Of a stretch of DNA of 64,000 nt, positions 1-64,000 are shown one piece after another; position 1 is the first letter of the stretch, and every line of letters starts with the position of its first letter. The translations under genes and the position numbers were made by a program. The DNA is from Hamadaea flava. Its GTDB lineage: Bacteria > Actinomycetota > Actinomycetes > Mycobacteriales > Micromonosporaceae. Where the stretch lies: assembly GCF_024172085.1 (NCBI RefSeq), contig NZ_JAMZDZ010000001.1, positions 5,518,001 through 5,582,000 on the forward strand. Direction: 5' to 3'. The notes below the pieces were generated by a model. That model was not told the origin of the DNA, searched no databases, and worked only from the letters and a program-made list of their open reading frames with translations.

Positions 1-2
1 CG

Positions 3-299
3 GCCGGCGACCTGTACGCCCACCCGATCAAGTCCTTCTTCCGGGTGACCCTGCCGCTGTCGATGCCGGGCGTCGTCGCCGGGACCCTGATGACCTTCAT
101 CCCGGCGGCCGGCGACTACATCAACGCCGAGCTGCTCGGCAGCCCGTCGACGACGATGATCGGCAACGTGATCCAGTCGCAGTACCTGCGGGTCGGCGAC
201 ATCCCGGTCGCGGCGGCGCTGTCGTTCACCCTGATGGCGGGCATCCTCGTGCTGGTCGGCCTCTACGTCGCGATCTCGGGGACGGACGAGGTGGTGTGA
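3..299 (+). CDS. potB: Polyamine-type ABC transporter permease, PotB-like (3' part only)
   Basis: C-terminal part of an inner-membrane permease of the spermidine/putrescine (PotB) type; the start lies before the window. The visible part opens with the EAA loop that contacts the ATPase (DLYAHPIKSFFRVTLPLSMPG), followed by GDYINAELLGSP, a stretch typical of PotB-like permeases, and a last membrane helix. It ends one base into the next permease gene, so the two are translationally coupled. The family imports putrescine, spermidine or related cations with a PotA ATPase and PotD binding protein, both presumably upstream. The exact substrate is inferred from the family and from the GABA/polyamine catabolic genes that follow. 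Confidence 0.85.
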   Translation, partial: AGDLYAHPIKSFFRVTLPLSMPGVVAGTLMTFIPAAGDYINAELLGSPSTTMIGNVIQSQYLRVGDIPVAAALSFTLMAGILVLVGLYVAISGTDEVV

Positions 300-1126
300 T
301 GCGCCGCTTCCGTCGCTGGGTCGCCGACCGCTGGGTCATGGGCGTCGGGCTGGTCGTCCTGGCGTACCTGGCGTTGCCGATCGCCGTCATCGCGTTGCTG
401 TCGTTCAACCAGCCGTCGTCCAACAAGACGACCTACCTGCTCGACGACTCCGGCGTGCACTGGACGCTGAACAACTGGGCGAACATCTGCAGCGGGGCCG
501 ACGACATGTGCGGCTCGCTCGGGGTCAGCCTCCGGATCGGGGCCATCGCCACGGTCATCGCGACGATCCTCGGTACGCTCATCGCCTTCGCGCTCGTGCG
601 CCACCGCTTCCTCGGGCGCTCCGCGGTGAACGTGTTGATCTTCCTCCCGATGGCCACGCCTGAGATCGTCATGGGGTCCTCGCTGCTGACACTCTTCCTG
701 GGTACTGGCGTCGACCCCGGGCTGCCGACTATCGTGATCGCACACGTGATGTTCTGTGTGTCGTTCGTGGTGGTGACGGTGAAGGCGCGGTTGGCGGGGC
801 TCGATCCCCGGCTGCAGGAGGCGGCGATGGACCTCTACGCCGGCCCCTGGGCCACCTTCCGCCGTGTCACGTTACCGCTGGTCATGCCCGGCATCGTCAG
901 CGCAGCTCTGCTGAGCTTCTCGCTCTCCTTCGACGACTACATCATCACGACCTTCAACAGCGGCCCGGTTCGCACCTTCCCGCTGTTCGTCTGGGGCGCC
1001 AACCAGCGGGGCATTCCGCCGCAGGTCAACGCGATCGCCACGGCGATGTTCGCGGTCGCCTTCGTCATCGTCGCCGTCGGGCAACTGCGCAACGCCCGCC
1101 GTTCGCGGCGCGCCGCCACCAGCTAG
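299..1126 (+). CDS. potC: Polyamine-type ABC transporter permease, PotC-like
   Basis: Second permease of the same importer, 275 residues, about six membrane helices. The N-terminal helix starts near residue 15 (VMGVGLVVLAYLALPIAVI), and the EAA loop (AAMDLYAGPWATFRRVTLPL) lies in the C-terminal third. The ATG at 299 overlaps the TGA of the upstream permease by one base; a GTG one codon earlier is also possible. PotC-type permeases pair with PotB to form the membrane channel. The gene is followed by a strong hairpin, so it ends the transporter operon. Substrate assignment (putrescine/spermidine) rests on family and context. Confidence 0.88.
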   Translation: MRRFRRWVADRWVMGVGLVVLAYLALPIAVIALLSFNQPSSNKTTYLLDDSGVHWTLNNWANICSGADDMCGSLGVSLRIGAIATVIATILGTLIAFALVRHRFLGRSAVNVLIFLPMATPEIVMGSSLLTLFLGTGVDPGLPTIVIAHVMFCVSFVVVTVKARLAGLDPRLQEAAMDLYAGPWATFRRVTLPLVMPGIVSAALLSFSLSFDDYIITTFNSGPVRTFPLFVWGANQRGIPPQVNAIATAMFAVAFVIVAVGQLRNARRSRRAATS

Positions 1127-1136
1127 TCCACTCGTC

Positions 1137-1187
1137 AGCCCGTCCGGCCCTCGCCTGCCACATCCGCGGCGTGGGGCCGGACGGGCT
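1137..1187 (+). terminator. Rho-independent-type hairpin after potC
   Basis: Perfect 14-bp inverted repeat: AGCCCGTCCGGCCC at 1137-1150 pairs with 1174-1187, with a 23-nt loop. It starts 10 bases after the permease stop codon. There is no clear U-tract, as is common in high-GC actinobacteria. Confidence 0.75.
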
Positions 1188-1390
1188 TACCCATATCCGG
1201 GTGCTGCTTTCGGCGTACCCATAGAAGACTTCGCGGCCCCTGCGCCGAACGCCCGAGGGCGCGCCGCCGGGGAGCCACCGCGAAACCGCAGGTAGCCGCA
1301 CTGCGGGACCCGCCGATCGAGGGGCTCGACCGGCTGACAAAAGAACCACACGCGCGGGCGTGTGCGAGAGAAGGAGAAGGTGATCGGCTC

Positions 1391-2680
1391 ATGCGAGCCA
1401 AAGGATCAAATCTGTGGGCGTCGGCCCTGCGCGAAGCAGCACCGACGCCGCACTCGATGCGAGTACTGCTGGTGGGCGCGGGTGGCGTGGGTAGCGCCGC
1501 CGCAGCCATCGCGGCCCGCCGCGATTTCTTCGACCACCTGGTCGTCGCCGACTACTCCGTGGAGCGGGCTCAACGGGCCGTGTCCGGCCTGGACCGGCGG
1601 TTCACCGCCGCGCAGGTGGACGCCTCGTCGGCCGCCGCGATCGCCGAGCTCTGCCGGGAAAATCGCATCACCCACGTGCTGAACGCCGTGGACCCCCGGT
1701 TCGTCCTGCCGATCTTCGAGGGGGCGTACGCCGCCGGGGCCGACTATCTGGACATGGCGATGTCCTTGTCGCGGCCGCATCCGTCGGCCCCGTTCGAGAA
1801 GACGTGGGTGAAACTGGGCGACGACCAGTTCGCCGCCGATCCACGCTGGGCCGCCGCGGGCCGGCTCGCGCTCGTCGGCATCGGTGTCGAGCCCGGGCTC
1901 TCCGACGTCTTCGCCCGGTACGCCGCCGATCAGCTGTTCGCCGAGATCGACGAGATCGGCGTACGCGACGGGTCGAACATCACCGTCGACGGCTACGAGT
2001 TCGCCCCCAGCTTCTCGATCTGGACCACCATCGAGGAGTGCCTGAACCCGCCGGTGGTCTGGGAGAAGGACCGGGGGTGGTACACCACCGAGCCGTTCTC
2101 CGATCCGGAGGTCTTCGACTTCCCCGAGGGCATCGGCCCGGTCGAGTGCGTCAACGTCGAACACGAGGAGGTCCTGCTGATCCCGCGCTGGGTGGACGCC
2201 CGGCGGGTCACCTTCAAGTACGGGCTGGGCGCCGAGTTCATCGACGTGCTGAAGACGATCCACAAGCTCGGCCTGGACTCCACCAACCCCGTACGCGTCG
2301 GCGGCGTCGACGTCTCACCCCGGGACGTGCTGGCCGCCGGGCTGCCCGATCCGGCGACGCTCGGCGACCGGATGCGTGGCAAGACCTGCGCCGGCACCCT
2401 CGTCACCGGCGTCGGCCTCGACGGCGAGCCGCTGGAGGTCTACCTCTACCACGTCGTCGACAACGAGTGGTCGATGCGGGAGTACGGCCACCAGGCGGTG
2501 GTCTGGCAGACCGCGGTCAACCCGGTCATCGCGCTCGAACTGCTCGCGTCGGGCGACTGGCGGGCCACCGGCGTACTCGGGCCGGAGGCCCTCGATCCCG
2601 TGCCGTTCCTCGACAAGCTCAAGGAGTACGGGACGCCGTGGGGTCTGCGTGTCGGCAGCTCCCAGCTCGCCGCGTACTGA
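1391..2680 (+). CDS. Saccharopine dehydrogenase-like NAD(P)-dependent oxidoreductase
   Basis: A 429-residue member of the saccharopine dehydrogenase/carboxyspermidine dehydrogenase-like family. The Rossmann motif MRVLLVGAGGVGSAAA starts at about residue 23, followed by an acidic ADYS at the end of strand 2. The rest matches the family in length. The ATG at 1391 follows a purine-rich GAGAAGGAGAAGG by about 10 bases; the ATG at 1457, immediately before the Rossmann strand, has no ribosome-binding site but gives a more typical N terminus. Placement after polyamine permeases and opposite gabT-patD suggests a role in polyamine or basic amino acid metabolism. The reaction cannot be fixed from sequence. 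Confidence 0.8.
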   Translation: MRAKGSNLWASALREAAPTPHSMRVLLVGAGGVGSAAAAIAARRDFFDHLVVADYSVERAQRAVSGLDRRFTAAQVDASSAAAIAELCRENRITHVLNAVDPRFVLPIFEGAYAAGADYLDMAMSLSRPHPSAPFEKTWVKLGDDQFAADPRWAAAGRLALVGIGVEPGLSDVFARYAADQLFAEIDEIGVRDGSNITVDGYEFAPSFSIWTTIEECLNPPVVWEKDRGWYTTEPFSDPEVFDFPEGIGPVECVNVEHEEVLLIPRWVDARRVTFKYGLGAEFIDVLKTIHKLGLDSTNPVRVGGVDVSPRDVLAAGLPDPATLGDRMRGKTCAGTLVTGVGLDGEPLEVYLYHVVDNEWSMREYGHQAVVWQTAVNPVIALELLASGDWRATGVLGPEALDPVPFLDKLKEYGTPWGLRVGSSQLAAY

Positions 2681-2696
2681 GTCCGCTGTTTGTTGC

Positions 2697-2751
2697 GGAT
2701 CAGGGATGTGCAGGCTTCCGAAGCCCTGGGAAGCCTGCACATCCCTGATCC
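2697..2751. terminator. Bidirectional hairpin between convergent genes; palindrome-family member
   Basis: Perfect 23-bp inverted repeat (2697-2719 with 2729-2751, 9-nt loop) whose outer ends read GGATCAGGG and CCCTGATCC. It fills the gap between convergent stop codons and could terminate both transcripts. The terminal GATC word links it to the other intergenic palindromes here (6974/8304, 18683, 32728, 58881). Confidence 0.8.
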
Positions 2752-2756
2752 GGTGC

Positions 2757-4007
2757 CTACTTGGAGACCGACTGGAGGGCGGTGGTGAGGATGTCGAGTC
2801 CCCGGTCGAGGACGTCGTCCGGCATCACCAGGGGCGGCAGGAAGCGCAGCACGTTGCCGTAGGTGCCGCAGGTCAGCACGAGCAGCCCGTTCGCGTGGCA
2901 GTCGCGTACGACGAGCGCGGTGACGTCGGCGTCGGGCAGTTCGACGGCGATCATCGCGCCGCGGCCGCGTACCTCGGCGATCGCGGGGTGATTCAGCGCG
3001 GACAACCGCGTGGTGATCCGCGAGCCGATGTGCAAAGCGGCGGCGGCGAGGTCCAGCTCCCGCATGGTTTCGATGGTGGCGAGCGCGGCGGCACAGGCGA
3101 TCGGGTTGCCGCCGTAGGTGCCGCCCAGTCCGCCGAGGTGCACACTGTCCATGATGGATGTCCGGCCGGTGACCCCGGCCAGCGGCAGTCCACCGGCGAT
3201 GCCCTTCGCGGTGGTGACGAGGTCCGGCTCGACCCCCTCGTGCGAGCTGGCGAACCAGTCCCCGGTCCGGCAGAAGCCGGTCTGGATCTCGTCGGCGATG
3301 AACACCGCCCCGGCGTCCCGCGTCCACGCGGCCAGCGCGGGCAGGAATCCGGGCGCGGGGACGACGAAGCCGCCTTCGCCCTGGATCGGCTCGATCAGCA
3401 CGGCCGCCACATTGGACGCGCCGACCTGCTTCTCGATCATGTCGATCGCCCGCGCCGCGGCGGCCGGCCCGTCGAGCCCGTCCCGCAGCGGATACGACAT
3501 CGGCGCGCGGTAGATCTCCGGGGCGAACGGGCCGAACCCGTTCTTGTACGGCATGTTCTTCGCGGTCAACGCCATCGTGAGGTTGGTGCGCCCGTGGTAG
3601 CCGTGGTCGAAGACGACGATCGCGGGGCGCCTCGTGTGATAGCGGGCGATCTTGACGGCGTTTTCGACCGCCTCCGCGCCCGAGTTGAACAGCGCCGACC
3701 GCTTCTCGAAGCCGCCCGGCGTCAGCTCGTTGAGCTGCTCGCAGACGGCCACGTACGCCTCGTAGGGGGCGACCATGAAGCAGGTGTGGGTGAAGCGCTC
3801 GACCTGCCGCCGAACCGCTTCGACCACCCGGGGAGCGCTGTTGCCGACGCTGGTCACGGCGATCCCGGCGGCGAAGTCGATCCAGTCCCGGCCGTCGACG
3901 TCGGTCAGGGTGCCCCCGCTCGCGTGGTCGATGTACGCCGAGAGCGTCGAGCCGACGCCCCGGGCGACCGCGGCCACACGGCGCTGGTGAATCTCCTCGG
4001 ATCTCAC
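2757..4007 (-). CDS. gabT: 4-aminobutyrate aminotransferase
   Basis: Class-III PLP-dependent aminotransferase of 416 residues, close to the usual GabT length. It converts GABA and 2-oxoglutarate to succinate semialdehyde and glutamate in the cytoplasm. Visible landmarks are the N-terminal GGTLTDVDGRDWIDFAAGIA segment, SALFNSGAEAVENAVKIAR for cofactor phosphate binding, FIADEIQTGFCRTG with the cofactor-binding Asp, and the Schiff-base Lys in TTAKGIAGGLPLAGV. The GTG start lies one base from the stop of the upstream aldehyde dehydrogenase gene, forming a patD-gabT operon. Context fits putrescine to 4-aminobutyraldehyde to GABA to succinate semialdehyde. Confidence 0.9.
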   Translation of the reverse strand: MRSEEIHQRRVAAVARGVGSTLSAYIDHASGGTLTDVDGRDWIDFAAGIAVTSVGNSAPRVVEAVRRQVERFTHTCFMVAPYEAYVAVCEQLNELTPGGFEKRSALFNSGAEAVENAVKIARYHTRRPAIVVFDHGYHGRTNLTMALTAKNMPYKNGFGPFAPEIYRAPMSYPLRDGLDGPAAAARAIDMIEKQVGASNVAAVLIEPIQGEGGFVVPAPGFLPALAAWTRDAGAVFIADEIQTGFCRTGDWFASSHEGVEPDLVTTAKGIAGGLPLAGVTGRTSIMDSVHLGGLGGTYGGNPIACAAALATIETMRELDLAAAALHIGSRITTRLSALNHPAIAEVRGRGAMIAVELPDADVTALVVRDCHANGLLVLTCGTYGNVLRFLPPLVMPDDVLDRGLDILTTALQSVSK

Positions 4008-4008
4008 G

Positions 4009-5439
4009 TCAGCTCCCGAGGTTGTGCATGACGTGCTTGATCCGGGTGTAGTCCTCCAGGCCGTACATCGACAGGTCCTTGCCGTGCCCGGAGTGCTTGA
4101 ACCCGCCGTGCGGCATCTCGGCCACGAGCGGGATGTGCGTGTTCACCCAGACGCAGCCGAAGTCCAGCCCGCGCGACACCCGCATGGCCCGGCCGTGGTC
4201 CCTCGTCCAGACACTGGAGGCGAGCCCGTAGCGGACGCCGTTGGCGAGCGCCACCGCCTCGGCCTCGTCGGCGACCCGCTGCACGGTGATGACCGGCCCG
4301 AAGACCTCCTCCTGGACGATCTCGTCGGTCTGCCGCAGCTCGCCGACGACGGTCGGGGCGAAGAAGTAGCCGCGGTCGCCGACGCGAGCGCCGCCGGCGG
4401 TCACCGTGGCGTGCCCCGGGAGCCGCTCCAGGAAGCCCTGCACCCGGGCCAGCTGGTTCGCGTTGTTGACCGGCCCGTACAGCACGTCGGGGTCCTCGGG
4501 CGCGCCGGTGCGCGTACTCCTGGCCTGATCGGTGAGCGCGGCCAGGAAGTCGTCGTGGACCCCCGGCGTGACCAGCACGCGGGTGGCCGCGGTGCAGTCC
4601 TGGCCCGCGTTGAAGTAGCCCGCGACCGCGATGGCCTCGGCCGCCGCCGCGACGTCCGCGTCGTCGAAGACCAGCACCGGCGCCTTGCCGCCCAGTTCCA
4701 GGTGGGTCCGCTTGAGGTCGGGCGCGGCCGCCGCCGCCACCTCCATGCCCGCGCGGGTCGAGCCCGTGATCGAGACGAACTGGGGCGTGCGGTGCGCGAC
4801 GAGCTCGCGACCCGTGTCGCGATCTCCGGTCACCACATTGAGTACGCCGTCCGGCAGGAACTCGGCGGCGATCTCGGCCAGCCGCAGCGTGGACACGGGC
4901 GTGGTGTCGGAGGGTTTGAGCACGACGGTGTTGCCGGCGGCGATCGCCGGGGCGAACTTCCAGACCGCCATCATCAGCGGGTAGTTCCACGGGGTGACCT
5001 GGGCGCAGACGCCGATCGGCTCGCGCCGCACATAGCTGGTGTGCCCGGCGAGGTACTCCCCGGCGGACCGTCCTTCGAGGACCCGCGCTGCACCGGCGAA
5101 GAATCGCAGCTGGTCGACGGCGGGCGGGAGTTCTTCGCTCATCGTCAGGGCGACGGGCTTGCCGGTGTTCTGGCATTCGAGGGAGACCAGTTCCTCGGCG
5201 GCGGCCTCGACCGCGTCGGCGATCTTCAGCAGGGCGCGCTGGCGTTCCGACGGCGTGGTGTCCCGCCACGTTTCGAAGGCCGCGGCGGCCGCCCGCATCG
5301 CGCGGTCGACGTCCGCCGCGCCGGAGACCGGCGCGCTCGCGAAGACCTCCCCGGTGCTCGGGTCGATCAGGTCGGCGTGTCGGCCGTCGGCCGGAGCCAC
5401 CCACTCCCCGTTGATGAAGTTGCGCATAACTCGGTCCAT
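4009..5439 (-). CDS. patD: Gamma-aminobutyraldehyde dehydrogenase
   Basis: NAD-dependent aldehyde dehydrogenase, 476 residues, matching the PatD/Prr branch that oxidises 4-aminobutyraldehyde to GABA. Motifs in order: PWNYPLMMAVWKFAPAIAAGN with the NAD-binding LKPS, HLELGGKAPVLVFDDAD with the general-base Glu, GYFNAGQDCTAATRV with the nucleophilic Cys, and EEVFGPVITV. The C-terminal half (CVWVNTHIPLVAEMPHGGFKHSGHGKD) is typical of aminoaldehyde dehydrogenases. The ATG at 5439 is used; a second ATG four codons in lacks a better ribosome site. It is the first gene of the two-gene operon with gabT. Confidence 0.88.
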   Translation of the reverse strand: MDRVMRNFINGEWVAPADGRHADLIDPSTGEVFASAPVSGAADVDRAMRAAAAAFETWRDTTPSERQRALLKIADAVEAAAEELVSLECQNTGKPVALTMSEELPPAVDQLRFFAGAARVLEGRSAGEYLAGHTSYVRREPIGVCAQVTPWNYPLMMAVWKFAPAIAAGNTVVLKPSDTTPVSTLRLAEIAAEFLPDGVLNVVTGDRDTGRELVAHRTPQFVSITGSTRAGMEVAAAAAPDLKRTHLELGGKAPVLVFDDADVAAAAEAIAVAGYFNAGQDCTAATRVLVTPGVHDDFLAALTDQARSTRTGAPEDPDVLYGPVNNANQLARVQGFLERLPGHATVTAGGARVGDRGYFFAPTVVGELRQTDEIVQEEVFGPVITVQRVADEAEAVALANGVRYGLASSVWTRDHGRAMRVSRGLDFGCVWVNTHIPLVAEMPHGGFKHSGHGKDLSMYGLEDYTRIKHVMHNLGS

Positions 5440-5502
5440 GGGCCATCTTCACCACTGATTTCGTCGTACGCAAGACGCCGGGCCACCGTTTCCGCAATGC
5501 AC

Positions 5503-5508
5503 TAGGCT
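5503..5508 (+). promoter_or_regulatory. -10 box (TAGGCT) implying a leaderless start
   Basis: TAGGCT lies 7 bases before the ATG at 5516, so transcription should begin at or next to the start codon. No Shine-Dalgarno sequence is present. Confidence 0.55.
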
Positions 5509-5515
5509 CGAAATC

Positions 5516-6952
5516 ATGGCTGAGCCCTTCTGGATCGCCGGCGCGCCGGAGCACGGGACCGACGATCTCGTCGTCACGCATCCCTATGACGGGAGCGAGG
5601 TGGGCCGGACCACGCTGGCCACCGCGGAGCAGGTCGACCGTGCGGTGCAGGCGGCGGCCGACGTCGCCGCCGAGGCGGCCGCGTTGCCCGCGGCGACTCG
5701 GTCGGCCGCGCTGGACCACGTCAGCCGTACGCTCGCCGGCCGGGCTGAAGAGGTGGCCCGCCTGATCACGGCCGAGAACGGCAAGCCGCTGATCTGGTCC
5801 CGCGCCGAGGTCGGCCGGGCGGTCTCCACCTTCCGCTGGGCCGCCGAGGAGGCGCGCCGGTTCTCCGGGGAGCTGCAACGGCTGGACACCGACGCCGCCG
5901 CGGCCGGCCGGATGGCGGTCGTACGCCGTTTCCCGAAAGGCCCGGTCCTCGGCATCACCCCGTTCAACTTCCCGCTGAACCTGGTGGCGCACAAGGTCGC
6001 CCCGGCGATCGCGGTCGGCGCGCCGATCGTGGTCAAGCCCGCGCCCGCCACTCCGCTGTCGGCGCTGCTGCTCGGCGGCATCCTGGCCGAGACCGAGCTG
6101 CCCGCCGGGATGTTCTCGGTCCTGCCGATCGCCAACGACGCCGCGCCCGCGCTGGTCGCCGACCCGAGGCTCCCGGTCGTCTCGTTCACCGGGTCCGGCC
6201 CGGTCGGCGCCCAGATCCGGCGGTCGGTCCCGGACAAGCACGTCACCCTGGAGCTGGGTGGTAACGCCGCGGCGGTGCTGTGCGAGGACTGGTCGAGCGA
6301 GGCCGACCTGGACTGGGCCGCGCAGCGGATCGCCCTGTTCAGCAACTATCAGGCGGGGCAGAGCTGTATCGCGGTGCAACGCGTGATCGTGCCGGTCGCC
6401 TCGGCGGATCGATTCCGCGAGAAGCTGGTGGCCGCCGTCGAGGCGCTCAAGGTCGGCGACCCGTTCGGGGACGGCGTACAGGTCGGGCCGGTGATCTCGG
6501 AGGCGGCGGCCGAGCGGATCGAGCAGTGGGTCGGCGAGGCGGTCGCGTCCGGCGCCCAGCTGCTCACCGGCGGCAAGCGCGACGGCTCCTCGGTCGCCCC
6601 GACCGTGCTCGCCGACGTCCCGGCGGATGCGAAGGCCAGCTGCGAGGAGGTCTTCGGCCCGGTTCTCGTGCTGTCGAGCGTGGCGGACGACGCCTCGGGA
6701 TTCGCCGCGGTCAACGACTCGGCGTACGGGTTGCAGGCGGGTGTGTTCACGCACAATCTGCAGACCGCCTTCCGCGCGCATCGGGAACTCCAGGTCGGCG
6801 GGATCATCGTCGGCGACGTTCCGTCGTTCCGGGCCGACCAGATGCCCTACGGCGGGCTCAAGGGCAGCGGCGTGGGCCGGGAAGGGCTGCGCAGCGCGAT
6901 GGAGGACTACACCGACGTCAAGGTCATGGTCCTGACCGGCCTCGACCTCTAG
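5516..6952 (+). CDS. NAD(P)-dependent aldehyde dehydrogenase family protein
   Basis: Aldehyde dehydrogenase of 478 residues, divergent from patD. It has ITPFNFPLNLVAHKVAPAIA with the cofactor-binding VKPAPATP, VSFTGSGPVG, the catalytic Glu in VTLELGGNAAAVL, the nucleophile in NYQAGQSCIAVQRV, and EEVFGPVLVL. The closest remembered branch is the broad GapN/lactaldehyde/succinate-semialdehyde group; the substrate cannot be read from sequence. Beside gabT-patD it is a plausible succinate semialdehyde dehydrogenase completing GABA breakdown to succinate, but this is context only. The ATG lies 7 bases after a TAGGCT box and has no ribosome site, suggesting a leaderless transcript. The IS110-family element begins about 30 bases after the stop codon. 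Confidence 0.8.
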   Translation: MAEPFWIAGAPEHGTDDLVVTHPYDGSEVGRTTLATAEQVDRAVQAAADVAAEAAALPAATRSAALDHVSRTLAGRAEEVARLITAENGKPLIWSRAEVGRAVSTFRWAAEEARRFSGELQRLDTDAAAAGRMAVVRRFPKGPVLGITPFNFPLNLVAHKVAPAIAVGAPIVVKPAPATPLSALLLGGILAETELPAGMFSVLPIANDAAPALVADPRLPVVSFTGSGPVGAQIRRSVPDKHVTLELGGNAAAVLCEDWSSEADLDWAAQRIALFSNYQAGQSCIAVQRVIVPVASADRFREKLVAAVEALKVGDPFGDGVQVGPVISEAAAERIEQWVGEAVASGAQLLTGGKRDGSSVAPTVLADVPADAKASCEEVFGPVLVLSSVADDASGFAAVNDSAYGLQAGVFTHNLQTAFRAHRELQVGGIIVGDVPSFRADQMPYGGLKGSGVGREGLRSAMEDYTDVKVMVLTGLDL

Positions 6953-6989
6953 CACTTCCGGGCCCCGATCCGCGCTGGATCAGTTTCTC

Positions 6990-8014
6990 CTATGTCAAGG
7001 GGCTGATCGTGGCGTCGGCTTTGAGGCATCGATAGACGACGTCGGATAGGCGTCGTTTGAGCACCCGCAGGGCTTCCCTGCGGGTGTTTCCGTTGGCGAG
7101 GCGGCGCTCGTAGAGCTGCCGGCCGGGTGGGTAGTCGACAGCTGGGTGATGGCGATGGTGTGCAGGCAGGAGTTGAGCTGGCGGTTGCCGATGCGCGAGA
7201 GCCGGTGGCGCTGTTGGTTGCCCGACCAGACCGGGACCGGTGCGCTGCCGTTGTGCCGGGCGTAGGCGTGTTGCGAGCGGAACCGGGTGATGTCGGCGGT
7301 CTGGGCCACGATCCTGGCCGCGGTCAAGGATCCGCAGCCGGGCAACGCCAGCAGAGTGGGCGCCAGGACCGCGATGTGCTCGCTGATCTGCCGGTCGAGC
7401 TCGCCAATACGCACGGTCAGCTGAGCACATCGCTGGGCCAGCTCACCGGCGAGTTCGGCGACCAGGCCAGTGGCGTCGGCCAGCCGACCACGCAACAGGG
7501 TGAGGTGTTTAGGCCGGTGAGCGCTGCGGGCGGGTGGTTGCCAGTCGGGGTTGATCTCGTGAATGTGCCAGCGCAGCTGGTTGATCACCCGAGTGCGTTC
7601 GGCGACCAGACCGGCACGGTGATCGACCAGAAGACGCAGCTGCCGTGGCGGGCCGTCCAGGACCGCGGTGGGCAGATCCGGTTCCCGCAGCGCGGCCCGG
7701 GCCACCGCCAGCGCATCGATCGGATCGGACTTGCCATAACTACGGGCACTGTCACGGGCCTTGGCCATCAGCTTGGGCGGCACCCGCGCGATGCGTTCCC
7801 CCACCGCCAGCAGATCGGCCTCCAGCCGCCGCGACAACGGCCGGCAATCCTCCACCGCGAACCGCCGCTCACCGAACTGACCAGCCCACCGCACCAACAA
7901 CAGATGACCGGCGGCATCAGCCGAGACCGTCTTGGTGGCCAGCAGCCGACCCGCCGCGTCCACCGCCGCCACCGTATGACTGCGCTTGTGCGCATCGATT
8001 CCCAGGACCACCAT
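6990..8014 (-). pseudogene. IS110-family DEDD transposase, frameshifted near the C terminus
   Basis: The N-terminal RuvC-like domain shows the DEDD set at D7 (LGIDAHK), E55 (AVEDC), D97 and D100 (KSDPIDA). A coiled middle is followed by the Tnp domain with LALPGCGSLTAARI and the candidate catalytic Ser264 in PVWSGNQQRH. After about residue 299 (TTHPAG, near 7117-7127) the frame is lost: the direct reading gives an unrelated Ser/Thr/Pro-rich tail ending at 6995. A -1 shift restores the standard end RQLYERRLANGNTRREALRVL, with its stop at 6990. The ATG at 8014 has GAGAGGAA upstream. This may be an inactivating one-base deletion, a sequencing error or, less likely, a programmed shift. Confidence 0.8.
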
Positions 8015-8054
8015 GAGAAGCGTTCCTCTCACCAGTCGAAGCAGGGGAACCCCG

Positions 8055-8200
8055 CATCCGACCCGGAGGCACACCTCAGCTGGGGCGCAGCCACGCTCCT
8101 ATCAAGCCACCCGGGACGGACCAGGGCACCCGGCGGGCCGCACTACTGACCAACGCCACGCAGGCAGGGTTCCGGAGAGCGAACCCGCCGGGCATGCCCC
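8055..8200 (-). ncRNA. Putative bridge RNA of the IS110 element (target and donor loops)
   Basis: In the non-coding end upstream of the transposase, the minus strand can form two stem-closed loops. Target loop: CCCGGCGGG (complement of 8184-8192) pairs perfectly with CCCGCCGGG (8129-8137). Inside it lie CCGGAACCCT (8166-8175), identical to the left target flank at 8214-8223, a small GCC/GGC hairpin, then GGTCAG (8146-8151), which can pair with the right target CTGATC with one G-T wobble. Donor loop: CCGTCCCGGG (8110-8119) pairs 9/10 with TCCGGGTCGG (8058-8067). It holds ATAGGAG (8096-8102), which matches the element right end at 6987-6993, and CTGAG (8075-8079), complementary to the left end CTCAG. 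The layout follows the published IS621 bridge RNA. Ends are approximate. Confidence 0.6.
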
Positions 8201-8215
8201 AACAATGACACTGAG

Positions 8216-8304
8216 GGTTCCGGGTCGAATCTTGACCGACCGCACTCCTGGCGGCTCGCCCAAGAGGCTCCCCGGCGAGATTCGACCGAGATCCCTGATC
8301 CAGC
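8216..8304. repeat. Right part of the palindrome split by the IS element
   Basis: The left arm is GCTGGATCAG at 6974-6983 joined to 8216-8232 once the IS is removed; the right arm is 8278-8304. The two 27-base arms agree at 24 positions and read GCTGGATCAGGG...GGTCGAATCT. The same words occur in the palindrome at 18683-18747. The region between the arms (8233-8277) has no gene. Confidence 0.75.
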
Positions 8305-8350
8305 CGCCTCGCCACCGTGGGTCGAGGCGGGGATGATCCGGGCGACTGAC

Positions 8351-8356
8351 TAGGCT
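8351..8356 (+). promoter_or_regulatory. -10 box (TAGGCT) of manB, leaderless type
   Basis: TAGGCT ends 8 bases before the GTG at 8365; no ribosome-binding site fits between them. Supports transcription starting at the start codon. Confidence 0.55.
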
Positions 8357-8364
8357 GACGTGTC

Positions 8365-9744
8365 GTGACGGACCTTTCCGCGATCATCAAGGCCTATGAC
8401 GTCCGGGGCACCGTCCCCGACCAGCTGAACGAGGACGTGGCGCGGGCCGTCGGCATAGCGTTCGCCCGGGTGCTGGCCGAACAGGGCACCGGAGCCACCG
8501 CGGTCGTGGTCGCCCACGACATGCGCGAATCGGGCCCCGGCCTGGTCGCCGCGTACGCCGAGGGCCTCCGGTCGGAACGGCTCGACGTCGTCAACGTCGG
8601 CCTGTGCTCGACCGACGAGCTGTACTACGCCTCGGGCATCCTCGGCCTGCCGGGCGCGATGTTCACGGCGAGTCACAATCCGGCGCAGTACAACGGCATC
8701 AAACACTGCTACGCCGGGGCGAAGCCGGTCGGGCAGGAGTCGGGTCTGGCCCGGATCCGGGAGATCGCCCAGGGGCTGCTCGACGACGGCGTCACGATCG
8801 GCTCGATCGCGGGCGGCTACACCGAGCGTGACATGCTTCCGGCGTACGCCGAGCACCTGCGCGGCCTCGTCGACCTGTCCGGCATCCGCCCGCTGAAGGT
8901 GGTCGTCGACGCCGGCAACGGCATGGGCGGCCACACCGTCCCGGCGGTGCTCGGCGACGCTGTGCTGCCCGCGCTGCCGCTGGACATCATCCCGATGTAC
9001 TTCGAGCTGGACGGGTCCTTCCCGAACCACGAGGCGAACCCGCTGGAGCCGAAGAACATCGTGGACCTCCAGGCGGCGGTCGTGAAGCACGGCGCGGACC
9101 TCGGCCTGGCCTTCGACGGCGACGCCGACCGCTGCTTCGTCGTGGACGCCGACGGCGACCCGGTGTCGCCGAGCGCGATCACGGCCCTGGTCGCGACGCG
9201 GGAACTCGTCAAGCACCCGGGCGGCACGGTCATCCATAACCTGATCACCTCCCGGGCGGTGCCCGAGATCGTGACCGAGAACGGCGGGGTCCCCGTGCGT
9301 ACGCGGGTGGGTCACTCCTTCATCAAGGCGGAGATGGCCAAGACCGACGCGATCTTCGGCGGCGAGCACTCCGCGCACTACTACTTCCGCGACTTCTGGG
9401 GTGCCGACACCGGCATGCTGGCCGCGATGCACGTGCTGGCCGCGCTGGGGGAGCAGGACAAGCCGCTGAAGGAGCTGGCCGCCCGGTTCGAGCGGTACGC
9501 CGCCTCGGGGGAGATCAACTCCACCGTGACCGACCAGCAGGCCAAGCTCGACGAGGTCAAGCAGGCATTCGCCGCCGAGGACCAGGACGAGCTGGACGGG
9601 CTGACGGTGACCTTCGCCGACGGCAGCTGGATCAATCTGCGCCCGTCGAACACCGAGCCGTTGCTGCGGCTGAACGTCGAGGCGCCGTCCGCCGAGCGCG
9701 TCGCACAGCTCCGCGACGACGTGCTGGCGATCGTGCGCGGGTAG
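8365..9744 (+). CDS. manB: Phosphomannomutase/phosphoglucomutase
   Basis: Alpha-D-phosphohexomutase of 459 residues, interconverting mannose-6-phosphate and mannose-1-phosphate for GDP-mannose, glycolipid and glycan synthesis. It shows the N-terminal AYDVRG, the phosphoserine loop TASHNPAQYNGIK (Ser103), the metal loop DGDADR (251-256), the sugar-specificity loop GGEHSAHYYFRD and the C-terminal phosphate-binding RPSNTEPLLRLN. The GTG start has a TAGGCT box just upstream and no ribosome site, so it is probably leaderless. It heads the conserved actinobacterial run manB, Trm112-like, SIS protein, manA. Dual activity on glucose phosphates is possible for the family. Confidence 0.92.
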   Translation: MTDLSAIIKAYDVRGTVPDQLNEDVARAVGIAFARVLAEQGTGATAVVVAHDMRESGPGLVAAYAEGLRSERLDVVNVGLCSTDELYYASGILGLPGAMFTASHNPAQYNGIKHCYAGAKPVGQESGLARIREIAQGLLDDGVTIGSIAGGYTERDMLPAYAEHLRGLVDLSGIRPLKVVVDAGNGMGGHTVPAVLGDAVLPALPLDIIPMYFELDGSFPNHEANPLEPKNIVDLQAAVVKHGADLGLAFDGDADRCFVVDADGDPVSPSAITALVATRELVKHPGGTVIHNLITSRAVPEIVTENGGVPVRTRVGHSFIKAEMAKTDAIFGGEHSAHYYFRDFWGADTGMLAAMHVLAALGEQDKPLKELAARFERYAASGEINSTVTDQQAKLDEVKQAFAAEDQDELDGLTVTFADGSWINLRPSNTEPLLRLNVEAPSAERVAQLRDDVLAIVRG

Positions 9745-9753
9745 GCTCTGGCC

Positions 9754-9948
9754 ATGTCTGAGAACCCGGCAGCGACGAACGCGGCGACGCTCGATCCGCA
9801 GCTTCTTGAGGTGCTGGCCTGCCCGGCGCCCGATCACGCCCCGCTCGGTTACGACGCGGCGGCGCAGACGTTGACGTGCACGTCGTGCGGCCGGGTGTTC
9901 CCGGTCCGCGACGGTCTTCCGGTGTTGCTGCTCGACGAGGTGATCTGA
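9754..9948 (+). CDS. Trm112-like small zinc-ribbon protein
   Basis: A 64-residue protein of the Trm112/UPF0434 type. It has LLEVLACPAPDHAPLGYD, then CTSCGRVFPVRDGLPVLLLDEVI, the common C-terminal signature. The first zinc knuckle is altered: the usual CPxC is CPAP here, so one expected Cys is missing while the second CxxC is intact. Family members activate methyltransferases or have no assigned role in bacteria. The ATG lies 6 bases after a TAGGCT box that overlaps the manB stop codon, so it may have its own leaderless transcript besides manB read-through. It is followed after 3 bases by the SIS gene. Confidence 0.75.
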   Translation: MSENPAATNAATLDPQLLEVLACPAPDHAPLGYDAAAQTLTCTSCGRVFPVRDGLPVLLLDEVI

Positions 9949-9951
9949 GGG

Positions 9952-11154
9952 ATGGGCGCTCCGATAGACGGTTCGGCCGGCGTACGCGGGCATCGGCACC
10001 TCGACGAGGCGCTGCTGGACGACGTCGCCGCGCTCGCGTCGAACGACCCGGGCGGGATGATGCGCGCGACGGCCGGAGCCGGTGCGCAGGTACGCGAGGC
10101 GACCGCGCTGACGGCTGAGGTCAATCTCAGTCAGCTGGCCGACGAGGGACGCCCCCGGGCGATCGTCATCGCCGGGGCCGGCACGGCTGCCCGCAGCGGC
10201 GACGTCCTCGCGACCGTCGCCGGGCCGCGCTGCCCGGTGCCGGTGCTGGCGCATCGCAGTTCGGGCGTACCGGGCTGGGTCGGCGCGGCCGATGTCGTGA
10301 TCGCCGTGTCGGCCAGTGGCCGGTCCCCGGAAGCCCTGGCGGCGGCCGAGGCGGCCACTCGGCGGGGTGCGCGGCTCGTCGCGATCGGTGCACCCGACTC
10401 GCCCTTGCAGTCGGTGGCCGAGCGGGGCCGGTCGCCGTTCGTGCCGGTGCCCCGGCGGGCGCCGGCGCGCGCCAGCCTGTGGGCGCTGACCGTCCCGGTG
10501 CTGCTCGCGGCACGGGCGCTCGGCCTGGTGAAGGTCACGGAGGCGGACCTCGCCGAGACGGCGTCGCGGTTGGACGCCGACGCCGACCGGTGCCGCCCGA
10601 CGGCGGAGAGCTTCGTGAACCCGGCCAAGACGATGGCGTTGTCCCTGGCCGGGTCGGTGCCCGTGGTCTGGGGTTCGTCCCCGCTGGCCACGATGGCCGC
10701 GCGCCGGTTCGGCGACACGTTGTCGGCGAACGCCCGTTATCCCGTGGTCACCGGGGAACTCGGTGAGGCCGGCCGGGGCCGGGTCGGTCTGCTCGACGGC
10801 TACTTCGGCGCGCTCGCAGAGTCGCAGCGCGACATCTTCGCCGACCCCGACGAGGAGGAGGAGGCGAGCAGCCGCCTCTCCGTGACGCTGTTGCAGGACG
10901 GCGGTCTGGCCGATGACGAGATCAGCGCGCCGGCCGGCGTCGAGGAGCGCCGGATCGAGGCCGTTCAGGAGATCTGCGAACGCCGGGGGATTCGCTGGAC
11001 TCTGCTCACCGCGGAGGGCGGTTCGGTGTTGGAGCGGTTCGCCTCACTGGTGGCGGTACCCGATTTCGCGTCGATCTATTTGAGCCTGGCGCACGGGCTC
11101 GACCCGATGGCGGTGCCGGCCGTCACGGAACTGAAGGAAAAGCTGCGCGGCTGA
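9952..11154 (+). CDS. SIS-domain protein, phosphoglucose/phosphomannose isomerase-like (TobH type)
   Basis: A 400-residue protein with SIS-fold features: VIAGAGTAARSGDVLATVAG, then VIAVSASGRSPEALAAAEAA, an SIS phosphosugar-binding SxSG loop, near residues 120-140. The C-terminal half resembles the bifunctional phosphoglucose/phosphomannose isomerase C-terminal domain. It occupies the position of mycobacterial Rv3256c (TobH) between manB and manA. A role in hexose-phosphate isomerisation or its control is likely, but catalytic residues of characterised archaeal enzymes were not checked. It follows the Trm112-like gene with no promoter gap and is closed by a strong hairpin at 11168. Confidence 0.7.
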   Translation: MGAPIDGSAGVRGHRHLDEALLDDVAALASNDPGGMMRATAGAGAQVREATALTAEVNLSQLADEGRPRAIVIAGAGTAARSGDVLATVAGPRCPVPVLAHRSSGVPGWVGAADVVIAVSASGRSPEALAAAEAATRRGARLVAIGAPDSPLQSVAERGRSPFVPVPRRAPARASLWALTVPVLLAARALGLVKVTEADLAETASRLDADADRCRPTAESFVNPAKTMALSLAGSVPVVWGSSPLATMAARRFGDTLSANARYPVVTGELGEAGRGRVGLLDGYFGALAESQRDIFADPDEEEEASSRLSVTLLQDGGLADDEISAPAGVEERRIEAVQEICERRGIRWTLLTAEGGSVLERFASLVAVPDFASIYLSLAHGLDPMAVPAVTELKEKLRG

Positions 11155-11167
11155 GAAAGCGCCGGTT

Positions 11168-11209
11168 CAGGGTTCAGTGTCTTGACGCAAGATCAGACAC
11201 TGAACCCTG
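11168..11209 (+). terminator. Hairpin terminator after the SIS gene
   Basis: Perfect 15-bp inverted repeat, CAGGGTTCAGTGTCT (11168-11182) with 11195-11209, and a 12-nt loop. It starts 14 bases after the stop codon and ends the manB operon. Confidence 0.75.
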
Positions 11210-11263
11210 TTCTGCCGCCGGGGGGAGCCGGAGGCACGTGATCAGAGAGGGAATGAAGCAAGC

Positions 11264-12211
11264 GTGAGCGCTGGTGGAGGCACCAAAGCGGTCGTGGCGG
11301 CACTGGCCGCCAACTTGGGCATCGCGACCACGAAGTTCATCGCGGCGGCGCTGAGCGGCTCGTCGTCGATGCTGGCGGAGGCGATCCACTCGGTCGCCGA
11401 CTCCGGGAATCAGGTGCTGCTGCTGTTCGGCGGGAAACGCGCCCAGCGCGCGGCGACTCCCCAGCACCCGTTCGGGTACGGACGGGAGCGGTACATCTAC
11501 AGCTTCATCGTCTCGATCGTGCTGTTCAGCGTCGGTGGTCTGTTCGCCCTGTACGAGGCGTACCACAAGTGGCACGACCCGCACCCGATCACGGCGTGGG
11601 CGTGGCTGCCGATCGCCGTCCTGGTCGTCTCGATCATCTTGGAAGGCTTGTCGTTCCGGACCGCCATCAAGGAGTCCAACCTCATCCGCGGCCGGGTGAG
11701 CTGGGTGCAGTTCATCCGCCGCGCCAAGGCGCCGGAGCTGCCGGTGGTCCTGCTGGAGGACCTGGGCGCGCTGATCGGCCTGGTCTTCGCCCTGTTCGGC
11801 GTCTCGATGACGCTGCTGACCGACGACGGTCGCTGGGACGCGGCCGGCACGGCGATGATCGGCGTACTGCTGGTGGCGATCGCAGTCGTGCTCGCCGTCG
11901 AGACCAAGAGCCTGCTGCTCGGCGAGTCGGCGACGGACACCGACGTCGCCGCCATCGAGCGCGCCATCCTGGCCGGCGACGAGGCCGAGCGGATCATCCA
12001 CATGCGTACGCTGCACCTCGGTCCCGAGGAGTTGCTGGTCGCCGCGAAGATCGCGATCCGGCACGAGGACTCGGCCGACCACATCGCGCATGGCATCGAC
12101 ACCATCGAGCAGCGCATCCGTGCAGCGGTGCCGATCGCCCGGGTCATCTACCTGGAGCCGGACATCTACGAGGCGGGCCGCCAGCCGAAGCCGGCCGTCG
12201 AGGAACACTGA
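11264..12211 (+). CDS. Cation diffusion facilitator family metal transporter
   Basis: CDF transporter of 315 residues with about six membrane helices and a C-terminal cytoplasmic domain. Helix 2 carries the metal-site motif HSVADSGNQ and helix 5 carries EDLGALIG, the HxxxD/(H/E)xxxD pairing of this family. The long loop between helices 4 and 5 (RGRVSWVQFIRRAKAPELP) is characteristic of a subgroup of actinobacterial CDF proteins. It exports divalent cations such as Zn2+ or Mn2+ in exchange for protons; the metal cannot be decided. The GTG at 11264 follows GAGAGGGAATGAAGC. It sits between the SIS gene and manA, apparently an insertion into the mannose cluster. Confidence 0.82.
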   Translation: MSAGGGTKAVVAALAANLGIATTKFIAAALSGSSSMLAEAIHSVADSGNQVLLLFGGKRAQRAATPQHPFGYGRERYIYSFIVSIVLFSVGGLFALYEAYHKWHDPHPITAWAWLPIAVLVVSIILEGLSFRTAIKESNLIRGRVSWVQFIRRAKAPELPVVLLEDLGALIGLVFALFGVSMTLLTDDGRWDAAGTAMIGVLLVAIAVVLAVETKSLLLGESATDTDVAAIERAILAGDEAERIIHMRTLHLGPEELLVAAKIAIRHEDSADHIAHGIDTIEQRIRAAVPIARVIYLEPDIYEAGRQPKPAVEEH

Positions 12212-12271
12212 GAAGCACAACCGAGCAAGAAGCACAGCCAAGCACCGCCAAGCACAGAGGAAACACTGCGC

Positions 12272-13411
12272 ATGCGACCCCTCGCCAGCCCGATTCAGCC
12301 CTACGCCTGGGGTTCCCGGACCGCCCTCGCCACGTTGCAGGGGCGGTCCGTGCCCAGTGCCGGCCCGGAAGCCGAACTGTGGATCGGGGCGCATCCCAGC
12401 GCTCCGGCCCGGCTGCCGGACGGGCGCGGGCTGGACGAGGCGATCGCCGCCGACCCGCGCCCGGCGCTGGGCCCGGCTCTCGACCGCTTCGGCCCGCGGC
12501 TGCCGTACCTGCTCAAGGTGCTCGCCGCGGAACAGCCGCTGTCCTTGCAGGCCCACCCCGACCTGCCGACCGCCCAAGCGGCGTTCGCGGCCGGGCATCC
12601 GAGCTATGTGGACGCCAATCACAAGCCGGAACTGCTGGTGGCGGCCACGGAGTTCGACGCCCTGTGCGGCTTCCAGCCGGCCTCCGTGGGCGCGGCCAGG
12701 CTCGCGGGACTCCAGCTCGCCAAGCTCGACCCAGTGGTACGCGCACTGGCGGCCGGTGATCTGCGGTCAGCGGTCGAGCAGTTGCTGACGTGGCCGGACC
12801 CCGACCGGGCGGGGTTGGTGGCCGACGTCGTCGCGGCGGCCGGCGAGCACCCCGAGTACGCGGTGGCCCGGCGGCTGGCCGCGTACTACCCGGGTGACGT
12901 CGGCGTCGTGGTCGCGTTGCTGCTCAACTTCGTCACACTCCAACCGGGCGAGGGCATCTGGATGCCGGCCGGCAACCTCCACGCGTACCTGCGGGGGACC
13001 GGTGTGGAGATCATGGCGGCCAGCGACAACGTCCTGCGGGGCGGTCTGACGCCCAAGCACGTCGACGTCCCCGAACTGTTGCGGGTGCTGGTCTTCGAGC
13101 CGCTGCCCGACCCGGTGCTACGGCCCGTCCGGCTGGCCGGGGGCGAAGGGTGGTCCGTCGACACCTGGCCGGTGCCGATCGAGGACTTCGCGCTGCGCCG
13201 GGTCACCTTGACCGGAGCAGCGGTGCGACTCGATCCGGTCGGCCCGCGTACCCTTCTGTGCCTGAGTGGCGAGGTAGTGGTCGCGGACCGCGCGGGCAGT
13301 GTGGACTTGAAGCCGGGTTTCGCGGCCTTCGGAAACGCCGACGCCGGTCAGCTGGAGCTGACCGGCGCCGGAGAGGTGTTTCTGGCTGAGGTGTCTCAGC
13401 CGCGGGGCTGA
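12272..13411 (+). CDS. manA: Mannose-6-phosphate isomerase, class I
   Basis: Zinc-dependent cupin-fold isomerase, 379 residues, interconverting fructose-6-phosphate and mannose-6-phosphate. Visible motifs: N-terminal IQPYAWGSRTAL, PEAELWIGAHPSAPA, the zinc ligands in SLQAHPD and DANHKPELLVA, and the downstream active-site segment PAGNLHAYLRGTGVEIMAASDNVLRGGLTPKHVD. Feeds mannose-6-phosphate to ManB. The ATG follows an A/C-rich 60-base gap containing several AAGCAC words and the purine-rich AGAGGAAAC, a usable ribosome site. Length and motifs are complete. Confidence 0.92.
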   Translation: MRPLASPIQPYAWGSRTALATLQGRSVPSAGPEAELWIGAHPSAPARLPDGRGLDEAIAADPRPALGPALDRFGPRLPYLLKVLAAEQPLSLQAHPDLPTAQAAFAAGHPSYVDANHKPELLVAATEFDALCGFQPASVGAARLAGLQLAKLDPVVRALAAGDLRSAVEQLLTWPDPDRAGLVADVVAAAGEHPEYAVARRLAAYYPGDVGVVVALLLNFVTLQPGEGIWMPAGNLHAYLRGTGVEIMAASDNVLRGGLTPKHVDVPELLRVLVFEPLPDPVLRPVRLAGGEGWSVDTWPVPIEDFALRRVTLTGAAVRLDPVGPRTLLCLSGEVVVADRAGSVDLKPGFAAFGNADAGQLELTGAGEVFLAEVSQPRG

Positions 13412-13425
13412 CTGAGCCGATTGTT

Positions 13426-13481
13426 CCGATCGAGCCCGGTCCTCGCGGCTCCTGAGCGCCGCGTCGAGCCGGGCCGATCGG
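13426..13481. terminator. Possible hairpin between convergent manA and ahcY
   Basis: CCGATCGAGCCCGG (13426-13439) can pair with CCGGGCCGATCGG (13469-13481), with one bulge and a 29-nt loop. It lies between the two convergent stop codons and abuts the ahcY stop. Weaker than the other hairpins listed. Confidence 0.4.
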
Positions 13482-14933
<1,452 letters not shown>

Positions 14934-15062
14934 GTACAGAACTCCTGTCGGTCGGCTGACCAGTGCCGGGCTTCCCGGCGGTGCTTCCGAGTTGAGCGTA
15001 CCGGCCGGTCCCCGGCCGCCTCGTCTCGGCAGGTACTGACGTCAGTTCCTCGACAGACATGC
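14934..15062 (-). other. ahcY 5' leader with two GC hairpins; no riboswitch recognised
   Basis: On the minus strand the leader holds GGCCGG/CCGGCC with a 3-nt loop (15003-15017) and GCCGGG/CCCGGC with a 3-nt loop (14965-14979), the latter about 30 bases before the start codon. I compared it with the SAH riboswitch words I remember (GAGGAGCGCUGC) and found no match. The function of the stems is unknown. Confidence 0.35.
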
Positions 15063-15119
15063 GTACGCCGGTGGTCAGCCGCTCGTGGACCTTCCACGAT
15101 CGGGCGACCACCGGCGTAC
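15063..15119. repeat. Nested inverted repeat in the ahcY-efeU divergent gap
   Basis: Perfect 14-bp outer arms, GTACGCCGGTGGTC at 15063-15076 with 15106-15119, enclose a second 6-bp hairpin (15084-15089 with 15093-15098). The gap between divergent genes is 432 bp; besides this repeat and the efeU control region at its end, I see nothing gene-like in it. Confidence 0.6.
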
Positions 15120-15280
15120 ATCCCCCCGGTTTGGTTCCCCGCGCGTACCGCCGGGATCGCTCCCGGGTTAACGCTGCGTGGTTACAGCCTCACACCACGT
15201 AAGGGACATGTCAAGCAAAACGGAGAAATCGCCGCCGTGTCCGGTGTGGTGCGGTTCATGTGCCGTTCCTCAACGGCAGC

Positions 15281-15344
15281 TTGACGTCCCCCCGGCCTTT
15301 GGCCTTAAGGTATGGCTGCCCTAACTTAGGTTCAGCTAACGTCC
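15281..15344 (+). promoter_or_regulatory. efeU promoter with IdeR/DtxR-type iron box
   Basis: TTGACG (15281-15286) and TAAGGT (15306-15311) are spaced 19 bases. Downstream, TTAGGTTCAGCTAACGTCC (15326-15344) agrees at 14 of 19 positions with the IdeR/DmdR consensus TTAGGTTAGGCTAACCTAA. The box lies just after the expected start of transcription, a position at which an iron-loaded repressor would block the polymerase. The match to the consensus was made from memory. Confidence 0.65.
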
Positions 15345-15365
15345 CTCGATCCTCCGGAGTGCGCC

Positions 15366-16232
15366 ATGTCCGGCAACGTCTTCCTCCCGGCGTACCTCAC
15401 CGGTCTCCGTGAGGGGCTGGAGGCCGCGCTGGTCGTCACGATCCTCGTCGGCTTCCTCGTCAAATCCGACCGCCGCCGTCAGCTCCCGCTCGTCTGGGCC
15501 GGAGTCGGGGTGGCGGCCGGGCTCTCGATCGGCGTCGTCCTCGCCCTCGGCTACGCCTCCGAGGTGCTGACCGGGCCGGGCCGGGAGCTGTTCGAGGCGA
15601 TCACCTCGGTCGTCGCCGTGGTCTTCGTGACCTGGATGATCTTCTGGATGCGCAAGGCCGCCCGGTCGATCGCCGGTCAGCTGCGCGCCAAGCTCACCGA
15701 CGCGATCAACCTCGGCCCCATCGCCGTCGTCGTGGTCGCCTTCCTCGCGGTCGCCCGGGAAGGCGTGGAGACGGCCGTCATCTTCATGGGCATCGTCCAG
15801 CAGTCCCCGACCGTGTGGCCGGTCCTCGGCATCACCGGCGGCCTGCTCACCGCGGCGGCGCTCGGCTTCGGCCTCTACGCCAGCATCCTGCGGATCAACC
15901 TGACCAAGTTCTTCACCTGGACCGGTCTGCTGCTGATCCTGGTGGCCGCCGGGATCTTCAAGTACGGCGTACACGACTTCCAGGAGGCCGGGGTGCTGCC
16001 GGGGCTGTCGACGAAGGCGTTCGACATCAGCGGCGTGCTCGACCCCACCACCTGGTACGCCTCGTTGCTCTCCGGGATGTTCAACATCACCCCCGAGCCG
16101 ACCGTGCTCGAAGTCGTCGCCTGGGTCGCCTACGTGATCCCGGTCCTGATCCTGTTCCTGTTGCCCGCCAAGGCCAAGCGGCCCGCCCCCACCGGGCAGC
16201 CCGCCGGAGCCGCCCCCACGTCCGCTCGCTGA
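15366..16232 (+). CDS. efeU: Iron permease EfeU (FTR1 family)
   Basis: Seven-helix membrane permease of 288 residues for ferric iron uptake. The two FTR1 iron-binding REGxE motifs are visible: LREGLEAALVV near residue 16 in helix 1 and AREGVETAVIF near residue 133 in helix 4. The EfeUOB system oxidises or handles iron outside the membrane and passes Fe3+ through EfeU. The ATG lies 21 bases after the iron box. It is followed after 18 bases by efeO in one operon. The C-terminal tail is Pro/Ala-rich and cytoplasmic. Confidence 0.92.
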   Translation: MSGNVFLPAYLTGLREGLEAALVVTILVGFLVKSDRRRQLPLVWAGVGVAAGLSIGVVLALGYASEVLTGPGRELFEAITSVVAVVFVTWMIFWMRKAARSIAGQLRAKLTDAINLGPIAVVVVAFLAVAREGVETAVIFMGIVQQSPTVWPVLGITGGLLTAAALGFGLYASILRINLTKFFTWTGLLLILVAAGIFKYGVHDFQEAGVLPGLSTKAFDISGVLDPTTWYASLLSGMFNITPEPTVLEVVAWVAYVIPVLILFLLPAKAKRPAPTGQPAGAAPTSAR

Positions 16233-16250
16233 GCTCTGGAGACCCCGATC

Positions 16251-17378
16251 ATGCGTAAGCACCTTCTCGTACCGGCCGCGCTGCTGGGCCTGACCGCGTT
16301 CGGCCTGACCGGCTGCGGCACGGACGAGCCCACCTCGACCGGCGAGGCAGGCGGTCCGATCGCGGTCACCGCCAGCGACTCCGCGTGTGAGGTCGCGCGG
16401 GCCGAGAGCGCCGCCGGCACGGTCAGCTTCAAGATCAGCAACACCGGCTCGAAGGTCAACGAGTTCTACATCTACGCCTCGGGCGACCGGGTCATGGGCG
16501 AGAAGGAGAACATCCTGCCCGGCGTACCGGTGGAGCTGCACGTCGAGCTGCCGGCCGGGACGTATGAGGCGGCCTGCAAGCCGGGCATGGTCGGCGACGG
16601 CATCCGCAGCAAGTTCACGGTGACCGGGTCGGCCGCGCCGTTGACCTCCGACCAGAAGCTCGCCGACGCCACCACGAGCTACCAGCGTTACGTGAAGAGC
16701 CAGACCGACGCCCTGCTGGTGAAGACCGAGGAGTTCGTCAACGCCGTCAAAGCGGGCGACGTCGCGAAGGCCAAGGCGCTGTTCCCGGTCGCCCGTACCT
16801 ATTGGGAGCGCATCGAGCCGGTCGCGGAGATCTTCGGCGACCTCGACCCGAAGATCGACGGCCGCGAGGACGTCGTCACCGAGGGCATGGCCTTCACCGG
16901 ATTCCACCGGATCGAGAAGGACCTGTGGACGAGCGGGGACATCAGCAAGGACGGCCCGATCGCCGACCAGCTGCTGACCGACGTCAAGGAGATCGTCACC
17001 AAGGCCAACGCGGAGAAGCTGTCCCCGCTCCAGCTCGCCAACGGCGCGAAGGAGCTGCTGGACGAGGTCGCCACCGGGAAGATCACCGGCGAGGAGGACC
17101 GCTACTCGCACACCGACCTGTGGGACTTCGCCGCCAACGTCGAGGGCTCGAAGGCGGCCGTCGCCGCTCTGCGCCCGGCGCTGGAGGAGCGCAGCCCCGA
17201 CCTGGTCACCAAGCTCGACGCCGCGTTCAAGACGGTGGAGACCACGCTGGCCAAGCACCGCGCGGGAGACGGCTGGAAGCTGCACAACCAGCTGAGCCAG
17301 GCCGAGTTGAAGGAACTGTCCGACGTGATCAACGCCCTGGCCGAGCCGATCAGCCAGGTCGCGGGCGCGATCAAGTAG
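16251..17378 (+). CDS. efeO: EfeO iron-uptake lipoprotein (cupredoxin plus M75/imelysin-like)
   Basis: Secreted lipoprotein of 375 residues with lipobox LTGC (Cys21). Residues about 38-125 form the cupredoxin-like EfeO N-terminal domain (FKISNTGSKVNEFYIYASG, YEAACKPGM). Residues about 135-370 form the imelysin/M75 domain with the HxxE-type metal motif GFHRIEKDLW. EfeO receives iron for EfeU. It lies between efeU and efeB with short gaps. The full two-domain form is present, with no truncation. Confidence 0.92.
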   Translation: MRKHLLVPAALLGLTAFGLTGCGTDEPTSTGEAGGPIAVTASDSACEVARAESAAGTVSFKISNTGSKVNEFYIYASGDRVMGEKENILPGVPVELHVELPAGTYEAACKPGMVGDGIRSKFTVTGSAAPLTSDQKLADATTSYQRYVKSQTDALLVKTEEFVNAVKAGDVAKAKALFPVARTYWERIEPVAEIFGDLDPKIDGREDVVTEGMAFTGFHRIEKDLWTSGDISKDGPIADQLLTDVKEIVTKANAEKLSPLQLANGAKELLDEVATGKITGEEDRYSHTDLWDFAANVEGSKAAVAALRPALEERSPDLVTKLDAAFKTVETTLAKHRAGDGWKLHNQLSQAELKELSDVINALAEPISQVAGAIK

Positions 17379-17388
17379 GGGGCGGGGC

Positions 17389-18651
17389 ATGGTTTCTCGG
17401 CGCAAGGCGCTGACGCTGGCCGGAGTCGGCGTGGCAGGCGCGGCCGGCGTCGCCGCCGCCGCGTCGGTGCTCAGTGGCGGCGGCGAGTCCGCGACCGCGT
17501 CCGGCACGGCGGCGGACGCCATCACGTTCTACGGCGAGCACCAGGCCGGCATCGTCACCCCCGCGCAGGACCGTCTGCACTTCGTGGCGTTCGATGTGAT
17601 CACCAAGGATCGCGCCGACCTCATCGAGTTGCTGCAGAAGTGGACCGCGGCGGCGGCCCGGATGACCGCCGGGCACGACGCCGGCGTGATCGGCGCCGTC
17701 AGCGGGATCGCCGAGGCGCCACCGGACGACACCGGCGAGGCGCTCGGCCTGCCGCCCAGCGGGCTCACGTTGACCATCGGCTTCGGCCCGAGCTTGTTCC
17801 GGACGGCCGACGGCGTGGACCGCTTCGGCCTCGCCGCCCGGCGTCCGGCCGCCCTCGACGAGCTGCCCGCCTTCCGCGGCGACGCGCTCAAGCCGGAGAT
17901 CTCCGGCGGCGACCTGTGCATCCAGGCCTGCGCCAACGACCCCCAGGTCGCCGTGCATGCCATCCGAAACCTCGCCCGGATCGGGTTCGGCAAGGTGACC
18001 ATGCGCTACTCGCAGCTGGGTTTCGGGCGTACCTCGTCGACGTCGCGCGCCCAGGCGACCCCGCGCAACCTCATGGGCTTCAAGGACGGCACGAACAACC
18101 TCAAGGCCGAGGACGGCGACCTGCTCACCGAGCACCTCTGGGCCGCGCCCGCCGACGGGACACAGTGGATGGCCGGCGGCAGCTACCTGGTCACCCGCAA
18201 GATCCGGATGGTCATCGAGACCTGGGACCGCACCTCGCTCGGCGAGCAGGAGGCGATCATCGGCCGGAACAAGGGCGAAGGCGCACCGCTCGGCCACGCC
18301 AAGGAGTTCGACCAGATCGACTTCGCCCGCAAGGGAGCCGACGGCGGACCGGCGATCGCGATGGATGCCCACGTCCGGCTCGCGCACCCCGAACAGAACG
18401 GCGGCGTACGCCTCCTCCGGCGCGGCTACAACTTCGTGGACGGTTCGGACGCCCTCGGCCGGTTGGACGCGGGGCTGTTCTTCATCGCGTACCAGCGGGA
18501 TCCGCGGAAGCAGTTCGTCCCGGTGCAGCGCGGGCTGGCCAAGTCGGACACGCTCAACGAGTACATCCGCCACGAGTCCAGCGCGGTGTGGGCGTGCCCG
18601 CCCGGCGTCACCGGACCGCAGGACTTCTGGGGCCGCGCCCTCTTCGCCTGA
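17389..18651 (+). CDS. efeB: EfeB deferrochelatase/DyP-type haem peroxidase, Tat-exported
   Basis: DyP-type peroxidase of 420 residues with a twin-arginine signal (SRRKALTLAGVGVAGAAG). The haem domain shows the GxxDG motif in LMGFKDGTNN, the proximal His in AMDAHVRLAHP and the distal Arg segment near GGVRLLRRGYNF. EfeB oxidises ferrous iron or removes iron from haem outside the membrane in the EfeUOB system. The ATG lies 10 bases after efeO, preceded by GGGGGCGGGGC. The operon ends here; the palindrome at 18683 may terminate it. Confidence 0.92.
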   Translation: MVSRRKALTLAGVGVAGAAGVAAAASVLSGGGESATASGTAADAITFYGEHQAGIVTPAQDRLHFVAFDVITKDRADLIELLQKWTAAAARMTAGHDAGVIGAVSGIAEAPPDDTGEALGLPPSGLTLTIGFGPSLFRTADGVDRFGLAARRPAALDELPAFRGDALKPEISGGDLCIQACANDPQVAVHAIRNLARIGFGKVTMRYSQLGFGRTSSTSRAQATPRNLMGFKDGTNNLKAEDGDLLTEHLWAAPADGTQWMAGGSYLVTRKIRMVIETWDRTSLGEQEAIIGRNKGEGAPLGHAKEFDQIDFARKGADGGPAIAMDAHVRLAHPEQNGGVRLLRRGYNFVDGSDALGRLDAGLFFIAYQRDPRKQFVPVQRGLAKSDTLNEYIRHESSAVWACPPGVTGPQDFWGRALFA

Positions 18652-18682
18652 CCCGGCTTGCCCCGTCGCCAGGCCGGCGTCG

Positions 18683-18747
18683 GCGCTGGATCACGGATCT
18701 CGGTCGAATCTTGGCCCAAGGTTCGACACAGAACCCTGATCCAGCGC
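18683..18747. repeat. Intergenic palindrome, same family as the IS110 target
   Basis: Outer arms GCGCTGGATCA (18683-18693) and TGATCCAGCGC (18737-18747) are perfect 11-mers; inner parts pair partly. It contains GGATCTCGGTCGAATCT and GAACCCTGATCCAGC, the same words seen around the IS insertion at 6974-8304. It lies between convergent efeB and the RDD gene and may act as a terminator. Confidence 0.7.
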
Positions 18748-18764
18748 GAAGGCAACCCGCGCGG

Positions 18765-19730
18765 CTAGGAGTGGGGGGCGGCTCTGCGGGGCGCGGGTAC
18801 GCCCGCCGCCGGAGCGGGCGTACCGCCGGTCGGGTAGGCCGTCGGCCAGGGGGCCGGGGCGGTCCACGGTTGCTGCGTCAACGGCGGAAGCTGAGGGAAC
18901 AGTTCGGGCCACAGGGTCGCGTGGGCGGCGCGTGCGGCCGACAGCCGCGCAGCGGTCCGGCGATGCCGTTCGCCCAGCACCGCGGCCAGGTACGCCCAAC
19001 CTGGAGTGTTCGGTGGGGGCGGCGGGTTCGTCTTGGCGAGCACCTCTCCGGCCAGCCGCATGCCGAGCCTGGTCCGGAACGGTTCCTTCAGTTGCCGGCT
19101 GCGGGCCAGGAAATGGCGTACCGACAGGGCCAGCTCGTCGTCGAGGCCGGTCAGGTCGAGGGTCGCCGCCCACGCCGCCAGCGGCGGTGGGGTGACCGGG
19201 ATCCAGCCCCAGGTCGCCGGGGAGCGCTCGTGGATGACCAGCGTCCCGGCGGCCAGGTCGCCGAGGCGTTTGCTCTGTGGATTCGTGGCCATCGTGATGA
19301 GGCTGGCGGCCCAGGTGACCAGCGGCATCAACAGGCCGGGCCATTCGACCGCCGCGCCGATCAGCGCCCGGACGACCGCGTGCCGGAACCTGATCGGGCC
19401 CCCGTCGTCCCGCACGACGCGCAGCCCCATCACGAACTTGCCGGGCGTGCGGCCCTGCGTCACCGTCTCCCACACCGCCTGGTGCCCGACGAACACCGTC
19501 ACGATGATGAGCACCCAGGCGGTCCCGCCCAGGGCGGCGTCCGCCAGCCCGGTCGCGGCCAGCCCGATCAGCGCGACGAGCGCCAGCACCACGAACGTCG
19601 CGAACTGCGAGATCATGTCGATGAGCAGGGCCAGCACGCGCGACCCGGCGCGTGCCACCCGGATGTCCAGGTGCACCGCCTCGCCGCTGACCAAGCCGTC
19701 CGTGGGCGGCTCGGCGATCGCCGTGGTCAT
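18765..19730 (-). CDS. RDD family membrane protein
   Basis: RDD-domain protein of 321 residues. The signature Arg and Asp residues lie in ARAGSRVLALLIDMISQF (RxxAxxxD) near residues 30-45, followed by helices up to about residue 165 (QGRTPGKFVMGLRVV, KRLGDLAAGTLVI). The C-terminal half is soluble and ends in a Pro/Ala-rich tail. I chose the ATG at 19730 (MTTAIAE) because GGGGAGACAG lies directly before it; an ATG four codons upstream would overlap this site. The function of RDD proteins is mostly unknown (transport suspected). It is divergent from the SpoIIM-like gene, as in mycobacterial Rv3694c/Rv3695 neighbourhoods. Confidence 0.8.
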   Translation of the reverse strand: MTTAIAEPPTDGLVSGEAVHLDIRVARAGSRVLALLIDMISQFATFVVLALVALIGLAATGLADAALGGTAWVLIIVTVFVGHQAVWETVTQGRTPGKFVMGLRVVRDDGGPIRFRHAVVRALIGAAVEWPGLLMPLVTWAASLITMATNPQSKRLGDLAAGTLVIHERSPATWGWIPVTPPPLAAWAATLDLTGLDDELALSVRHFLARSRQLKEPFRTRLGMRLAGEVLAKTNPPPPPNTPGWAYLAAVLGERHRRTAARLSAARAAHATLWPELFPQLPPLTQQPWTAPAPWPTAYPTGGTPAPAAGVPAPRRAAPHS

Positions 19731-19880
19731 CTGTCTCCCCATGTCGTACGCGGAACGCTCCCCATGTCGTACGCGGACAGCGCGAGGGTCTGCCGAGCGA
19801 GCAGCCGCAGTCTACGCTGTGGCTGCCGCCGGGGAGTGCTCGCGCGAGCCGCCAGGAGTGCAGTCGGCCGGGGAGGACAA

Positions 19881-20849
19881 GTGGATCTTGACGCGTTCGT
19901 CGCGGAGCACACGGCCGAGTGGCGGCGGCTGGAGGTGCTCAGCCGGCGGCGTCGGCTGACCGCCCGGGAGGCCGACGAACTCGTGGTGCTCTACCAGCGC
20001 GCGGCCACCCATTTGTCGGTCGTCCGCAGCCGCCTGCCCGACCCGTCGCTCGTCGCGCGGCTGTCCCGCCTGGTGCTCACCGCGCGGGCGGCGGTGACCG
20101 GCGGCTCGGCGTTCTCCTGGCGCTCGGTCGGCCGGTTCTTCACCCACGGCTTTCCGCTGGTCGTCTACCGGGCCCGGCGTTGGTGGATCAGCGTCGCCCT
20201 GATCTTCGTCGCGGTCGCCGGGTTCTTCGGCTTCTGGTTCGGCACTCATCCCGAGGCGCTGGCCGTCCTGATGTCGGACGACGCCGCGCAGGCCATCGTG
20301 GACGACGAGTTCGAGAGCTACTACAGCACGTACGCCGCGCCCAGCTTCGCGGCGCAGGTGTGGAGCAACAACGCCTGGGTCGGCGCGCAGTCGTTCGCCG
20401 GCGGCATCCTGTTGCTGCCGGCGGCATACGTGCTGTTCCAGAACGCCTTGAATCTCGGGCTGATGGGCGGGCTCATGGTCAGCCGAGGGCGCGGCGATCT
20501 CTTCTTCGGGCTCATCGCGCCGCACGGCCTCCTGGAGATGACCGCCATCTTCGTCGCGGCCGGACTGGGCCTGCGGATCGGCTGGTCGGCGATCGCACCG
20601 GGACCGGAGTTGAGCCGGGCCGCCGCGGTCGCCCGCTCGGCCCGGACCGGGATGGTCGGCGTACTGGGATTGGTGGCGGTGTTCGCCGTCGCCGCGTCGC
20701 TGGAAGCCTTCGTCACTCCGTCGCCGCTGCCGCTGGTGGTCAAGGACGCGATCGGCGTACTGGTGCTGATCGGCTTCTTCGCGTACGTCACGATCCGGGG
20801 CCGGGCGGCCGAGGCGGAGTCCTTCGAGGCGGACGTTCCCGACGCCTAG
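19881..20849 (+). CDS. Stage II sporulation protein M-like (DUF95) membrane protein
   Basis: Membrane protein of 322 residues with the SpoIIM/DUF95 fold. The N-terminal segment is soluble and basic (AEHTAEWRRLEVLSRRRRLTAREADELV), followed by about five to six helices from residue 95, including GFFGFWFGTHPEALA, SNNAWVGAQSFAGGILLLPAAY and APHGLLEMTAIFVAAGLGLRIG. The GTG at 19881 follows GGGGAGGACAA, a good ribosome site; the frame stays open far upstream but that part has no coding character. Non-sporulating relatives are found beside RDD and MoxR genes, suggesting a shared envelope function; the biochemical role is unknown. Confidence 0.8.
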   Translation: MDLDAFVAEHTAEWRRLEVLSRRRRLTAREADELVVLYQRAATHLSVVRSRLPDPSLVARLSRLVLTARAAVTGGSAFSWRSVGRFFTHGFPLVVYRARRWWISVALIFVAVAGFFGFWFGTHPEALAVLMSDDAAQAIVDDEFESYYSTYAAPSFAAQVWSNNAWVGAQSFAGGILLLPAAYVLFQNALNLGLMGGLMVSRGRGDLFFGLIAPHGLLEMTAIFVAAGLGLRIGWSAIAPGPELSRAAAVARSARTGMVGVLGLVAVFAVAASLEAFVTPSPLPLVVKDAIGVLVLIGFFAYVTIRGRAAEAESFEADVPDA

Positions 20850-20899
20850 CCCGGCCACCAGCGCGTCTGTGACCGGCGCGGCCGTGATAGGAAGCTCGC

Positions 20900-21442
20900 A
20901 TGCTGACAGGTAGCAAGGTCGGGCTCCGGGCCCGGCACGACGACGACCTCCCGATCCTGCGGACCGAGCTGTTCAACGACGTGGTCAACGCCGCACGAGC
21001 GGACGGTTCGCCCTGGCGGCCGATGGCTCCCGGCTCGACGGATCCGCGGCTCGTGGTGGACGACAAGAACCAGAGCGTCGTCCCGTTCTCGGTGGTGGAG
21101 CTGGCCGGCGGGATGCTGGTCGGCACGGCGACCCTGTGGGGCATCGACAACCACCACCGGTCGGCGCACATCGGCCTGGGACTGCTGCCGGCCACCCGGG
21201 GGAAGGGTTACGGCACCGATGTGGTCTCGGTGCTGTGCTACTACGGCTTCGCCGTCCGCGGCCTCCACCGGTTGCAGATCGAGACACTGGTGGACAACGC
21301 CGGGATGCTGCGTGCCGCCGAGCGCAACGGCTTCGTCCGCGAGGGTGTGCTGCGATCCTCCGCCTGGGTGCTGGGCGAGTTCCTGGACGAGGTGCTGCTC
21401 GGTCTCCTCGTCGAGGACTGGCAGCCGGACGAGCGGGACTGA
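20900..21442 (+). CDS. GNAT family N-acetyltransferase (RimJ/RimL-like)
   Basis: GNAT domain of 180 residues. The acetyl-CoA loop is GLLPATRGKGYGTDVV (Q/RxxGxG/A type), followed by the RimL-like signature LHRLQIETLVDNAGMLRAAERNGFVREGVLRSSAW. The substrate, probably a protein N terminus or a small amine, cannot be told. It ends 9 bases from the stop of the convergent DUF58 gene and seems an added gene inside the otherwise conserved SpoIIM/MoxR cluster. Confidence 0.8.
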   Translation: MLTGSKVGLRARHDDDLPILRTELFNDVVNAARADGSPWRPMAPGSTDPRLVVDDKNQSVVPFSVVELAGGMLVGTATLWGIDNHHRSAHIGLGLLPATRGKGYGTDVVSVLCYYGFAVRGLHRLQIETLVDNAGMLRAAERNGFVREGVLRSSAWVLGEFLDEVLLGLLVEDWQPDERD

Positions 21443-21450
21443 CTAGCGAC

Positions 21451-22764
21451 TCAGAGTTTGCCGGTCGCCTTCAGTTCCAGGTAGACGTCGGTGACCCGGG
21501 AGGGGAAGACGTCCGCCGCGGCGTCGAGGACGCGTACGCCGTGCCGTGTGAGCGAGCGGACCACGCGGTCGCGATCCTCCCTCGCCCGCAGTCCGGCGAC
21601 CCGGCGGTACACGGCGGTGGCGTCGGCCGGAGCCGTGCCGACCAGCTCGCCGATGACCGGGTCGTGCAGCGCCGCGACCAGGACGGTGTGCCGAGCGGCC
21701 AGCCGGGGCAGCACCGGCAGCAGACCCTCGCCGAGCGCACCCGGTTCCAACGCCGTGAACAGCACGATGAGGCTGCGCTTGCGTTCGGTCCGCAGCACCT
21801 CGCTGATCACCAGCTCGAAGTCCGTCTCGGCGGTCGCCGGATGCAGCGGCGCCAGCGCGTCGACCAACCGGGGCAGCAGCGTACGCCCAGTCGACCGGGT
21901 CACCTGAGCGCGTACGCGTTCGTCGGCGGCGATCAGGTCCACCTGGTCCCCGGCGTGCTGGGCGACCGTGGCGAGCAGCAGCGCCGCCTCGATGGCGTGC
22001 TCGATCCGGGGCTCGTCGCCGATCCGGACCGCGCTGGTACGCCCGGTGTCGAGCACGCAGACGACTCGGCGGGACCGTTCCGGCCGCCACGTACGCACGA
22101 CGACGTCGTTGCGGCGCGCGGTGGCGCGCCAGTCGATCGACCGGACGTCGTCGCCGACCACGTACTCCCGCAGGGCGTCGAACTCGGTGCCCTGGCCGCG
22201 CCCGCGAATGGTGGTCGCCCCGTCGAGCGTACGCAGCTTGGCCAGCTTCTCCGGCAGGTGCTTGCGCGACTCGAACCGGGGCAGGACGCGTACCGTCCAA
22301 GGTGGAGTCATCGCGTCCGCCCGCGCGTGGCGTACCTGTCGGAAGGCGAAGCCCAAGGGACCGTAAGCCCGCAGCGTGACGCGCACCGCCGGGCGGTCAC
22401 CGCGGCGCGTGGGCGTGATCGCGGTCGTGACCACAGCGGTGGCCTCCGCGGTCAGCTCGATCCGATGCGAGTAGGGCGTGGCGCCGGCGGACGGGGTCCA
22501 CGCGTCGCGGACGTCGAGCCGGTACGCGTCCCCGGTCGGGTTGCCCAGGACGAGCTGGACCTCGCCGGTCTCGCCGAGGCGTAGCACCGTGGTACCGGCG
22601 CGGCTGAGCCGGATCGCGCCGGGGTCGGCCGTGAGCAGCAGGTCCAGCAGGCACACGCCGGCCACCACGACGACGACGCCGAGCAGGGCGAGCCACGGCC
22701 AGGGCCAGATCCACACGGTGGACAGGCCCAGCCCGAACAACAGCGCCGGCCGCCAGGTGATCAT
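21451..22764 (-). CDS. DUF58 domain protein (MoxR-associated, VWA-like)
   Basis: Protein of 437 residues. Two membrane helices occupy residues 1-45 (PALLFGLGLSTVWIWPWPWLALLGVVVVVAGVCLLDLLL), followed by a beta-rich part and the DUF58 signature GRGQGTEFDALREYVVGDDVRSIDWRATARRNDVVVRTW at about residues 190-230. A von Willebrand-like fold follows (RRVVCVLDTGRTS). DUF58 proteins accompany MoxR ATPases and are thought to take part in assembling envelope complexes. The ATG at 22764 overlaps the moxR TGA (ATGA), so the two are coupled. Confidence 0.85.
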   Translation of the reverse strand: MITWRPALLFGLGLSTVWIWPWPWLALLGVVVVVAGVCLLDLLLTADPGAIRLSRAGTTVLRLGETGEVQLVLGNPTGDAYRLDVRDAWTPSAGATPYSHRIELTAEATAVVTTAITPTRRGDRPAVRVTLRAYGPLGFAFRQVRHARADAMTPPWTVRVLPRFESRKHLPEKLAKLRTLDGATTIRGRGQGTEFDALREYVVGDDVRSIDWRATARRNDVVVRTWRPERSRRVVCVLDTGRTSAVRIGDEPRIEHAIEAALLLATVAQHAGDQVDLIAADERVRAQVTRSTGRTLLPRLVDALAPLHPATAETDFELVISEVLRTERKRSLIVLFTALEPGALGEGLLPVLPRLAARHTVLVAALHDPVIGELVGTAPADATAVYRRVAGLRAREDRDRVVRSLTRHGVRVLDAAADVFPSRVTDVYLELKATGKL

Positions 22765-23756
22765 CGGGGCGTCGGCACTCCGGCGAGGACGGTGTCCAGC
22801 ACCGCGTCCGGGGTGACGCCTTCCAGCTCGGCTTCGGGCCGCAGCCGCAGTCGGTGCCGCAGCGTCGGCCGGGCCATGATCTTGACGTCGTCCGGGGTGA
22901 CGTGGTCCCGGCCGGACAGCCAGGCCCAGGCCTTGGCCGTGTTCAGCAGGCTGGTCGCACCGCGCGGCGACGCGCCCAGTTCGACGCTGGGCGTCACTCG
23001 CGTGGCGCGGCACAGGTCCACCAGATACGCCAGTACGCCGTCGGCCACGGTCACCTTGCGGACGGCGTCCCGGGCCCCGGCCAGGTCGGCCGCGCCCGCC
23101 ACGGCGGTGAGCCCGGCGCCGTCGAGGTCGCGCGGGTCGAAGCCGAGGTGATGGTTCCGGACGACGCCCAGTTCCTCGTCGCGAGTGGGCAGCGGCACGG
23201 TCAGCTTGAGCAGGAACCGGTCGAGCTGCGCCTCCGGCAGGGGATAGGTGCCCTCGTGCTCGATCGGGTTCTGGGTCGCCGCGACGAGGAAGGGGTCAGG
23301 CAGCTTCCGGGCGACGCCGTCGACCGAGACCTGCCGCTCCTCCATCACTTCCATCATCGCGGCCTGCGTCTTCGGCGGCGTGCGGTTGATCTCGTCGGCG
23401 AGCAGCAGGTTGGTGAAGACCGGCCCCTCACGGAACTGGAAGTTCGCGCCGCGCGGGTCGTAGATCAGCGAACCCGTGACGTCGCCCGGCATCAGGTCGG
23501 GGGTGAACTGCACCCGCTTGAAGTCCAGCGACAGCGCGGCCGAGAACGATCGCACCAGCAGCGTCTTGGCCACCCCGGGCGGGCCCTCCAGCAGCACGTG
23601 CCCACCGCAGAGCAGCGCGATCGCCAGACCCGCGACAGTGCCGTCCTGCCCGACGACGGCCTTGCCGACCTCGCCACGCAGCCGCGCGAAGGCCGCGCGG
23701 GCCGCGTCGGCGTGCACCGGGGCGGTGACCGGTTCGGCGGTGTTCAGCTCAACCAC
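22761..23756 (-). CDS. moxR: MoxR-type AAA+ ATPase
   Basis: AAA+ chaperone-like ATPase of 331 residues. Walker A GPPGVAKT is at residues 58-65, Walker B is in LLADEINRTPPKTQAAMMEVMEERQV, and sensor 1 is in FLVAATQNPIEHEGTYPLPEAQLDRF. MoxR ATPases load cofactors or mature protein complexes together with VWA-type partners; the DUF58 gene directly downstream is the expected partner. The GTG start overlaps the end of the upstream DUF4350 gene by 8 bases. Orthologous cluster: mycobacterial moxR2. Confidence 0.9.
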   Translation of the reverse strand: MVELNTAEPVTAPVHADAARAAFARLRGEVGKAVVGQDGTVAGLAIALLCGGHVLLEGPPGVAKTLLVRSFSAALSLDFKRVQFTPDLMPGDVTGSLIYDPRGANFQFREGPVFTNLLLADEINRTPPKTQAAMMEVMEERQVSVDGVARKLPDPFLVAATQNPIEHEGTYPLPEAQLDRFLLKLTVPLPTRDEELGVVRNHHLGFDPRDLDGAGLTAVAGAADLAGARDAVRKVTVADGVLAYLVDLCRATRVTPSVELGASPRGATSLLNTAKAWAWLSGRDHVTPDDVKIMARPTLRHRLRLRPEAELEGVTPDAVLDTVLAGVPTPR

Positions 23757-25137
23757 GGTTCTCTCCTTGGGGTGGTGCGGTCACCAGGGCCAGCAGGGCG
23801 TCCAGCCGGGCGGCCAGCGCCACCAGCTCGGCGTCCTTCTTCGGCAGATCGTCGGCCAGAACGGCCAGGTAGTCGGCGGGATCGCCACCGTGCCGGGCGG
23901 CGATCGCGGTGGCGACCGCTTCGGCCTCCGCCGTCGGCGGCAGTCCCACCGCGACCGCGATCTGCGGCCCGACGGTACGCCGCATGGTCTGCGCGCCGCT
24001 CAGCATGGCGCCGGCGCGTTGGTAGAGCCGGGCTCGGCCGAGCACCGTCTCGGCACCGCGTACGCGGAACGGCAGGGGTTCGGCGACGGGCGGCCCGAGC
24101 CGCCGGGCGGCCGCCACGGCGAGCAACACGACGAGGAGCGCCAAGCCGGCCAGGGTCGCCCAGAACCACGGCGGAAGCGCGTCGAACAGCGTCGGCGGAT
24201 CGGGCGGCGACGCACTGTCCTCTTCGGGTTGACCGGATGCCTCGCCGGAGCCCTGCTCGGTCTGGCCCGTGCCCGATCCGGAGCCCGAACCCTGACCGTC
24301 GCCGGAGCCTTCACCGGTTCCGTCACCTGTGCCGCCGCCGCCCGGCGCCAGCGACGGCGGTACGCCGTCCGAACCGGGCGAGGCGTTCGGGTCGACCTTC
24401 GGGCCGGGCTCGGTCTGGTGCACGTCCAGCCAGACGAGCTTCGCCTGTTGACCGAGCAACCCGAGGGCGAACCCGAGGTTGTCGTTCTCGTCGAGCCGGT
24501 CGTTGCGGAACGGGTCGGCCGAGCCGACCGCGATCAGCTCGGTCAGCTGCCAGCGGACCGCCACGACGCCCTGCTCGTAGCAGTAGCGTCCGTCGTCGAA
24601 GGCGGCGTACGCCGAATGCCGGACGGCGGCCGGACCGGCCTGCGTCAGACCGGTGACGACGCAGCCGCCAGGCGGCACGACCGCGGTGGCCCACCGGCGG
24701 TCGACCTGCTCGATCGGGGCGTCGGACCGGGTGAGCACCCCATTGTCCGGCTCGACCAGGACGACGCGCGTCGACGGGGGCATCGAGCGCAGCATCCGCA
24801 GATAGTCGCGATGCATCAACGCGGGCGCGGGGATCAGCAGCGTCGCGTCCCCCTGGTACGCCGACAGCAGCGCGTCGGACGTGCGAGTCTGCCGCTCCAC
24901 GTGGACGCCCCGCTCGATGAGGCGGTCGGCGAGGGTCGCCGAGCCCAGCGCGGCCGAGCTGACCGGGGACAGGAAGTCCGGGTCGTCGACCTCCGGCTCG
25001 TTGAGCGCGTGGAGGACGAGGGTCGCCACGATCAGCGCCAGGACGACGCCGAACGGGATCGCGATCCGGTGCCACCGGCGCTTGGGCTTGGCGACCGGCT
25101 TCGCCGCTACCAGAACGGGCTTCTCCAGGACGGTCAT
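23749..25137 (-). CDS. DUF4350 domain membrane protein
   Basis: Protein of 462 residues: cytoplasmic N terminus, one helix at about 24-45 (IAIPFGVVLALIVATLVLHAL), an extracytoplasmic DUF4350 domain to about residue 240 (GSATLADRLIERGVHVERQT, LLIPAPALM), a Gly/Ser/Glu/Gln-rich low-complexity linker at about 265-315, a second helix (FWATLAGLALLVVLLAVAAARRLG) and a cytoplasmic helical tail. It is coupled by overlaps to DUF4129 upstream and MoxR downstream. Its exact function is unknown. The repetitive linker is long for the family and is disordered by composition. Confidence 0.8.
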   Translation of the reverse strand: MTVLEKPVLVAAKPVAKPKRRWHRIAIPFGVVLALIVATLVLHALNEPEVDDPDFLSPVSSAALGSATLADRLIERGVHVERQTRTSDALLSAYQGDATLLIPAPALMHRDYLRMLRSMPPSTRVVLVEPDNGVLTRSDAPIEQVDRRWATAVVPPGGCVVTGLTQAGPAAVRHSAYAAFDDGRYCYEQGVVAVRWQLTELIAVGSADPFRNDRLDENDNLGFALGLLGQQAKLVWLDVHQTEPGPKVDPNASPGSDGVPPSLAPGGGGTGDGTGEGSGDGQGSGSGSGTGQTEQGSGEASGQPEEDSASPPDPPTLFDALPPWFWATLAGLALLVVLLAVAAARRLGPPVAEPLPFRVRGAETVLGRARLYQRAGAMLSGAQTMRRTVGPQIAVAVGLPPTAEAEAVATAIAARHGGDPADYLAVLADDLPKKDAELVALAARLDALLALVTAPPQGENRG

Positions 25138-25757
25138 CGCGGCACCACCAATGTTTGGTGGACTTCATCGGCGAGCGTACGCATCTGGTCGTCGTGGCCG
25201 GCGGTGGCCGGGTGTTCGGCGTACCAGACCTCGCTGAACAGCGCGCTCGCCGAGCGCAACGACCCGTCGACCTGCGGACGTGCCGAGCCGGCCGCCCGCG
25301 CCAGTTCGGTCACCGTCCACCCCGGACGGTTGTCGATCACGCCGTGCTGCACGAGGTCGCGGATGGCCGACCGATACCGCTCGCGCAGCGCCTCGGCGTA
25401 CCGGCCTTCGGCGGCGAGCCGGTCGGCCAGCGTCTGGTAGACGGCGGGCGGCACCTCGGGCAGCTCCTCCTCCGACGCGATCAGCTCCTCGATCTGCTGC
25501 TCGACGGTCACGCTCTTGGTCTTGGCCTTGCGCTTCCACGGCCAGCGGAACCTGGGTCGCCGCCACCGCCAGCGCCACTTGGGCCAGCGCAGCCGCCACT
25601 TGCGCTTCTCGCCCCGGCGGCGGCGTGGCAGCCAAGCCGGGAAGTAGTACCAGAGCAGCGCCACCGCGGTCGCCAGCAGCAGGAGGATCAGCAGGATCAG
25701 GGGCAGCGAAAGGAGGTCGCTCAAGAGGGCGACGAACTCGCTCCAGGTGCGGCTCAT
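25134..25757 (-). CDS. DUF4129 domain protein with Trp/Arg-rich juxtamembrane stretch
   Basis: Protein of 207 residues with one helix at about 15-38 and a C-terminal DUF4129 domain (AEGRYAEALRERYRSAIRDLVQHGVIDNRPGWTVTELAR, ASALFSEVWYA). Between them, residues 45-81 are extremely basic and aromatic, with seven Trp between residues 54 and 74 among Arg, Lys and Pro. The start at 25757 overlaps the upstream membrane-protein stop (ATGA), and the stop overlaps the DUF4350 start the same way. DUF4129 proteins are usually linked to transglutaminase/MoxR loci. The basic-aromatic stretch should sit at the inner membrane face; its role is unknown. Confidence 0.8.
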   Translation of the reverse strand: MSRTWSEFVALLSDLLSLPLILLILLLLATAVALLWYYFPAWLPRRRRGEKRKWRLRWPKWRWRWRRPRFRWPWKRKAKTKSVTVEQQIEELIASEEELPEVPPAVYQTLADRLAAEGRYAEALRERYRSAIRDLVQHGVIDNRPGWTVTELARAAGSARPQVDGSLRSASALFSEVWYAEHPATAGHDDQMRTLADEVHQTLVVPR

Positions 25758-26569
25758 CGGGACACCACCAGGTGCCCGGGAGTCAGTGCGCCGGGCAGCC
25801 GGGTCAGCGCGATGTCCAGGCCCTCGGTCCGGATCCGCGTCTCCAGGTGCAGGACCGCGTCCAGACTCGCGAGGTTCGCGTACGCCATGGTGTTGACCAG
25901 TGCGAAGCAGGCCGCGGTCGCCCACGGTCCGCTGACCCCCACGAGGTCGAGCGCGCTCGCGGCCCCGAACCCGAAGCCTAGGCGTAGCAACAGCCAGGCG
26001 AAATACCCCAGCAGGCGGATCGCGGCCGCCCGGGCGCCCGACCGCAGGACCATCTTGACGCCCCGCCCGATGGCCCGCAGTGGTCCGACGCCGTCGATCA
26101 CGAGCGCGGCCACCGTCAGTCCCATCAACGGGTACGCCGGAAGCCATCCCAGGGGCAGCAACGTGAGCGTGAAGGTGACCAGGAACGTCACGAGCACCAG
26201 GAGGGCCGCCGAGCCGATGCCGCGTGGCCGGAGCAGGTCACGTGCCCGGAACGGGACGCCGACGGCGGTCGCCGCGACCGCCCGGGCCGACGGTACGCCG
26301 ACGAGCGCGATCACGGCCGACTCCATTCCGGTGCCGAGGGCGACGCCCAGCCAGGCCGGGCCGACGATCTCGCCGATCCAGGGGAAGACCGAGCCGTCGA
26401 AGAAGTTCTCCCGGATCCACACCATCGCCAGCTGCTCCAGGACGGCCAGCCCGAAGGCGACCGGCAGCAGCACCCGGCCGGCGCCGCGGGTCACCTCCAT
26501 GGCGGCGTCCAGAAGCTCGCCCACCGTCAGCGGGCGAAGGGGGAGGGAGGGGGAGCGCACGGCGGACAT
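25754..26569 (-). CDS. Polytopic membrane protein of the MoxR operon
   Basis: A 271-residue protein with about six hydrophobic helices and an N-terminal amphipathic SLPLRPLTVGELLDAAMEV, a motif seen in actinobacterial membrane proteins encoded upstream of DUF4129 genes. I place the start at the ATG 26569 (MSAVRSP); an extension to 26692 has no coding character and would cross the mtrA promoter. It is the first gene of the five-gene minus-strand operon and divergent from mtrA. The purine-rich GGGGGAGGGAGG nearby is the complement of coding sequence, not a ribosome site. Function unknown. Confidence 0.7.
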   Translation of the reverse strand: MSAVRSPSLPLRPLTVGELLDAAMEVTRGAGRVLLPVAFGLAVLEQLAMVWIRENFFDGSVFPWIGEIVGPAWLGVALGTGMESAVIALVGVPSARAVAATAVGVPFRARDLLRPRGIGSAALLVLVTFLVTFTLTLLPLGWLPAYPLMGLTVAALVIDGVGPLRAIGRGVKMVLRSGARAAAIRLLGYFAWLLLRLGFGFGAASALDLVGVSGPWATAACFALVNTMAYANLASLDAVLHLETRIRTEGLDIALTRLPGALTPGHLVVSR

Positions 26570-26703
26570 CGTGGCACGATGGCGCCAGCCGTGGGGGTCG
26601 GCACAGGTCTTCTGGGCGAAATGCCGGAAATATCGATCGGCCGATGGGGAAGATCCGCCCGGCGGCTGCGGGAATCGCCCGCCAGGGTGCAATATTGGAC
26701 GCC

Positions 26704-27393
26704 ATGAGACCCCGGGTCCTGGTAGTCGACGATGATCCCGCGCTGGCCGAGATGCTCGGCATCGTGCTGCGCAGTGAGGGATTCCTGCCCGCCTTCGTTG
26801 CCGACGGCGAGCGGGCGCTCGCCGCGTTCCGTGAGGCCAGGCCCGACATCGTCCTGTTGGACCTGATGCTGCCAGGGATGAGCGGCATCGACGTCTGTCG
26901 CGCGATCCGGGCCGAATCGGGGATCCCGATCGTGATGCTGACGGCCAAGAGCGACACCGTCGACGTGGTGCTGGGCCTGGAGTCCGGCGCCGACGACTAC
27001 GTGGTGAAGCCGTTCAAGCCCAAGGAGCTGGTCGCGCGGGTCCGGGCGCGGCTGCGCCGCGGCGAGGACTCCGCGCCCGAGCTGCTCACCATCGGCCCGC
27101 CCGGCAACCAGATCACCATCGACGTCCCGGCGCACACCGTCACCCGGGACGGCGAAGAGGTCAAGCTGACCCCGCTGGAGTTCGACCTGCTGGTCGCGCT
27201 GGCCCGCAAGCCCCGTCAGGTCTTCACCCGCGAGGTGCTGCTGGAGCAGGTCTGGGGCTACCGGCACGCCGCCGACACCCGTCTGGTCAATGTGCACGTC
27301 CAGCGGCTGCGGGCCAAGATCGAGCCCGATCCGGAGCGGCCGGAGATCATCCTCACCGTCCGAGGTGTGGGGTACAAGGCTGGAACGAGCTGA
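26704..27393 (+). CDS. mtrA: Response regulator MtrA
   Basis: OmpR/PhoB-type regulator of 229 residues. The receiver domain has acidic pocket DDDP near residue 10, phospho-acceptor Asp53 in IVLLDLMLPG, and Lys in YVVKPFKPKEL. The winged-helix DNA-binding domain covers about 130-225 (LTPLEFDLLVALARKPRQVFTREVLLEQVWGY, RLRAKIEPDPERPEIILTVRGVGYK). MtrA controls cell division and wall genes in actinobacteria and is phosphorylated by MtrB, encoded next. The ATG at 26704 is 8 bases after CAATAT, a possible -10 box for a leaderless message. Complete and canonical. Confidence 0.95.
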   Translation: MRPRVLVVDDDPALAEMLGIVLRSEGFLPAFVADGERALAAFREARPDIVLLDLMLPGMSGIDVCRAIRAESGIPIVMLTAKSDTVDVVLGLESGADDYVVKPFKPKELVARVRARLRRGEDSAPELLTIGPPGNQITIDVPAHTVTRDGEEVKLTPLEFDLLVALARKPRQVFTREVLLEQVWGYRHAADTRLVNVHVQRLRAKIEPDPERPEIILTVRGVGYKAGTS

Positions 27394-27474
27394 GCGTCCG
27401 CTCCGCCACCGGTCCTCCGCCAGCTACGCGAAGATTCACCCAAATGTCCAGGTGGCTCGACGCGGAATCGGAAT

Positions 27475-27480
27475 TAGGCT
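27475..27480 (+). promoter_or_regulatory. -10 box (TAGGCT) directly before mtrB
   Basis: TAGGCT ends 9 bases before the mtrB ATG. The 96-base mtrA-mtrB gap thus contains its own promoter, allowing mtrB-lpqB expression apart from mtrA. Confidence 0.5.
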
Positions 27481-27489
27481 GGGTGCCCC

Positions 27490-29223
27490 ATGGACAACCC
27501 CTCGACCACCCCCGAGTCCAGCCCGGCCCAGCAGGTGCGCCGGGCTGTCGTCGTGGCCGTCAAACGGACCCTGCGCGCGGCCGGACCCGCCGGTCGGCGT
27601 ACGGCGAGAGCACTGACCTCGGCTCATCGAGCCTGGCGGCGGTCGCTCCAGCTGCGGATGGGGTTGATCACGCTCGTCCTGTCCGGGTCGCTGGTGGCCG
27701 GATTCGGGCTGCTCGTCGCCGAGCGGAACACCACCGCGCAGATCGACGGCGTCCGCCAGGCCACCCGGGAGCAGCTTCGGCTCGGCGCGGAGTACGCCCG
27801 CGACCAGCTCTCCAACTACTCGCCGGGGACCGCGGCGAACCGGCAGATCACCGCGATCGTCAACCAGCTCAAGATCACCCCTGAGCAGGGCGGTGGCGTG
27901 GTCATCGCGCTGCTCGACGAGGGCGGCCAGGCGACCGACGCGGTCTATCCGGACAAGGCGACGGTTCAGAACGCCATCACTTCCGGGCTGCGTCGTGAGG
28001 TCGTGACCAACCACAAGGTCGCCAGCCAGATCGTGTCGGCCGACATCGGCCAGAACGGCACCCGGACCTATCTCGTCTACGGCACCCCGGTGCCGACCCG
28101 CTGGGGATATCTCCAGCTCTACTACTTCCAGCCCATGGACAACGCCGAGAGCATCACCAGCGACTTCCGAACGTCGATGGCGCTGCTCGGCATCCTGCTG
28201 GTGGCGTTGCTCGTCCTCGTGGTGATGCTGGTGACGCGGCTCGTGGTGAACCCGATCCGGATCGCCGCCCGCACCGCGCAGCGCCTGTCGGCCGGCCTGC
28301 TCGATCAGCGCATGGAAGTCCGCGGCGAAGACGACCTGGCGATGCTCGCCGCCTCGTTCAACCAGATGGCGGCCAGCCTCCAGCGGCAGATCGTGCGCTT
28401 GGAGGAGATGTCGCGGCTCCAGCGCCGGTTCACCTCCGACGTCTCCCACGAGCTGCGTACGCCGTTGACCACCGTCCGGATGGCCGCCGACCTGCTCTAC
28501 AGCGAACGCGACACGTTCGACCCGGGCATCGCCCGCAGCGCCGAACTGCTTCAGCACGAACTGGACCGGTTCGAGAACCTGCTCAGCGACCTGCTGGAGA
28601 TCAGCCGGTTCGACGCCGGGTTCGCCATGCTCGACGCCGAGCCGACCGACCTCGGGCCGATCGTCCTGCGGGTGGTGGACCGGCTCGAATCGGTCGCCGA
28701 GCGGGCCGGGGTCGAGGTGGAGATCGCCGTGCCGGAGACGCCGGTCATCGCCGAGGTCGATCCGCGCCGGATCGAGCGCGTGCTGCGCAACCTCATCGGC
28801 AACGCGGTCGAGCACGCCGAGGGCCGCCCGGTCGTGGTCACCCTGGGCGTCGACGAGCACGCCGCCGCGGTGACCGTGCGCGACCACGGCATCGGGCTCA
28901 AGGACGGCGAGGAGAAGCTCGTCTTCAACCGCTTCTGGCGAGCCGATCCCTCGCGAGCGCGGCAGACCGGCGGCACCGGCCTCGGCCTGTCCATCGCGCT
29001 GGAGGACGCCCGGCTGCACGGCGGCTGGCTGGAGGCCTGGGGCGAGCCCGGCAACGGCGCGCAGTTCCGCCTGACCGTCCCGGTACGCGCGGGCGACCGG
29101 CTGGCCTCGTCGCCGCTGCAGCTCATGCCATCGGCTGACGCGCCGGTCGCCGACCTGCTCGACGCCGTCCCCAGACAGCCGTCCGAGCCGCCCACCCCCG
29201 CCCACCCCGCCGGAGTCGCCTGA
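27490..29223 (+). CDS. mtrB: Sensor histidine kinase MtrB
   Basis: Membrane sensor kinase of 577 residues. Helix 1 is at about 56-77, the extracytoplasmic domain at about 78-228, helix 2 at about 229-250, followed by HAMP (LVVNPIRIAARTAQRLSAG). The HisKA domain carries His320 in FTSDVSHELRTPLTTVRMAADLL; the ATPase domain has N (RVLRNLIGNAVEHAEG), G1 (VRDHGIGLKDG) and G2 (TGGTGLGLSIALED) boxes. It phosphorylates MtrA. The stop codon overlaps the lpqB ATG by one base (TGATG). The tail after the ATPase domain is Pro/Ala-rich. Confidence 0.95.
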   Translation: MDNPSTTPESSPAQQVRRAVVVAVKRTLRAAGPAGRRTARALTSAHRAWRRSLQLRMGLITLVLSGSLVAGFGLLVAERNTTAQIDGVRQATREQLRLGAEYARDQLSNYSPGTAANRQITAIVNQLKITPEQGGGVVIALLDEGGQATDAVYPDKATVQNAITSGLRREVVTNHKVASQIVSADIGQNGTRTYLVYGTPVPTRWGYLQLYYFQPMDNAESITSDFRTSMALLGILLVALLVLVVMLVTRLVVNPIRIAARTAQRLSAGLLDQRMEVRGEDDLAMLAASFNQMAASLQRQIVRLEEMSRLQRRFTSDVSHELRTPLTTVRMAADLLYSERDTFDPGIARSAELLQHELDRFENLLSDLLEISRFDAGFAMLDAEPTDLGPIVLRVVDRLESVAERAGVEVEIAVPETPVIAEVDPRRIERVLRNLIGNAVEHAEGRPVVVTLGVDEHAAAVTVRDHGIGLKDGEEKLVFNRFWRADPSRARQTGGTGLGLSIALEDARLHGGWLEAWGEPGNGAQFRLTVPVRAGDRLASSPLQLMPSADAPVADLLDAVPRQPSEPPTPAHPAGVA

Positions 29224-31124
29224 TGGATCGCCGTACGCTGCTGCGCCTCGCCGGAGCGGGCGCGACCGTCGGCGGACTGAGCGCGTGCGGCATCGCCTCG
29301 CACGACGGGATCGTCGTCGACGGCACCGGCCCGGTCCCGATCGGCGGTGCGAGCGGTACGCCTGCGCGTCGCCCCACCTGGGGCGTCGGACTCGAGGCGA
29401 AGGCGCTCATCCGGGACTTCCTCTATCAGCCGGCCGGCGACGACGGACCGGAGCAGGCCCGCGCCCGCTGCCGGGCGTACCTGGGCGGCGAGATCGCGCC
29501 GAACTGGAAGCCGGGGAACGAGATCATCGTCATCTGGCTGGATCAGGAGCAGTTCGACGTCGCGATCCCGACGAGCACCGGCGACTCGACCGTGGTCCGG
29601 ATCGAGTTCTACCCGCTCGGGAAGCTGACCGCCAAGGGCCTCGTGCCGCTGGCGACGACCAAGCTGATCACGGCCGACGTCTGGGTGACGCCGCGTACGC
29701 CGAACGGCACCGACAACGTCATCACGAAGATCGATTACCAGGCAGGGAACCCCGCCGACGTCAAGAGCAGCATGCTGTTGTCCTCCGTCAAGAACACCAT
29801 GCTGTTGTCCTCGTTCGCGCTCTCGCAGCTCTACGACTACCGGGCGTTGTACTTCTTCTCCGCGACCGCGACCAAGGAACTGGTCCCAGACGCGCGCTAC
29901 GTCTACAAGTCGCCGGACACCCCGTCCCATCGGAAGGCGATCGAGCTGCTGGCGGCGGGCCCCTCGGACTGGCTGGCCGGCATCGTCGCACAGCCGCTGG
30001 AGATGAAGCTCAAGGACACCCCGACCACCGACAGCGGGAAGATCGTCGTCAACCTCAGCCAGTTCGACGTCAAGGAGCCCGACCTCTTCGACCCCTTGGT
30101 CGCACAGCTGAGCTGGACGCTGCTGCCCGAGGTCAAGACGATCACCACGCGCGACACCTCGCCAATCCAGATCAAGGTGGAGAGCGTCGTCAAGGCGGAG
30201 GCGGGCAAGCCGTACAAGTCCTACAACGCCGCAGCGGCAAGGCATCCGGCCAATCGGCTGTTCGCCGTGGCCGACGGCAAGGTGCGCCGGATCCGGATCG
30301 GGGAGGCGCTCGACGCCAAGGTCACCTTCCTGGACGAGACCACCCCGAACCAGAACCAGGGCATCGAATGGGCCGCCTGCCTGGCGTCCAAGACCGCGCC
30401 GGAGGACATCGGCGCGCTCGCGGTCGTGCGGATCGAGGGCAACCGGCCGAAGCTCATCATCTATCCACGGACGGATTCCTCCTCCGAGCCGCGGCAGATC
30501 AGGTTCGACAAGACCCCCGACAAGATCCTCCGGCCGGTCTTCGTCGATCGCGAGAACCTGCTCGCCGTCGCGGACGGCCGTCTGTACCACGTCCGGACGA
30601 CGATCGACGCCGCTCCACAGTGGATCCCTATCCAAGGCATCACCGATCCGATCACCGCGTACGCGTTGTCGCCGGAGCGCCGACGGCTGGCGGTGGTCAC
30701 CTCGGACGGACTGTTCGTGGTCGCGCTGGGCCGGGAACTCGAAGGCGACAAGATCAGTGCGGCGGGCGTACGCCGAGTCCCGACCGTCCCGAGCAACCTG
30801 ACGGGCGTCGGGTTCACCGGCGAGTCCTGGCTGGCCGTCGCGGGCTTCCACCGGGGCAACGCGGGGATCATGGAGATCTCTTTGGACGGCGGCGTCATCG
30901 GCCGCTCCGGTGGGCAGACCTGGTTGAAGTACCAGGGATTCCTGTCGATCACCTCGCTCATGGCGTACCCGGACAACCCGGATCCCGAGCGGGGCGCCGG
31001 GATCGGCCGCGTCGTCTACACCGCGAACAACAGCGCGTATGAGACGCAGACGATCTCCCTCTCGGCGGACGTGATCGGCCCGAAGCCCGAGGGCAGAGTG
31101 ATCAACCCGTTCTTCTTGGAGTGA
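29223..31124 (+). CDS. lpqB: Lipoprotein LpqB (MtrAB accessory)
   Basis: Lipoprotein of 633 residues with lipobox LSAC (Cys20). It contains a GerMN-type domain at about 180-290 (DTPSHRKAIELLAAGPSDWLAGIVAQPL) and a beta-propeller-like C-terminal half (about 330-620). In mycobacteria LpqB interacts with the outer domain of MtrB and modulates signalling. Translation is coupled to mtrB by a one-base overlap. A short repeated segment (SSMLLSSVKNTMLLSSF, around residues 178-198) is visible; it is a local duplication rather than an error. Confidence 0.92.
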   Translation: MDRRTLLRLAGAGATVGGLSACGIASHDGIVVDGTGPVPIGGASGTPARRPTWGVGLEAKALIRDFLYQPAGDDGPEQARARCRAYLGGEIAPNWKPGNEIIVIWLDQEQFDVAIPTSTGDSTVVRIEFYPLGKLTAKGLVPLATTKLITADVWVTPRTPNGTDNVITKIDYQAGNPADVKSSMLLSSVKNTMLLSSFALSQLYDYRALYFFSATATKELVPDARYVYKSPDTPSHRKAIELLAAGPSDWLAGIVAQPLEMKLKDTPTTDSGKIVVNLSQFDVKEPDLFDPLVAQLSWTLLPEVKTITTRDTSPIQIKVESVVKAEAGKPYKSYNAAAARHPANRLFAVADGKVRRIRIGEALDAKVTFLDETTPNQNQGIEWAACLASKTAPEDIGALAVVRIEGNRPKLIIYPRTDSSSEPRQIRFDKTPDKILRPVFVDRENLLAVADGRLYHVRTTIDAAPQWIPIQGITDPITAYALSPERRRLAVVTSDGLFVVALGRELEGDKISAAGVRRVPTVPSNLTGVGFTGESWLAVAGFHRGNAGIMEISLDGGVIGRSGGQTWLKYQGFLSITSLMAYPDNPDPERGAGIGRVVYTANNSAYETQTISLSADVIGPKPEGRVINPFFLE

Positions 31125-31127
31125 CGC

Positions 31128-31889
31128 ATGCGGGCGTACGAGGCACTGGCGGATCTGCTCCTTCCGACCTCCTGCGCCGGCTGTGACGCCGCCGGAGTCT
31201 CGTTGCGCGGCGGGGTGTGCGGCGACTGCGTCGCGACCGTGACCGCGATGCGACCGCACGAGACCAGGCCCACGCCCGCCCCACCCGGATTGCCGGTGTG
31301 TGTCAGCCTCGGCCAGTACGCCGACCCGCTGCGCTCGATGATCGTGAACTACAAGGACCGGGGCCGCCACCGGCTGGCCAAGCCGCTCGGCACGCTGCTC
31401 GGGGCGGTGGTGGCCGAGGTCGCCGCCGGACGCCCGGTGCTGCTGATCCCGGTGCCCGACACGCCGGGCGCGGCCCGGGAACGACACGGCGACCACATGG
31501 CCCGGCTGACCCGGGCGGCTGCCCGGCACCTGCGCGCTGCGGGGACGGCCGCCCTGGTCGCGTACCCCTTGGCGGCGATGCCCCGCGCGGACTCGGCGCA
31601 TCTGAGCGCCGCGGACCGGGCGGTGACCGCGCAGAGCGCGTTCGTGATCCGCGACACGCGGGTAAACAGTTTGCGAGCGGCGGCGCGCGGCCGGTTGATC
31701 TTCCTGCTGGACGATGTGCTCACGACCGGATCGACGCTCGCCGTGGTCTCCGAACGCCTAGCCGAGGTGGATGTCGAGGTGGCGGCGGGGGTGACATTGG
31801 CGGCTACCGAACTACGCCGGGACCGTGCCGATTCACGGGGTATGGGGGCTGCCGGCCCGAACGGGCGAATCCCAGTAAAACGGTCTTGA
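31128..31889 (+). CDS. comF: ComF family phosphoribosyltransferase-like protein
   Basis: A 253-residue ComF-type protein: an N-terminal zinc-finger-like part with CAGC and CGDC at about 16-35, and a PRTase fold with the PRPP loop IFLLDDVLTTGSTLAV at about 193-208. ComF homologues are needed for DNA uptake or recombination in competent species; in actinobacteria the role is unproven. It follows lpqB after 3 bases in the mtrAB operon, the same order as mycobacterial Rv3242c. Confidence 0.85.
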   Translation: MRAYEALADLLLPTSCAGCDAAGVSLRGGVCGDCVATVTAMRPHETRPTPAPPGLPVCVSLGQYADPLRSMIVNYKDRGRHRLAKPLGTLLGAVVAEVAAGRPVLLIPVPDTPGAARERHGDHMARLTRAAARHLRAAGTAALVAYPLAAMPRADSAHLSAADRAVTAQSAFVIRDTRVNSLRAAARGRLIFLLDDVLTTGSTLAVVSERLAEVDVEVAAGVTLAATELRRDRADSRGMGAAGPNGRIPVKRS

Positions 31890-32043
31890 GACAAGGGATG
31901 ACGAGAAGGCGACGAACAGCTAGCGTCAGAGGCCAGAGCAGTTCCACCCGAGAGGGTGAGGGACCAGCGGGAGGGGTTTAGAGCACATCGCCCCGAGCGC
32001 GGACGCCGGGGCGCCACCACAGGTAGACCGTGGGAGGTCAGGC
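31890..32043 (+). other. comF-hpf intergenic leader with one hairpin
   Basis: The region contains CGCCCCG/CGGGGCG (31989-31995 with 32007-32013) and ends in GGGAGGTCAGGC, the ribosome site of hpf. GAGAGGGTGAGGGACC around 31950 loosely recalls a SAM-I element word, but the rest does not fit. No confident regulatory assignment. Confidence 0.3.
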
Positions 32044-32643
32044 GTGGACATCGTCGTCAAGGGACGCAACGTCGAGGTGCCCGATCACTACCGGGTGCAT
32101 GTCGCCGACAAGCTGAGCAAGGTCGAGCGATATGACCAGAAGATCCAGCGAATCGATGTCGAACTATTCCACGAGCGCAATCCGCGGCAGGCGGAGCGCT
32201 GCCAGCATGTCGAGATCACGTGTGTGAGCCGGGGGCCGGTCGTGCGGGCCGAGGCGATCTCCGGGGACTTCTACAGCGCGCTGGACCTCGCGAGCACCAA
32301 GCTGGAGCAACGTCTGCGCCGGGCGGCCGACCGCCGCCGCGTGCATCGCGGGCGTCGTGCGCCGGTATCGGTCGCGGCCGCGACCGCCGGACTCGCCTTC
32401 GTCGAGCCGGAGCCGCTGGAGTCCGCCGTCCTCGACGACGCCGCCGAGCAGAGCGACGAGCCCTGGCACATCGTGCGCGAGAAGGAGTTCTCGTCCGAGC
32501 CCATGACGATCGACGACGCCCTGTACCAGATGGAACTGGTCGGGCACGACTTCTTCCTGTTCAACGACAAGGAATCGGGCCGTCCGAGCGTCGTCTACCG
32601 ACGCAAGGCCTACGACTACGGCGTGATCACCCTCGCGCCTTAG
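32044..32643 (+). CDS. hpf: Ribosome hibernation-promoting factor, long form
   Basis: Long HPF/RaiA of 199 residues. The N-terminal S30AE domain covers about 1-100 (MDIVVKGRNVEVPDHYRVHVADKLSKVERYDQ, SGDFYSALDLASTKLEQRLRRAADR). A variable linker leads to the C-terminal dimerisation domain (SSEPMTIDDALYQMELVGHDFFLFNDKESGRPSVVYRRKAYDYGVITL). It dimerises 70S ribosomes into 100S particles in stationary phase or stress. The GTG at 32044 has GGGAGG nine bases upstream. Conserved beside secA in actinobacteria. Confidence 0.92.
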   Translation: MDIVVKGRNVEVPDHYRVHVADKLSKVERYDQKIQRIDVELFHERNPRQAERCQHVEITCVSRGPVVRAEAISGDFYSALDLASTKLEQRLRRAADRRRVHRGRRAPVSVAAATAGLAFVEPEPLESAVLDDAAEQSDEPWHIVREKEFSSEPMTIDDALYQMELVGHDFFLFNDKESGRPSVVYRRKAYDYGVITLAP

Positions 32644-32727
32644 CTCTTCTTCCATCGCCCGCCGTGCCGCCGGCCCGCGCCGCGCGCCTCCGCCCGCCCG
32701 GCGGCCCGCCCCGCCGGTCGGCCTGCC

Positions 32728-32793
32728 GCGTTGATCATGGGGTTAACCGTGGTCTCGACGGTGTGTCGTGACCGGAAACCCCATGATCAACGC
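32728..32793. repeat. Intergenic palindrome, GTTGATCATG type
   Basis: Perfect 17-bp arms, GCGTTGATCATGGGGTT (32728-32744) and its complement at 32777-32793, with an inner segment containing CGACGGTGTGTCG. The same words begin at 63958 near the window end, so it is a dispersed repeat. It lies between convergent hpf and a GNAT gene and could terminate both. Confidence 0.75.
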
Positions 32794-32818
32794 GCGCAGT
32801 AAGGCCGGGTAGGGCGGG

Positions 32819-33931
32819 TTAGGGCAAGCGGACCCATTGGATGTCGTCGAGCCGAGTGCCGTCCGGGCCGGGCAGGCGGTGGCGCATGTGCGCCTCACGC
32901 TCGAACCCGGCCCGTTCGAGCACCTTCTGCGACGCGATGTTGCGCGGATCCGTGCCGGCGATGACGCGGGCCACCCCGGCCTCCTCGAACGCCCAGCGGG
33001 CGACCAGATCGGCGGCCCGGGACGCGAAACCGCGACCCCGGAACTCGCGGCGCAGGCTGTAGCCGATCATGCCCTCCTGGAGCCCGCGCATGAAGTAGTA
33101 GAAGCCGATGTCCCCGGCGAACTCCCCGGTGGCGGCGTCGAGAATGATCATGTCGGCCCGGTCGCCGGCCAGCCACAGGGAGCCCACTCGGGCCGCCTTG
33201 GCCGTCATGTTCGCCAGCGTCACCTCGGTGTCGCCGAAGTTGGTCTCGGCCACCTCGGGCAGGGTGAACAGCGCCAGCAGGTCGGCGGCGTCCTGCGTAC
33301 GCTGCGGCCGCAGGGTCACCACCCCGTCGGTGAGCTGCCCGCCCGGCAGCGGGGGCAGTCCCGGCGGGACCGGGTCGCCGCTGTCGGACGCGAGGCGGAC
33401 GAAGGTGATCAGGTCGTGCCGGGTGTCGCCGTCCCGCGAGAGCGCGGCCGATCGGCGTACGCCCTCCCGCCGGAAGCCCGCCGCCAGCGCGACCTTCTGC
33501 GACCCGACGTTCTCCCATTCGGCGCACAGTTCGATCCGGGCCAGCCCGGCCTCGAAACCAGCCGCCGCGACGGCGCTCACGGCGGCGGTGCCGACGCCTT
33601 TGCCGCGTGCCCAGGGCGCCACCCAATAGCCGGTCTCGGCCTGCGCCCGGTCGGCCTGAGCCCGCTGCAGGCTCACCGCGCCGAGCAGGTCCCCGGTACG
33701 CCGATCGGTGGCGACGAACCGCACCCCACCGGCCGCCTCCAACTGGGCGTTGCTGTCCGGGCTCGCCCAGTCCTCGGCGAACGCGGCGGTCATCGGGATC
33801 GGCACGTTGGGCAGGAAACGGACGGCCTCGGGGTCGTCGAGCGCCCGCGCGACCTCCGGGGCGTCCGTCGCCCGGGGACGGCGCAGGAGGAGGTCACCGG
33901 CTTCGATGACGTCTCGGTAGACGTAGCTCAC
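32819..33931 (-). CDS. Two-domain GNAT N-acetyltransferase
   Basis: Protein of 370 residues made of two RimJ/RimL-like GNAT domains. The first spans about 1-175 with YWVAPWARGKGVGTAAVSAVAAAGF as acetyl-CoA loop; the second spans about 190-370 with YSLRREFRGRGFASRAADLVARWAF. Both have the following N(x)xSQKV(A/L)xxAGFxRE signature. A short Pro/Gly linker (DPVPPGLPPLPGGQ) joins them. The GTG at 33931 overlaps the upstream GNAT stop by four bases (GTGA). It probably arose by fusion of tandem copies; substrates unknown. Confidence 0.8.
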   Translation of the reverse strand: MSYVYRDVIEAGDLLLRRPRATDAPEVARALDDPEAVRFLPNVPIPMTAAFAEDWASPDSNAQLEAAGGVRFVATDRRTGDLLGAVSLQRAQADRAQAETGYWVAPWARGKGVGTAAVSAVAAAGFEAGLARIELCAEWENVGSQKVALAAGFRREGVRRSAALSRDGDTRHDLITFVRLASDSGDPVPPGLPPLPGGQLTDGVVTLRPQRTQDAADLLALFTLPEVAETNFGDTEVTLANMTAKAARVGSLWLAGDRADMIILDAATGEFAGDIGFYYFMRGLQEGMIGYSLRREFRGRGFASRAADLVARWAFEEAGVARVIAGTDPRNIASQKVLERAGFEREAHMRHRLPGPDGTRLDDIQWVRLP

Positions 33932-34524
33932 CCGAGCACCTCCACGGCGGCGTCGGCCGGCAGGTCGGCCGGGAGGAACGAGGCGATCCACTCGTCGACC
34001 CGGCGACCGTCCTTGCTCCCGTACGCCCGCAGTGTCCCCTCGAAGGTGAAGCCGGCCTTCTCGGCGACCCGGCGGCTGGCGACGTTGCCGACGTGCGCCT
34101 TCCATTCGACGCGCTCCAACCCCAGGTGGAGCAGCCCGTACGCGGTCGCCGCCCGGAGCGCGGCGGTCATGTAGCCCTTGCCGCGGGCGGCCGGCCCGGT
34201 GAGGAAGCCGACGTCGGCGATCTTCGGATCGGCCAGCACCCGGAGGTCGAGCTGGGCGGCGTACGTGCCGTCGGCGTCCGCGATCACCCAGGCGGCGCCC
34301 TGTCCACGGGCCCACCAGCCGGGCGCGTAGTCGGTGACGAAGCCGACCGCGCGGTCACGGTCGTAGCCCGGAGAGAGGGTGGTCCACCGCTGGCTCTCGG
34401 GGTCGGTGCAGGCGGTGAGAATGGCGTCCACATCGCGCATCTCGGCCGGCCGAAGCATGATCTTCTCGCCGCGGTCGGTGATCGCGCCGAGCACCGGTTG
34501 CGGCTGGTCATAGGGGCTGCTCAT
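33928..34524 (-). CDS. GNAT family N-acetyltransferase
   Basis: Single-domain RimJ/RimL-like GNAT of 198 residues. The acetyl-CoA loop is LTGPAARGKGYMTAALRAATAYGL; the signature LERVEWKAHVGNVASRRVAEKAGFTFEGTLRAYG follows. It is coupled to the two-domain GNAT downstream, so this operon supplies three GNAT domains inserted, on the opposite strand, between hpf and secA. Substrate unknown. Confidence 0.8.
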   Translation of the reverse strand: MSSPYDQPQPVLGAITDRGEKIMLRPAEMRDVDAILTACTDPESQRWTTLSPGYDRDRAVGFVTDYAPGWWARGQGAAWVIADADGTYAAQLDLRVLADPKIADVGFLTGPAARGKGYMTAALRAATAYGLLHLGLERVEWKAHVGNVASRRVAEKAGFTFEGTLRAYGSKDGRRVDEWIASFLPADLPADAAVEVLG

Positions 34525-34636
34525 GGGTCGAGTCTGCCAGCTAGGGCAAGCCGATAAGTGTGTGCCCAGACGCGAGGTTTATGCCGCTTTAGGGGCACCC
34601 GGCCGGGCGGGGGTGGGTGAACGGCGAAACTCCGCC

Positions 34637-34642
34637 TAGGAT
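34637..34642 (+). promoter_or_regulatory. Probable -10 box of secA
   Basis: TAGGAT lies 33 bases before the secA GTG, leaving room for a leader with AGGGGAGCG as ribosome site. No clear -35 box is visible. Confidence 0.4.
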
Positions 34643-34675
34643 GGGTCGGCAGACCATCTAGGGGAGCGCTGACCC

Positions 34676-37522
<2,847 letters not shown>

Positions 37523-37532
37523 TCGAATCGGC

Positions 37533-37567
37533 CGACGGCCCCTCTCCAGTGCGGAGAGGGGCCGTCG
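37533..37567. terminator. Strong hairpin terminator after secA
   Basis: Perfect 15-bp arms (37533-37547 with 37553-37567) and a 5-nt loop AGTGC, 11 bases after the secA stop and 5 bases before the end of the convergent gene, so it may serve both. Confidence 0.85.
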
Positions 37568-37571
37568 TCGT

Positions 37572-38078
37572 TCACAGCTCCAGGACGTCGGCCAGCTCGC
37601 TGGGGGCGTACCAGAGCAGCTCGTGATCCTCCGCGCCGTCCACAGTGAACTGAGCGTCCGGATCGCCGGCGGCCGCCTGGTCGACCACCTCGGCCGCCGC
37701 CGCCACGGCGGATTCGGCGTCGGCGTCGTCCACGTGGATCGCGGCCACGTCGGCGAGGCTCACCGCCGCCGCCACCTGGACCGTGCTCGACCCCAGGTCG
37801 GCGTCCTGCTGCCGGACCGTGCGCCCGGCCACGTCGGCGGAGACCACCACCCGGCGCCGGGGCGCCCCCGCGTCCGCGTGCAGCAGCCGGAGCGCGTCCT
37901 GCGCCGCCCGGGTGAACGCGACGTACTCCAACTCCTCCTCGTCGCCCTCGACGTACCACTCCCGCAGCGCGGGCGTGACCGCGTGCGCGGCCACCGCCGC
38001 CACCTCGCCGGCCGTGCGCGCCTCGGCGAGCATCGGCAGCGTCGCGGCCAGGTAGACCCGGACCTTGTCCTCGGCCAC
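37572..38078 (-). CDS. Conserved actinobacterial protein, DUF6912-like
   Basis: Acidic protein of 168 residues without signal or membrane segments. Recognisable stretches are [47 protein letters not shown] and [16 protein letters not shown] recall this as the DUF6912 family of actinobacteria, often near secA; no function is known. The GTG at 38078 is preceded on the minus strand by GGAGGAGGAAGG, a strong ribosome site, which rules out the longer upstream frame. Divergent from the small HTH gene. Confidence 0.65.
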
Positions 38079-38188
38079 CCTTCCTCCTCCTACGTCGTTT
38101 CCCGCACTTTGTGCGGTGGTGCACGTTCTTCCTACACCCCGCCGCCGAGCGCCGGGGGGCGACTGGCTTGCATCCTTACCGTCACATG

Positions 38189-38204
38189 GCAAACTGAAGC
38201 AAAC
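38189..38204 (+). promoter_or_regulatory. Direct repeat GCAAAC-TGAA-GCAAAC before the HTH gene
   Basis: Two GCAAAC half-sites start exactly 10 bases apart (38189 and 38199), i.e. one helical turn, 23 bases before the ATG of the HTH gene. The same arrangement recurs at 38502. It looks like an operator for a protein binding cooperatively to direct repeats. Confidence 0.5.
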
Positions 38205-38226
38205 GCAGGCTGGTGAGGTCTTCCGG

Positions 38227-38475
38227 ATGGAACAACGCCGTTTCCTCGAACTCAACGACGTGGCCGAGGAGCTGAACATCTCCTTCGCCCAGGTCTACGC
38301 GCTCGTGCGGCGAGGGGATCTGCCCGCGATCAAGATCGGTGGGCGCGGTCAGTGGCGCGTGGAGCGCGCCAAGCTCGAAGACTTCATCTCCAGGATGTAT
38401 GCCGAGACCGCCGATTTCATCCGCGACAATCCATTTGTCGGCGGCGATCTACCGGAGCTTGACAAAGGGCGCTAG
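38227..38475 (+). CDS. Small MerR-fold/excisionase-like DNA-binding protein
   Basis: An 82-residue HTH_17-type protein. [48 protein letters not shown] forms the helix-turn-helix plus wing, followed by a short acidic-aromatic helix ([15 protein letters not shown]). Architecture and size resemble BldC and phage excisionases, which polymerise along direct repeats. The gene is flanked on both sides by 10-bp-spaced GCAAAC repeats. ATG at 38227; the frame extends upstream without coding character. Probably an autoregulated developmental or housekeeping regulator; targets unknown. Confidence 0.75.
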
Positions 38476-38501
38476 TCTGTCAACACCACATTCTTGCAAA
38501 G

Positions 38502-38517
38502 GCAAACTGACGCAAAC
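38502..38517 (+). promoter_or_regulatory. Direct repeat GCAAAC-TGAC-GCAAAC before the DUF6459-like gene
   Basis: GCAAAC at 38502 and 38512, again 10 bases apart, with a partial third copy GCAAAG at 38496. Identical to the 38189 site except one base in the spacer. It lies 59 bases before the next start codon. TTGACA/TGTCAA (38459/38478) forms an additional inverted repeat just upstream. Confidence 0.5.
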
Positions 38518-38575
38518 TGAGGGAACGCCGACAGCGGAACTCGGTAGGCGACTGAGGCGAAACGGAGGGTCTGCG

Positions 38576-39058
38576 ATGACTCCCGTGCACCGGCTGCTCC
38601 CGGCACCGGCCCACGAGCCGCCCTGCGCGGACGAGATCGCACCGGTGGCTGCGGCGGTCGCCGTAACCACCCCCGAGGAAGCGCTGCCGCTCGCCGCGCT
38701 CGTCGGCGCCTCTGGAGTCTGCCAGACCGCCGCGCGCCGTTTCCTGATGCTCTGCCTTGAGGTGTGCCAGGGCTTCCGGCCCAGCGCCCAGCTGGCGCGG
38801 ATCTGCCGCCCGGCCGAGGCCGTCCAGATCACCGAGGAGATCTCCCGCCTGGCCAAGCGCGTCGGCGAGCTGCGCCCGCGGAACGCCGCGCGTGGTGCCG
38901 CCGTCAAGCCCCGCCGCCTGCGCGTCTGCGAGCCGCGTCCGGGCATCGGCGAGGCTGCCGTCGTGCTGAACGCGCACGGCACGGTGATCGCGTTCGCCTT
39001 CCGCATCGAGCGGCAGGACGACGGAGCCTGGCTGGCTACCGCCGCCGTCCTGCTCTGA
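38576..39058 (+). CDS. Rv3235/DUF6459-like protein
   Basis: Protein of 160 residues, Ala/Arg/Pro-rich, with no signal peptide. The conserved core is ASGVCQTAARRFLMLCLEVCQGFRPSAQLARICRPAEAVQITEEI and the C-terminal LRVCEPRPGIGEAAVVLNAHGTVIAFAFRIERQDDGAWLATA. It matches what I remember of the Rv3235 family, encoded near secA in actinobacteria; function unknown. The ATG at 38576 follows AACGGAGGG, a good ribosome site. It is preceded by the GCAAAC repeat pair shared with the upstream HTH gene. Confidence 0.7.
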   Translation: MTPVHRLLPAPAHEPPCADEIAPVAAAVAVTTPEEALPLAALVGASGVCQTAARRFLMLCLEVCQGFRPSAQLARICRPAEAVQITEEISRLAKRVGELRPRNAARGAAVKPRRLRVCEPRPGIGEAAVVLNAHGTVIAFAFRIERQDDGAWLATAAVLL

Positions 39059-39080
39059 TTCCGCAACCGTCCAGCCGTCG

Positions 39081-39105
39081 AGCCCGTGGCCTCAGGCCGC
39101 GGGCT
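39081..39105. terminator. Bidirectional hairpin between convergent genes
   Basis: AGCCCGTGGCCT (39081-39092) pairs 11/12 with AGGCCGCGGGCT (39094-39105), with a one-base loop by strict count (opening to about 5 nt in practice). TTCTTG follows on the plus strand. It overlaps the last codons of the minus-strand gene. Confidence 0.5.
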
Positions 39106-40009
39106 TCTTGATGGTGCGGCCGTAGAGGATCAGCGACGCCAGCGCGCCGACGAAGAACACGACCAGCGCCTGGTTCGCCCGGTTCCCGTTGCCCCAGCCG
39201 AAGAGGACCTGGTCGTACTTGCTGAACGTGGTCGTCATGTCGATCAGCCAGGCGGCGCCGCCCCGGGTGAGGACCTCGCTGAGCCCGATGATCAGTCCGG
39301 GCAGCGCCCCGGCGAAGGCGTACGCCACGAAGACGATCCGGTTGTCCTTGATCGGGAGCGGGCCGCCCCGGCGTAGCAGGACGAAGGCCACGATGCCGGC
39401 GATGAGTCCCTGAACCAGTGCTTCTGTGACGCCGATGTAGCCCGAAGCGCTGTAGCGGGAGGCGACCGTCCCGTTGTCGCCGAAGAGCTTGAGCAACGGC
39501 TCGGAGAAGTGGCCGACGACGTAGCCGAGGACGATCACCGGCAACGTCACGATCAGCCCGGTCTGGAGCATGCGGACCGGTCGCAGTGCGCCGATGCCGC
39601 CACCGAGGAGCGCGGCGACCCCGATCGCGGCGGCGACCGCCGTCTCCAGACCGCGTTCGAGCCCGTAGCCGAGCAGGACCGTGCCGAACGCGAGTACGCC
39701 GACTGCCAGTCCGGTCCCGAAGCCCGCGAGGACTCGCGTACGCGTCCGGGCGATCCCGATGGTCGTCGCGAAGCCGGCGGCGATCCCGGCGAACACCGCC
39801 GCCTGCACCAGGGCGGGGAGCGAGAGCGCGGCCGTGCTCAGGGCCACGTCACCGGAGCTGCCGTGCAGCGTCCCGCGGGCGACCGCGAGGGTGACCGCGA
39901 GCCAGACCAGGCCGACGGCCGCGAGCGCCGTGGGTACGCCGGTCTTGATCGCGGTGGTGTCCTGCGCGCTCTTGGCGGGGGCACGGTCGGCGATGCCGGT
40001 CTTGGTCAT
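39092..40009 (-). CDS. Unknown polytopic membrane protein
   Basis: A 305-residue protein with about eight hydrophobic helices starting near residue 28 (ALAAVGLVWLAVTLAVA). Distinct soluble-looking stretches are HFSEPLLKLFGDNGTVASRYSASGYIG (about 167-193) and TRGGAAWLIDMTTTFSKYDQVLFGWGNGNRANQALV (about 250-285), which probably sit outside. I do not recognise the family. ATG at 40009 follows AAGGAGATTCC on the minus strand. It lies alone between the DUF6459-like gene and pruA; no neighbour suggests a role. Confidence 0.65.
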   Translation of the reverse strand: MTKTGIADRAPAKSAQDTTAIKTGVPTALAAVGLVWLAVTLAVARGTLHGSSGDVALSTAALSLPALVQAAVFAGIAAGFATTIGIARTRTRVLAGFGTGLAVGVLAFGTVLLGYGLERGLETAVAAAIGVAALLGGGIGALRPVRMLQTGLIVTLPVIVLGYVVGHFSEPLLKLFGDNGTVASRYSASGYIGVTEALVQGLIAGIVAFVLLRRGGPLPIKDNRIVFVAYAFAGALPGLIIGLSEVLTRGGAAWLIDMTTTFSKYDQVLFGWGNGNRANQALVVFFVGALASLILYGRTIKKPAA

Positions 40010-40170
40010 GGAATCTCCTTGATGAGGGGCGGCCCAAGCGTATCGACCCGGGCTAAGGGAGACGGATGGCGGTTGTCACACGGGCGTCCGGGACCCGATG
40101 TAAGGAACGAACGGGCATGCGAGGATGTATGCGAGACCTTGCCACCGCAGCCAACGTCTGGGAGCACACC

Positions 40171-41799
40171 ATGGATGCCCTGTTCGTCACGCCGGAACCC
40201 CGGAACGAACCAGTGCGCGACTACGCGCCCGGCAGCCCCGAACGGGCCGCCCTCGAGAGCCGGCTGACCGAGCTGGCCGCCGAGCGGGTGGATCTGACGA
40301 TGACCGTCGACGGGCAGCAGCGTATGGCGGGCGGAGAGGCGATCGATGTCGTCCAGCCGCACAAGCATGCGCACGTGCTGGGAGTCACCCACAATGCGAC
40401 TAACGCCGACGCGGTGGCGGCGGTGACGGCGGCGAAGAAGGCCGCCCCGATGTGGCGTGAACTCTCCTTCGAAGACCGCGCCGGGATCTTCCTGAAGGCG
40501 GCGGAGCTGCTGGCCGGACCCTGGCGCAGCACGCTCAACGCCGCCACGATGCTCGGCCAGTCGAAGACGGCGTACCAGGCCGAGATCGACGCGGCCTGTG
40601 AGCTGATCGACTTCCTCCGGTTCAACGTCCACTTCGGCCACAAACTCCTCGGTGAGCAGCCGAACTCGTCGGCCGGGATCTGGAACCGCTTCGACCACCG
40701 CCCGCTCGAGGGCTTCGTCTACGCCGTGACGCCGTTCAACTTCACCGCGATCGCGGGCAACCTGCCGATGTCGCCGGCGCTGATGGGCAACACCGTGGTG
40801 TGGAAGCCGGCGCACACCCAGCAGTTCGCGGCCCACTACATCATGCGCCTGTTCGAGGCCGCCGGCCTGCCGCCCGGCGTGATCAACATGGTGACCGGCG
40901 ACGGGATCGCCGTCTCCGACGTGACGCTCAGCGACCCGGACCTGGCCGGCATCCACTTCACCGGATCCACCCGGGTGTTCCAGCACCTGTGGCGGACCGT
41001 CGGCGAGAACATCGAGAAGTACCGGTCCTACCCGCGGATCGTCGGCGAGACCGGCGGTAAGGACTTCGTCGTCGCTCACCCGAGCGCCGACCCGAAGGCA
41101 TTGGCCACCGCCCTCGTCCGGGGCGCGTTCGAGTACCAGGGGCAGAAGTGCTCGGCGGCCTCGCGGGCGTACGTGCCGCGATCGCTCTGGGACGGGGGCG
41201 TACGCGACGAGCTGGCCGCCACGACCGACGCCCTGACCTATGGCGACGTCACCGATCTGAGCAACTTCGGCGGCGCGGTGATCGACGCCCGGGCCTTCGC
41301 CAAGCACAAGAACGTGCTGGAGCTGGTGGCCAAGGACGACGCCTGCACCGTCATCGCCGGTGGCACCTGCGACGACAGCGTCGGCTACTTCGTCCGGCCG
41401 ACCGTCGTGGCATGCTCCGACCCGACCCACGAGATCTTCACGACCGAGTACTTCGGCCCGATCCTGGCCGTCTACGTCTACGACGACGCCGACTTCGAGG
41501 CGACCGTACGCCAGGCCGAGAGCGTCGCGCCGTACGCGCTGACGGGTTCGATCTTCGCGACCGACCGGCGGGTCATCGAGTGGGCGTCGAAGGAGCTGCG
41601 CTTCGCCGCCGGCAACTTCTACATCAACGACAAGCCGACCGGCGCGGTCGTCGGCCAGCAGCCGTTCGGCGGAGCCCGGGCGTCGGGCACCAACGACAAG
41701 GCGGGCTCCTGGCAGAACCTCGTGCGGTGGATGTCGCCGCGAACGATCAAGGAGACGTTCGTCCCGCCGACGGATTACCGCTATCCCCACATGGGGTGA
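40171..41799 (+). CDS. pruA: L-glutamate gamma-semialdehyde dehydrogenase (P5C dehydrogenase)
   Basis: Monofunctional 1-pyrroline-5-carboxylate dehydrogenase of 542 residues, the second step of proline breakdown to glutamate. Motifs: GFVYAVTPFNFTAIAGNLPMSPALMGNTVVWKPA, IHFTGSTRVFQHLW, RIVGETGGKDFVVAHPSAD, the nucleophile in GAFEYQGQKCSAASRAYVP, and C-terminal NFYINDKPTGAVVGQQPFGGARASGTNDKAG, the P5CDH signature. The ATG at 40171 follows GGGAGCACACC; the upstream extension is non-coding. The proline dehydrogenase partner gene is not in this window. Confidence 0.93.
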   Translation: MDALFVTPEPRNEPVRDYAPGSPERAALESRLTELAAERVDLTMTVDGQQRMAGGEAIDVVQPHKHAHVLGVTHNATNADAVAAVTAAKKAAPMWRELSFEDRAGIFLKAAELLAGPWRSTLNAATMLGQSKTAYQAEIDAACELIDFLRFNVHFGHKLLGEQPNSSAGIWNRFDHRPLEGFVYAVTPFNFTAIAGNLPMSPALMGNTVVWKPAHTQQFAAHYIMRLFEAAGLPPGVINMVTGDGIAVSDVTLSDPDLAGIHFTGSTRVFQHLWRTVGENIEKYRSYPRIVGETGGKDFVVAHPSADPKALATALVRGAFEYQGQKCSAASRAYVPRSLWDGGVRDELAATTDALTYGDVTDLSNFGGAVIDARAFAKHKNVLELVAKDDACTVIAGGTCDDSVGYFVRPTVVACSDPTHEIFTTEYFGPILAVYVYDDADFEATVRQAESVAPYALTGSIFATDRRVIEWASKELRFAAGNFYINDKPTGAVVGQQPFGGARASGTNDKAGSWQNLVRWMSPRTIKETFVPPTDYRYPHMG

Positions 41800-41877
41800 C
41801 CTCTTCCGTCACCTCCTCGGGGCTACGCTGCGCGATCACGCAGGTCCGCCGGGGTGACGTCACCCCCGATGTTGTCC

Positions 41878-41913
41878 ACAGCCCTCGCCGGGCGATTGAC
41901 CGGCGAGGGCTGT
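41878..41913 (+). terminator. Hairpin after pruA overlapping the next gene's ribosome site
   Basis: Perfect 14-bp arms, ACAGCCCTCGCCGG (41878-41891) with 41900-41913, 8-nt loop. The right arm contains GAGGG, the apparent ribosome-binding site of the GTG at 41917. Confidence 0.7.
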
Positions 41914-41916
41914 GCC

Positions 41917-44163
41917 GTGAAAGTGGGCGACGTGACCGATGACGTTCTGCTGCACTGGCTCGCCGAGATGGACCGCGACCGGCTGGCCGGTCTGCTGCGA
42001 CTGCGGCCGGGTCTGCTCGGGCTGGATCCGTCCGGTGCGGTGGACTCGTTGGCGGAGTTGGCCGGCCGGCTGGCCGAGCCCGAGTCGGCGAGCGAGGCGC
42101 TCTCCGGCATGCCGACGCCGGTGTTGCAGGTCGCCGAGGCGGCCGCGGTGCTCGGGCCTGGCCCCGTGCCCCGGGACGGGCTGGCCGCCCTGCTCGGGTT
42201 GGCCGACGACGATCCCAGCCTGGCGACGGCGTTGGAGCGGCTGGAGCAGATCGGCGTACTGGTGCCGTGTGGTGGGCTGCTGGTAGCCCCGGCCGACCTC
42301 CGGCTGGTGTTCCGGGAGCCGCTCCGGCTCGGCCCACCCGCCGCCGAGGTGCTGCATCCGTTGACCGCACCGCAGTTGACAGCCATCGCGCACGCCCTGG
42401 GGCTGCCGGCCGCCCGGCGTACGCGGGCCGACACGATGGCGTCGTTGCTGGACTTCTTCGCCGATGCCGACCGCGTCCGGCAGCTCGTCGCGCAGGCTCC
42501 CGAGGCGACGAAGGCGTTGCTGGAAGGCATCGCCGTCCGAGGTGTGCAGCCGCCCTACGGCGTGCTGCTGGACGCGTACGCCTCCGCGGCGCGCGAGGTG
42601 ATCTGGGCGGAGGAGCGGGGACTGCTGACCAGGTTGCACGGCTGGGGCTACGCGCTGCAGATGCCGTCGGAGGTCGGATTGGCCGTGCGCGGCCCGGCGT
42701 ACCGGGCGCCGTTCTCCGCCGAACCGCCGGCAGTGCCCACTGTAGAGATTCCGAGTGGGCTGCCGGAGCGGGAGGCAACCGCCGCGCTGACCGCCGCGAT
42801 CGACCACGTCATCGGGGTGGTCGACGCCTGCGATCAGCACCCGGTGGCGCTCCTCAAAGCGGGCGGCGTCGGCGTACGCGAGGTCCGGCGGCTGGCCAAG
42901 CGGCTGGACGTCGCGGAGCAGGAGACCCGGTTGTGGCTGGAGATCGCGGGTGAGCTGGGCCTGATCCTCGCCATGGACGCCGCTGAGGCCGCCGTGCTCG
43001 TGACCGAGGAGTTCGACACGTTTCGCCGGCTGTCCCCGGCCGAGCAGGCCGATCGGATCGTGCACGCCTGGCTGACCGTCGGCGCGTTGCCGACCTGGCT
43101 GCCGCCGGAGGGCCGGCAGGAGCCGCCGTTGTCCTATTTCGCCGGTGGGCCGCTGCCCGCGTTGCGGCTGACCGTGCTCGGGGTCGCCGGGCAGACCCTC
43201 ATCGACGTCGACGGCGAACCCCGTGGTCTGTCCGACTTCGCGGACCTGGCGGCGGCGGTGCGATGGTTCGCGCCCGTGCTGTCGGCCGATCTGGCCGACG
43301 GCGTACTGGAGTCGCTGTGGTCGGAGGCCCGGTCGCTCGGGCTCGTCGCGCACAACGCCCCGACGAGGGTGGGACTGGCCGTGTTGGCGACGGCCGATCC
43401 CGAGTGCCCCGTCCGAACCGCGGCCGAACAGCTGCTCAGCCCGGCCAGCGCGGCCGGGATCTTCCAGGCCGACCTGACCGTGGTCGTCCCGGGCAGCCCC
43501 TCGGCGGAACTCGCCGATCTGCTCGACGCCACCGCCGATCGGGAGGGCCGGGGCGCGGCCTCGGTGTGGCGGTTCAGCGCCGCCTCGGTCCGCCGGGCGC
43601 TGGACGACGGGATGAGCCCGGAGGAACTGGAGAAGGCGTTGACGGGGGTGTCGCAGTCCGGCGAACTGCCGCAACCGTTGCGCTACCTGATCGGCGACCT
43701 CGCGCGGCAGCACGGTGCCGTTCGCGTACGCGCGGCCGGCTGTGTCATCCGGTCGGCCGACGACGCCTTGCTGGCCGAGGTGGCGGCGACGAGCCGGCTG
43801 CGGGACCTGGGATTGTGGCAGCCCGCCGCGGGGGTGCTGATCTCCTCGGCGGCGGCCGACGAAACGCTGCGGCGATTGCGTGAGGCCGGGTTCGCCCCGG
43901 TGGAGGAGGGAGACCACGGGGAGGTGAAGGTGAGCCACCGGCCGGTCCGCCGCGTCACCGCGCCCGAGCGGATGGCCGCCGCCGCGCTGGAGCTGCCGGA
44001 GGTGTCGAACTGGAGTCTGGCCGACCCGGAGGAGCTGGCGGACCGGTTGCTGACCCAACCGTCCGCCGGCTCCGCCGAGGGCCACCGGCACCAGTCGCGC
44101 CGCCCCGAGGCGGACGATCTCGAAGAGATCGCCTACCTGGAGCGGCTGTTCAAAATGGAGTGA
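41917..44163 (+). CDS. Helicase-associated protein, XPB/Ssl2 N-terminal-like
   Basis: A 748-residue protein related to mycobacterial Rv0862c, annotated as helicase-associated or helicase C-terminal-like although no Walker motifs are present. It is Leu/Ala-rich and helical, with HTH-like repeats (LLHWLAEMDRDRLAGLLRLRPGLL; PAARRTRADTMASLLDFFAD) and a C-terminal XPB-like domain (LGLWQPAAGVLISSAAADETLRRLREAGFAPV, ending EEIAYLERLFKM). The XPB helicase itself is not adjacent here. GTG 41917 is chosen for the GAGGG seven bases upstream; GTG 41932 is an alternative. The ORF could start at 41854, but that would run through the pruA terminator. Its 3' end overlaps the convergent kinase gene by 31 bases. 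Confidence 0.75.
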   Translation: MKVGDVTDDVLLHWLAEMDRDRLAGLLRLRPGLLGLDPSGAVDSLAELAGRLAEPESASEALSGMPTPVLQVAEAAAVLGPGPVPRDGLAALLGLADDDPSLATALERLEQIGVLVPCGGLLVAPADLRLVFREPLRLGPPAAEVLHPLTAPQLTAIAHALGLPAARRTRADTMASLLDFFADADRVRQLVAQAPEATKALLEGIAVRGVQPPYGVLLDAYASAAREVIWAEERGLLTRLHGWGYALQMPSEVGLAVRGPAYRAPFSAEPPAVPTVEIPSGLPEREATAALTAAIDHVIGVVDACDQHPVALLKAGGVGVREVRRLAKRLDVAEQETRLWLEIAGELGLILAMDAAEAAVLVTEEFDTFRRLSPAEQADRIVHAWLTVGALPTWLPPEGRQEPPLSYFAGGPLPALRLTVLGVAGQTLIDVDGEPRGLSDFADLAAAVRWFAPVLSADLADGVLESLWSEARSLGLVAHNAPTRVGLAVLATADPECPVRTAAEQLLSPASAAGIFQADLTVVVPGSPSAELADLLDATADREGRGAASVWRFSAASVRRALDDGMSPEELEKALTGVSQSGELPQPLRYLIGDLARQHGAVRVRAAGCVIRSADDALLAEVAATSRLRDLGLWQPAAGVLISSAAADETLRRLREAGFAPVEEGDHGEVKVSHRPVRRVTAPERMAAAALELPEVSNWSLADPEELADRLLTQPSAGSAEGHRHQSRRPEADDLEEIAYLERLFKME

Positions 44164-45122
44164 CGGGCCGCCGCCTTCGCCGCCGGGGACGCTCCGAGCG
44201 CGTCCAGCCCCAGCAGGACAGCGCCCGTCACCGGGGCCGCGTCCAGCACCGTCGGCCGGGCGCGCGGCACCTCCACGGCCAGTCCGGCCACAACGGCCTC
44301 GTGCAGCATCGGGTGCCGTGCGCGCAGGACCCCGCCGCCGAGGACGACGTCCACCGGCCGGTTGCGCAGCCCGAGCCGACCCGCCGCCACCGAAGCCAGG
44401 GACACGATCTCCTCGGCTTGACGCTGCACGACGCAGGCCGCGACGCCGTCGCCGCCGGCCGCCACCTCGAACAGGATCGGGGTCAGCTCGGTCAGCCGGT
44501 CGCCGGGGATGTCCCCGAAGTGCAGGGCGATCCCGACGTCCTCCACTGTCGGCAAGCCGAAGTGCCGCGCGACGGCGTCCACCAACGCCGTACCCGGGCC
44601 GCGCCCGTCCTCGCCGCGTACGGCGTGCCATAGGGCCAGCTGCGCAAGGTGGTGGCCGCCGCCCCAGTCGCCGGAGACCGGGCCGAGCGCCGGGAAGCGG
44701 GCGTACGCCCCGGCTTCGGTGCGGCCTAGGCAGTTGATGCCGGCCCCGCAGACCACGGCGATGGCGTCGGGATGATCCGTGCCCGCCCGCAGCAGCGCGA
44801 ACAGGTCGTTGTCGACGCGGTGCTCGACCGCCCAGCCCGCCTCGCCGACCGCCGCCATCAAGGTGGCGACCTCCACCGGCAGGTCTGCCCCGGCGAGGTA
44901 GATCTCGGCGCGGTCGAGCGGAACGTCCGGGGCCAGTCCGGCCTCCTTGCGTACGCGCTGGACCAGGTCGCCCAGCAGCGCGATCGTCCCCGGTACGCCG
45001 ATGTTGTGCGGGGACGAGGTCGGGCCGCGTACCGCCGCCAGCACGGTGCCGTCGCCGTCGGCGAGGATCACGTCGGTCTTGGAGTTGCCGCCGTCGACCG
45101 CGACCAGGAGCGGGGCGCTCAC
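44133..45122 (-). CDS. BadF/BadG/BcrA/BcrD-type sugar kinase, N-acetylglucosamine kinase-like
   Basis: ASKHA-fold kinase of 329 residues. Phosphate-1 loop: LLVAVDGGNSKTDVILAD at the N terminus; VVCGAGINCLGR and GPVSGDWGGGHHLAQLALW in the middle; the adenosine loop VDVVLGGGVLRARHP near the C terminus. This is the family of GlcNAc kinases and related sugar kinases. The GTG at 45122 overlaps the GH4 stop by four bases (GTGA), so it is coupled to a 6-phospho-beta-glucosidase and a sugar ABC transporter. It may phosphorylate the imported sugar, possibly a disaccharide, for GH4. Confidence 0.8.
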   Translation of the reverse strand: MSAPLLVAVDGGNSKTDVILADGDGTVLAAVRGPTSSPHNIGVPGTIALLGDLVQRVRKEAGLAPDVPLDRAEIYLAGADLPVEVATLMAAVGEAGWAVEHRVDNDLFALLRAGTDHPDAIAVVCGAGINCLGRTEAGAYARFPALGPVSGDWGGGHHLAQLALWHAVRGEDGRGPGTALVDAVARHFGLPTVEDVGIALHFGDIPGDRLTELTPILFEVAAGGDGVAACVVQRQAEEIVSLASVAAGRLGLRNRPVDVVLGGGVLRARHPMLHEAVVAGLAVEVPRARPTVLDAAPVTGAVLLGLDALGASPAAKAAARHSILNSRSR

Positions 45123-46372
45123 GCGTCGGCCCAGTTCAGGTACGCGTGGTTGGCCGCGAGCAGTCGGTCGGTGAGCTTCTCGGCGAGGTCGTGCTGCCCG
45201 ACGAGCGGATGGGCGAGCAGCGCGTGGTAGACGCGGTGGCGTCCACCTTGGATGGCCGCTGCGACGGCCAACTCCTCGTACGCGCTGACGTGCGAGATGA
45301 GCCCGCGCTGGGACGGTTCGAGCCACCCCCGTGGTTCGGGTGCGGGGCCGTCCGGCGTCACCGGCGCGGTCACCTCGACGACGGTCTCGTCCGGCAGGAA
45401 CGGCAGGGTGCCCCGGTTGCGGACGTTGACCGAATGGAACCCCCGTACGCCGTGCAGTGACTGCAACAGTCCCAGGGCTGCCTCGGAGTAGAACGCCCCG
45501 CCCCGTTTGGCGAGCAGCTCCGGTTTCGTCACGAGCTTCGGGTCGGCGTACATGGCGAGCAGGTCGCGTTCGATCTCGGCGACTGCCTGACCCCGGGTCT
45601 GCGTACCGCGTGCCGCCGCGACTTCTTCGTCGTGGTGGTAGAAGTACCGCAGGTAGTACGAGGGGATCGCACGCTGGGCGGCGACGAGATCGGCTGGGAA
45701 GCCGATGTCCTCGGCCAGCCGATCGAGCTTGTCGTCGAGGACTTCGGGCAGTACATCCACCCCGTTGACGTGTGCGGCCCGCACCCAGGTCAAGTGGTTC
45801 AGCCCGAAGTGGTCCAGGCGTACCGTCTCGGGGTCGACGGCGTAGTGGGCGGCGATCCGGCGCTGGACGCCGATGGCGACGTTGCACAGGCCCACCGCGC
45901 GATGGCCGGCGTCCAGCAGCGCCCGGGTCATGATGCCCACCGGGTTGGTGAAGTTGACGATCCAGGCGTGCGGCCGGGCCAATCGCCGGGCCTGCTCCGC
46001 GATGTCGAGAACCACTGGCACCGTGCGCAACGCCTTCGCCAGCCCGCCCGCGCCGGTGGTCTCCTGCCCCACGCAGCCGCATTCCAGCGGGAAGGTCTCG
46101 TCGCTGGTCCGGGCGGCCTGCCCGCCGACGCGGAGCTGGATGAGCACCGCGTCGGCGTCGCTGAGCCCGGCGACGGGATCGCTCGTCCAGGTCACCCGGC
46201 CCGGGTGACCGAGATGGGCGAAGATGCGCGCCGCGAAGGCGCCCACCACGCCGAGCCGGTCCGCGGCTGGGTCGATCAGCGCCAGTTCGGTGACGGGCAG
46301 CCCGATCCGGGCCACCCCGTCCACCAGCTCCGGGGTATAGGTCGACCCTCCGCCGACCACTGCGATCTTCAT
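45119..46372 (-). CDS. GH4 6-phospho-beta-glucosidase
   Basis: NAD- and Mn-dependent glycosidase of family GH4, 417 residues. The N-terminal Rossmann motif is KIAVVGGGSTYTPEL; metal-site residues Cys163 (GLCNVAIG) and His193 (DHFGLNHLTWV) are present, as is the family stretch RVGGQAARTSDE. The enzyme cleaves 6-phospho-beta-glucosides by a redox-elimination mechanism. The usual CNVP motif of this subgroup reads CNVA here. Start ATG 46372 directly follows the permease stop (1-base gap). No PTS gene is nearby, so the phosphorylated substrate probably comes from the adjacent kinase. Confidence 0.88.
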   Translation of the reverse strand: MKIAVVGGGSTYTPELVDGVARIGLPVTELALIDPAADRLGVVGAFAARIFAHLGHPGRVTWTSDPVAGLSDADAVLIQLRVGGQAARTSDETFPLECGCVGQETTGAGGLAKALRTVPVVLDIAEQARRLARPHAWIVNFTNPVGIMTRALLDAGHRAVGLCNVAIGVQRRIAAHYAVDPETVRLDHFGLNHLTWVRAAHVNGVDVLPEVLDDKLDRLAEDIGFPADLVAAQRAIPSYYLRYFYHHDEEVAAARGTQTRGQAVAEIERDLLAMYADPKLVTKPELLAKRGGAFYSEAALGLLQSLHGVRGFHSVNVRNRGTLPFLPDETVVEVTAPVTPDGPAPEPRGWLEPSQRGLISHVSAYEELAVAAAIQGGRHRVYHALLAHPLVGQHDLAEKLTDRLLAANHAYLNWADA

Positions 46373-46373
46373 G

Positions 46374-47195
46374 TCAACCTTTCACTCCGGTGAGCGTCAC
46401 GCCTTGCACGAACGCCTTCTGCGCGAAGAAGAACAGCACGATGACCGGAACCATCGTGATGAGCGTCGCGGCGCTGACGAGGTGCCATTCCACGTGGTGC
46501 AGCGTCCGGAAGGAGGCCAGCGCCAGCGAGATGGTCCAGTTGTCGGCGTTCTCGTTGGTGTAGAGCAACGGGCCGTAGTAGTCGTTCCAGGCATAGAAGA
46601 ACTGGAACATCGCGGCGGCGGCGATGCCCGGCCGGGCCATCGGCAGCACCACCTTCAGCAGGGTCCGCCACTCGCCGCAGCCGTCGATCCGGGCCGCGTC
46701 CAGGTACTCGTCCGGAATGGTCACGAGGAACTGGCGCAATAGGAAGATCGAGAAGGCGTCGCCCAGCAGCATCGGCAGGATCAGCGGCCACAGCGTGCCG
46801 GTCAGATGGCCGTTCGCCCAGAGCATGTACACCGGAACCGTGGTCACCTGCGGCGGCAGCATCATCATGCAGATGATCAGGGTCATCATCAGGTTGCGGC
46901 CGCGCCAGCGCAGCTTCGCCAAGGCGTACGCGGCCGGGACGCTCGACAGCAGCATCGCACCGGTGGCGAGCCCGGCGTACATCGCCGTGTTCCCGAGGTA
47001 TTTCAGCAGCGGCGTCTTCGAGAAGACCTCCGCGTAGTTCTCGGGATGCCAGGAATGCGGCCACAGATCGGAGGTGAAGGTCTGGTTGCTGGTCATCAGC
47101 GAGGTGAGGGCCAGGAAGAGCACCGGCGCGAGGAACATCGCCGACAAGGCGAGCGCGATGCTGTGCTTGGCCACGAAGATCAGCGCCCGGTTCAT
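46374..47195 (-). CDS. Carbohydrate ABC transporter permease (MalG-like)
   Basis: Inner-membrane permease of 273 residues with six helices and the EAA loop EYLDAARIDGCGEWRTLLKVVLPMARPG, of the CUT1 family. I chose ATG 47195 because GGAGGA stands 5 bases upstream; the frame extends to 47228 but that would cover the ribosome site and overlap the other permease gene. It pairs with the MalF-like permease. The ATPase is missing from this operon, as usual for actinobacteria, which share an MsiK-type ATPase encoded elsewhere. Confidence 0.88.
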   Translation of the reverse strand: MNRALIFVAKHSIALALSAMFLAPVLFLALTSLMTSNQTFTSDLWPHSWHPENYAEVFSKTPLLKYLGNTAMYAGLATGAMLLSSVPAAYALAKLRWRGRNLMMTLIICMMMLPPQVTTVPVYMLWANGHLTGTLWPLILPMLLGDAFSIFLLRQFLVTIPDEYLDAARIDGCGEWRTLLKVVLPMARPGIAAAAMFQFFYAWNDYYGPLLYTNENADNWTISLALASFRTLHHVEWHLVSAATLITMVPVIVLFFFAQKAFVQGVTLTGVKG

Positions 47196-47217
47196 CGATC
47201 TCCTCCGGTACTGAGAC

Positions 47218-48195
47218 TCATGACTCACCTCTGGTGAAAGCTTTGAACCGGCGGATGAGGATGACCGTGATGCTCATCGACACGGCGAACAGCAACAGGG
47301 CCAGCACGTTGGCGTACCCGAAGAGGTTGTAGCGGAAGCCCTCGGTGTAGAGCCACATCGGGTAGGTGAGCATGGAGTTCTGCGGGTAGCCGAAGGTGCC
47401 CGAGACGCCGCCTCCGCCGGTGACCTGGTTGGACGCGACGCTCGCGGCTACCGCGGCCTGAGTGAAGTACTGGGCGCAGCCGATGATGCCGGTGATCGTC
47501 GCGAAGACCAGCACGGGCCGAATGGTCGGCAGGGTCACGTAACGGAACTTCTGCCAGGCGTTCGCGCCGTCCAGCGAGGCCGCCTCGTAGAGGTCGACCG
47601 GCACGTCCAGCAGCGCGGCGACGAAGATGATCATCAGGTCGCCGACCGCCCACAGGCTCAGCAGCACCAGCGCGGGCTTGGCCCACGCCGGGTCGTTGAA
47701 CCAGCGCGGTCCGTCGATCCCGAGCCACCGCAGCATGGTGTCCAGCGGCCCGGTCTGCGGCTTCAGCAGCAGGACGAAGGCGATCGTCGCGGTCACCGGC
47801 GGCGCGAGGGCCGGCAGATAGAACAGCGTCCGGTACGCGCTGCGCGACCGCTTCATCGCGTTGAGCAGCATGGCGGTGAGCAGTGCTCCGACGATGCGAG
47901 CCGGGACCATGGCGGCGGTCAGCCACAACGTGTTCCGGGCGGCGATCCCGACGAGGGGGTCCTGGAAGAGATACCGCCAGTTGGCCAGGCCGACCCACTC
48001 CGGCGGGTTGATCAGGGTGAACCGGGTGAACGAGAAGTACACGGCGGCGACGAGCGGATAGCCCAGGAAGACGATGAGACCGAGCAGGGCCGGTCCGATG
48101 AAGGTGAGCACGACCAGACGGGGGCGGCGCGACCCGCGCGCACCCCGCCGGAGGGCCGAAGTCTTCCGGCCCTCCGTCAGAGTGACTGTGGCCAT
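47218..48195 (-). CDS. Carbohydrate ABC transporter permease (MalF-like)
   Basis: CUT1-type permease of 325 residues. Helix 1 is at about 28-48 (LVVLTFIGPALLGLIVFLGYPL), the EAA loop VDLYEAASLDGANAWQKFRYVTLPTIRP at about 205-232. The periplasmic part before the last helix has a Gly-rich QVTGGGGVSGTFG. ATG 48195 lies 2 bases after the binding-protein gene. Together with the MalG-like permease it forms the sugar channel. Confidence 0.88.
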   Translation of the reverse strand: MATVTLTEGRKTSALRRGARGSRRPRLVVLTFIGPALLGLIVFLGYPLVAAVYFSFTRFTLINPPEWVGLANWRYLFQDPLVGIAARNTLWLTAAMVPARIVGALLTAMLLNAMKRSRSAYRTLFYLPALAPPVTATIAFVLLLKPQTGPLDTMLRWLGIDGPRWFNDPAWAKPALVLLSLWAVGDLMIIFVAALLDVPVDLYEAASLDGANAWQKFRYVTLPTIRPVLVFATITGIIGCAQYFTQAAVAASVASNQVTGGGGVSGTFGYPQNSMLTYPMWLYTEGFRYNLFGYANVLALLLFAVSMSITVILIRRFKAFTRGES

Positions 48196-48197
48196 GG

Positions 48198-49508
48198 TCA
48201 GCCGGCCAGCTTGATGACGTCGTTGATCTGTTTGTCCACTTCCGACAGACCGGCGGGCAGATCCTTCTTCTGCCCGGACTGCCAGGCGTCCACGAAGGTC
48301 CCGAAGGTCTCCTGGTACGCCGGCCCGACCGCGCTCGGCGGAGTGGTGCCGCTCTGGGCGTGGGCGAAGATGCTCAGGAAGACCTTGAAGTTGTCGTCCA
48401 CCTGAAGGTCGGGCGCGGTCAGCGCGGACGTCAGGGTGGGCACGTTGCGGATGCCGTTGCTGAGCTTGACCTGCGCGCCCTGGTCGAGCGTGAGGTACTT
48501 GACCAGCGCCCAGGCGGCTTCCGGGTTCTTCGCGGTACGCGAGACGCCGATGACGTTGCCGGAGATGTATCCCGAGCCGTACCGGCTCGCGTCGGCGGTA
48601 GGCAGCGGGCTGACGCCGTACTCGACGTTCGGGGCCTGGTCCTTCAGGAACGCCAGCCGCCATTCGCCGTCGACGGCCATCGCGATCTGGCCCTTCTGGA
48701 AGGCGTTGTCGGCCGACCACTCGTCACCGAGGCTCGCCCGGAACTTCTCCAGCTTGTCGTAGCCGTACCAGTCGACGAGGTCCTTCTGCCACTTGAGCAG
48801 CGCCTGCCATTGCGGGTCCCCGCCGATGGCGGAGGTGCCGTCCGGCTTGAGCCACTGCGCGCCGACCATCGGGCCGAGGTGCGACGGCGAGTTCTCGTAG
48901 AACCCGAACAGGGGAAGGAAACCGGCGCGCTCGATCGTGCCGTCCGGCTTGCGTACCGTCAGCTTCTTCGCGGCCTCGGTGAGTTCGTCGAGCGTCTTGG
49001 GCGGGTTGGCGATGCCCGCGTCGGCGAGCATCTTCTTGTTGAAGTAGAAGCCGTACGCGTCGGCGAGGAACGGCATCGCGCACCGCTTGCCGCGGAACTC
49101 GGTGTAGGACCGCACGACCTCGGGCATGACCTTGAGGTCCACGCCGTCGCGCTGGACGTAGGGGGTCAGGTCGACCCAGCCGCCGGTGGCGCAGAACTTG
49201 CCGACGATGTCGGTGGAATAGCTGATCGCGACGTCCGGGCCGGTGCCGGCGCCGATCGCCTGGACCACCTTGCTGTCGTCCTGCCCGCCCTTGACGGTCA
49301 CCTTGACCTTCGGGTATTTGGCCTGGAAGTCGGCGATGATCCCGTCGATCGCCTTGGCCTCACGGTCGGTGAAGAAGTGCCACAGCTCGATCTCGCCGGA
49401 CGGTTCGACGCCCGGGGTGGCGATCGGCTTCGGCTCGGGCGCCGGCGTGCAGGCCGCGGTGACGGCCAGCAGCGCGGCGAGCCCGGCCAGTATCCGGGTA
49501 CGACGCAT
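48198..49508 (-). CDS. Sugar-binding lipoprotein of the ABC importer
   Basis: Extracellular solute-binding protein family 1, 436 residues, lipobox VTAAC (Cys20). It shows the family start GEIELWHFFTDREAKAIDGIIADFQAKYP, FNKKMLADAGIANPPKTLDEL, and GQIAMAVDGEWRLAFL. It delivers an oligosaccharide to the two permeases. With GH4 and a GlcNAc-kinase-like protein, beta-linked disaccharides such as cellobiose or chitobiose are candidates. ATG at 49508 with GAGAGGAGCACC upstream on the minus strand. First gene of the transport operon, preceded by the ROK repressor gene. Confidence 0.88.
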   Translation of the reverse strand: MRRTRILAGLAALLAVTAACTPAPEPKPIATPGVEPSGEIELWHFFTDREAKAIDGIIADFQAKYPKVKVTVKGGQDDSKVVQAIGAGTGPDVAISYSTDIVGKFCATGGWVDLTPYVQRDGVDLKVMPEVVRSYTEFRGKRCAMPFLADAYGFYFNKKMLADAGIANPPKTLDELTEAAKKLTVRKPDGTIERAGFLPLFGFYENSPSHLGPMVGAQWLKPDGTSAIGGDPQWQALLKWQKDLVDWYGYDKLEKFRASLGDEWSADNAFQKGQIAMAVDGEWRLAFLKDQAPNVEYGVSPLPTADASRYGSGYISGNVIGVSRTAKNPEAAWALVKYLTLDQGAQVKLSNGIRNVPTLTSALTAPDLQVDDNFKVFLSIFAHAQSGTTPPSAVGPAYQETFGTFVDAWQSGQKKDLPAGLSEVDKQINDVIKLAG

Positions 49509-49611
49509 CGAAGGTGCTCCTCTCGGAAGAACCCTGAAGAAGGTATGGGGGAACGCGGCGACGGCCCGATGGCCTCGCCGGATGTGGTGCGGTGCTGGGG
49601 TGGTCGGCCGG

Positions 49612-50889
49612 TCAGCCGACTGGAACGTTGGCGCGCAGTGCGTTGATCAGCGAGTCCCGCACGGTACGCAGCCCGGCGTCGACGGCCCCGAGCAGGACCG
49701 CGTCGTCGGCGATGCCGGTGACCGCGATGGTGATGTCGAGGGGGATGGTGCTGGAGATGGCGGCGCGGACCCGGCGCGCCAGTTCTTCGCCGCCCGCCTG
49801 GGCGACCTCGCCGGCTAGCACGATCAACGGCGGATCGAGTACGCCGGCTACCGCGCCGACGCACTGGCCCATGCGGCAGGCCAGCTCGTCGAGGAACTTC
49901 TCCGCTTCGGCCTGGCCACCGGCGCCGGTGGCGGGGTGCGCAGCGGCGTCGACCGCGGCGGCGACGGCGTCGGCCGCCCCGGACGCGGTCAGCCCGTGGG
50001 CCGCGGCCAGCTCGACGACGGCCGGGCCGCCGACGAGTTCCTGCATGTCCCGCGGACCCTGGCCGGGCAGTCCTACCGGGACGTAGCCGATCTCGCCCGC
50101 TCCGCCGCGTGCGCCGCGAAGCAGGCTGCCGCCCAGGTCGATGGCCAGACCCAGGCCTTCGCCGAACCACAGCAGGGCGAAGCTGCTCGCCGGGTCGCCG
50201 CCGGCCCGCTCCGGCGTACGCAGCCCGGCGGCCACGCCGCGGCCTCGTTCGGCGATGGCGGCGAGGTTGACGTCGTTCTCCACCGCGACCGAGGCGCTTA
50301 GTCGTTCGCCGAGCTGGGCGACGAGCCCGGCCCGGTCGAACCCGGCGATGTCGATGTGCCGGATCACTCCGCCGTCGGCGTCGTAGGAACCGGGCACTCC
50401 GAGGTGGACGTGCGAGATGCCGGTCCGGTCGAGACCGGCCAGCGCGGTCAGCCGGCCGACGATCTCCTCGATCGCGACCAGCGGATCCGCCTTCACCAGG
50501 TCGACCCGGTCATGTACGCGCGCGTGCACGGTACCGGCGAGGTCGACAAGGGCTGCGGTGAATTCAGGACGGGCCAGATCGGTCGTCTCTTTGACGGAGA
50601 CGGCCACCGCGTACGCCGCGGCGGGGTTAGCCGCATAGATCTCGGCGTTCGGACCTGGACCGCCACGGGTATGACCCACCACGATGGCCAGACCGGCATC
50701 GGTGAGCCGGCGGAGGACATCGGAGGTGGTCGGCTTGGACAGGCCGGTGAGCTCGCGCAGGTCACCCCGGGTCAGGGTGCCTCGATCGAGCAGGTGGGCG
50801 AGCGTGGCGCTCTCGTTCATGGCGCGCAGGAGCTTCGACGAACCGGCCAATCGCCCCGCGGACTCCGTCCGCGGCTGGTGGCGCAGCAT
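49612..50889 (-). CDS. ROK family transcriptional repressor
   Basis: Protein of 425 residues: an N-terminal winged HTH (ATLAHLLDRGTLTRGDLRELTGLSKPTTSDVLRRLTDAGLAIVVG) and a ROK sugar-kinase-like domain (GVPGSYDADGGVIRHI, VENDVNLAAIAER, GLAIDLGGSLLRGARGGAGEIGYVPVG). The Cys-rich zinc motif expected after this point is absent (GLPGQGPRDMQELVGG), so it is a regulator without the usual ROK zinc site. I chose ATG 50889 for the GGGAG six bases upstream; ATG 50925 is possible. An inverted repeat GTTAG-N9-CTAAC over its promoter suggests autorepression; the downstream sugar operon is the expected target. Confidence 0.85.
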   Translation of the reverse strand: MLRHQPRTESAGRLAGSSKLLRAMNESATLAHLLDRGTLTRGDLRELTGLSKPTTSDVLRRLTDAGLAIVVGHTRGGPGPNAEIYAANPAAAYAVAVSVKETTDLARPEFTAALVDLAGTVHARVHDRVDLVKADPLVAIEEIVGRLTALAGLDRTGISHVHLGVPGSYDADGGVIRHIDIAGFDRAGLVAQLGERLSASVAVENDVNLAAIAERGRGVAAGLRTPERAGGDPASSFALLWFGEGLGLAIDLGGSLLRGARGGAGEIGYVPVGLPGQGPRDMQELVGGPAVVELAAAHGLTASGAADAVAAAVDAAAHPATGAGGQAEAEKFLDELACRMGQCVGAVAGVLDPPLIVLAGEVAQAGGEELARRVRAAISSTIPLDITIAVTGIADDAVLLGAVDAGLRTVRDSLINALRANVPVG

Positions 50890-50949
50890 CTTCAGCTCCC
50901 TCGCTCTCGCCTCGCGCAGTGGCATGCGTGCTACGGCTTGTTGTGCGCG

Positions 50950-50987
50950 ATCCTAGTGGGTCTGAACTGTTAGGCAAACTGACTAAC
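50950..50987 (-). promoter_or_regulatory. ROK gene promoter with GTTAG-N9-CTAAC operator
   Basis: On the minus strand, -10 TAGGAT (complement of 50950-50955) is 17 bases from TTTGCC, which lies inside the inverted repeat GTTAG (50969-50973)/CTAAC (50983-50987). A protein on the repeat would cover the -35 region. The leader to the ATG is about 55 bases. The rest of the gap up to the PadR gene holds no gene. Confidence 0.55.
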
Positions 50988-51159
50988 TATAGCGGCAGAG
51001 TAAACGAGCAGGATGACACCGTCAAGAGGATAAATCGGACACCGTGACAAGCGGATCGTCCGGACGTCTGGTCCGTCCTGGACTGTCTCCGCAAGACAGT
51101 GCACAGTGGAATGAGCGGAAATAGTGGACAGAGGACCGACAAAGTGGCAGCGTAGAGGC

Positions 51160-51675
51160 ATGGCGGAAGCAGGAATCAACGCAACCGCAGCAGCCGTTCT
51201 CGGCTTGCTGCATGAGGGACCCATGACAGGCGGCCAGCTCATGGCCGCCGCGGACCGGCGCCTCGGCGCATACTGGTCGATGACTCGCAGCCAGGTCTAT
51301 CGCGAGCTGCCGGCTCTGGCCGAGCTGGGCTACGTCAAGCTGGGCAAGCCCGGTCCCCGGGCCAGCCAGCCCTACGCGATCACCGCGGCCGGCAAGCGGG
51401 CGTTCACCCGCTGGCTCGCCGAGCCGCCCGGGCGCGATCTGCTGCGCAACCCCACCGCCCTGCGGGTGGCTTTCGGGTCGCAGCACACCGCCGGTCAGCT
51501 CAAGGAGCTGATGGCGGGGGCCAACGAGTACCACACCGAGGCATTGGCGACCGCTAAGGAACAGGCCAAGGAGGCGAAGAAGGAGGGGGACGAATACGGC
51601 GCCGCTGCGCTGGACTTCGCCGTCGCCTATCACAAGGCCGCCCTCACCTGGTTGAAGACGGCCCCTACCAAGTAG
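51160..51675 (+). CDS. PadR family transcriptional regulator
   Basis: PadR-type regulator of 171 residues. The winged HTH covers about 5-85 (ATAAAVLGLLHEGPMTGGQLMAAADRRLGAYWSMTRSQVYRELPALAELGYVKLG, RASQPYAITAAGKRAFTRWL), followed by a C-terminal dimerisation helix region. ATG 51160 (MAEAGIN) is preceded by TAGAGG; an upstream ATG at 51124 is less likely. The upstream DNA carries CACAGTGGA and TAGTGGACA words that could belong to an operator. It is divergent from the ROK gene and upstream of prfB; its target is unknown. Confidence 0.82.
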   Translation: MAEAGINATAAAVLGLLHEGPMTGGQLMAAADRRLGAYWSMTRSQVYRELPALAELGYVKLGKPGPRASQPYAITAAGKRAFTRWLAEPPGRDLLRNPTALRVAFGSQHTAGQLKELMAGANEYHTEALATAKEQAKEAKKEGDEYGAAALDFAVAYHKAALTWLKTAPTK

Positions 51676-51783
51676 GGATTCGATCCGGTAAAACCAGGTA
51701 AACATGGTTAATTCGGTGTGGGCGGTTGCGGACTGCCCACACCGAGGTATTTCTGATTGCGAGTCCGCGTAGTCTTGTTTGAC

Positions 51784-52905
51784 GTGACAGTCGCGGACTA
51801 CGCCGATCAGTTCAAGCAGCTCGATGCCACGCTGCGCAATGTCGAGCGAGTACTCGACCTCGACCGGCTGCGCCGGGACAAGGCGGGACTGGAGGAGCAG
51901 GCGTCCGCCCCGGACCTGTGGGACGACCAGGCCCGAGCGCAGCAGGTGACCTCCCAGCTCTCCTATGTCAACAGCGAGATCGCCCGGATGGAGGGCCTGC
52001 GCCGTCGGCTCGACGACGCCCAGGTGCTGCTGGAGCTGGCCGAGGCCGAGTCCGACCCGTCGGCGGTCGCCGAGGTCGGCACCGAGCTGGCCGGGCTCGC
52101 CAAGGCGATCGAGGAGGTCGAGGTCCGGACCCTGCTGTCCGGGGAGTACGACTCCCGGGAGGCCCTGGTCAACATCCGGGCCGGCGCGGGTGGGGTCGAC
52201 GCCGCCGACTTCGCCGAGATGCTCCTGCGGATGTATCTGCGGTGGTCTGAGCGCCACGGCTACGCCACCGAGGTCTACGACACGTCATACGCCGAAGAAG
52301 CTGGCCTGAAATCGGCCACGTTCGCCGTGAAGGCCCCGTACGCGTACGGGACGCTCAGTGTCGAGGCAGGCACGCACCGGCTGGTCCGGATCAGCCCGTT
52401 CGACAACCAGGGACGTCGCCAGACCAGCTTCGCCGGCGTCGAGGTGCTGCCGGTAGTGGAGCAGACCGACCACATCGACATCCCCGAGAACGAGATGCGG
52501 ATCGACGTCTACCGGTCCTCCGGCCCGGGTGGCCAGTCGGTCAACACCACCGACTCGGCGGTACGCATCACGCACATCCCGACGGGGATCGTCGTCACCT
52601 GTCAGAACGAGAAGTCGCAGCTCCAGAACAAGGCCGCGGCGATGCGCGTACTCCAGGCCCGGCTGCTCGAACGCAAGCGGCAGGAGGAGCAGGCGAAGCT
52701 GCAGGGCCTGAAGACGGACGCCGCCGGCTCCTGGGGCGACCAGATGCGCAACTACGTCCTGCACCCGTACCAGCTGGTCAAGGATCTGCGGACGGAGCAG
52801 GAGACGGGCAACCCGACCGCGGTCTTCGACGGCGACCTCGACGAGTTCATCGAGGCGGGCATTCGCTGGCGCAAACAGCAGCAAATGGAGGCGGCCACCA
52901 GCTGA
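51784..52905 (+). CDS. prfB: Peptide chain release factor 2
   Basis: RF2 of 373 residues, releasing peptides at UGA and UAA. The stop-codon motif SPF is at 204-206 ([10 protein letters not shown]) and the catalytic GGQ at 249-251 ([21 protein letters not shown]). The N-terminal coiled domain starts [26 protein letters not shown]. The GTG at 51784 matches known actinobacterial RF2 starts; there is no in-frame UGA and no programmed frameshift, unlike in Escherichia coli. It heads the conserved run prfB-ftsE-ftsX-hydrolase-smpB. Confidence 0.95.
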
Positions 52906-52988
52906 TCGGACAGCGAGGTCTGTTCGAAAGGGTGAAGGTTTGTCCTCGGCAGGGTGGCCGCGGCGGTTCACAGCCGAGCAGGACCGGC

Positions 52989-52994
52989 TAGACT
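52989..52994 (+). promoter_or_regulatory. -10 box (TAGACT) of ftsE, leaderless type
   Basis: TAGACT ends 8 bases before the ftsE GTG; no ribosome site is present between them. Confidence 0.5.
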
Positions 52995-53002
52995 CTCGTC
53001 CC

Positions 53003-53683
53003 GTGATTCGGCTCGAGCATGTGACCAAGACCTATCCGAAGGCGTCCCGGCCCTCACTGGACGACGTGTCGGTCTCGATCGAGAAGGGCGAGTTCGTCTT
53101 CTTCATCGGTCCGTCCGGCTCAGGCAAGTCGTCCATCATCAAGATGTTGTTGCACGAGATCGCCCCGAATCGGGGCAAGGTCCACGTGAACAACAAGGAC
53201 GTGACCTCCATCCGGGGCTGGAGCATCTCCAAGTTCCGTCGTTCCATCGGCTGTGTGTTCCAAGACTTCCGACTGCTGCCCAACCGCACGGCGTACGAGA
53301 ACGTCGCGTTCGCCCTCGAGGTGATCGGCAAGTCGAAGGCCGTCGCCCGGCGCGTCGTGCCCGAGGTGCTGGAGCTGGTCGGCCTGGGCGGCAAGGAGCA
53401 CCGGTACCCCCACGAGCTGTCCGGTGGTGAGCAGCAGCGCGTCGCCGTGGCGCGGGCGTTCGTCAACCGGCCGCTGATCCTGCTGGCCGACGAGCCCACC
53501 GGTAACCTGGACCCGGACACGTCGATCGAGATCATGCGGTTGCTCGATCGCATCAACCGGACTGGGACCACCGTGGTGATGGTGACCCACGACTCCAACA
53601 TCGTGAACCAGATGCGCCGCCGAGTGATCGAGATCGAGGGCGGCCGGATCGTTCGTGACCAGGCAAGAGGCGTTTACGGCTGA
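53003..53683 (+). CDS. ftsE: Cell-division ABC ATPase FtsE
   Basis: ABC ATPase of 226 residues. Walker [10 protein letters not shown] is at about 36-44, signature [14 protein letters not shown], Walker [17 protein letters not shown]-loop [10 protein letters not shown]. FtsE with FtsX transmits a signal through the membrane to activate a peptidoglycan hydrolase at the division site. The GTG at 53003 is preceded at 8 bases by TAGACT, so the message is probably leaderless. ftsX follows after 51 bases. Confidence 0.95.
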
Positions 53684-53734
53684 CCTGGCTGACCGACCGA
53701 TCCGAACCCCCTACCTGGCGGAGGAATATCCCCG

Positions 53735-54754
53735 ATGCGCGCGAAATACGTCCTGACCGAGGTCTTCGTCGGTCTGTGGCGCAACGTGACGATGACGATC
53801 GCCATGATCATCACGATGGCGGTGTCGCTGACGATGCTCGGCGCCAGCCTGATGCTCTACTTGCAGGTCGGCGAGATGAAGGACTGGTACTACGCCCGGG
53901 TCCAGGTCTCCGTCTTCCTCACCACTGACATCACCGAGCAGCAGCGGGCCGATCTGAAGACCCGGCTGGAGCAGGACCCGGCGGTCGAGAAGGTCTTCTA
54001 CGAAGACCAGGAGACGGCGTACAACCGCTTCAAGCAGCAGTTCAAGGACCTGCCCGATCTGGTCAAGTCGGTGGAGCCGACGTCGCTGCCGGCGTCGTTC
54101 CGGGTCACTCTCAAGGACCCCGAGAAGTCGGCCCAGTTCGCGGCGGCCATCGAACAGGCCGCCGGACTCAACCAGGGCGAGGCCGACGGCACCGGGGCGA
54201 CTCCGTCCCCGTCGGCCAGCGCATCGGCCGGTGCCTCCGCCGGCACGACCGCGGGCACGACCGAGAACTCGACCACCGCGGCCGGCGCGGCAGACCAGCC
54301 GATAGCCGGGATCAAACAGGTGGTCGACCAGAAAAAGCTGCTCGAGAAGATCTTCGGAATCATCAGTTCGATCCAGAGCATGTCGCTGATCGTCTCGATC
54401 GCCATGGGCGTCGCCGCGCTGTTGCTCGTCGCGAACACGATTCAGGTCGCGGCGTACAGCAAGCGGCGAGAAGTCGCCGTCATGAAACTCGTCGGCGCGT
54501 CGAACTGGTTCATCCAAGCGCCGTTCGTCCTGGAAGCGGTCTTCGCCGCCGTCCTCGGTTCGCTGCTGGCCTTCCTGGCGCTGATAGCCGGCAAGGTCTT
54601 CCTCATGGACGGCTCACTCAAGAGTCTCCAAGAGATCATCACTCCGATCCAATGGGGCACGGTGTTGCTGATGCTGCCGGTCCTGGCCGGCATCGGTGCC
54701 CTGATCAGCGCGGTCACCGGCTGGGTCACGCTCCGGGCGTACATCAAGAAGTAG
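53735..54754 (+). CDS. ftsX: Cell-division membrane protein FtsX
   Basis: Four-helix FtsX of 339 residues. Helix 1 is at about 17-44; the extracellular domain spans about 45-215; the C-terminal MacB-like helices include SLIVSIAMGVAALLLVANTIQVAAYSKRREVAVMKLVGASNWFIQ. The outer domain contains an extra low-complexity segment of Ser, Ala, Thr and Gly at about 150-190, absent from compact FtsX proteins. FtsX recruits and activates the hydrolase; the M23 gene directly downstream is the natural candidate. ATG at 53735 follows GGCGGAGGAATAT. Confidence 0.95.
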   Translation: MRAKYVLTEVFVGLWRNVTMTIAMIITMAVSLTMLGASLMLYLQVGEMKDWYYARVQVSVFLTTDITEQQRADLKTRLEQDPAVEKVFYEDQETAYNRFKQQFKDLPDLVKSVEPTSLPASFRVTLKDPEKSAQFAAAIEQAAGLNQGEADGTGATPSPSASASAGASAGTTAGTTENSTTAAGAADQPIAGIKQVVDQKKLLEKIFGIISSIQSMSLIVSIAMGVAALLLVANTIQVAAYSKRREVAVMKLVGASNWFIQAPFVLEAVFAAVLGSLLAFLALIAGKVFLMDGSLKSLQEIITPIQWGTVLLMLPVLAGIGALISAVTGWVTLRAYIKK

Positions 54755-54780
54755 CTCCCTTTTAGGGGTATTTCGCCACT

Positions 54781-54821
54781 GCGGCGTCGTATATCGGTAA
54801 GCTGCCGATATGCGACGCCGC
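54781..54821. repeat. 41-bp palindrome spanning the promoter and start codon of the M23 gene
   Basis: Arms of 17 bases (54781-54797 and 54805-54821) agree at 16 positions; the 7-base loop TAAGCTG contains the -10 box TAAGCT (54798-54803). The start codon 54810 lies inside the right arm. It could be an operator or, for ftsX read-through RNA, a terminator-like hairpin. Confidence 0.65.
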
Positions 54822-56072
54822 AAGCGGTTTCAGCGGTCGGTCATCCTGCTCGTGGCCATGGCAGTCGCGCTGCAGATCGGCGTGCCGTCCGCGTACGCGA
54901 GACCGGACGATCCGCGCGGGGACTACAACCGGATCCAGGCCGAACTCAAGCGGACCGGGGCAGCGCTGGAGGGGGCCACTCAACGGGCCGCCGACGCCGT
55001 GGCCCGCTATCAGGCGGCTGTGGCGGCGCTCCCGGCAGCCGAAGACCGGATCGCGGTTGCCAAGGGTTCGGTGACGGCCGCGACGGTCCAGTCGGCGACC
55101 GCCGAGCGGAAGGCGGCCGAGGCCGCGCAGACTCACCAGGCCGCCGAAGCGGGCGTGCAGACGAAGACGCAGGCGGTGACGGCCGCCCGGGAGCGGCTGA
55201 GCGCGTTCGCCGTGGCGGCGTATACCGGGAGCGCGGTGGCCGAGTTCAACATGCTCCTGGAGGTCCGGTCGCCCGAGGAGATGATTCAACGGGTCGGCTA
55301 CCTCCAGCGGATCGCCGAGCACGAGCAGGCCGCGATCGGGCAGGCACGAGCGGCGCGCTTGGCCGCCCGCGCCGCCGCCAACGAAGCCGAGCTGGCCCGG
55401 CGGGCGGCCGCCGACGCCGAGCAGCTCGCCCATGATCGGCTCGTCGGGGCACGGGCGGCCGAGCAGGAGGCGGCCGACGCCCAGACCGATCTGGTCAAGC
55501 TGGTCGCCGAGCGGAAGTCCGCCAGCGACGTCGCCGACTCCGAGCGCGCCACCGTCCTGCGGCAGTACCGGGAGCAGCAGGAGGAGTCCGATCGGATCTC
55601 GGATCGGCTGCGCGCCTGGGAGGCCGCGCAGAGGAACCGGGGACCGGTGCTGCGGCCGGGCGCGCGGCTGCTCACCCCTGTCCGCAACGCCTGGAAGTCC
55701 AGCGACTTCGGCAATCGCTACGACCCGTACTACCACGTCTGGCAGCTGCACGCCGGGGTCGACCTGGCCGCCGACGGCGGTACGCCGATCTACGCGGCCG
55801 CCGACGGGGTGGTCTCCTACGCCGGATGGGCCGGTGGCTACGGCAACTACACCTGCGTACGCCATGGGCAGGCGCGGGGGAAGACGATGAGCACCTGTTA
55901 CGGCCACCAGTCCCGCATCCTCGTGTCGGACGGGCAGCGCGTACGCCAGGGGCAGCTGATCGGCCGGGTCGGCACCACCGGCGCCTCCACCGGCAACCAC
56001 CTTCACTTCGAGGTACGCCTCGACGGCCGCCCGGTGAACCCCCTGCCGTATTTGCCTGGGTGTCTTTGCTAG
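54810..56072 (+). CDS. M23 (LytM) peptidoglycan hydrolase with coiled coil, FtsEX partner candidate
   Basis: Secreted protein of 420 residues: signal peptide 1-30 (cleavage after AYA), long Ala/Glu/Arg-rich coiled coil at about 35-275, and C-terminal M23 domain at about 285-415. Zinc and catalytic residues are present: His314 and Asp318 in LHAGVDLAADGG, and His397/His399 in NHLHFEVRL. The build matches EnvC/RipC-like hydrolases controlled by FtsEX, but with intact LytM active-site residues. ATG 54810 lies 6 bases after TAAGCT, so the message is likely leaderless; the start is buried in a palindrome. Confidence 0.88.
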   Translation: MRRRKRFQRSVILLVAMAVALQIGVPSAYARPDDPRGDYNRIQAELKRTGAALEGATQRAADAVARYQAAVAALPAAEDRIAVAKGSVTAATVQSATAERKAAEAAQTHQAAEAGVQTKTQAVTAARERLSAFAVAAYTGSAVAEFNMLLEVRSPEEMIQRVGYLQRIAEHEQAAIGQARAARLAARAAANEAELARRAAADAEQLAHDRLVGARAAEQEAADAQTDLVKLVAERKSASDVADSERATVLRQYREQQEESDRISDRLRAWEAAQRNRGPVLRPGARLLTPVRNAWKSSDFGNRYDPYYHVWQLHAGVDLAADGGTPIYAAADGVVSYAGWAGGYGNYTCVRHGQARGKTMSTCYGHQSRILVSDGQRVRQGQLIGRVGTTGASTGNHLHFEVRLDGRPVNPLPYLPGCLC

Positions 56073-56080
56073 CGCCCGAG

Positions 56081-56086
56081 TAGACT
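56081..56086 (+). promoter_or_regulatory. Probable -10 box of smpB
   Basis: TAGACT lies 36 bases before the smpB GTG, leaving a leader with the strong ribosome site AGGAGGATGAG. Confidence 0.45.
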
Positions 56087-56122
56087 CGCACGGTTGATTA
56101 AGCACCAGGAGGATGAGCAGCC

Positions 56123-56599
56123 GTGCCACGGGAGAAGGGCCGCAAGGTCGTCGCGACGAACCGCAAGGCCCGCCACGACTACGCCATCCTCGACACGTAC
56201 GAGGCCGGGATCGTGCTGACCGGTACCGAGGTCAAGTCGCTGCGGATGGGCCGGGCGTCGCTGGTCGACGCGTTCGGCCAGGAGCGCGACGGCGAGATCT
56301 ACCTGCATCAGCTGCACATCCCGGAGTACACGCAGGGCACGTGGACCAACCACGACCCGCGGCGTACGCGGAAGCTGCTGATGCACCGCACCGAGATCCA
56401 GAAGCTCCTCGGGAAGCTGACCGAGTCGGGACTGACCCTGATCCCGCTCAGCCTCTACTTCTCCGACGGCTGGGCCAAGGTGGAACTCGGGCTCGCGCGC
56501 GGTAAGAAGTCCTACGACAAGCGGCAGGATCTCGCCACCCGGGACGCCAACCGCGAGATCCAGCGGGCCCTGGGCCGCCGGAACAAGGGAATCGAATAG
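56123..56599 (+). CDS. smpB: SsrA-binding protein SmpB
   Basis: tmRNA-binding protein of 158 residues, normal length. The OB-fold core shows [39 protein letters not shown] and [15 protein letters not shown]. The basic C-terminal tail ([31 protein letters not shown]) enters the empty mRNA channel. It works with tmRNA to rescue stalled ribosomes; the tmRNA gene lies 2.4 kb downstream on the opposite strand. GTG at 56123 follows AGGAGGATGAGCAGCC. Confidence 0.96.
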
Positions 56600-56682
56600 C
56601 CGACCGGGCAAGGGTTCGCGGCGCGCGCAGACGGTAATCTCCGCTGAGGTTTCATCCCCTCGGCCTTGGGAGGACGTGCGCA

Positions 56683-57504
56683 GTGGCTAGGCACCGGCGT
56701 GACCACGAGCAGTTCGCCGCGGCGGATCCGACGGTGGTATTGCCGGCGGTTACCGCGGCGGCGGGACCGTCCGACGAGGACGCCGCGCCGGCCGAGAGCA
56801 CCAGGGACGCCGATCATGCCGGGCACGCCGAGGACTTCGCCGACGAGCCCGCCACCGAGCGGCGGCGCCGGGGTGGCCGTACGGTCAGTCCGCTGCTGAT
56901 CGGCGCCGGCGGCGTCGCCTTGACACTGATCATGGTCGTCGGGGGCTGGGCGCTCGCCGGTGGCCACGGTGGCGGCGATCCGCTGGTCTACCCGTGGAGT
57001 TCGGACACTCCGGGCCCGATCGACGTCTCGATCAGCCTGGAACCCACGGTGCTGCCGTCGCCCAGCGTCGACCCGACGGCGAGCCTGAGCTCCAGCCCGG
57101 CCGCGCCCCGTCCGACCCGGAGCCGGTCGGCGAGCCCGAGCCTGTCGGCGTCGGTCAGCCCGTCGGCCGAGTCCATGACCGCCACGACCACCGCCGAGGT
57201 GATGTCCAGCCAGGTGTGGTCGGACGGTTTCGTGGTTCACTACAAGATCGCCAACAAGGGCTCGTCGGCGGCCGGCTGGAAGGTGAAGATCGTCTTCTCG
57301 AAGGCCGTCCGCCTCGACTCGCCGTGGAACGCCACTGCCGATACGCTCAGCGGGTCCGAGATGACGTTCACGGCCAAGCAGGCGCTGGCCGCCGGCACAT
57401 CCGTCGACTTCGGATTCGTGGCGTATCGCACTCGGGGTGCGACCCTCGGCCTTCCGGTCACCTGCACCATCGACGGAAAGCAGTTTCCCTGCGCTTTGTC
57501 GTGA
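56683..57504 (+). CDS. Membrane-anchored protein with CBM2-like outer domain
   Basis: A 273-residue protein: acidic cytoplasmic N terminus (1-60), basic stop RRRRGGR, one helix at about 68-92, a Ser/Pro/Thr/Arg-rich linker (110-165) and a C-terminal CBM2-type beta domain (about 165-273). The domain has QVWSDGFVVHYKIANKGSSAAGWKVKI, the Trp-Asn pair SPWNATADTLSG and AAGTSVDFGFVAYRTRG, with Cys261 and Cys270 able to form a disulfide. CBM2 modules bind cellulose or xylan; here the anchoring suggests a wall-glycan or surface role. GTG 56683 follows GGGAGG. Function unknown. It is followed by a second gene of similar outer architecture. Confidence 0.65.
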   Translation: MARHRRDHEQFAAADPTVVLPAVTAAAGPSDEDAAPAESTRDADHAGHAEDFADEPATERRRRGGRTVSPLLIGAGGVALTLIMVVGGWALAGGHGGGDPLVYPWSSDTPGPIDVSISLEPTVLPSPSVDPTASLSSSPAAPRPTRSRSASPSLSASVSPSAESMTATTTAEVMSSQVWSDGFVVHYKIANKGSSAAGWKVKIVFSKAVRLDSPWNATADTLSGSEMTFTAKQALAAGTSVDFGFVAYRTRGATLGLPVTCTIDGKQFPCALS

Positions 57505-57551
57505 CTTGGCATCCGGCGAATGCCGGACAGCGTTCCCGGCCGAAGACGGAA

Positions 57552-57557
57552 TATATT
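57552..57557 (+). promoter_or_regulatory. -10 box (TATATT), leaderless type
   Basis: TATATT ends 7 bases before the GTG at 57565, with no ribosome site. Confidence 0.45.
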
Positions 57558-57564
57558 TCAGCTC

Positions 57565-58863
57565 GTGAGCGAGATAAACGTTGATGTCGATCTCCCGCAC
57601 CCGCCGCACCGCGTGTGGCGGGCGCTGACGGATCGCCGGGTGCTCGCCACGTGGTTCATGGAGACCGACCTGGAGCCACTGCCTGGTGCGGTCGGCCGGG
57701 CCTTCCCGAGCGGCATCCCGGGATTCACCGGGCCGTTCGACATCGAGGTCGTCTCGGTCGGCCCGGAGCGGCTGCTCGTGATGCGGTGGCGCGGCGACCA
57801 GCTGCACGCCGAGGTGCGCTGGGAGCTGGAGGAACTGACCGGCGGCACGCGGTTGCGGGTCAGCCAGACCGGCTTCCTCGGGGTGAACGGCACGCTCCGG
57901 CGGCGGGAACTGCGTCGCGCGTACCAGCAGCTCTTCGGGGAGGAACTGCTCGCGGTCCTGGGGCGGGCGGGCGAGCCCTCCGCGATCCCGCGGCAGCGCG
58001 TGCAGCAACCGGTGGTCGCGGCTGTGGGCATCGAGAACGAGCTGCCGTCGGCCGCGCCGCCCCGCGCGGACCTGGGCGACCCGTCCGATCCGTGGGCGCT
58101 CAGCGACCCGTCGGTCCTGGCCGGGGTGCGCGACCACCCGGTACCTACCGACGAGGACAGCGCCGAGATCACCCCGCCGCCGCACGGCCCCGCGGGCCGG
58201 CTCGCCGCCGCGTTTCCCCTTCAGGAGCGGGTACGCGCAACGGCGATCACGGTGACGGTGGCCATGATCGTGGTGACCGTGGGCTGGCTGTGGCTCACCC
58301 GGCCGATGCATGTGGACGGACCGCCCGCCTCATATCCGGTGGCGACCCACGACCCGGCGTTCGCCCTGCCCGAGCAGTCGCCGTTCGTGCTGCCCAGCGG
58401 CGGTCCCACCGGACCGGGCACGATCTCGCCGAGCGGCACCCCGTCGCCCGGGGCGTCCGGCCGCCCGTCGGGTTCGCCGAGCCTGGGGGCGTCGGCCAGC
58501 GGTTCCGCCACCGGGGCGCCCGCCCTCACCGCCGAGTACGCGACCCAGAGTTCCACCGGTCTGCTGGGCTACCAGGTCGCGGTGACGGTGACCGTGCACA
58601 ACCCGGGTACCTCGCCGCACAGCGGCTGGACCGTCGTCCTCAAAGTCCCGTCAGCCGCCAGCGTCGACTCGAACTCGGGGTCGGTGCAGGTCTCGAAGTC
58701 GGGCGAGCAGGTCACGATCACGCCGAAGGACGCGAGCAAGGTCGTGAACTCGGGCAGCGACGTCGCCTTCATCGTGACCTTCAGCGGCGGGGCGCTGCTC
58801 GGCATCGGCAGCGGGGGAGTGACCGGCTGCGAGGTCGACGGCACCACCTGCACCAAAGCCTGA
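57565..58863 (+). CDS. SRPBCC (AHSA1-like) domain fused through a membrane helix to a CBM2-like domain
   Basis: A 432-residue protein of unusual design. Residues 1-135 form an AHSA1/SRPBCC domain (INVDVDLPHPPHRVWRALTDRRVLATWFMETDLEP; MRWRGDQLHAEVRWELEEL). A Pro/Asp-rich stretch leads to one helix at about 225-245 (ATAITVTVAMIVVTVGWLWL), then a Pro/Ser/Gly linker (270-320) and a beta domain (about 320-432) with YQVAVTVTVHNPGTSPHSGWTVVLKVPS and paired Cys422/Cys429. The SRPBCC part should be cytoplasmic and the CBM-like part outside. It follows the CBM2-like gene at 56683 and shares its linker and outer-domain style. A lipid- or ligand-sensing transmembrane protein is a guess. Confidence 0.65.
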   Translation: MSEINVDVDLPHPPHRVWRALTDRRVLATWFMETDLEPLPGAVGRAFPSGIPGFTGPFDIEVVSVGPERLLVMRWRGDQLHAEVRWELEELTGGTRLRVSQTGFLGVNGTLRRRELRRAYQQLFGEELLAVLGRAGEPSAIPRQRVQQPVVAAVGIENELPSAAPPRADLGDPSDPWALSDPSVLAGVRDHPVPTDEDSAEITPPPHGPAGRLAAAFPLQERVRATAITVTVAMIVVTVGWLWLTRPMHVDGPPASYPVATHDPAFALPEQSPFVLPSGGPTGPGTISPSGTPSPGASGRPSGSPSLGASASGSATGAPALTAEYATQSSTGLLGYQVAVTVTVHNPGTSPHSGWTVVLKVPSAASVDSNSGSVQVSKSGEQVTITPKDASKVVNSGSDVAFIVTFSGGALLGIGSGGVTGCEVDGTTCTKA

Positions 58864-58880
58864 CGCTCGCTGCTTTCCTC

Positions 58881-58939
58881 GCAGATCACGGTTACGCATG
58901 TGATCTTGGCGCGGCGAAGCCTGCGTATCCGTGATCTGC
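58881..58939. repeat. Intergenic palindrome, GCAGATCACGG type
   Basis: 18-bp arms (58881-58898 with 58922-58939) agree at 17 positions and carry GATCACGG/CCGTGATC near the outer ends. It lies after the SRPBCC fusion gene and can act as its terminator. Confidence 0.65.
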
Positions 58940-58962
58940 ACGCTCCTCGACGGGGCATGAGA

Positions 58963-58992
58963 AAGGCCCCGGACCGGGTGGTCCGGGGCCTT
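58963..58992 (-). terminator. Intrinsic terminator of tmRNA
   Basis: Perfect 13-bp arms (58963-58975 with 58980-58992), 4-nt loop. On the minus strand the hairpin begins 8 bases after the mature tmRNA 3' end and is followed by TTTCTC, a short U-tract. Confidence 0.85.
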
Positions 58993-58999
58993 CGCCAAG

Positions 59000-59369
59000 T
59001 GGAGGTGCGGGGAATCGAACCCCGGTCCCTCGCCGCATTGGCAGGGCTTCTCCGAGCGCAGCTCGCTATGCCTTTCTCGGCCCCACCGATCACACGAGCG
59101 AGTCGGTGTGACGGGCCCAGTCGCGATTGATCTCGCCGCCCCAGCCCCGCGACAGGACCGGATTGGCCAGCCTACTTACTGATGCCGGTGAACTAGGGCG
59201 TAGGCACCCCTAGACCGACAGACCTGCTACTCGCCTCAGGCGGCGAGAGCGAGGTCAGCGCGATTAACCTTGGCGCTTATAGGTTTTCGACGTCGATTAA
59301 CGAGACGGCGTCGACTTCCTCGGCTCGCTTCTCCTACCGCAACGTACGCGGTCGAAACCTGTCACCCCC
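59000..59369 (-). ncRNA. ssrA: Transfer-messenger RNA
   Basis: Minus-strand tmRNA of about 370 nt. The 3' tRNA-like part reads CGGGGTTCGATTCCCCG (T arm) followed by CACCTCC, which pairs with 5' GGGGGTG (59369-59363) with one G-U pair; the discriminator is A and CCA is not encoded. The 5' end continues GACAGGTTTCGAC, as in other actinobacterial tmRNAs. The tag frame at 59274-59236 reads AKVNRADLALAA then TGA, ending in the LAA proteolysis signal. It works with SmpB, encoded at 56123. Confidence 0.93.
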
Positions 59370-59404
59370 CTGGAGGGAGCCGCCCTGGATGAACGACTGC
59401 ATTA

Positions 59405-59432
59405 ATCCTAACGTCTCCACCCCACCGAGTCA
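59405..59432 (-). promoter_or_regulatory. Probable tmRNA promoter
   Basis: On the minus strand TGACTC (complement of 59427-59432) and TAGGAT (complement of 59405-59410) are 16 bases apart. This places the start of the precursor about 30 bases before the mature 5' end, which RNase P would then trim. Confidence 0.4.
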
Positions 59433-59453
59433 TCCCGTTATCCCCGTCACACC

Positions 59454-59494
59454 GGTCAAATCGGTGAATAATGCTCTCATTGGTCAACCGGTGA
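59454..59494. repeat. Imperfect direct repeat GGTCAA-CGGTGA upstream of tmRNA
   Basis: GGTCAAATCGGTGA (59454-59467) and GGTCAACCGGTGA (59482-59494) start 28 bases apart in the gap between tmRNA and the next plus-strand gene. Could be a regulator site; otherwise the gap shows no gene. Confidence 0.35.
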
Positions 59495-59572
59495 GTTGAC
59501 GCCCAGGAAACAGCAAGGCGACTAACTTACCGTGACGTCGGTTCCTGACCAGGCCCTTTGACGGAGTCAGAC

Positions 59573-61297
59573 GTGACGCTCAGTGACCCCGCCGAGGCGG
59601 GCAAGGAAACCACCGCCGCAGCCGGGCAAGGCGGGCCGGCGCGGGCGGCGATGAGGAAGAACCGGACGCGGTGGCTGCCCGCGCTCGCGCTGCTGCCCGC
59701 CCTGCTGCTGACCCTGTGGCTGCCGCTCAACGGCGACGTCGCGTACGTGCTCGGTGGGCTCGAAACGGCTGGCCGGGGCGGGGTGAGCGTCTGGGACGTC
59801 TTCGTCGCGCGGCCCATCGCGTACCGGCTGTTCCTGGCCGGCCTCGACGGCTTCCGAGGTCTCCTGCCGGGTGCCGACTCGTTCGCCGCGCGGAACGCGA
59901 TCGTCCGGCTGGAAGCCGACCTCGTGATCATCCTGGTCGGGATCGTGCTGTACCTCGGGCTGCGACGGTTCTGCCGCCCGGCGGTCGCCGCGGTGAGTGC
60001 CCTCGCGACCACGGCCGCGCTGCTGATCTCGCCGCCCTGGCACTACCTGCAGCCGGACTGGGTCGCGGTGGTGGCCGGGGTGCTGGCGGTCGGGGCGGCG
60101 TGTGCGCCTCGCCGTTGGTGGCTCGGTGCGCTGCTGGGCGGCTTCGCCACGTTCCTGACCATCGCCGTGAAGCTCGCGACCGCTCCCATCGCGGTGATCG
60201 CGCTGCTGCTGATCGCGGCGTTGTGCGTACGCCGGGCGCTGTGGACGGCCGCGGCGGCGATCGCCTTCACCGGAATCTGGTACGTCCTGACGAAGCAGTT
60301 CCTGCCCTGGGAGTGGACCTGGTTCAACGACCAGGCCGCGTTGGTGCACAACTCGCCGATCCACCACGCGCCCAACCTGACCGACTTCCGGCGCTTCCGG
60401 ATGGCGGCGTACGACGTCATGATCGTGAGCCCGATCGTGGTGCTCGCCCCGGCGGCGGTGGTCGTACTGGCTCGCCGCCGACTCCGGTACTACGCCCTGG
60501 CCGCGGTGATCGCCGGGCTGTCGGTCTCGTCGGCGTACGCCCAAGGCGAGTGGTTCATGTACCACTTCGCGGTGGTGCCCGTGCTCGCGGCCGGCGTCTG
60601 GGGAGCGGCCTTCGGCGCGAATCGGCGAGCCCGGCTGCCGCTGGGGATCGGGCTGCTCGCCGCTTCGCTCGCGAGCGCCGTCCTGCTGCGGCAACCCGTC
60701 GACTGGCGGTTGACGCAGCTCGGCCTGGTCTCGAAGGCGTACCTGCTGGGAGCTGTGCTGATCGCCGGCTGGGCCGGTCTCGCCGCCCGAGGTGCTCGCA
60801 CGGATCAGCCCAGCCGGTGGACGGCGGTCGCCGGGACTGCCGCAGCGACCCTGGCCATGCTGCCGGCCTGCCTCCCAGCCAGCGCGTACGCCTTCAGCGG
60901 CTACAACGCCAACGCCTGGAACGTCCTCGGGGTCGACAACTCGGCGTTCGACGACTTGAGCAAACGGCTCGGCCGGGACACGCCCGTGCTGTACCTGGCT
61001 TTCGGCAGCGTCGCGTACAAGATGGGAAATCCGACAGCCTGCCGCTATCCCTCGCCGCAGTGGTTGCAGCGCAGCACCTATCTGCCCCAGGTCCGCGACT
61101 ATCCCAGCTACAGCGACAACCTGCGCTGCCTGACCGACGACAAGACCGCGCGCTATGTGGTCATCAGCTCCTCGTGGTTCCGCGTCACCGGGGCCGACGC
61201 GGAGGTCCAGGGGCTGATAGCGGCGCGCTTCGACTGCTCCGACCAGGCCCGTGTGCCGGCCCCTGGCGATCTGGTGGTCTGCCCCGCGCGGTCTTGA
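59573..61297 (+). CDS. Polytopic membrane protein, GT-C glycosyltransferase-like
   Basis: A 574-residue protein with about 10-12 helices. After the first helix (WLPALALLPALLLTLWLPLNGD) comes an outer loop with LPLNGDVAYVLGGLETAGRGG, in the position of the acidic metal motif of GT-C enzymes, then VARPIAYRLFLAGLDGFRG. A large C-terminal extracytoplasmic domain (about 440-574) contains four or more Cys. The fold suggests a polyprenyl-phosphate-sugar-dependent transferase, but acceptor and donor are unknown. GTG 59573 follows GGAG with 6 bases spacing; a TTG at 59558 is the alternative. Confidence 0.6.
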   Translation: MTLSDPAEAGKETTAAAGQGGPARAAMRKNRTRWLPALALLPALLLTLWLPLNGDVAYVLGGLETAGRGGVSVWDVFVARPIAYRLFLAGLDGFRGLLPGADSFAARNAIVRLEADLVIILVGIVLYLGLRRFCRPAVAAVSALATTAALLISPPWHYLQPDWVAVVAGVLAVGAACAPRRWWLGALLGGFATFLTIAVKLATAPIAVIALLLIAALCVRRALWTAAAAIAFTGIWYVLTKQFLPWEWTWFNDQAALVHNSPIHHAPNLTDFRRFRMAAYDVMIVSPIVVLAPAAVVVLARRRLRYYALAAVIAGLSVSSAYAQGEWFMYHFAVVPVLAAGVWGAAFGANRRARLPLGIGLLAASLASAVLLRQPVDWRLTQLGLVSKAYLLGAVLIAGWAGLAARGARTDQPSRWTAVAGTAAATLAMLPACLPASAYAFSGYNANAWNVLGVDNSAFDDLSKRLGRDTPVLYLAFGSVAYKMGNPTACRYPSPQWLQRSTYLPQVRDYPSYSDNLRCLTDDKTARYVVISSSWFRVTGADAEVQGLIAARFDCSDQARVPAPGDLVVCPARS

Positions 61298-61329
61298 CGC
61301 GGATCGCGCCGGCCGGTAGGAACTGGCTG

Positions 61330-61977
61330 GTGCGCCCGGCCGACGTTCCCATGCCCGCCGCCGTCGCGGCCCGCCCCCGCGACGATCGCGGCTACCCGGT
61401 CCTCGCGATCACCCCCTGGGCCGACGGGCAGCCACGCTTCGCGGCCACCGGCACCGCGCGCAGCTATCTCTGCGCGGTGGAACGGCGTTGCTCCATTTGT
61501 GGTACGCCGATGGCGGCCGGACCGGTCTGGCGAGTGGTCGGCGGGGCCGAGGCGGAGGCCATCGCGGCGGCGACGGCGGCCGGGCGGGCGTACCGGAACG
61601 AGGCGGCCACTGTGGAGGCTCCGGGGCATCGCGACTGCATGCTGTACGCCGCCGTCGTCTGCCCCTACCTCGCCCAGCCGACCGCCCGGCGCGGCCAGGA
61701 CGGCACCCACGCCGGCATGGTGCGCGGCGAACGCAAGAGCGCGGGCGGGGCCGTCGTCGGCTTCGCGACCCTCGAATTCCGGTACGCCGACGTCATGATG
61801 TTCCGGTTCGCCGACGTCGTCGAGTTCCTGCCGCACGACAGTGGCGAGGAACAGTTGCCGGTGCTGGTGTCGGCTATCTCGCAATCCACCGCGGCAACGC
61901 CCGAGTGCCCGGACTATCTCCTGTCGGATGAGGAATCGGCGACCCGCCGCTTCACCACCTATCTGGACGTTCGCTGA
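61330..61977 (+). CDS. Cys/His-motif protein of unknown function
   Basis: Soluble protein of 215 residues. It has GYPVLAITPWADGQPRFAATG, a knuckle CSICGTPMAAGPVW at about residue 55, and APGHRDCMLYAAVVCPYLAQPTARR at about 98-122. The CxxC plus HxxC pattern suggests one zinc site; similar proteins with CWxCG and HRDCAxYAARACPFL occur in streptomycetes as hypotheticals. GTG 61330 is 8 bases after TAGGAA; ATG 61351 is the alternative. It follows the GT-C-like gene after 32 bases. No function can be given. Confidence 0.6.
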   Translation: MRPADVPMPAAVAARPRDDRGYPVLAITPWADGQPRFAATGTARSYLCAVERRCSICGTPMAAGPVWRVVGGAEAEAIAAATAAGRAYRNEAATVEAPGHRDCMLYAAVVCPYLAQPTARRGQDGTHAGMVRGERKSAGGAVVGFATLEFRYADVMMFRFADVVEFLPHDSGEEQLPVLVSAISQSTAATPECPDYLLSDEESATRRFTTYLDVR

Positions 61978-62040
61978 TACCGTTCCGCTCGGCATCCGCC
62001 GTGAGTTCGGGGATGCGGTGCCCCTCAGCCAGGAGAATCA

Positions 62041-63942
62041 ATGCGTACTCTGCTCACCCGTCAGCGAGCCGCCACCGCCGCGGTCCTCATCGCCTCGGTC
62101 GCCGTCCTCGCCGCCTGCGGCGAGAAGAAGGACCCCGGGGCCGACCCCAGCGCTTCCGCCACCTCGGCCATCTCGGCCGGTGCTGTGCTCATCTCGGACG
62201 GCACCGCCGTCGTGCGGATCGGCGACCGCAAGGTCACCTTCCCGACGACGGTCAAGGACGCCGCCTGGTCGCCCGACGGCAGCCGGATCGCGTTCGTCGA
62301 CGGGGACGGCAACATCTCGACCAGCCGGCCCGACGGCAGCAACCGCGTCGCGATCACCAAGGCGAAGGCGGGAGCCACCCGGTCGGAGCCGACCTGGTTC
62401 GGCTACCGGATCCTGTTCACCGAGACCGATGCCAAGGGCGTCTCCCGGCTGATGCAGGTCGGCTCCAACGGTTCCGTCGTCACGACTCGGAAGGAGACGG
62501 TCACCGAGGCGTACCTCGGCCCGGACCTGCCCGAGACCGGGGCGGCCGAGGCCAACGCCGTGATCGGCGCCGAATTCGTGTCCGAGCTCGGCGAGGTGGC
62601 GTACACGGCGACGACCTCGAAGGGCAGCGACGTCTGGGTCATCGACGTCAACCAGCGGGAGCCGTACGGCACCAAGATCGCCGCCGGTAAGGACCCGGCG
62701 CTGTCGCCCGACGGCAAGCAGGTCGCGTACGTGGCCAAGGACGGTCAGGTGGCCGTCGCGGCCGTGGAGTTCGGCCAGAAGAAGACCTCGAAGCCCCGCA
62801 CGATCACCACCGGCGCGCAGTCGCCCAGCCACCTCGTCTGGTCCGCCGACGGCAAGCGGGTGGCGTACTCGACCTCGACGGGCATCGAGAGCGTGGCCGC
62901 GGCCGGCGGCGACAAGCAAGAGGTGTCCGCGACTCCGGGCGTGGCCGCCTACCTGCCGGTGGCCCGCGACAAGGTGACCCGGGTGACCGGCGGGGACCCG
63001 GTGGCGATGTCCATCGCCGCGTCCAAGCTGCGCTACCCGACGATGAAGCAGTACATGCCGACCGAGGACGTGCACCCGGCGAACGGGGCGGTCCTCACGT
63101 CGGCCGCGAAGCCCGAGTTTGCCCTGCTCGCGGCGCAGATGTCCTGGGCGGCGCACGGTCCGACGCTGTTCACCTCCGGCCCGAACCTGGACGCGCCGGT
63201 CCAGGAGGAGCTGACCCGGATCTTCGGCAAGATCGACAAGTCGTACGACAACGGACCGACCGTGTACCTGGTCGGCGGGACGGACGTGGTGTCGGCCGCG
63301 ACCGAGTCGGCCCTCAAGAAGGCGGGCTACCGCACCCAGCGCATCACCGGCGCGGACCCGATCGCCCTCGCCGCGGCCGCCGCCAAGGAAGTGCGTTACA
63401 TCGACAACGTCTACGTCGTGGACAGCAAGGACGCCAAGCTGACGGCCGCCGTCGCCGGTGTGGCCAACACGGGCGGCATCCTCTTCACCGACGGCTCCAC
63501 GCTGCCCGCCGCCACGAAGACGGCGCTCCAGGGCCTCTACGAGGGCTCCGAGGTGTACGCGATCGGCAGCGCCGCGCAGCAGGCGCTCGCGGGCGGCTGG
63601 CCCGGCAAGTCCTCGAAGACCGAGGTCATCCCGGTCGCCGCCGAGGGCGACTCCGCGGTGGCCACACTGGCCGACCTGCTGTCGGGCGGCCCGCGGGTGG
63701 CGGTCGCAGCCGACCCCGCCTCCCCGATCGAGACCGCGCTCGCGATCGCGCTCGCCCACACGTTCGGCGGGCAGGTGCTCCTGACGGGCCCGTCCGGTGT
63801 GGACGACGCGACCAAGCAGTGGCTGGTCAAGACCTCCGGTTCGATCGACACGGTGTACGTCGTCGGAGCCGGGGTGCCGGCCGACGCCGAAGCCGCGATC
63901 GCCACCGCCGTCAGCGGCCCCCTCGGCTACACCCAGTCCTAA
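62041..63942 (+). CDS. Lipoprotein with TolB-like propeller and cell-wall-binding type 2 repeats
   Basis: Secreted lipoprotein of 633 residues, lipobox VLAAC (Cys26). Residues about 45-320 contain WD40/TolB-like repeats (AAWSPDGSRIAFVDGDG, PALSPDGKQVAYVAKDG, LVWSADGKRVAYSTSTG). Residues about 340-630 contain cell-wall-binding 2-type repeats (PTVYLVGGTDVVSAATESALKKAGYRTQRITGADPIALAAAAAKE; SIDTVYVVGAGVPADAEAAI). Such repeats anchor surface proteins to wall polymers in clostridia and occur in actinobacteria. ATG 62041 follows AGGAGAATCA. The combination suggests a surface binding or scaffold protein; no enzyme domain is seen. Confidence 0.8.
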   Translation: MRTLLTRQRAATAAVLIASVAVLAACGEKKDPGADPSASATSAISAGAVLISDGTAVVRIGDRKVTFPTTVKDAAWSPDGSRIAFVDGDGNISTSRPDGSNRVAITKAKAGATRSEPTWFGYRILFTETDAKGVSRLMQVGSNGSVVTTRKETVTEAYLGPDLPETGAAEANAVIGAEFVSELGEVAYTATTSKGSDVWVIDVNQREPYGTKIAAGKDPALSPDGKQVAYVAKDGQVAVAAVEFGQKKTSKPRTITTGAQSPSHLVWSADGKRVAYSTSTGIESVAAAGGDKQEVSATPGVAAYLPVARDKVTRVTGGDPVAMSIAASKLRYPTMKQYMPTEDVHPANGAVLTSAAKPEFALLAAQMSWAAHGPTLFTSGPNLDAPVQEELTRIFGKIDKSYDNGPTVYLVGGTDVVSAATESALKKAGYRTQRITGADPIALAAAAAKEVRYIDNVYVVDSKDAKLTAAVAGVANTGGILFTDGSTLPAATKTALQGLYEGSEVYAIGSAAQQALAGGWPGKSSKTEVIPVAAEGDSAVATLADLLSGGPRVAVAADPASPIETALAIALAHTFGGQVLLTGPSGVDDATKQWLVKTSGSIDTVYVVGAGVPADAEAAIATAVSGPLGYTQS

Positions 63943-63957
63943 CCCACCCACCCCTAT

Positions 63958-64000
63958 GCGTTGATCATGAACTAACGGTCGTTGTCGACGGTGTGTCGGA
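63958..64000. repeat. Left part of a GTTGATCATG-type palindrome, cut by the window end
   Basis: GCGTTGATCATG at 63958 and CGACGGTGTGTCG nearby repeat the words of the palindrome at 32728-32793. The right arm would lie beyond the window. Confidence 0.6.

Follow-up and report, generated by a model that had tools for sequence, protein, structure and literature searches.

The window, that is, the whole 64,000-nucleotide stretch of Hamadaea flava DNA analysed here, carries an insertion sequence of the IS110 group on its minus strand (6984–8213). Its boundaries were set by comparing the four copies present in the same 8.86-Mb genome, and the ends recur in relatives. The window element measures 1230 bp between two CT cores and each of the other three copies has one base more; this single-base difference separates the window copy from all three, which are identical to one another. 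The gene of the DEDD/serine transposase (6995–8014, minus strand), placed by Pfam and by the copy comparison, encodes the domains DEDD_Tnp_IS110 (PF01548, E 1.8e-24) and Transposase_20 (PF02371, E 2.7e-17). Residues D7, E55, D97, D100 and S264 are invariant across 15 aligned sequences and appear, from their order and motifs, to correspond to D11, E60, D102, D105 and S241 of IS621. A DEDD RuvC-like domain joined to a Transposase_20 domain with its conserved serine is the arrangement of the IS110 group, and the layout is also that of the group: about 200 bases between the core and the ATG hold the RNA described below, and the right end spans about 10 bases. The single-base difference shifts the transposase frame near the C-terminus, after about residue 293 and beyond S264, while the gene is intact in the three other genomic copies. 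Because of this frameshift the window copy is probably not autonomous; its RNA segment, identical to those of the intact copies, could be used by their protein. The insertion site looks intergenic from the ORF layout, and we take the flanking genes, from their translations, to be aldehyde dehydrogenase-like and phosphomannomutase-like.

Records carrying the clade of IS110 elements to which this one belongs are mainly actinobacterial. A search of three congeners for the transposase gave no match at E 1e-60. A scan of genome contigs with the single transposase protein gave no match, whereas a scan with a protein alignment did find relatives. In a plasmid collection 54 records matched at 60–90% identity, three of them covering at least 80% of the query, at ∼66%.

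From the copy comparison, the left end reads CT|CAGTGTCA and the right end TAGGAGAAA|CT. The outer flanks differ at all four insertion places, and all four places lie in an arm of a palindrome, GATCAGGGTTCCGGGTCGAATC...GATTCGACCCGGAACCCTGATC. In the window, the left target is an arm of this REP-like palindrome ending in the core CT (8214–8231, minus strand), and the core together with the right target GATCC occupies 6977–6983 (minus strand); the same right junction, CTGATCC, was observed at all four copies. The original prediction had proposed examining the insertion sites of other copies, and here it held up: three of the four copies have the exact word CCGGAACCCT at the left junction, and the fourth (L026) has CCCAGAAACT, a degenerate arm with 5/10 ungapped identities to the left guide, which could pair better with a one-base bulge. 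The joined flanks of the window copy and of two others (L024 and L025) give the uninterrupted REP arm CCGGAACC-CT-GATC, which is also present elsewhere in the genome. As these joined flanks restore the uninterrupted arm, the element was inserted at a dinucleotide core without target duplication, which is the mode of the IS110 group. Three congeners were examined for an orthologous empty site and no exact one was found: in G001, which lacks REP arms at 3 mismatches, the matches of the two neighbouring genes are 86 bases apart, the contigs of G003 end at the locus, and G002 gave the downstream side only. The joined core is also flanked by a sub-terminal inverted repeat of 5 bp, TGACA/TGTCA (window 6987–8213), compared to 2–3 bp described for the IS110 group (PMC11208160).

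The target repeat is abundant in this genome. Its 18-base arm has 218 matches at ≤3 mismatches, against 2 for the reversed pattern, and 14 places have the 14-base target CCGGAACCCTGATC exact and uninterrupted. The 22-base arm has 212 matches here, 378 and 388 in two congeners and 0 in the third; in 57 genomes outside the genus, we found one match each in three and none in 54. REP elements are described as present in >100 copies per genome (PMC2817692), and a short palindrome with 212 arms, two to each full palindrome, is consistent with that copy number. The repeat is thus abundant in only three genomes of one genus among the 61 searched, and a guide tuned to such a genus-restricted repeat suggests that guides evolve to fit their host. 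Around the left junction, 8216–8304 form an 89-bp composite repeat of two REP arms around a 40-bp unit, which has at least seven further near-full copies in this genome. The 40-bp unit alone accounts for many of the matches listed, and is also found in the congener G001. A second, degenerate REP arm (3 mismatches) lies in the window at 18720–18741.

The non-coding left end of the element contains the segment that we analysed as a candidate bridge RNA. A covariance model was built from 40 relatives of other genomes (∼50–63% protein identity), with the present genome excluded. Its best match in the window was 8045–8203 on the minus strand (match R1; 72.9 bits, E 1.5e-14), and the next best had an E-value of 0.46. 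In the 8.86-Mb genome, where 150 of 10,498 first-look candidates were scored, the four matches at E ≤ 0.001 were the four IS copies. The model was also applied to 53 further relatives (52 named loci without strict end words, and L028): a match at this threshold adjoined the transposase gene in 46, lay elsewhere in L110, and was absent from six. The candidate RNA had originally been placed at 8055–8223. A bridge RNA match does lie there, but the model places it at 8045–8203, and 8204–8223 are the tip of the element and the target flank. An Rfam gathering search of the window returned no bridge RNA family; it returned only a tmRNA gene (58997–59369, minus strand).

RNAalifold of the 40 relatives gave a common two-loop structure of 40 pairs, 19 of which show at least one two-sided compensated change, 11 of them in the target-loop stem. 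The conserved fold anticipated by the original prediction is therefore present, and a model of it finds the segment. Folding of the segment by itself, also suggested there, agreed less well: the two-loop fold emerges from the relatives, but minimum-energy folding is modest (z −2.23 and −2.48) and closes part of the target loop. Since minimum-energy folding alone is not striking, the case rests on the comparison with relatives.

All features of the two loops lie on the minus strand. The target loop is closed by a perfect 9-bp stem, as had been claimed, whose 5′ arm (8184–8192) is the complement of the 3′ arm (8129–8137); the homologous stem in relatives shows compensated changes. Inside it, a small hairpin, GCC-TGCGT-GGC (8155–8165), with a homologous counterpart in relatives, separates the left target guide CCGGAACCCT (8166–8175), which includes the core CT, from the right target guide GGTCAG (8146–8151). 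The donor loop is closed by 9 of 10 pairs, one of them G-U, between 8110–8119 (5′ arm) and 8058–8067 (3′ arm), again in agreement with the earlier description. Its small hairpin, GGC-TGC-GCC (8084–8092), seen in the sequence and in the fold of relatives, likewise has guides on its opposite sides: the left donor guide ATAGGAG (8096–8102) and the right donor guide GCTGAG (8075–8080). The words themselves were found where they had been reported, CTGAG being at 8075–8079.

The target-loop guides match both halves of the target. The left guide is identical to the flank at 8214–8223; CCGGAACCCT occurs twice in the window on the minus strand, against an expectation of 0.15, and 0/100 dinucleotide shuffles gave two occurrences. 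The right guide pairs with CTGATC with one G-U. We compared guides with targets across relatives using 71 insertions in which both ends were recognised, comprising 43/51 whole-genome rows (window included) and 28/80 named loci; 8/51 and 52/80, respectively, were left out for want of strict end words. From 64 distinct insertions that could be parsed we obtained 40 distinct left-guide words, each represented in the test by one insertion. For L116 and L138 no guide was parsed; the parses of L102 and L139 were faulty, and these two were kept in this test and dropped from the handshake test below. The longest match of a left guide to its own target had a mean of 7.55 (median 8), compared to 3.38 for targets of other lineages (40 guides), and 0/20,000 permutations reached the observed sum. 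For the right guide the values were 6.15 (own) and 4.26 (cross), again with 0/20,000. When split by sort of target (24 start-codon, 16 other), the left guide gave 0/20,000 in both, and the right guide 8/20,000 among start-codon targets, where it is weaker, and 0/20,000 among the others. The tested rows are related lineages, and these permutation counts should not be read as probabilities. In 18 of the 71 insertions no exact left match reached 7 bases.

One relative (L063; G209:C1:3901150-3905037) has 78 bp of its own left end repeated without a mismatch (78/78) directly to the left of the copy. The fragment ends just past the target guide and is preceded by TTTAGATTGGGCG, like a usual target; it looks as if the element had inserted into its own guide, followed by recombination.

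The donor guides match the ends of the element. In the window ATAGGAG is identical (7/7) to 6987–6993 at the right end, and GCTGAG can form five pairs and one wobble (G-U) with CTCAGT at the left end. The donor test used 51 sources, a mixed choice of loci, of which 49 were aligned by the model (all except L079 and L082); for want of flank, L088 was out of the left-end count, and L084 and L157 were out of the right-end count. The right donor guide has 15 forms in 48 sources, and its partner was present in the own left end in 42/48, compared to 16/626 for other forms. The misses are L143, L117, the window, L028, L124 and L095; the window fails this strict test because its guide has a wobble, and L124 because the word is at the edge of the counted stretch. 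The left donor guide was present at its own right end in 40/47, against 2/235 in cross comparisons. The claim that all four guide positions are filled is thereby borne out, and target and donor guides co-vary with the target and the element ends, with some misses.

The left donor guide had been considered the weakest of the four, its identity said to stop five bases before the core. It does stop short, but by three bases and not five, and the doubt is partly answered, since relatives show both the word and the gap, and the word changes together with the right end. In 68/71 left ends the donor-loop sequence is GATAGGAGCGTGGC; for 28 of the 71, AGGAGCGTGGC had been part of the criterion by which they were picked. 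The donor triplet next to the core is variable (AAA, CAA, CTA, AGA, CAG and AAT). In 34/41 distinct combinations it can pair fully with the three bases that follow the right target guide, and 0/20,000 permutations reached the observed sum; for IS621 two such positions are described (PMC11208158). The triplet behind the right target guide occupies the place of the IS621 handshake guide in the same description. As judged from the aligned relatives, the left-donor gap is a feature of the clade, in which the core-adjacent bases are mostly matched by a putative handshake guide in the target loop. In the window this guide would be TAG (8143–8145, minus strand); it matches one of the three donor bases, its first base being able to pair with the donor base left of the core. 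For a handshake of the donor loop with the target base beside the core, inspection by eye in a few lineages gave no general rule.

Joining of the ends also creates a candidate promoter. The right end TTGACATAGGAG (6987–6998, minus strand) is the left half of the donor and contains a −35-like word; once the ends are joined, the −10-like word CATTGT (8202–8207, minus strand) follows 17 bases after it, giving TTGACA-N17-CATTGT. Across distinct left ends, the −10 word has A at its second position in 47/47 and T at its sixth in 46/47. The conservation of TTGACA was not counted because it is part of the search pattern. A promoter rebuilt in the circle has been reported for IS621 (PMC11208160), and the candidate across the joined ends fits this.

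Taken together, the data make it very probable that 8045–8203 (minus strand) encode the bridge RNA of an IS110-group element, and we are close to certain of the fuller reading in which it guides insertion into a REP arm. The sequences directly support the conserved fold, the match of four guides to target and donor, the presence of four copies in the same repeat and the co-variation; transcription, protein binding, circle formation and catalysis are what we infer from them. In the proposed mechanism, the non-coding left end would be transcribed into the bridge RNA. The left guide of its first loop would pair with the bottom strand of CCGGAACC-CT and the right guide with the top strand of CT-GATC, the target being one arm of a REP-like palindrome of the host genus. 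The partners of the second loop would be the joined ends of the element itself, with ATAGGAG on the right and CTCAGT on the left. Held by the RNA, the DEDD/serine recombinase would then exchange strands at the shared CT, and the excised circle would be inserted into the palindrome without target duplication.

RNAs of this kind were described in 2024 (PMC11208160, PMC11208158, PMC11187229), and the present element adds a new example. With the IS621 bridge RNA, as described in PMC11208160 and PMC11208158, it has in common an RNA at the left end with a target loop followed by a donor loop, left guides that pair with bottom strands and right guides with top strands, a CT core, a REP palindrome as target, a candidate promoter across the joined ends, and putative handshake guides. 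Compared by description, IS621, an IS110-group element of E. coli, differs in its REP family, the host here being actinobacterial; and, unlike in IS621, there is a gap of three bases between the left donor guide and the core. The seekRNA of the IS110-type element ISEc21 is likewise described as an upstream non-coding RNA matching both target strands, and as required for transposition; for its relative ISMch6 a natural case of redirection through a changed guide is reported, and ISEc21 itself differs in having its target in certain IS3-family transposase genes (all PMC11187229). Among solved chains the sequence matched only the ISCro4 transposase (PDB 9t56; whole-sequence E 3.5e-4), and this match, a comparison of proteins only, is very distant, with two weak stretches, one per domain.

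Other explanations of the segment can be weighed against the same data. It is directly 5′ of the transposase gene, and for an IS110 relative, ISPpu9, small RNAs and a structure in the 5′-UTR are reported to regulate the transposase (PMC8450116); the segment might thus be a regulatory leader of the transposase mRNA (an attenuator or an antisense-controlled 5′ UTR) and not a guide. We think this very unlikely, as a leader would not change with the insertion site from one lineage to another, although guide and leader roles could coexist. The guide word might instead be a chance or passenger match without a guide role, the left end having captured a piece of a REP arm at an earlier insertion. Guide DNA identical to the flanking host DNA is what a captured flank would give, and the L063 copy, with its left-end fragment duplicated beside the IS, also points this way. 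However, relatives have different words at the same position that match the targets of their own lineage far better than those of others, and the right guide and both donor guides co-vary as well, so that we regard capture as highly improbable.

The shared site of the four copies might also have arisen by duplication of a larger repeat unit carrying both the IS and the palindrome, the copies being nearly identical and all in the same repeat. Against this, the copies cease to be identical within the palindrome at their left and a few bases past the core at their right, and the outer flanks differ at the four places, which contradicts duplication and leaves it with a negligible probability. Guided insertion by a bridge RNA remains our reading of the locus, which provides a complete and internally consistent set of guides, target and donor, together with several natural insertions spread over a number of lineages. 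From such sets one can read where a guide tolerates mismatch or variable spacing and which loop has to match which donor bases, and both points matter for the use of these recombinases as programmable tools.

Many relatives have targets of another sort. In 36 of the 71 insertions an ATG or GTG follows exactly six bases after the right-end AGGAG. These 36 include three repeat records (L114, L129 and L151), L063, whose left flank is its own left end, and seven in which the frame after the start codon has <100 codons. By raw count, the motif TANNNT stands 5–9 bases upstream of this start codon in the joined flanks of 30/36, the arrangement of leaderless genes. The target guides spell such a −10-like box (TANNNT) and the start codon, for example in L029, L030, L038, L040, L045, L065, L126, L135 and L153. 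As AGGAG is left six bases before the host start codon, the element may give the displaced gene a new Shine-Dalgarno site, and a leaderless start may thus be replaced by a Shine-Dalgarno start. A limited literature search found no report of promoter/start-codon targeting of this kind. IS900 may insert near translation starts.

These clade-level features are the more novel part of the analysis and are drawn from sequence comparison. We propose, with about even confidence, a joint reading of them that combines split reading of the donor, re-aimed target guides and a Shine-Dalgarno hand-over. For the donor, pairing of the left donor guide would be confined to the outer part of the right end, and reading of the three core-adjacent bases would fall to a handshake guide of three bases in the other loop, that of the target. 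The target guides would have been re-aimed within the clade between two sorts of safe harbour, namely REP palindromes specific to a lineage, which is the case here, and the junction of promoter and start codon in genes that appear to be leaderless; at such junctions the guide would spell the −10 box and the start codon, with slightly variable spacing. Separately, we observed that L078, L080, L081 and L085, which come from different actinobacterial groups and are among the closest relatives (59–63% protein identity), share the target CCACCACTC...GG-CGC or one close to it.
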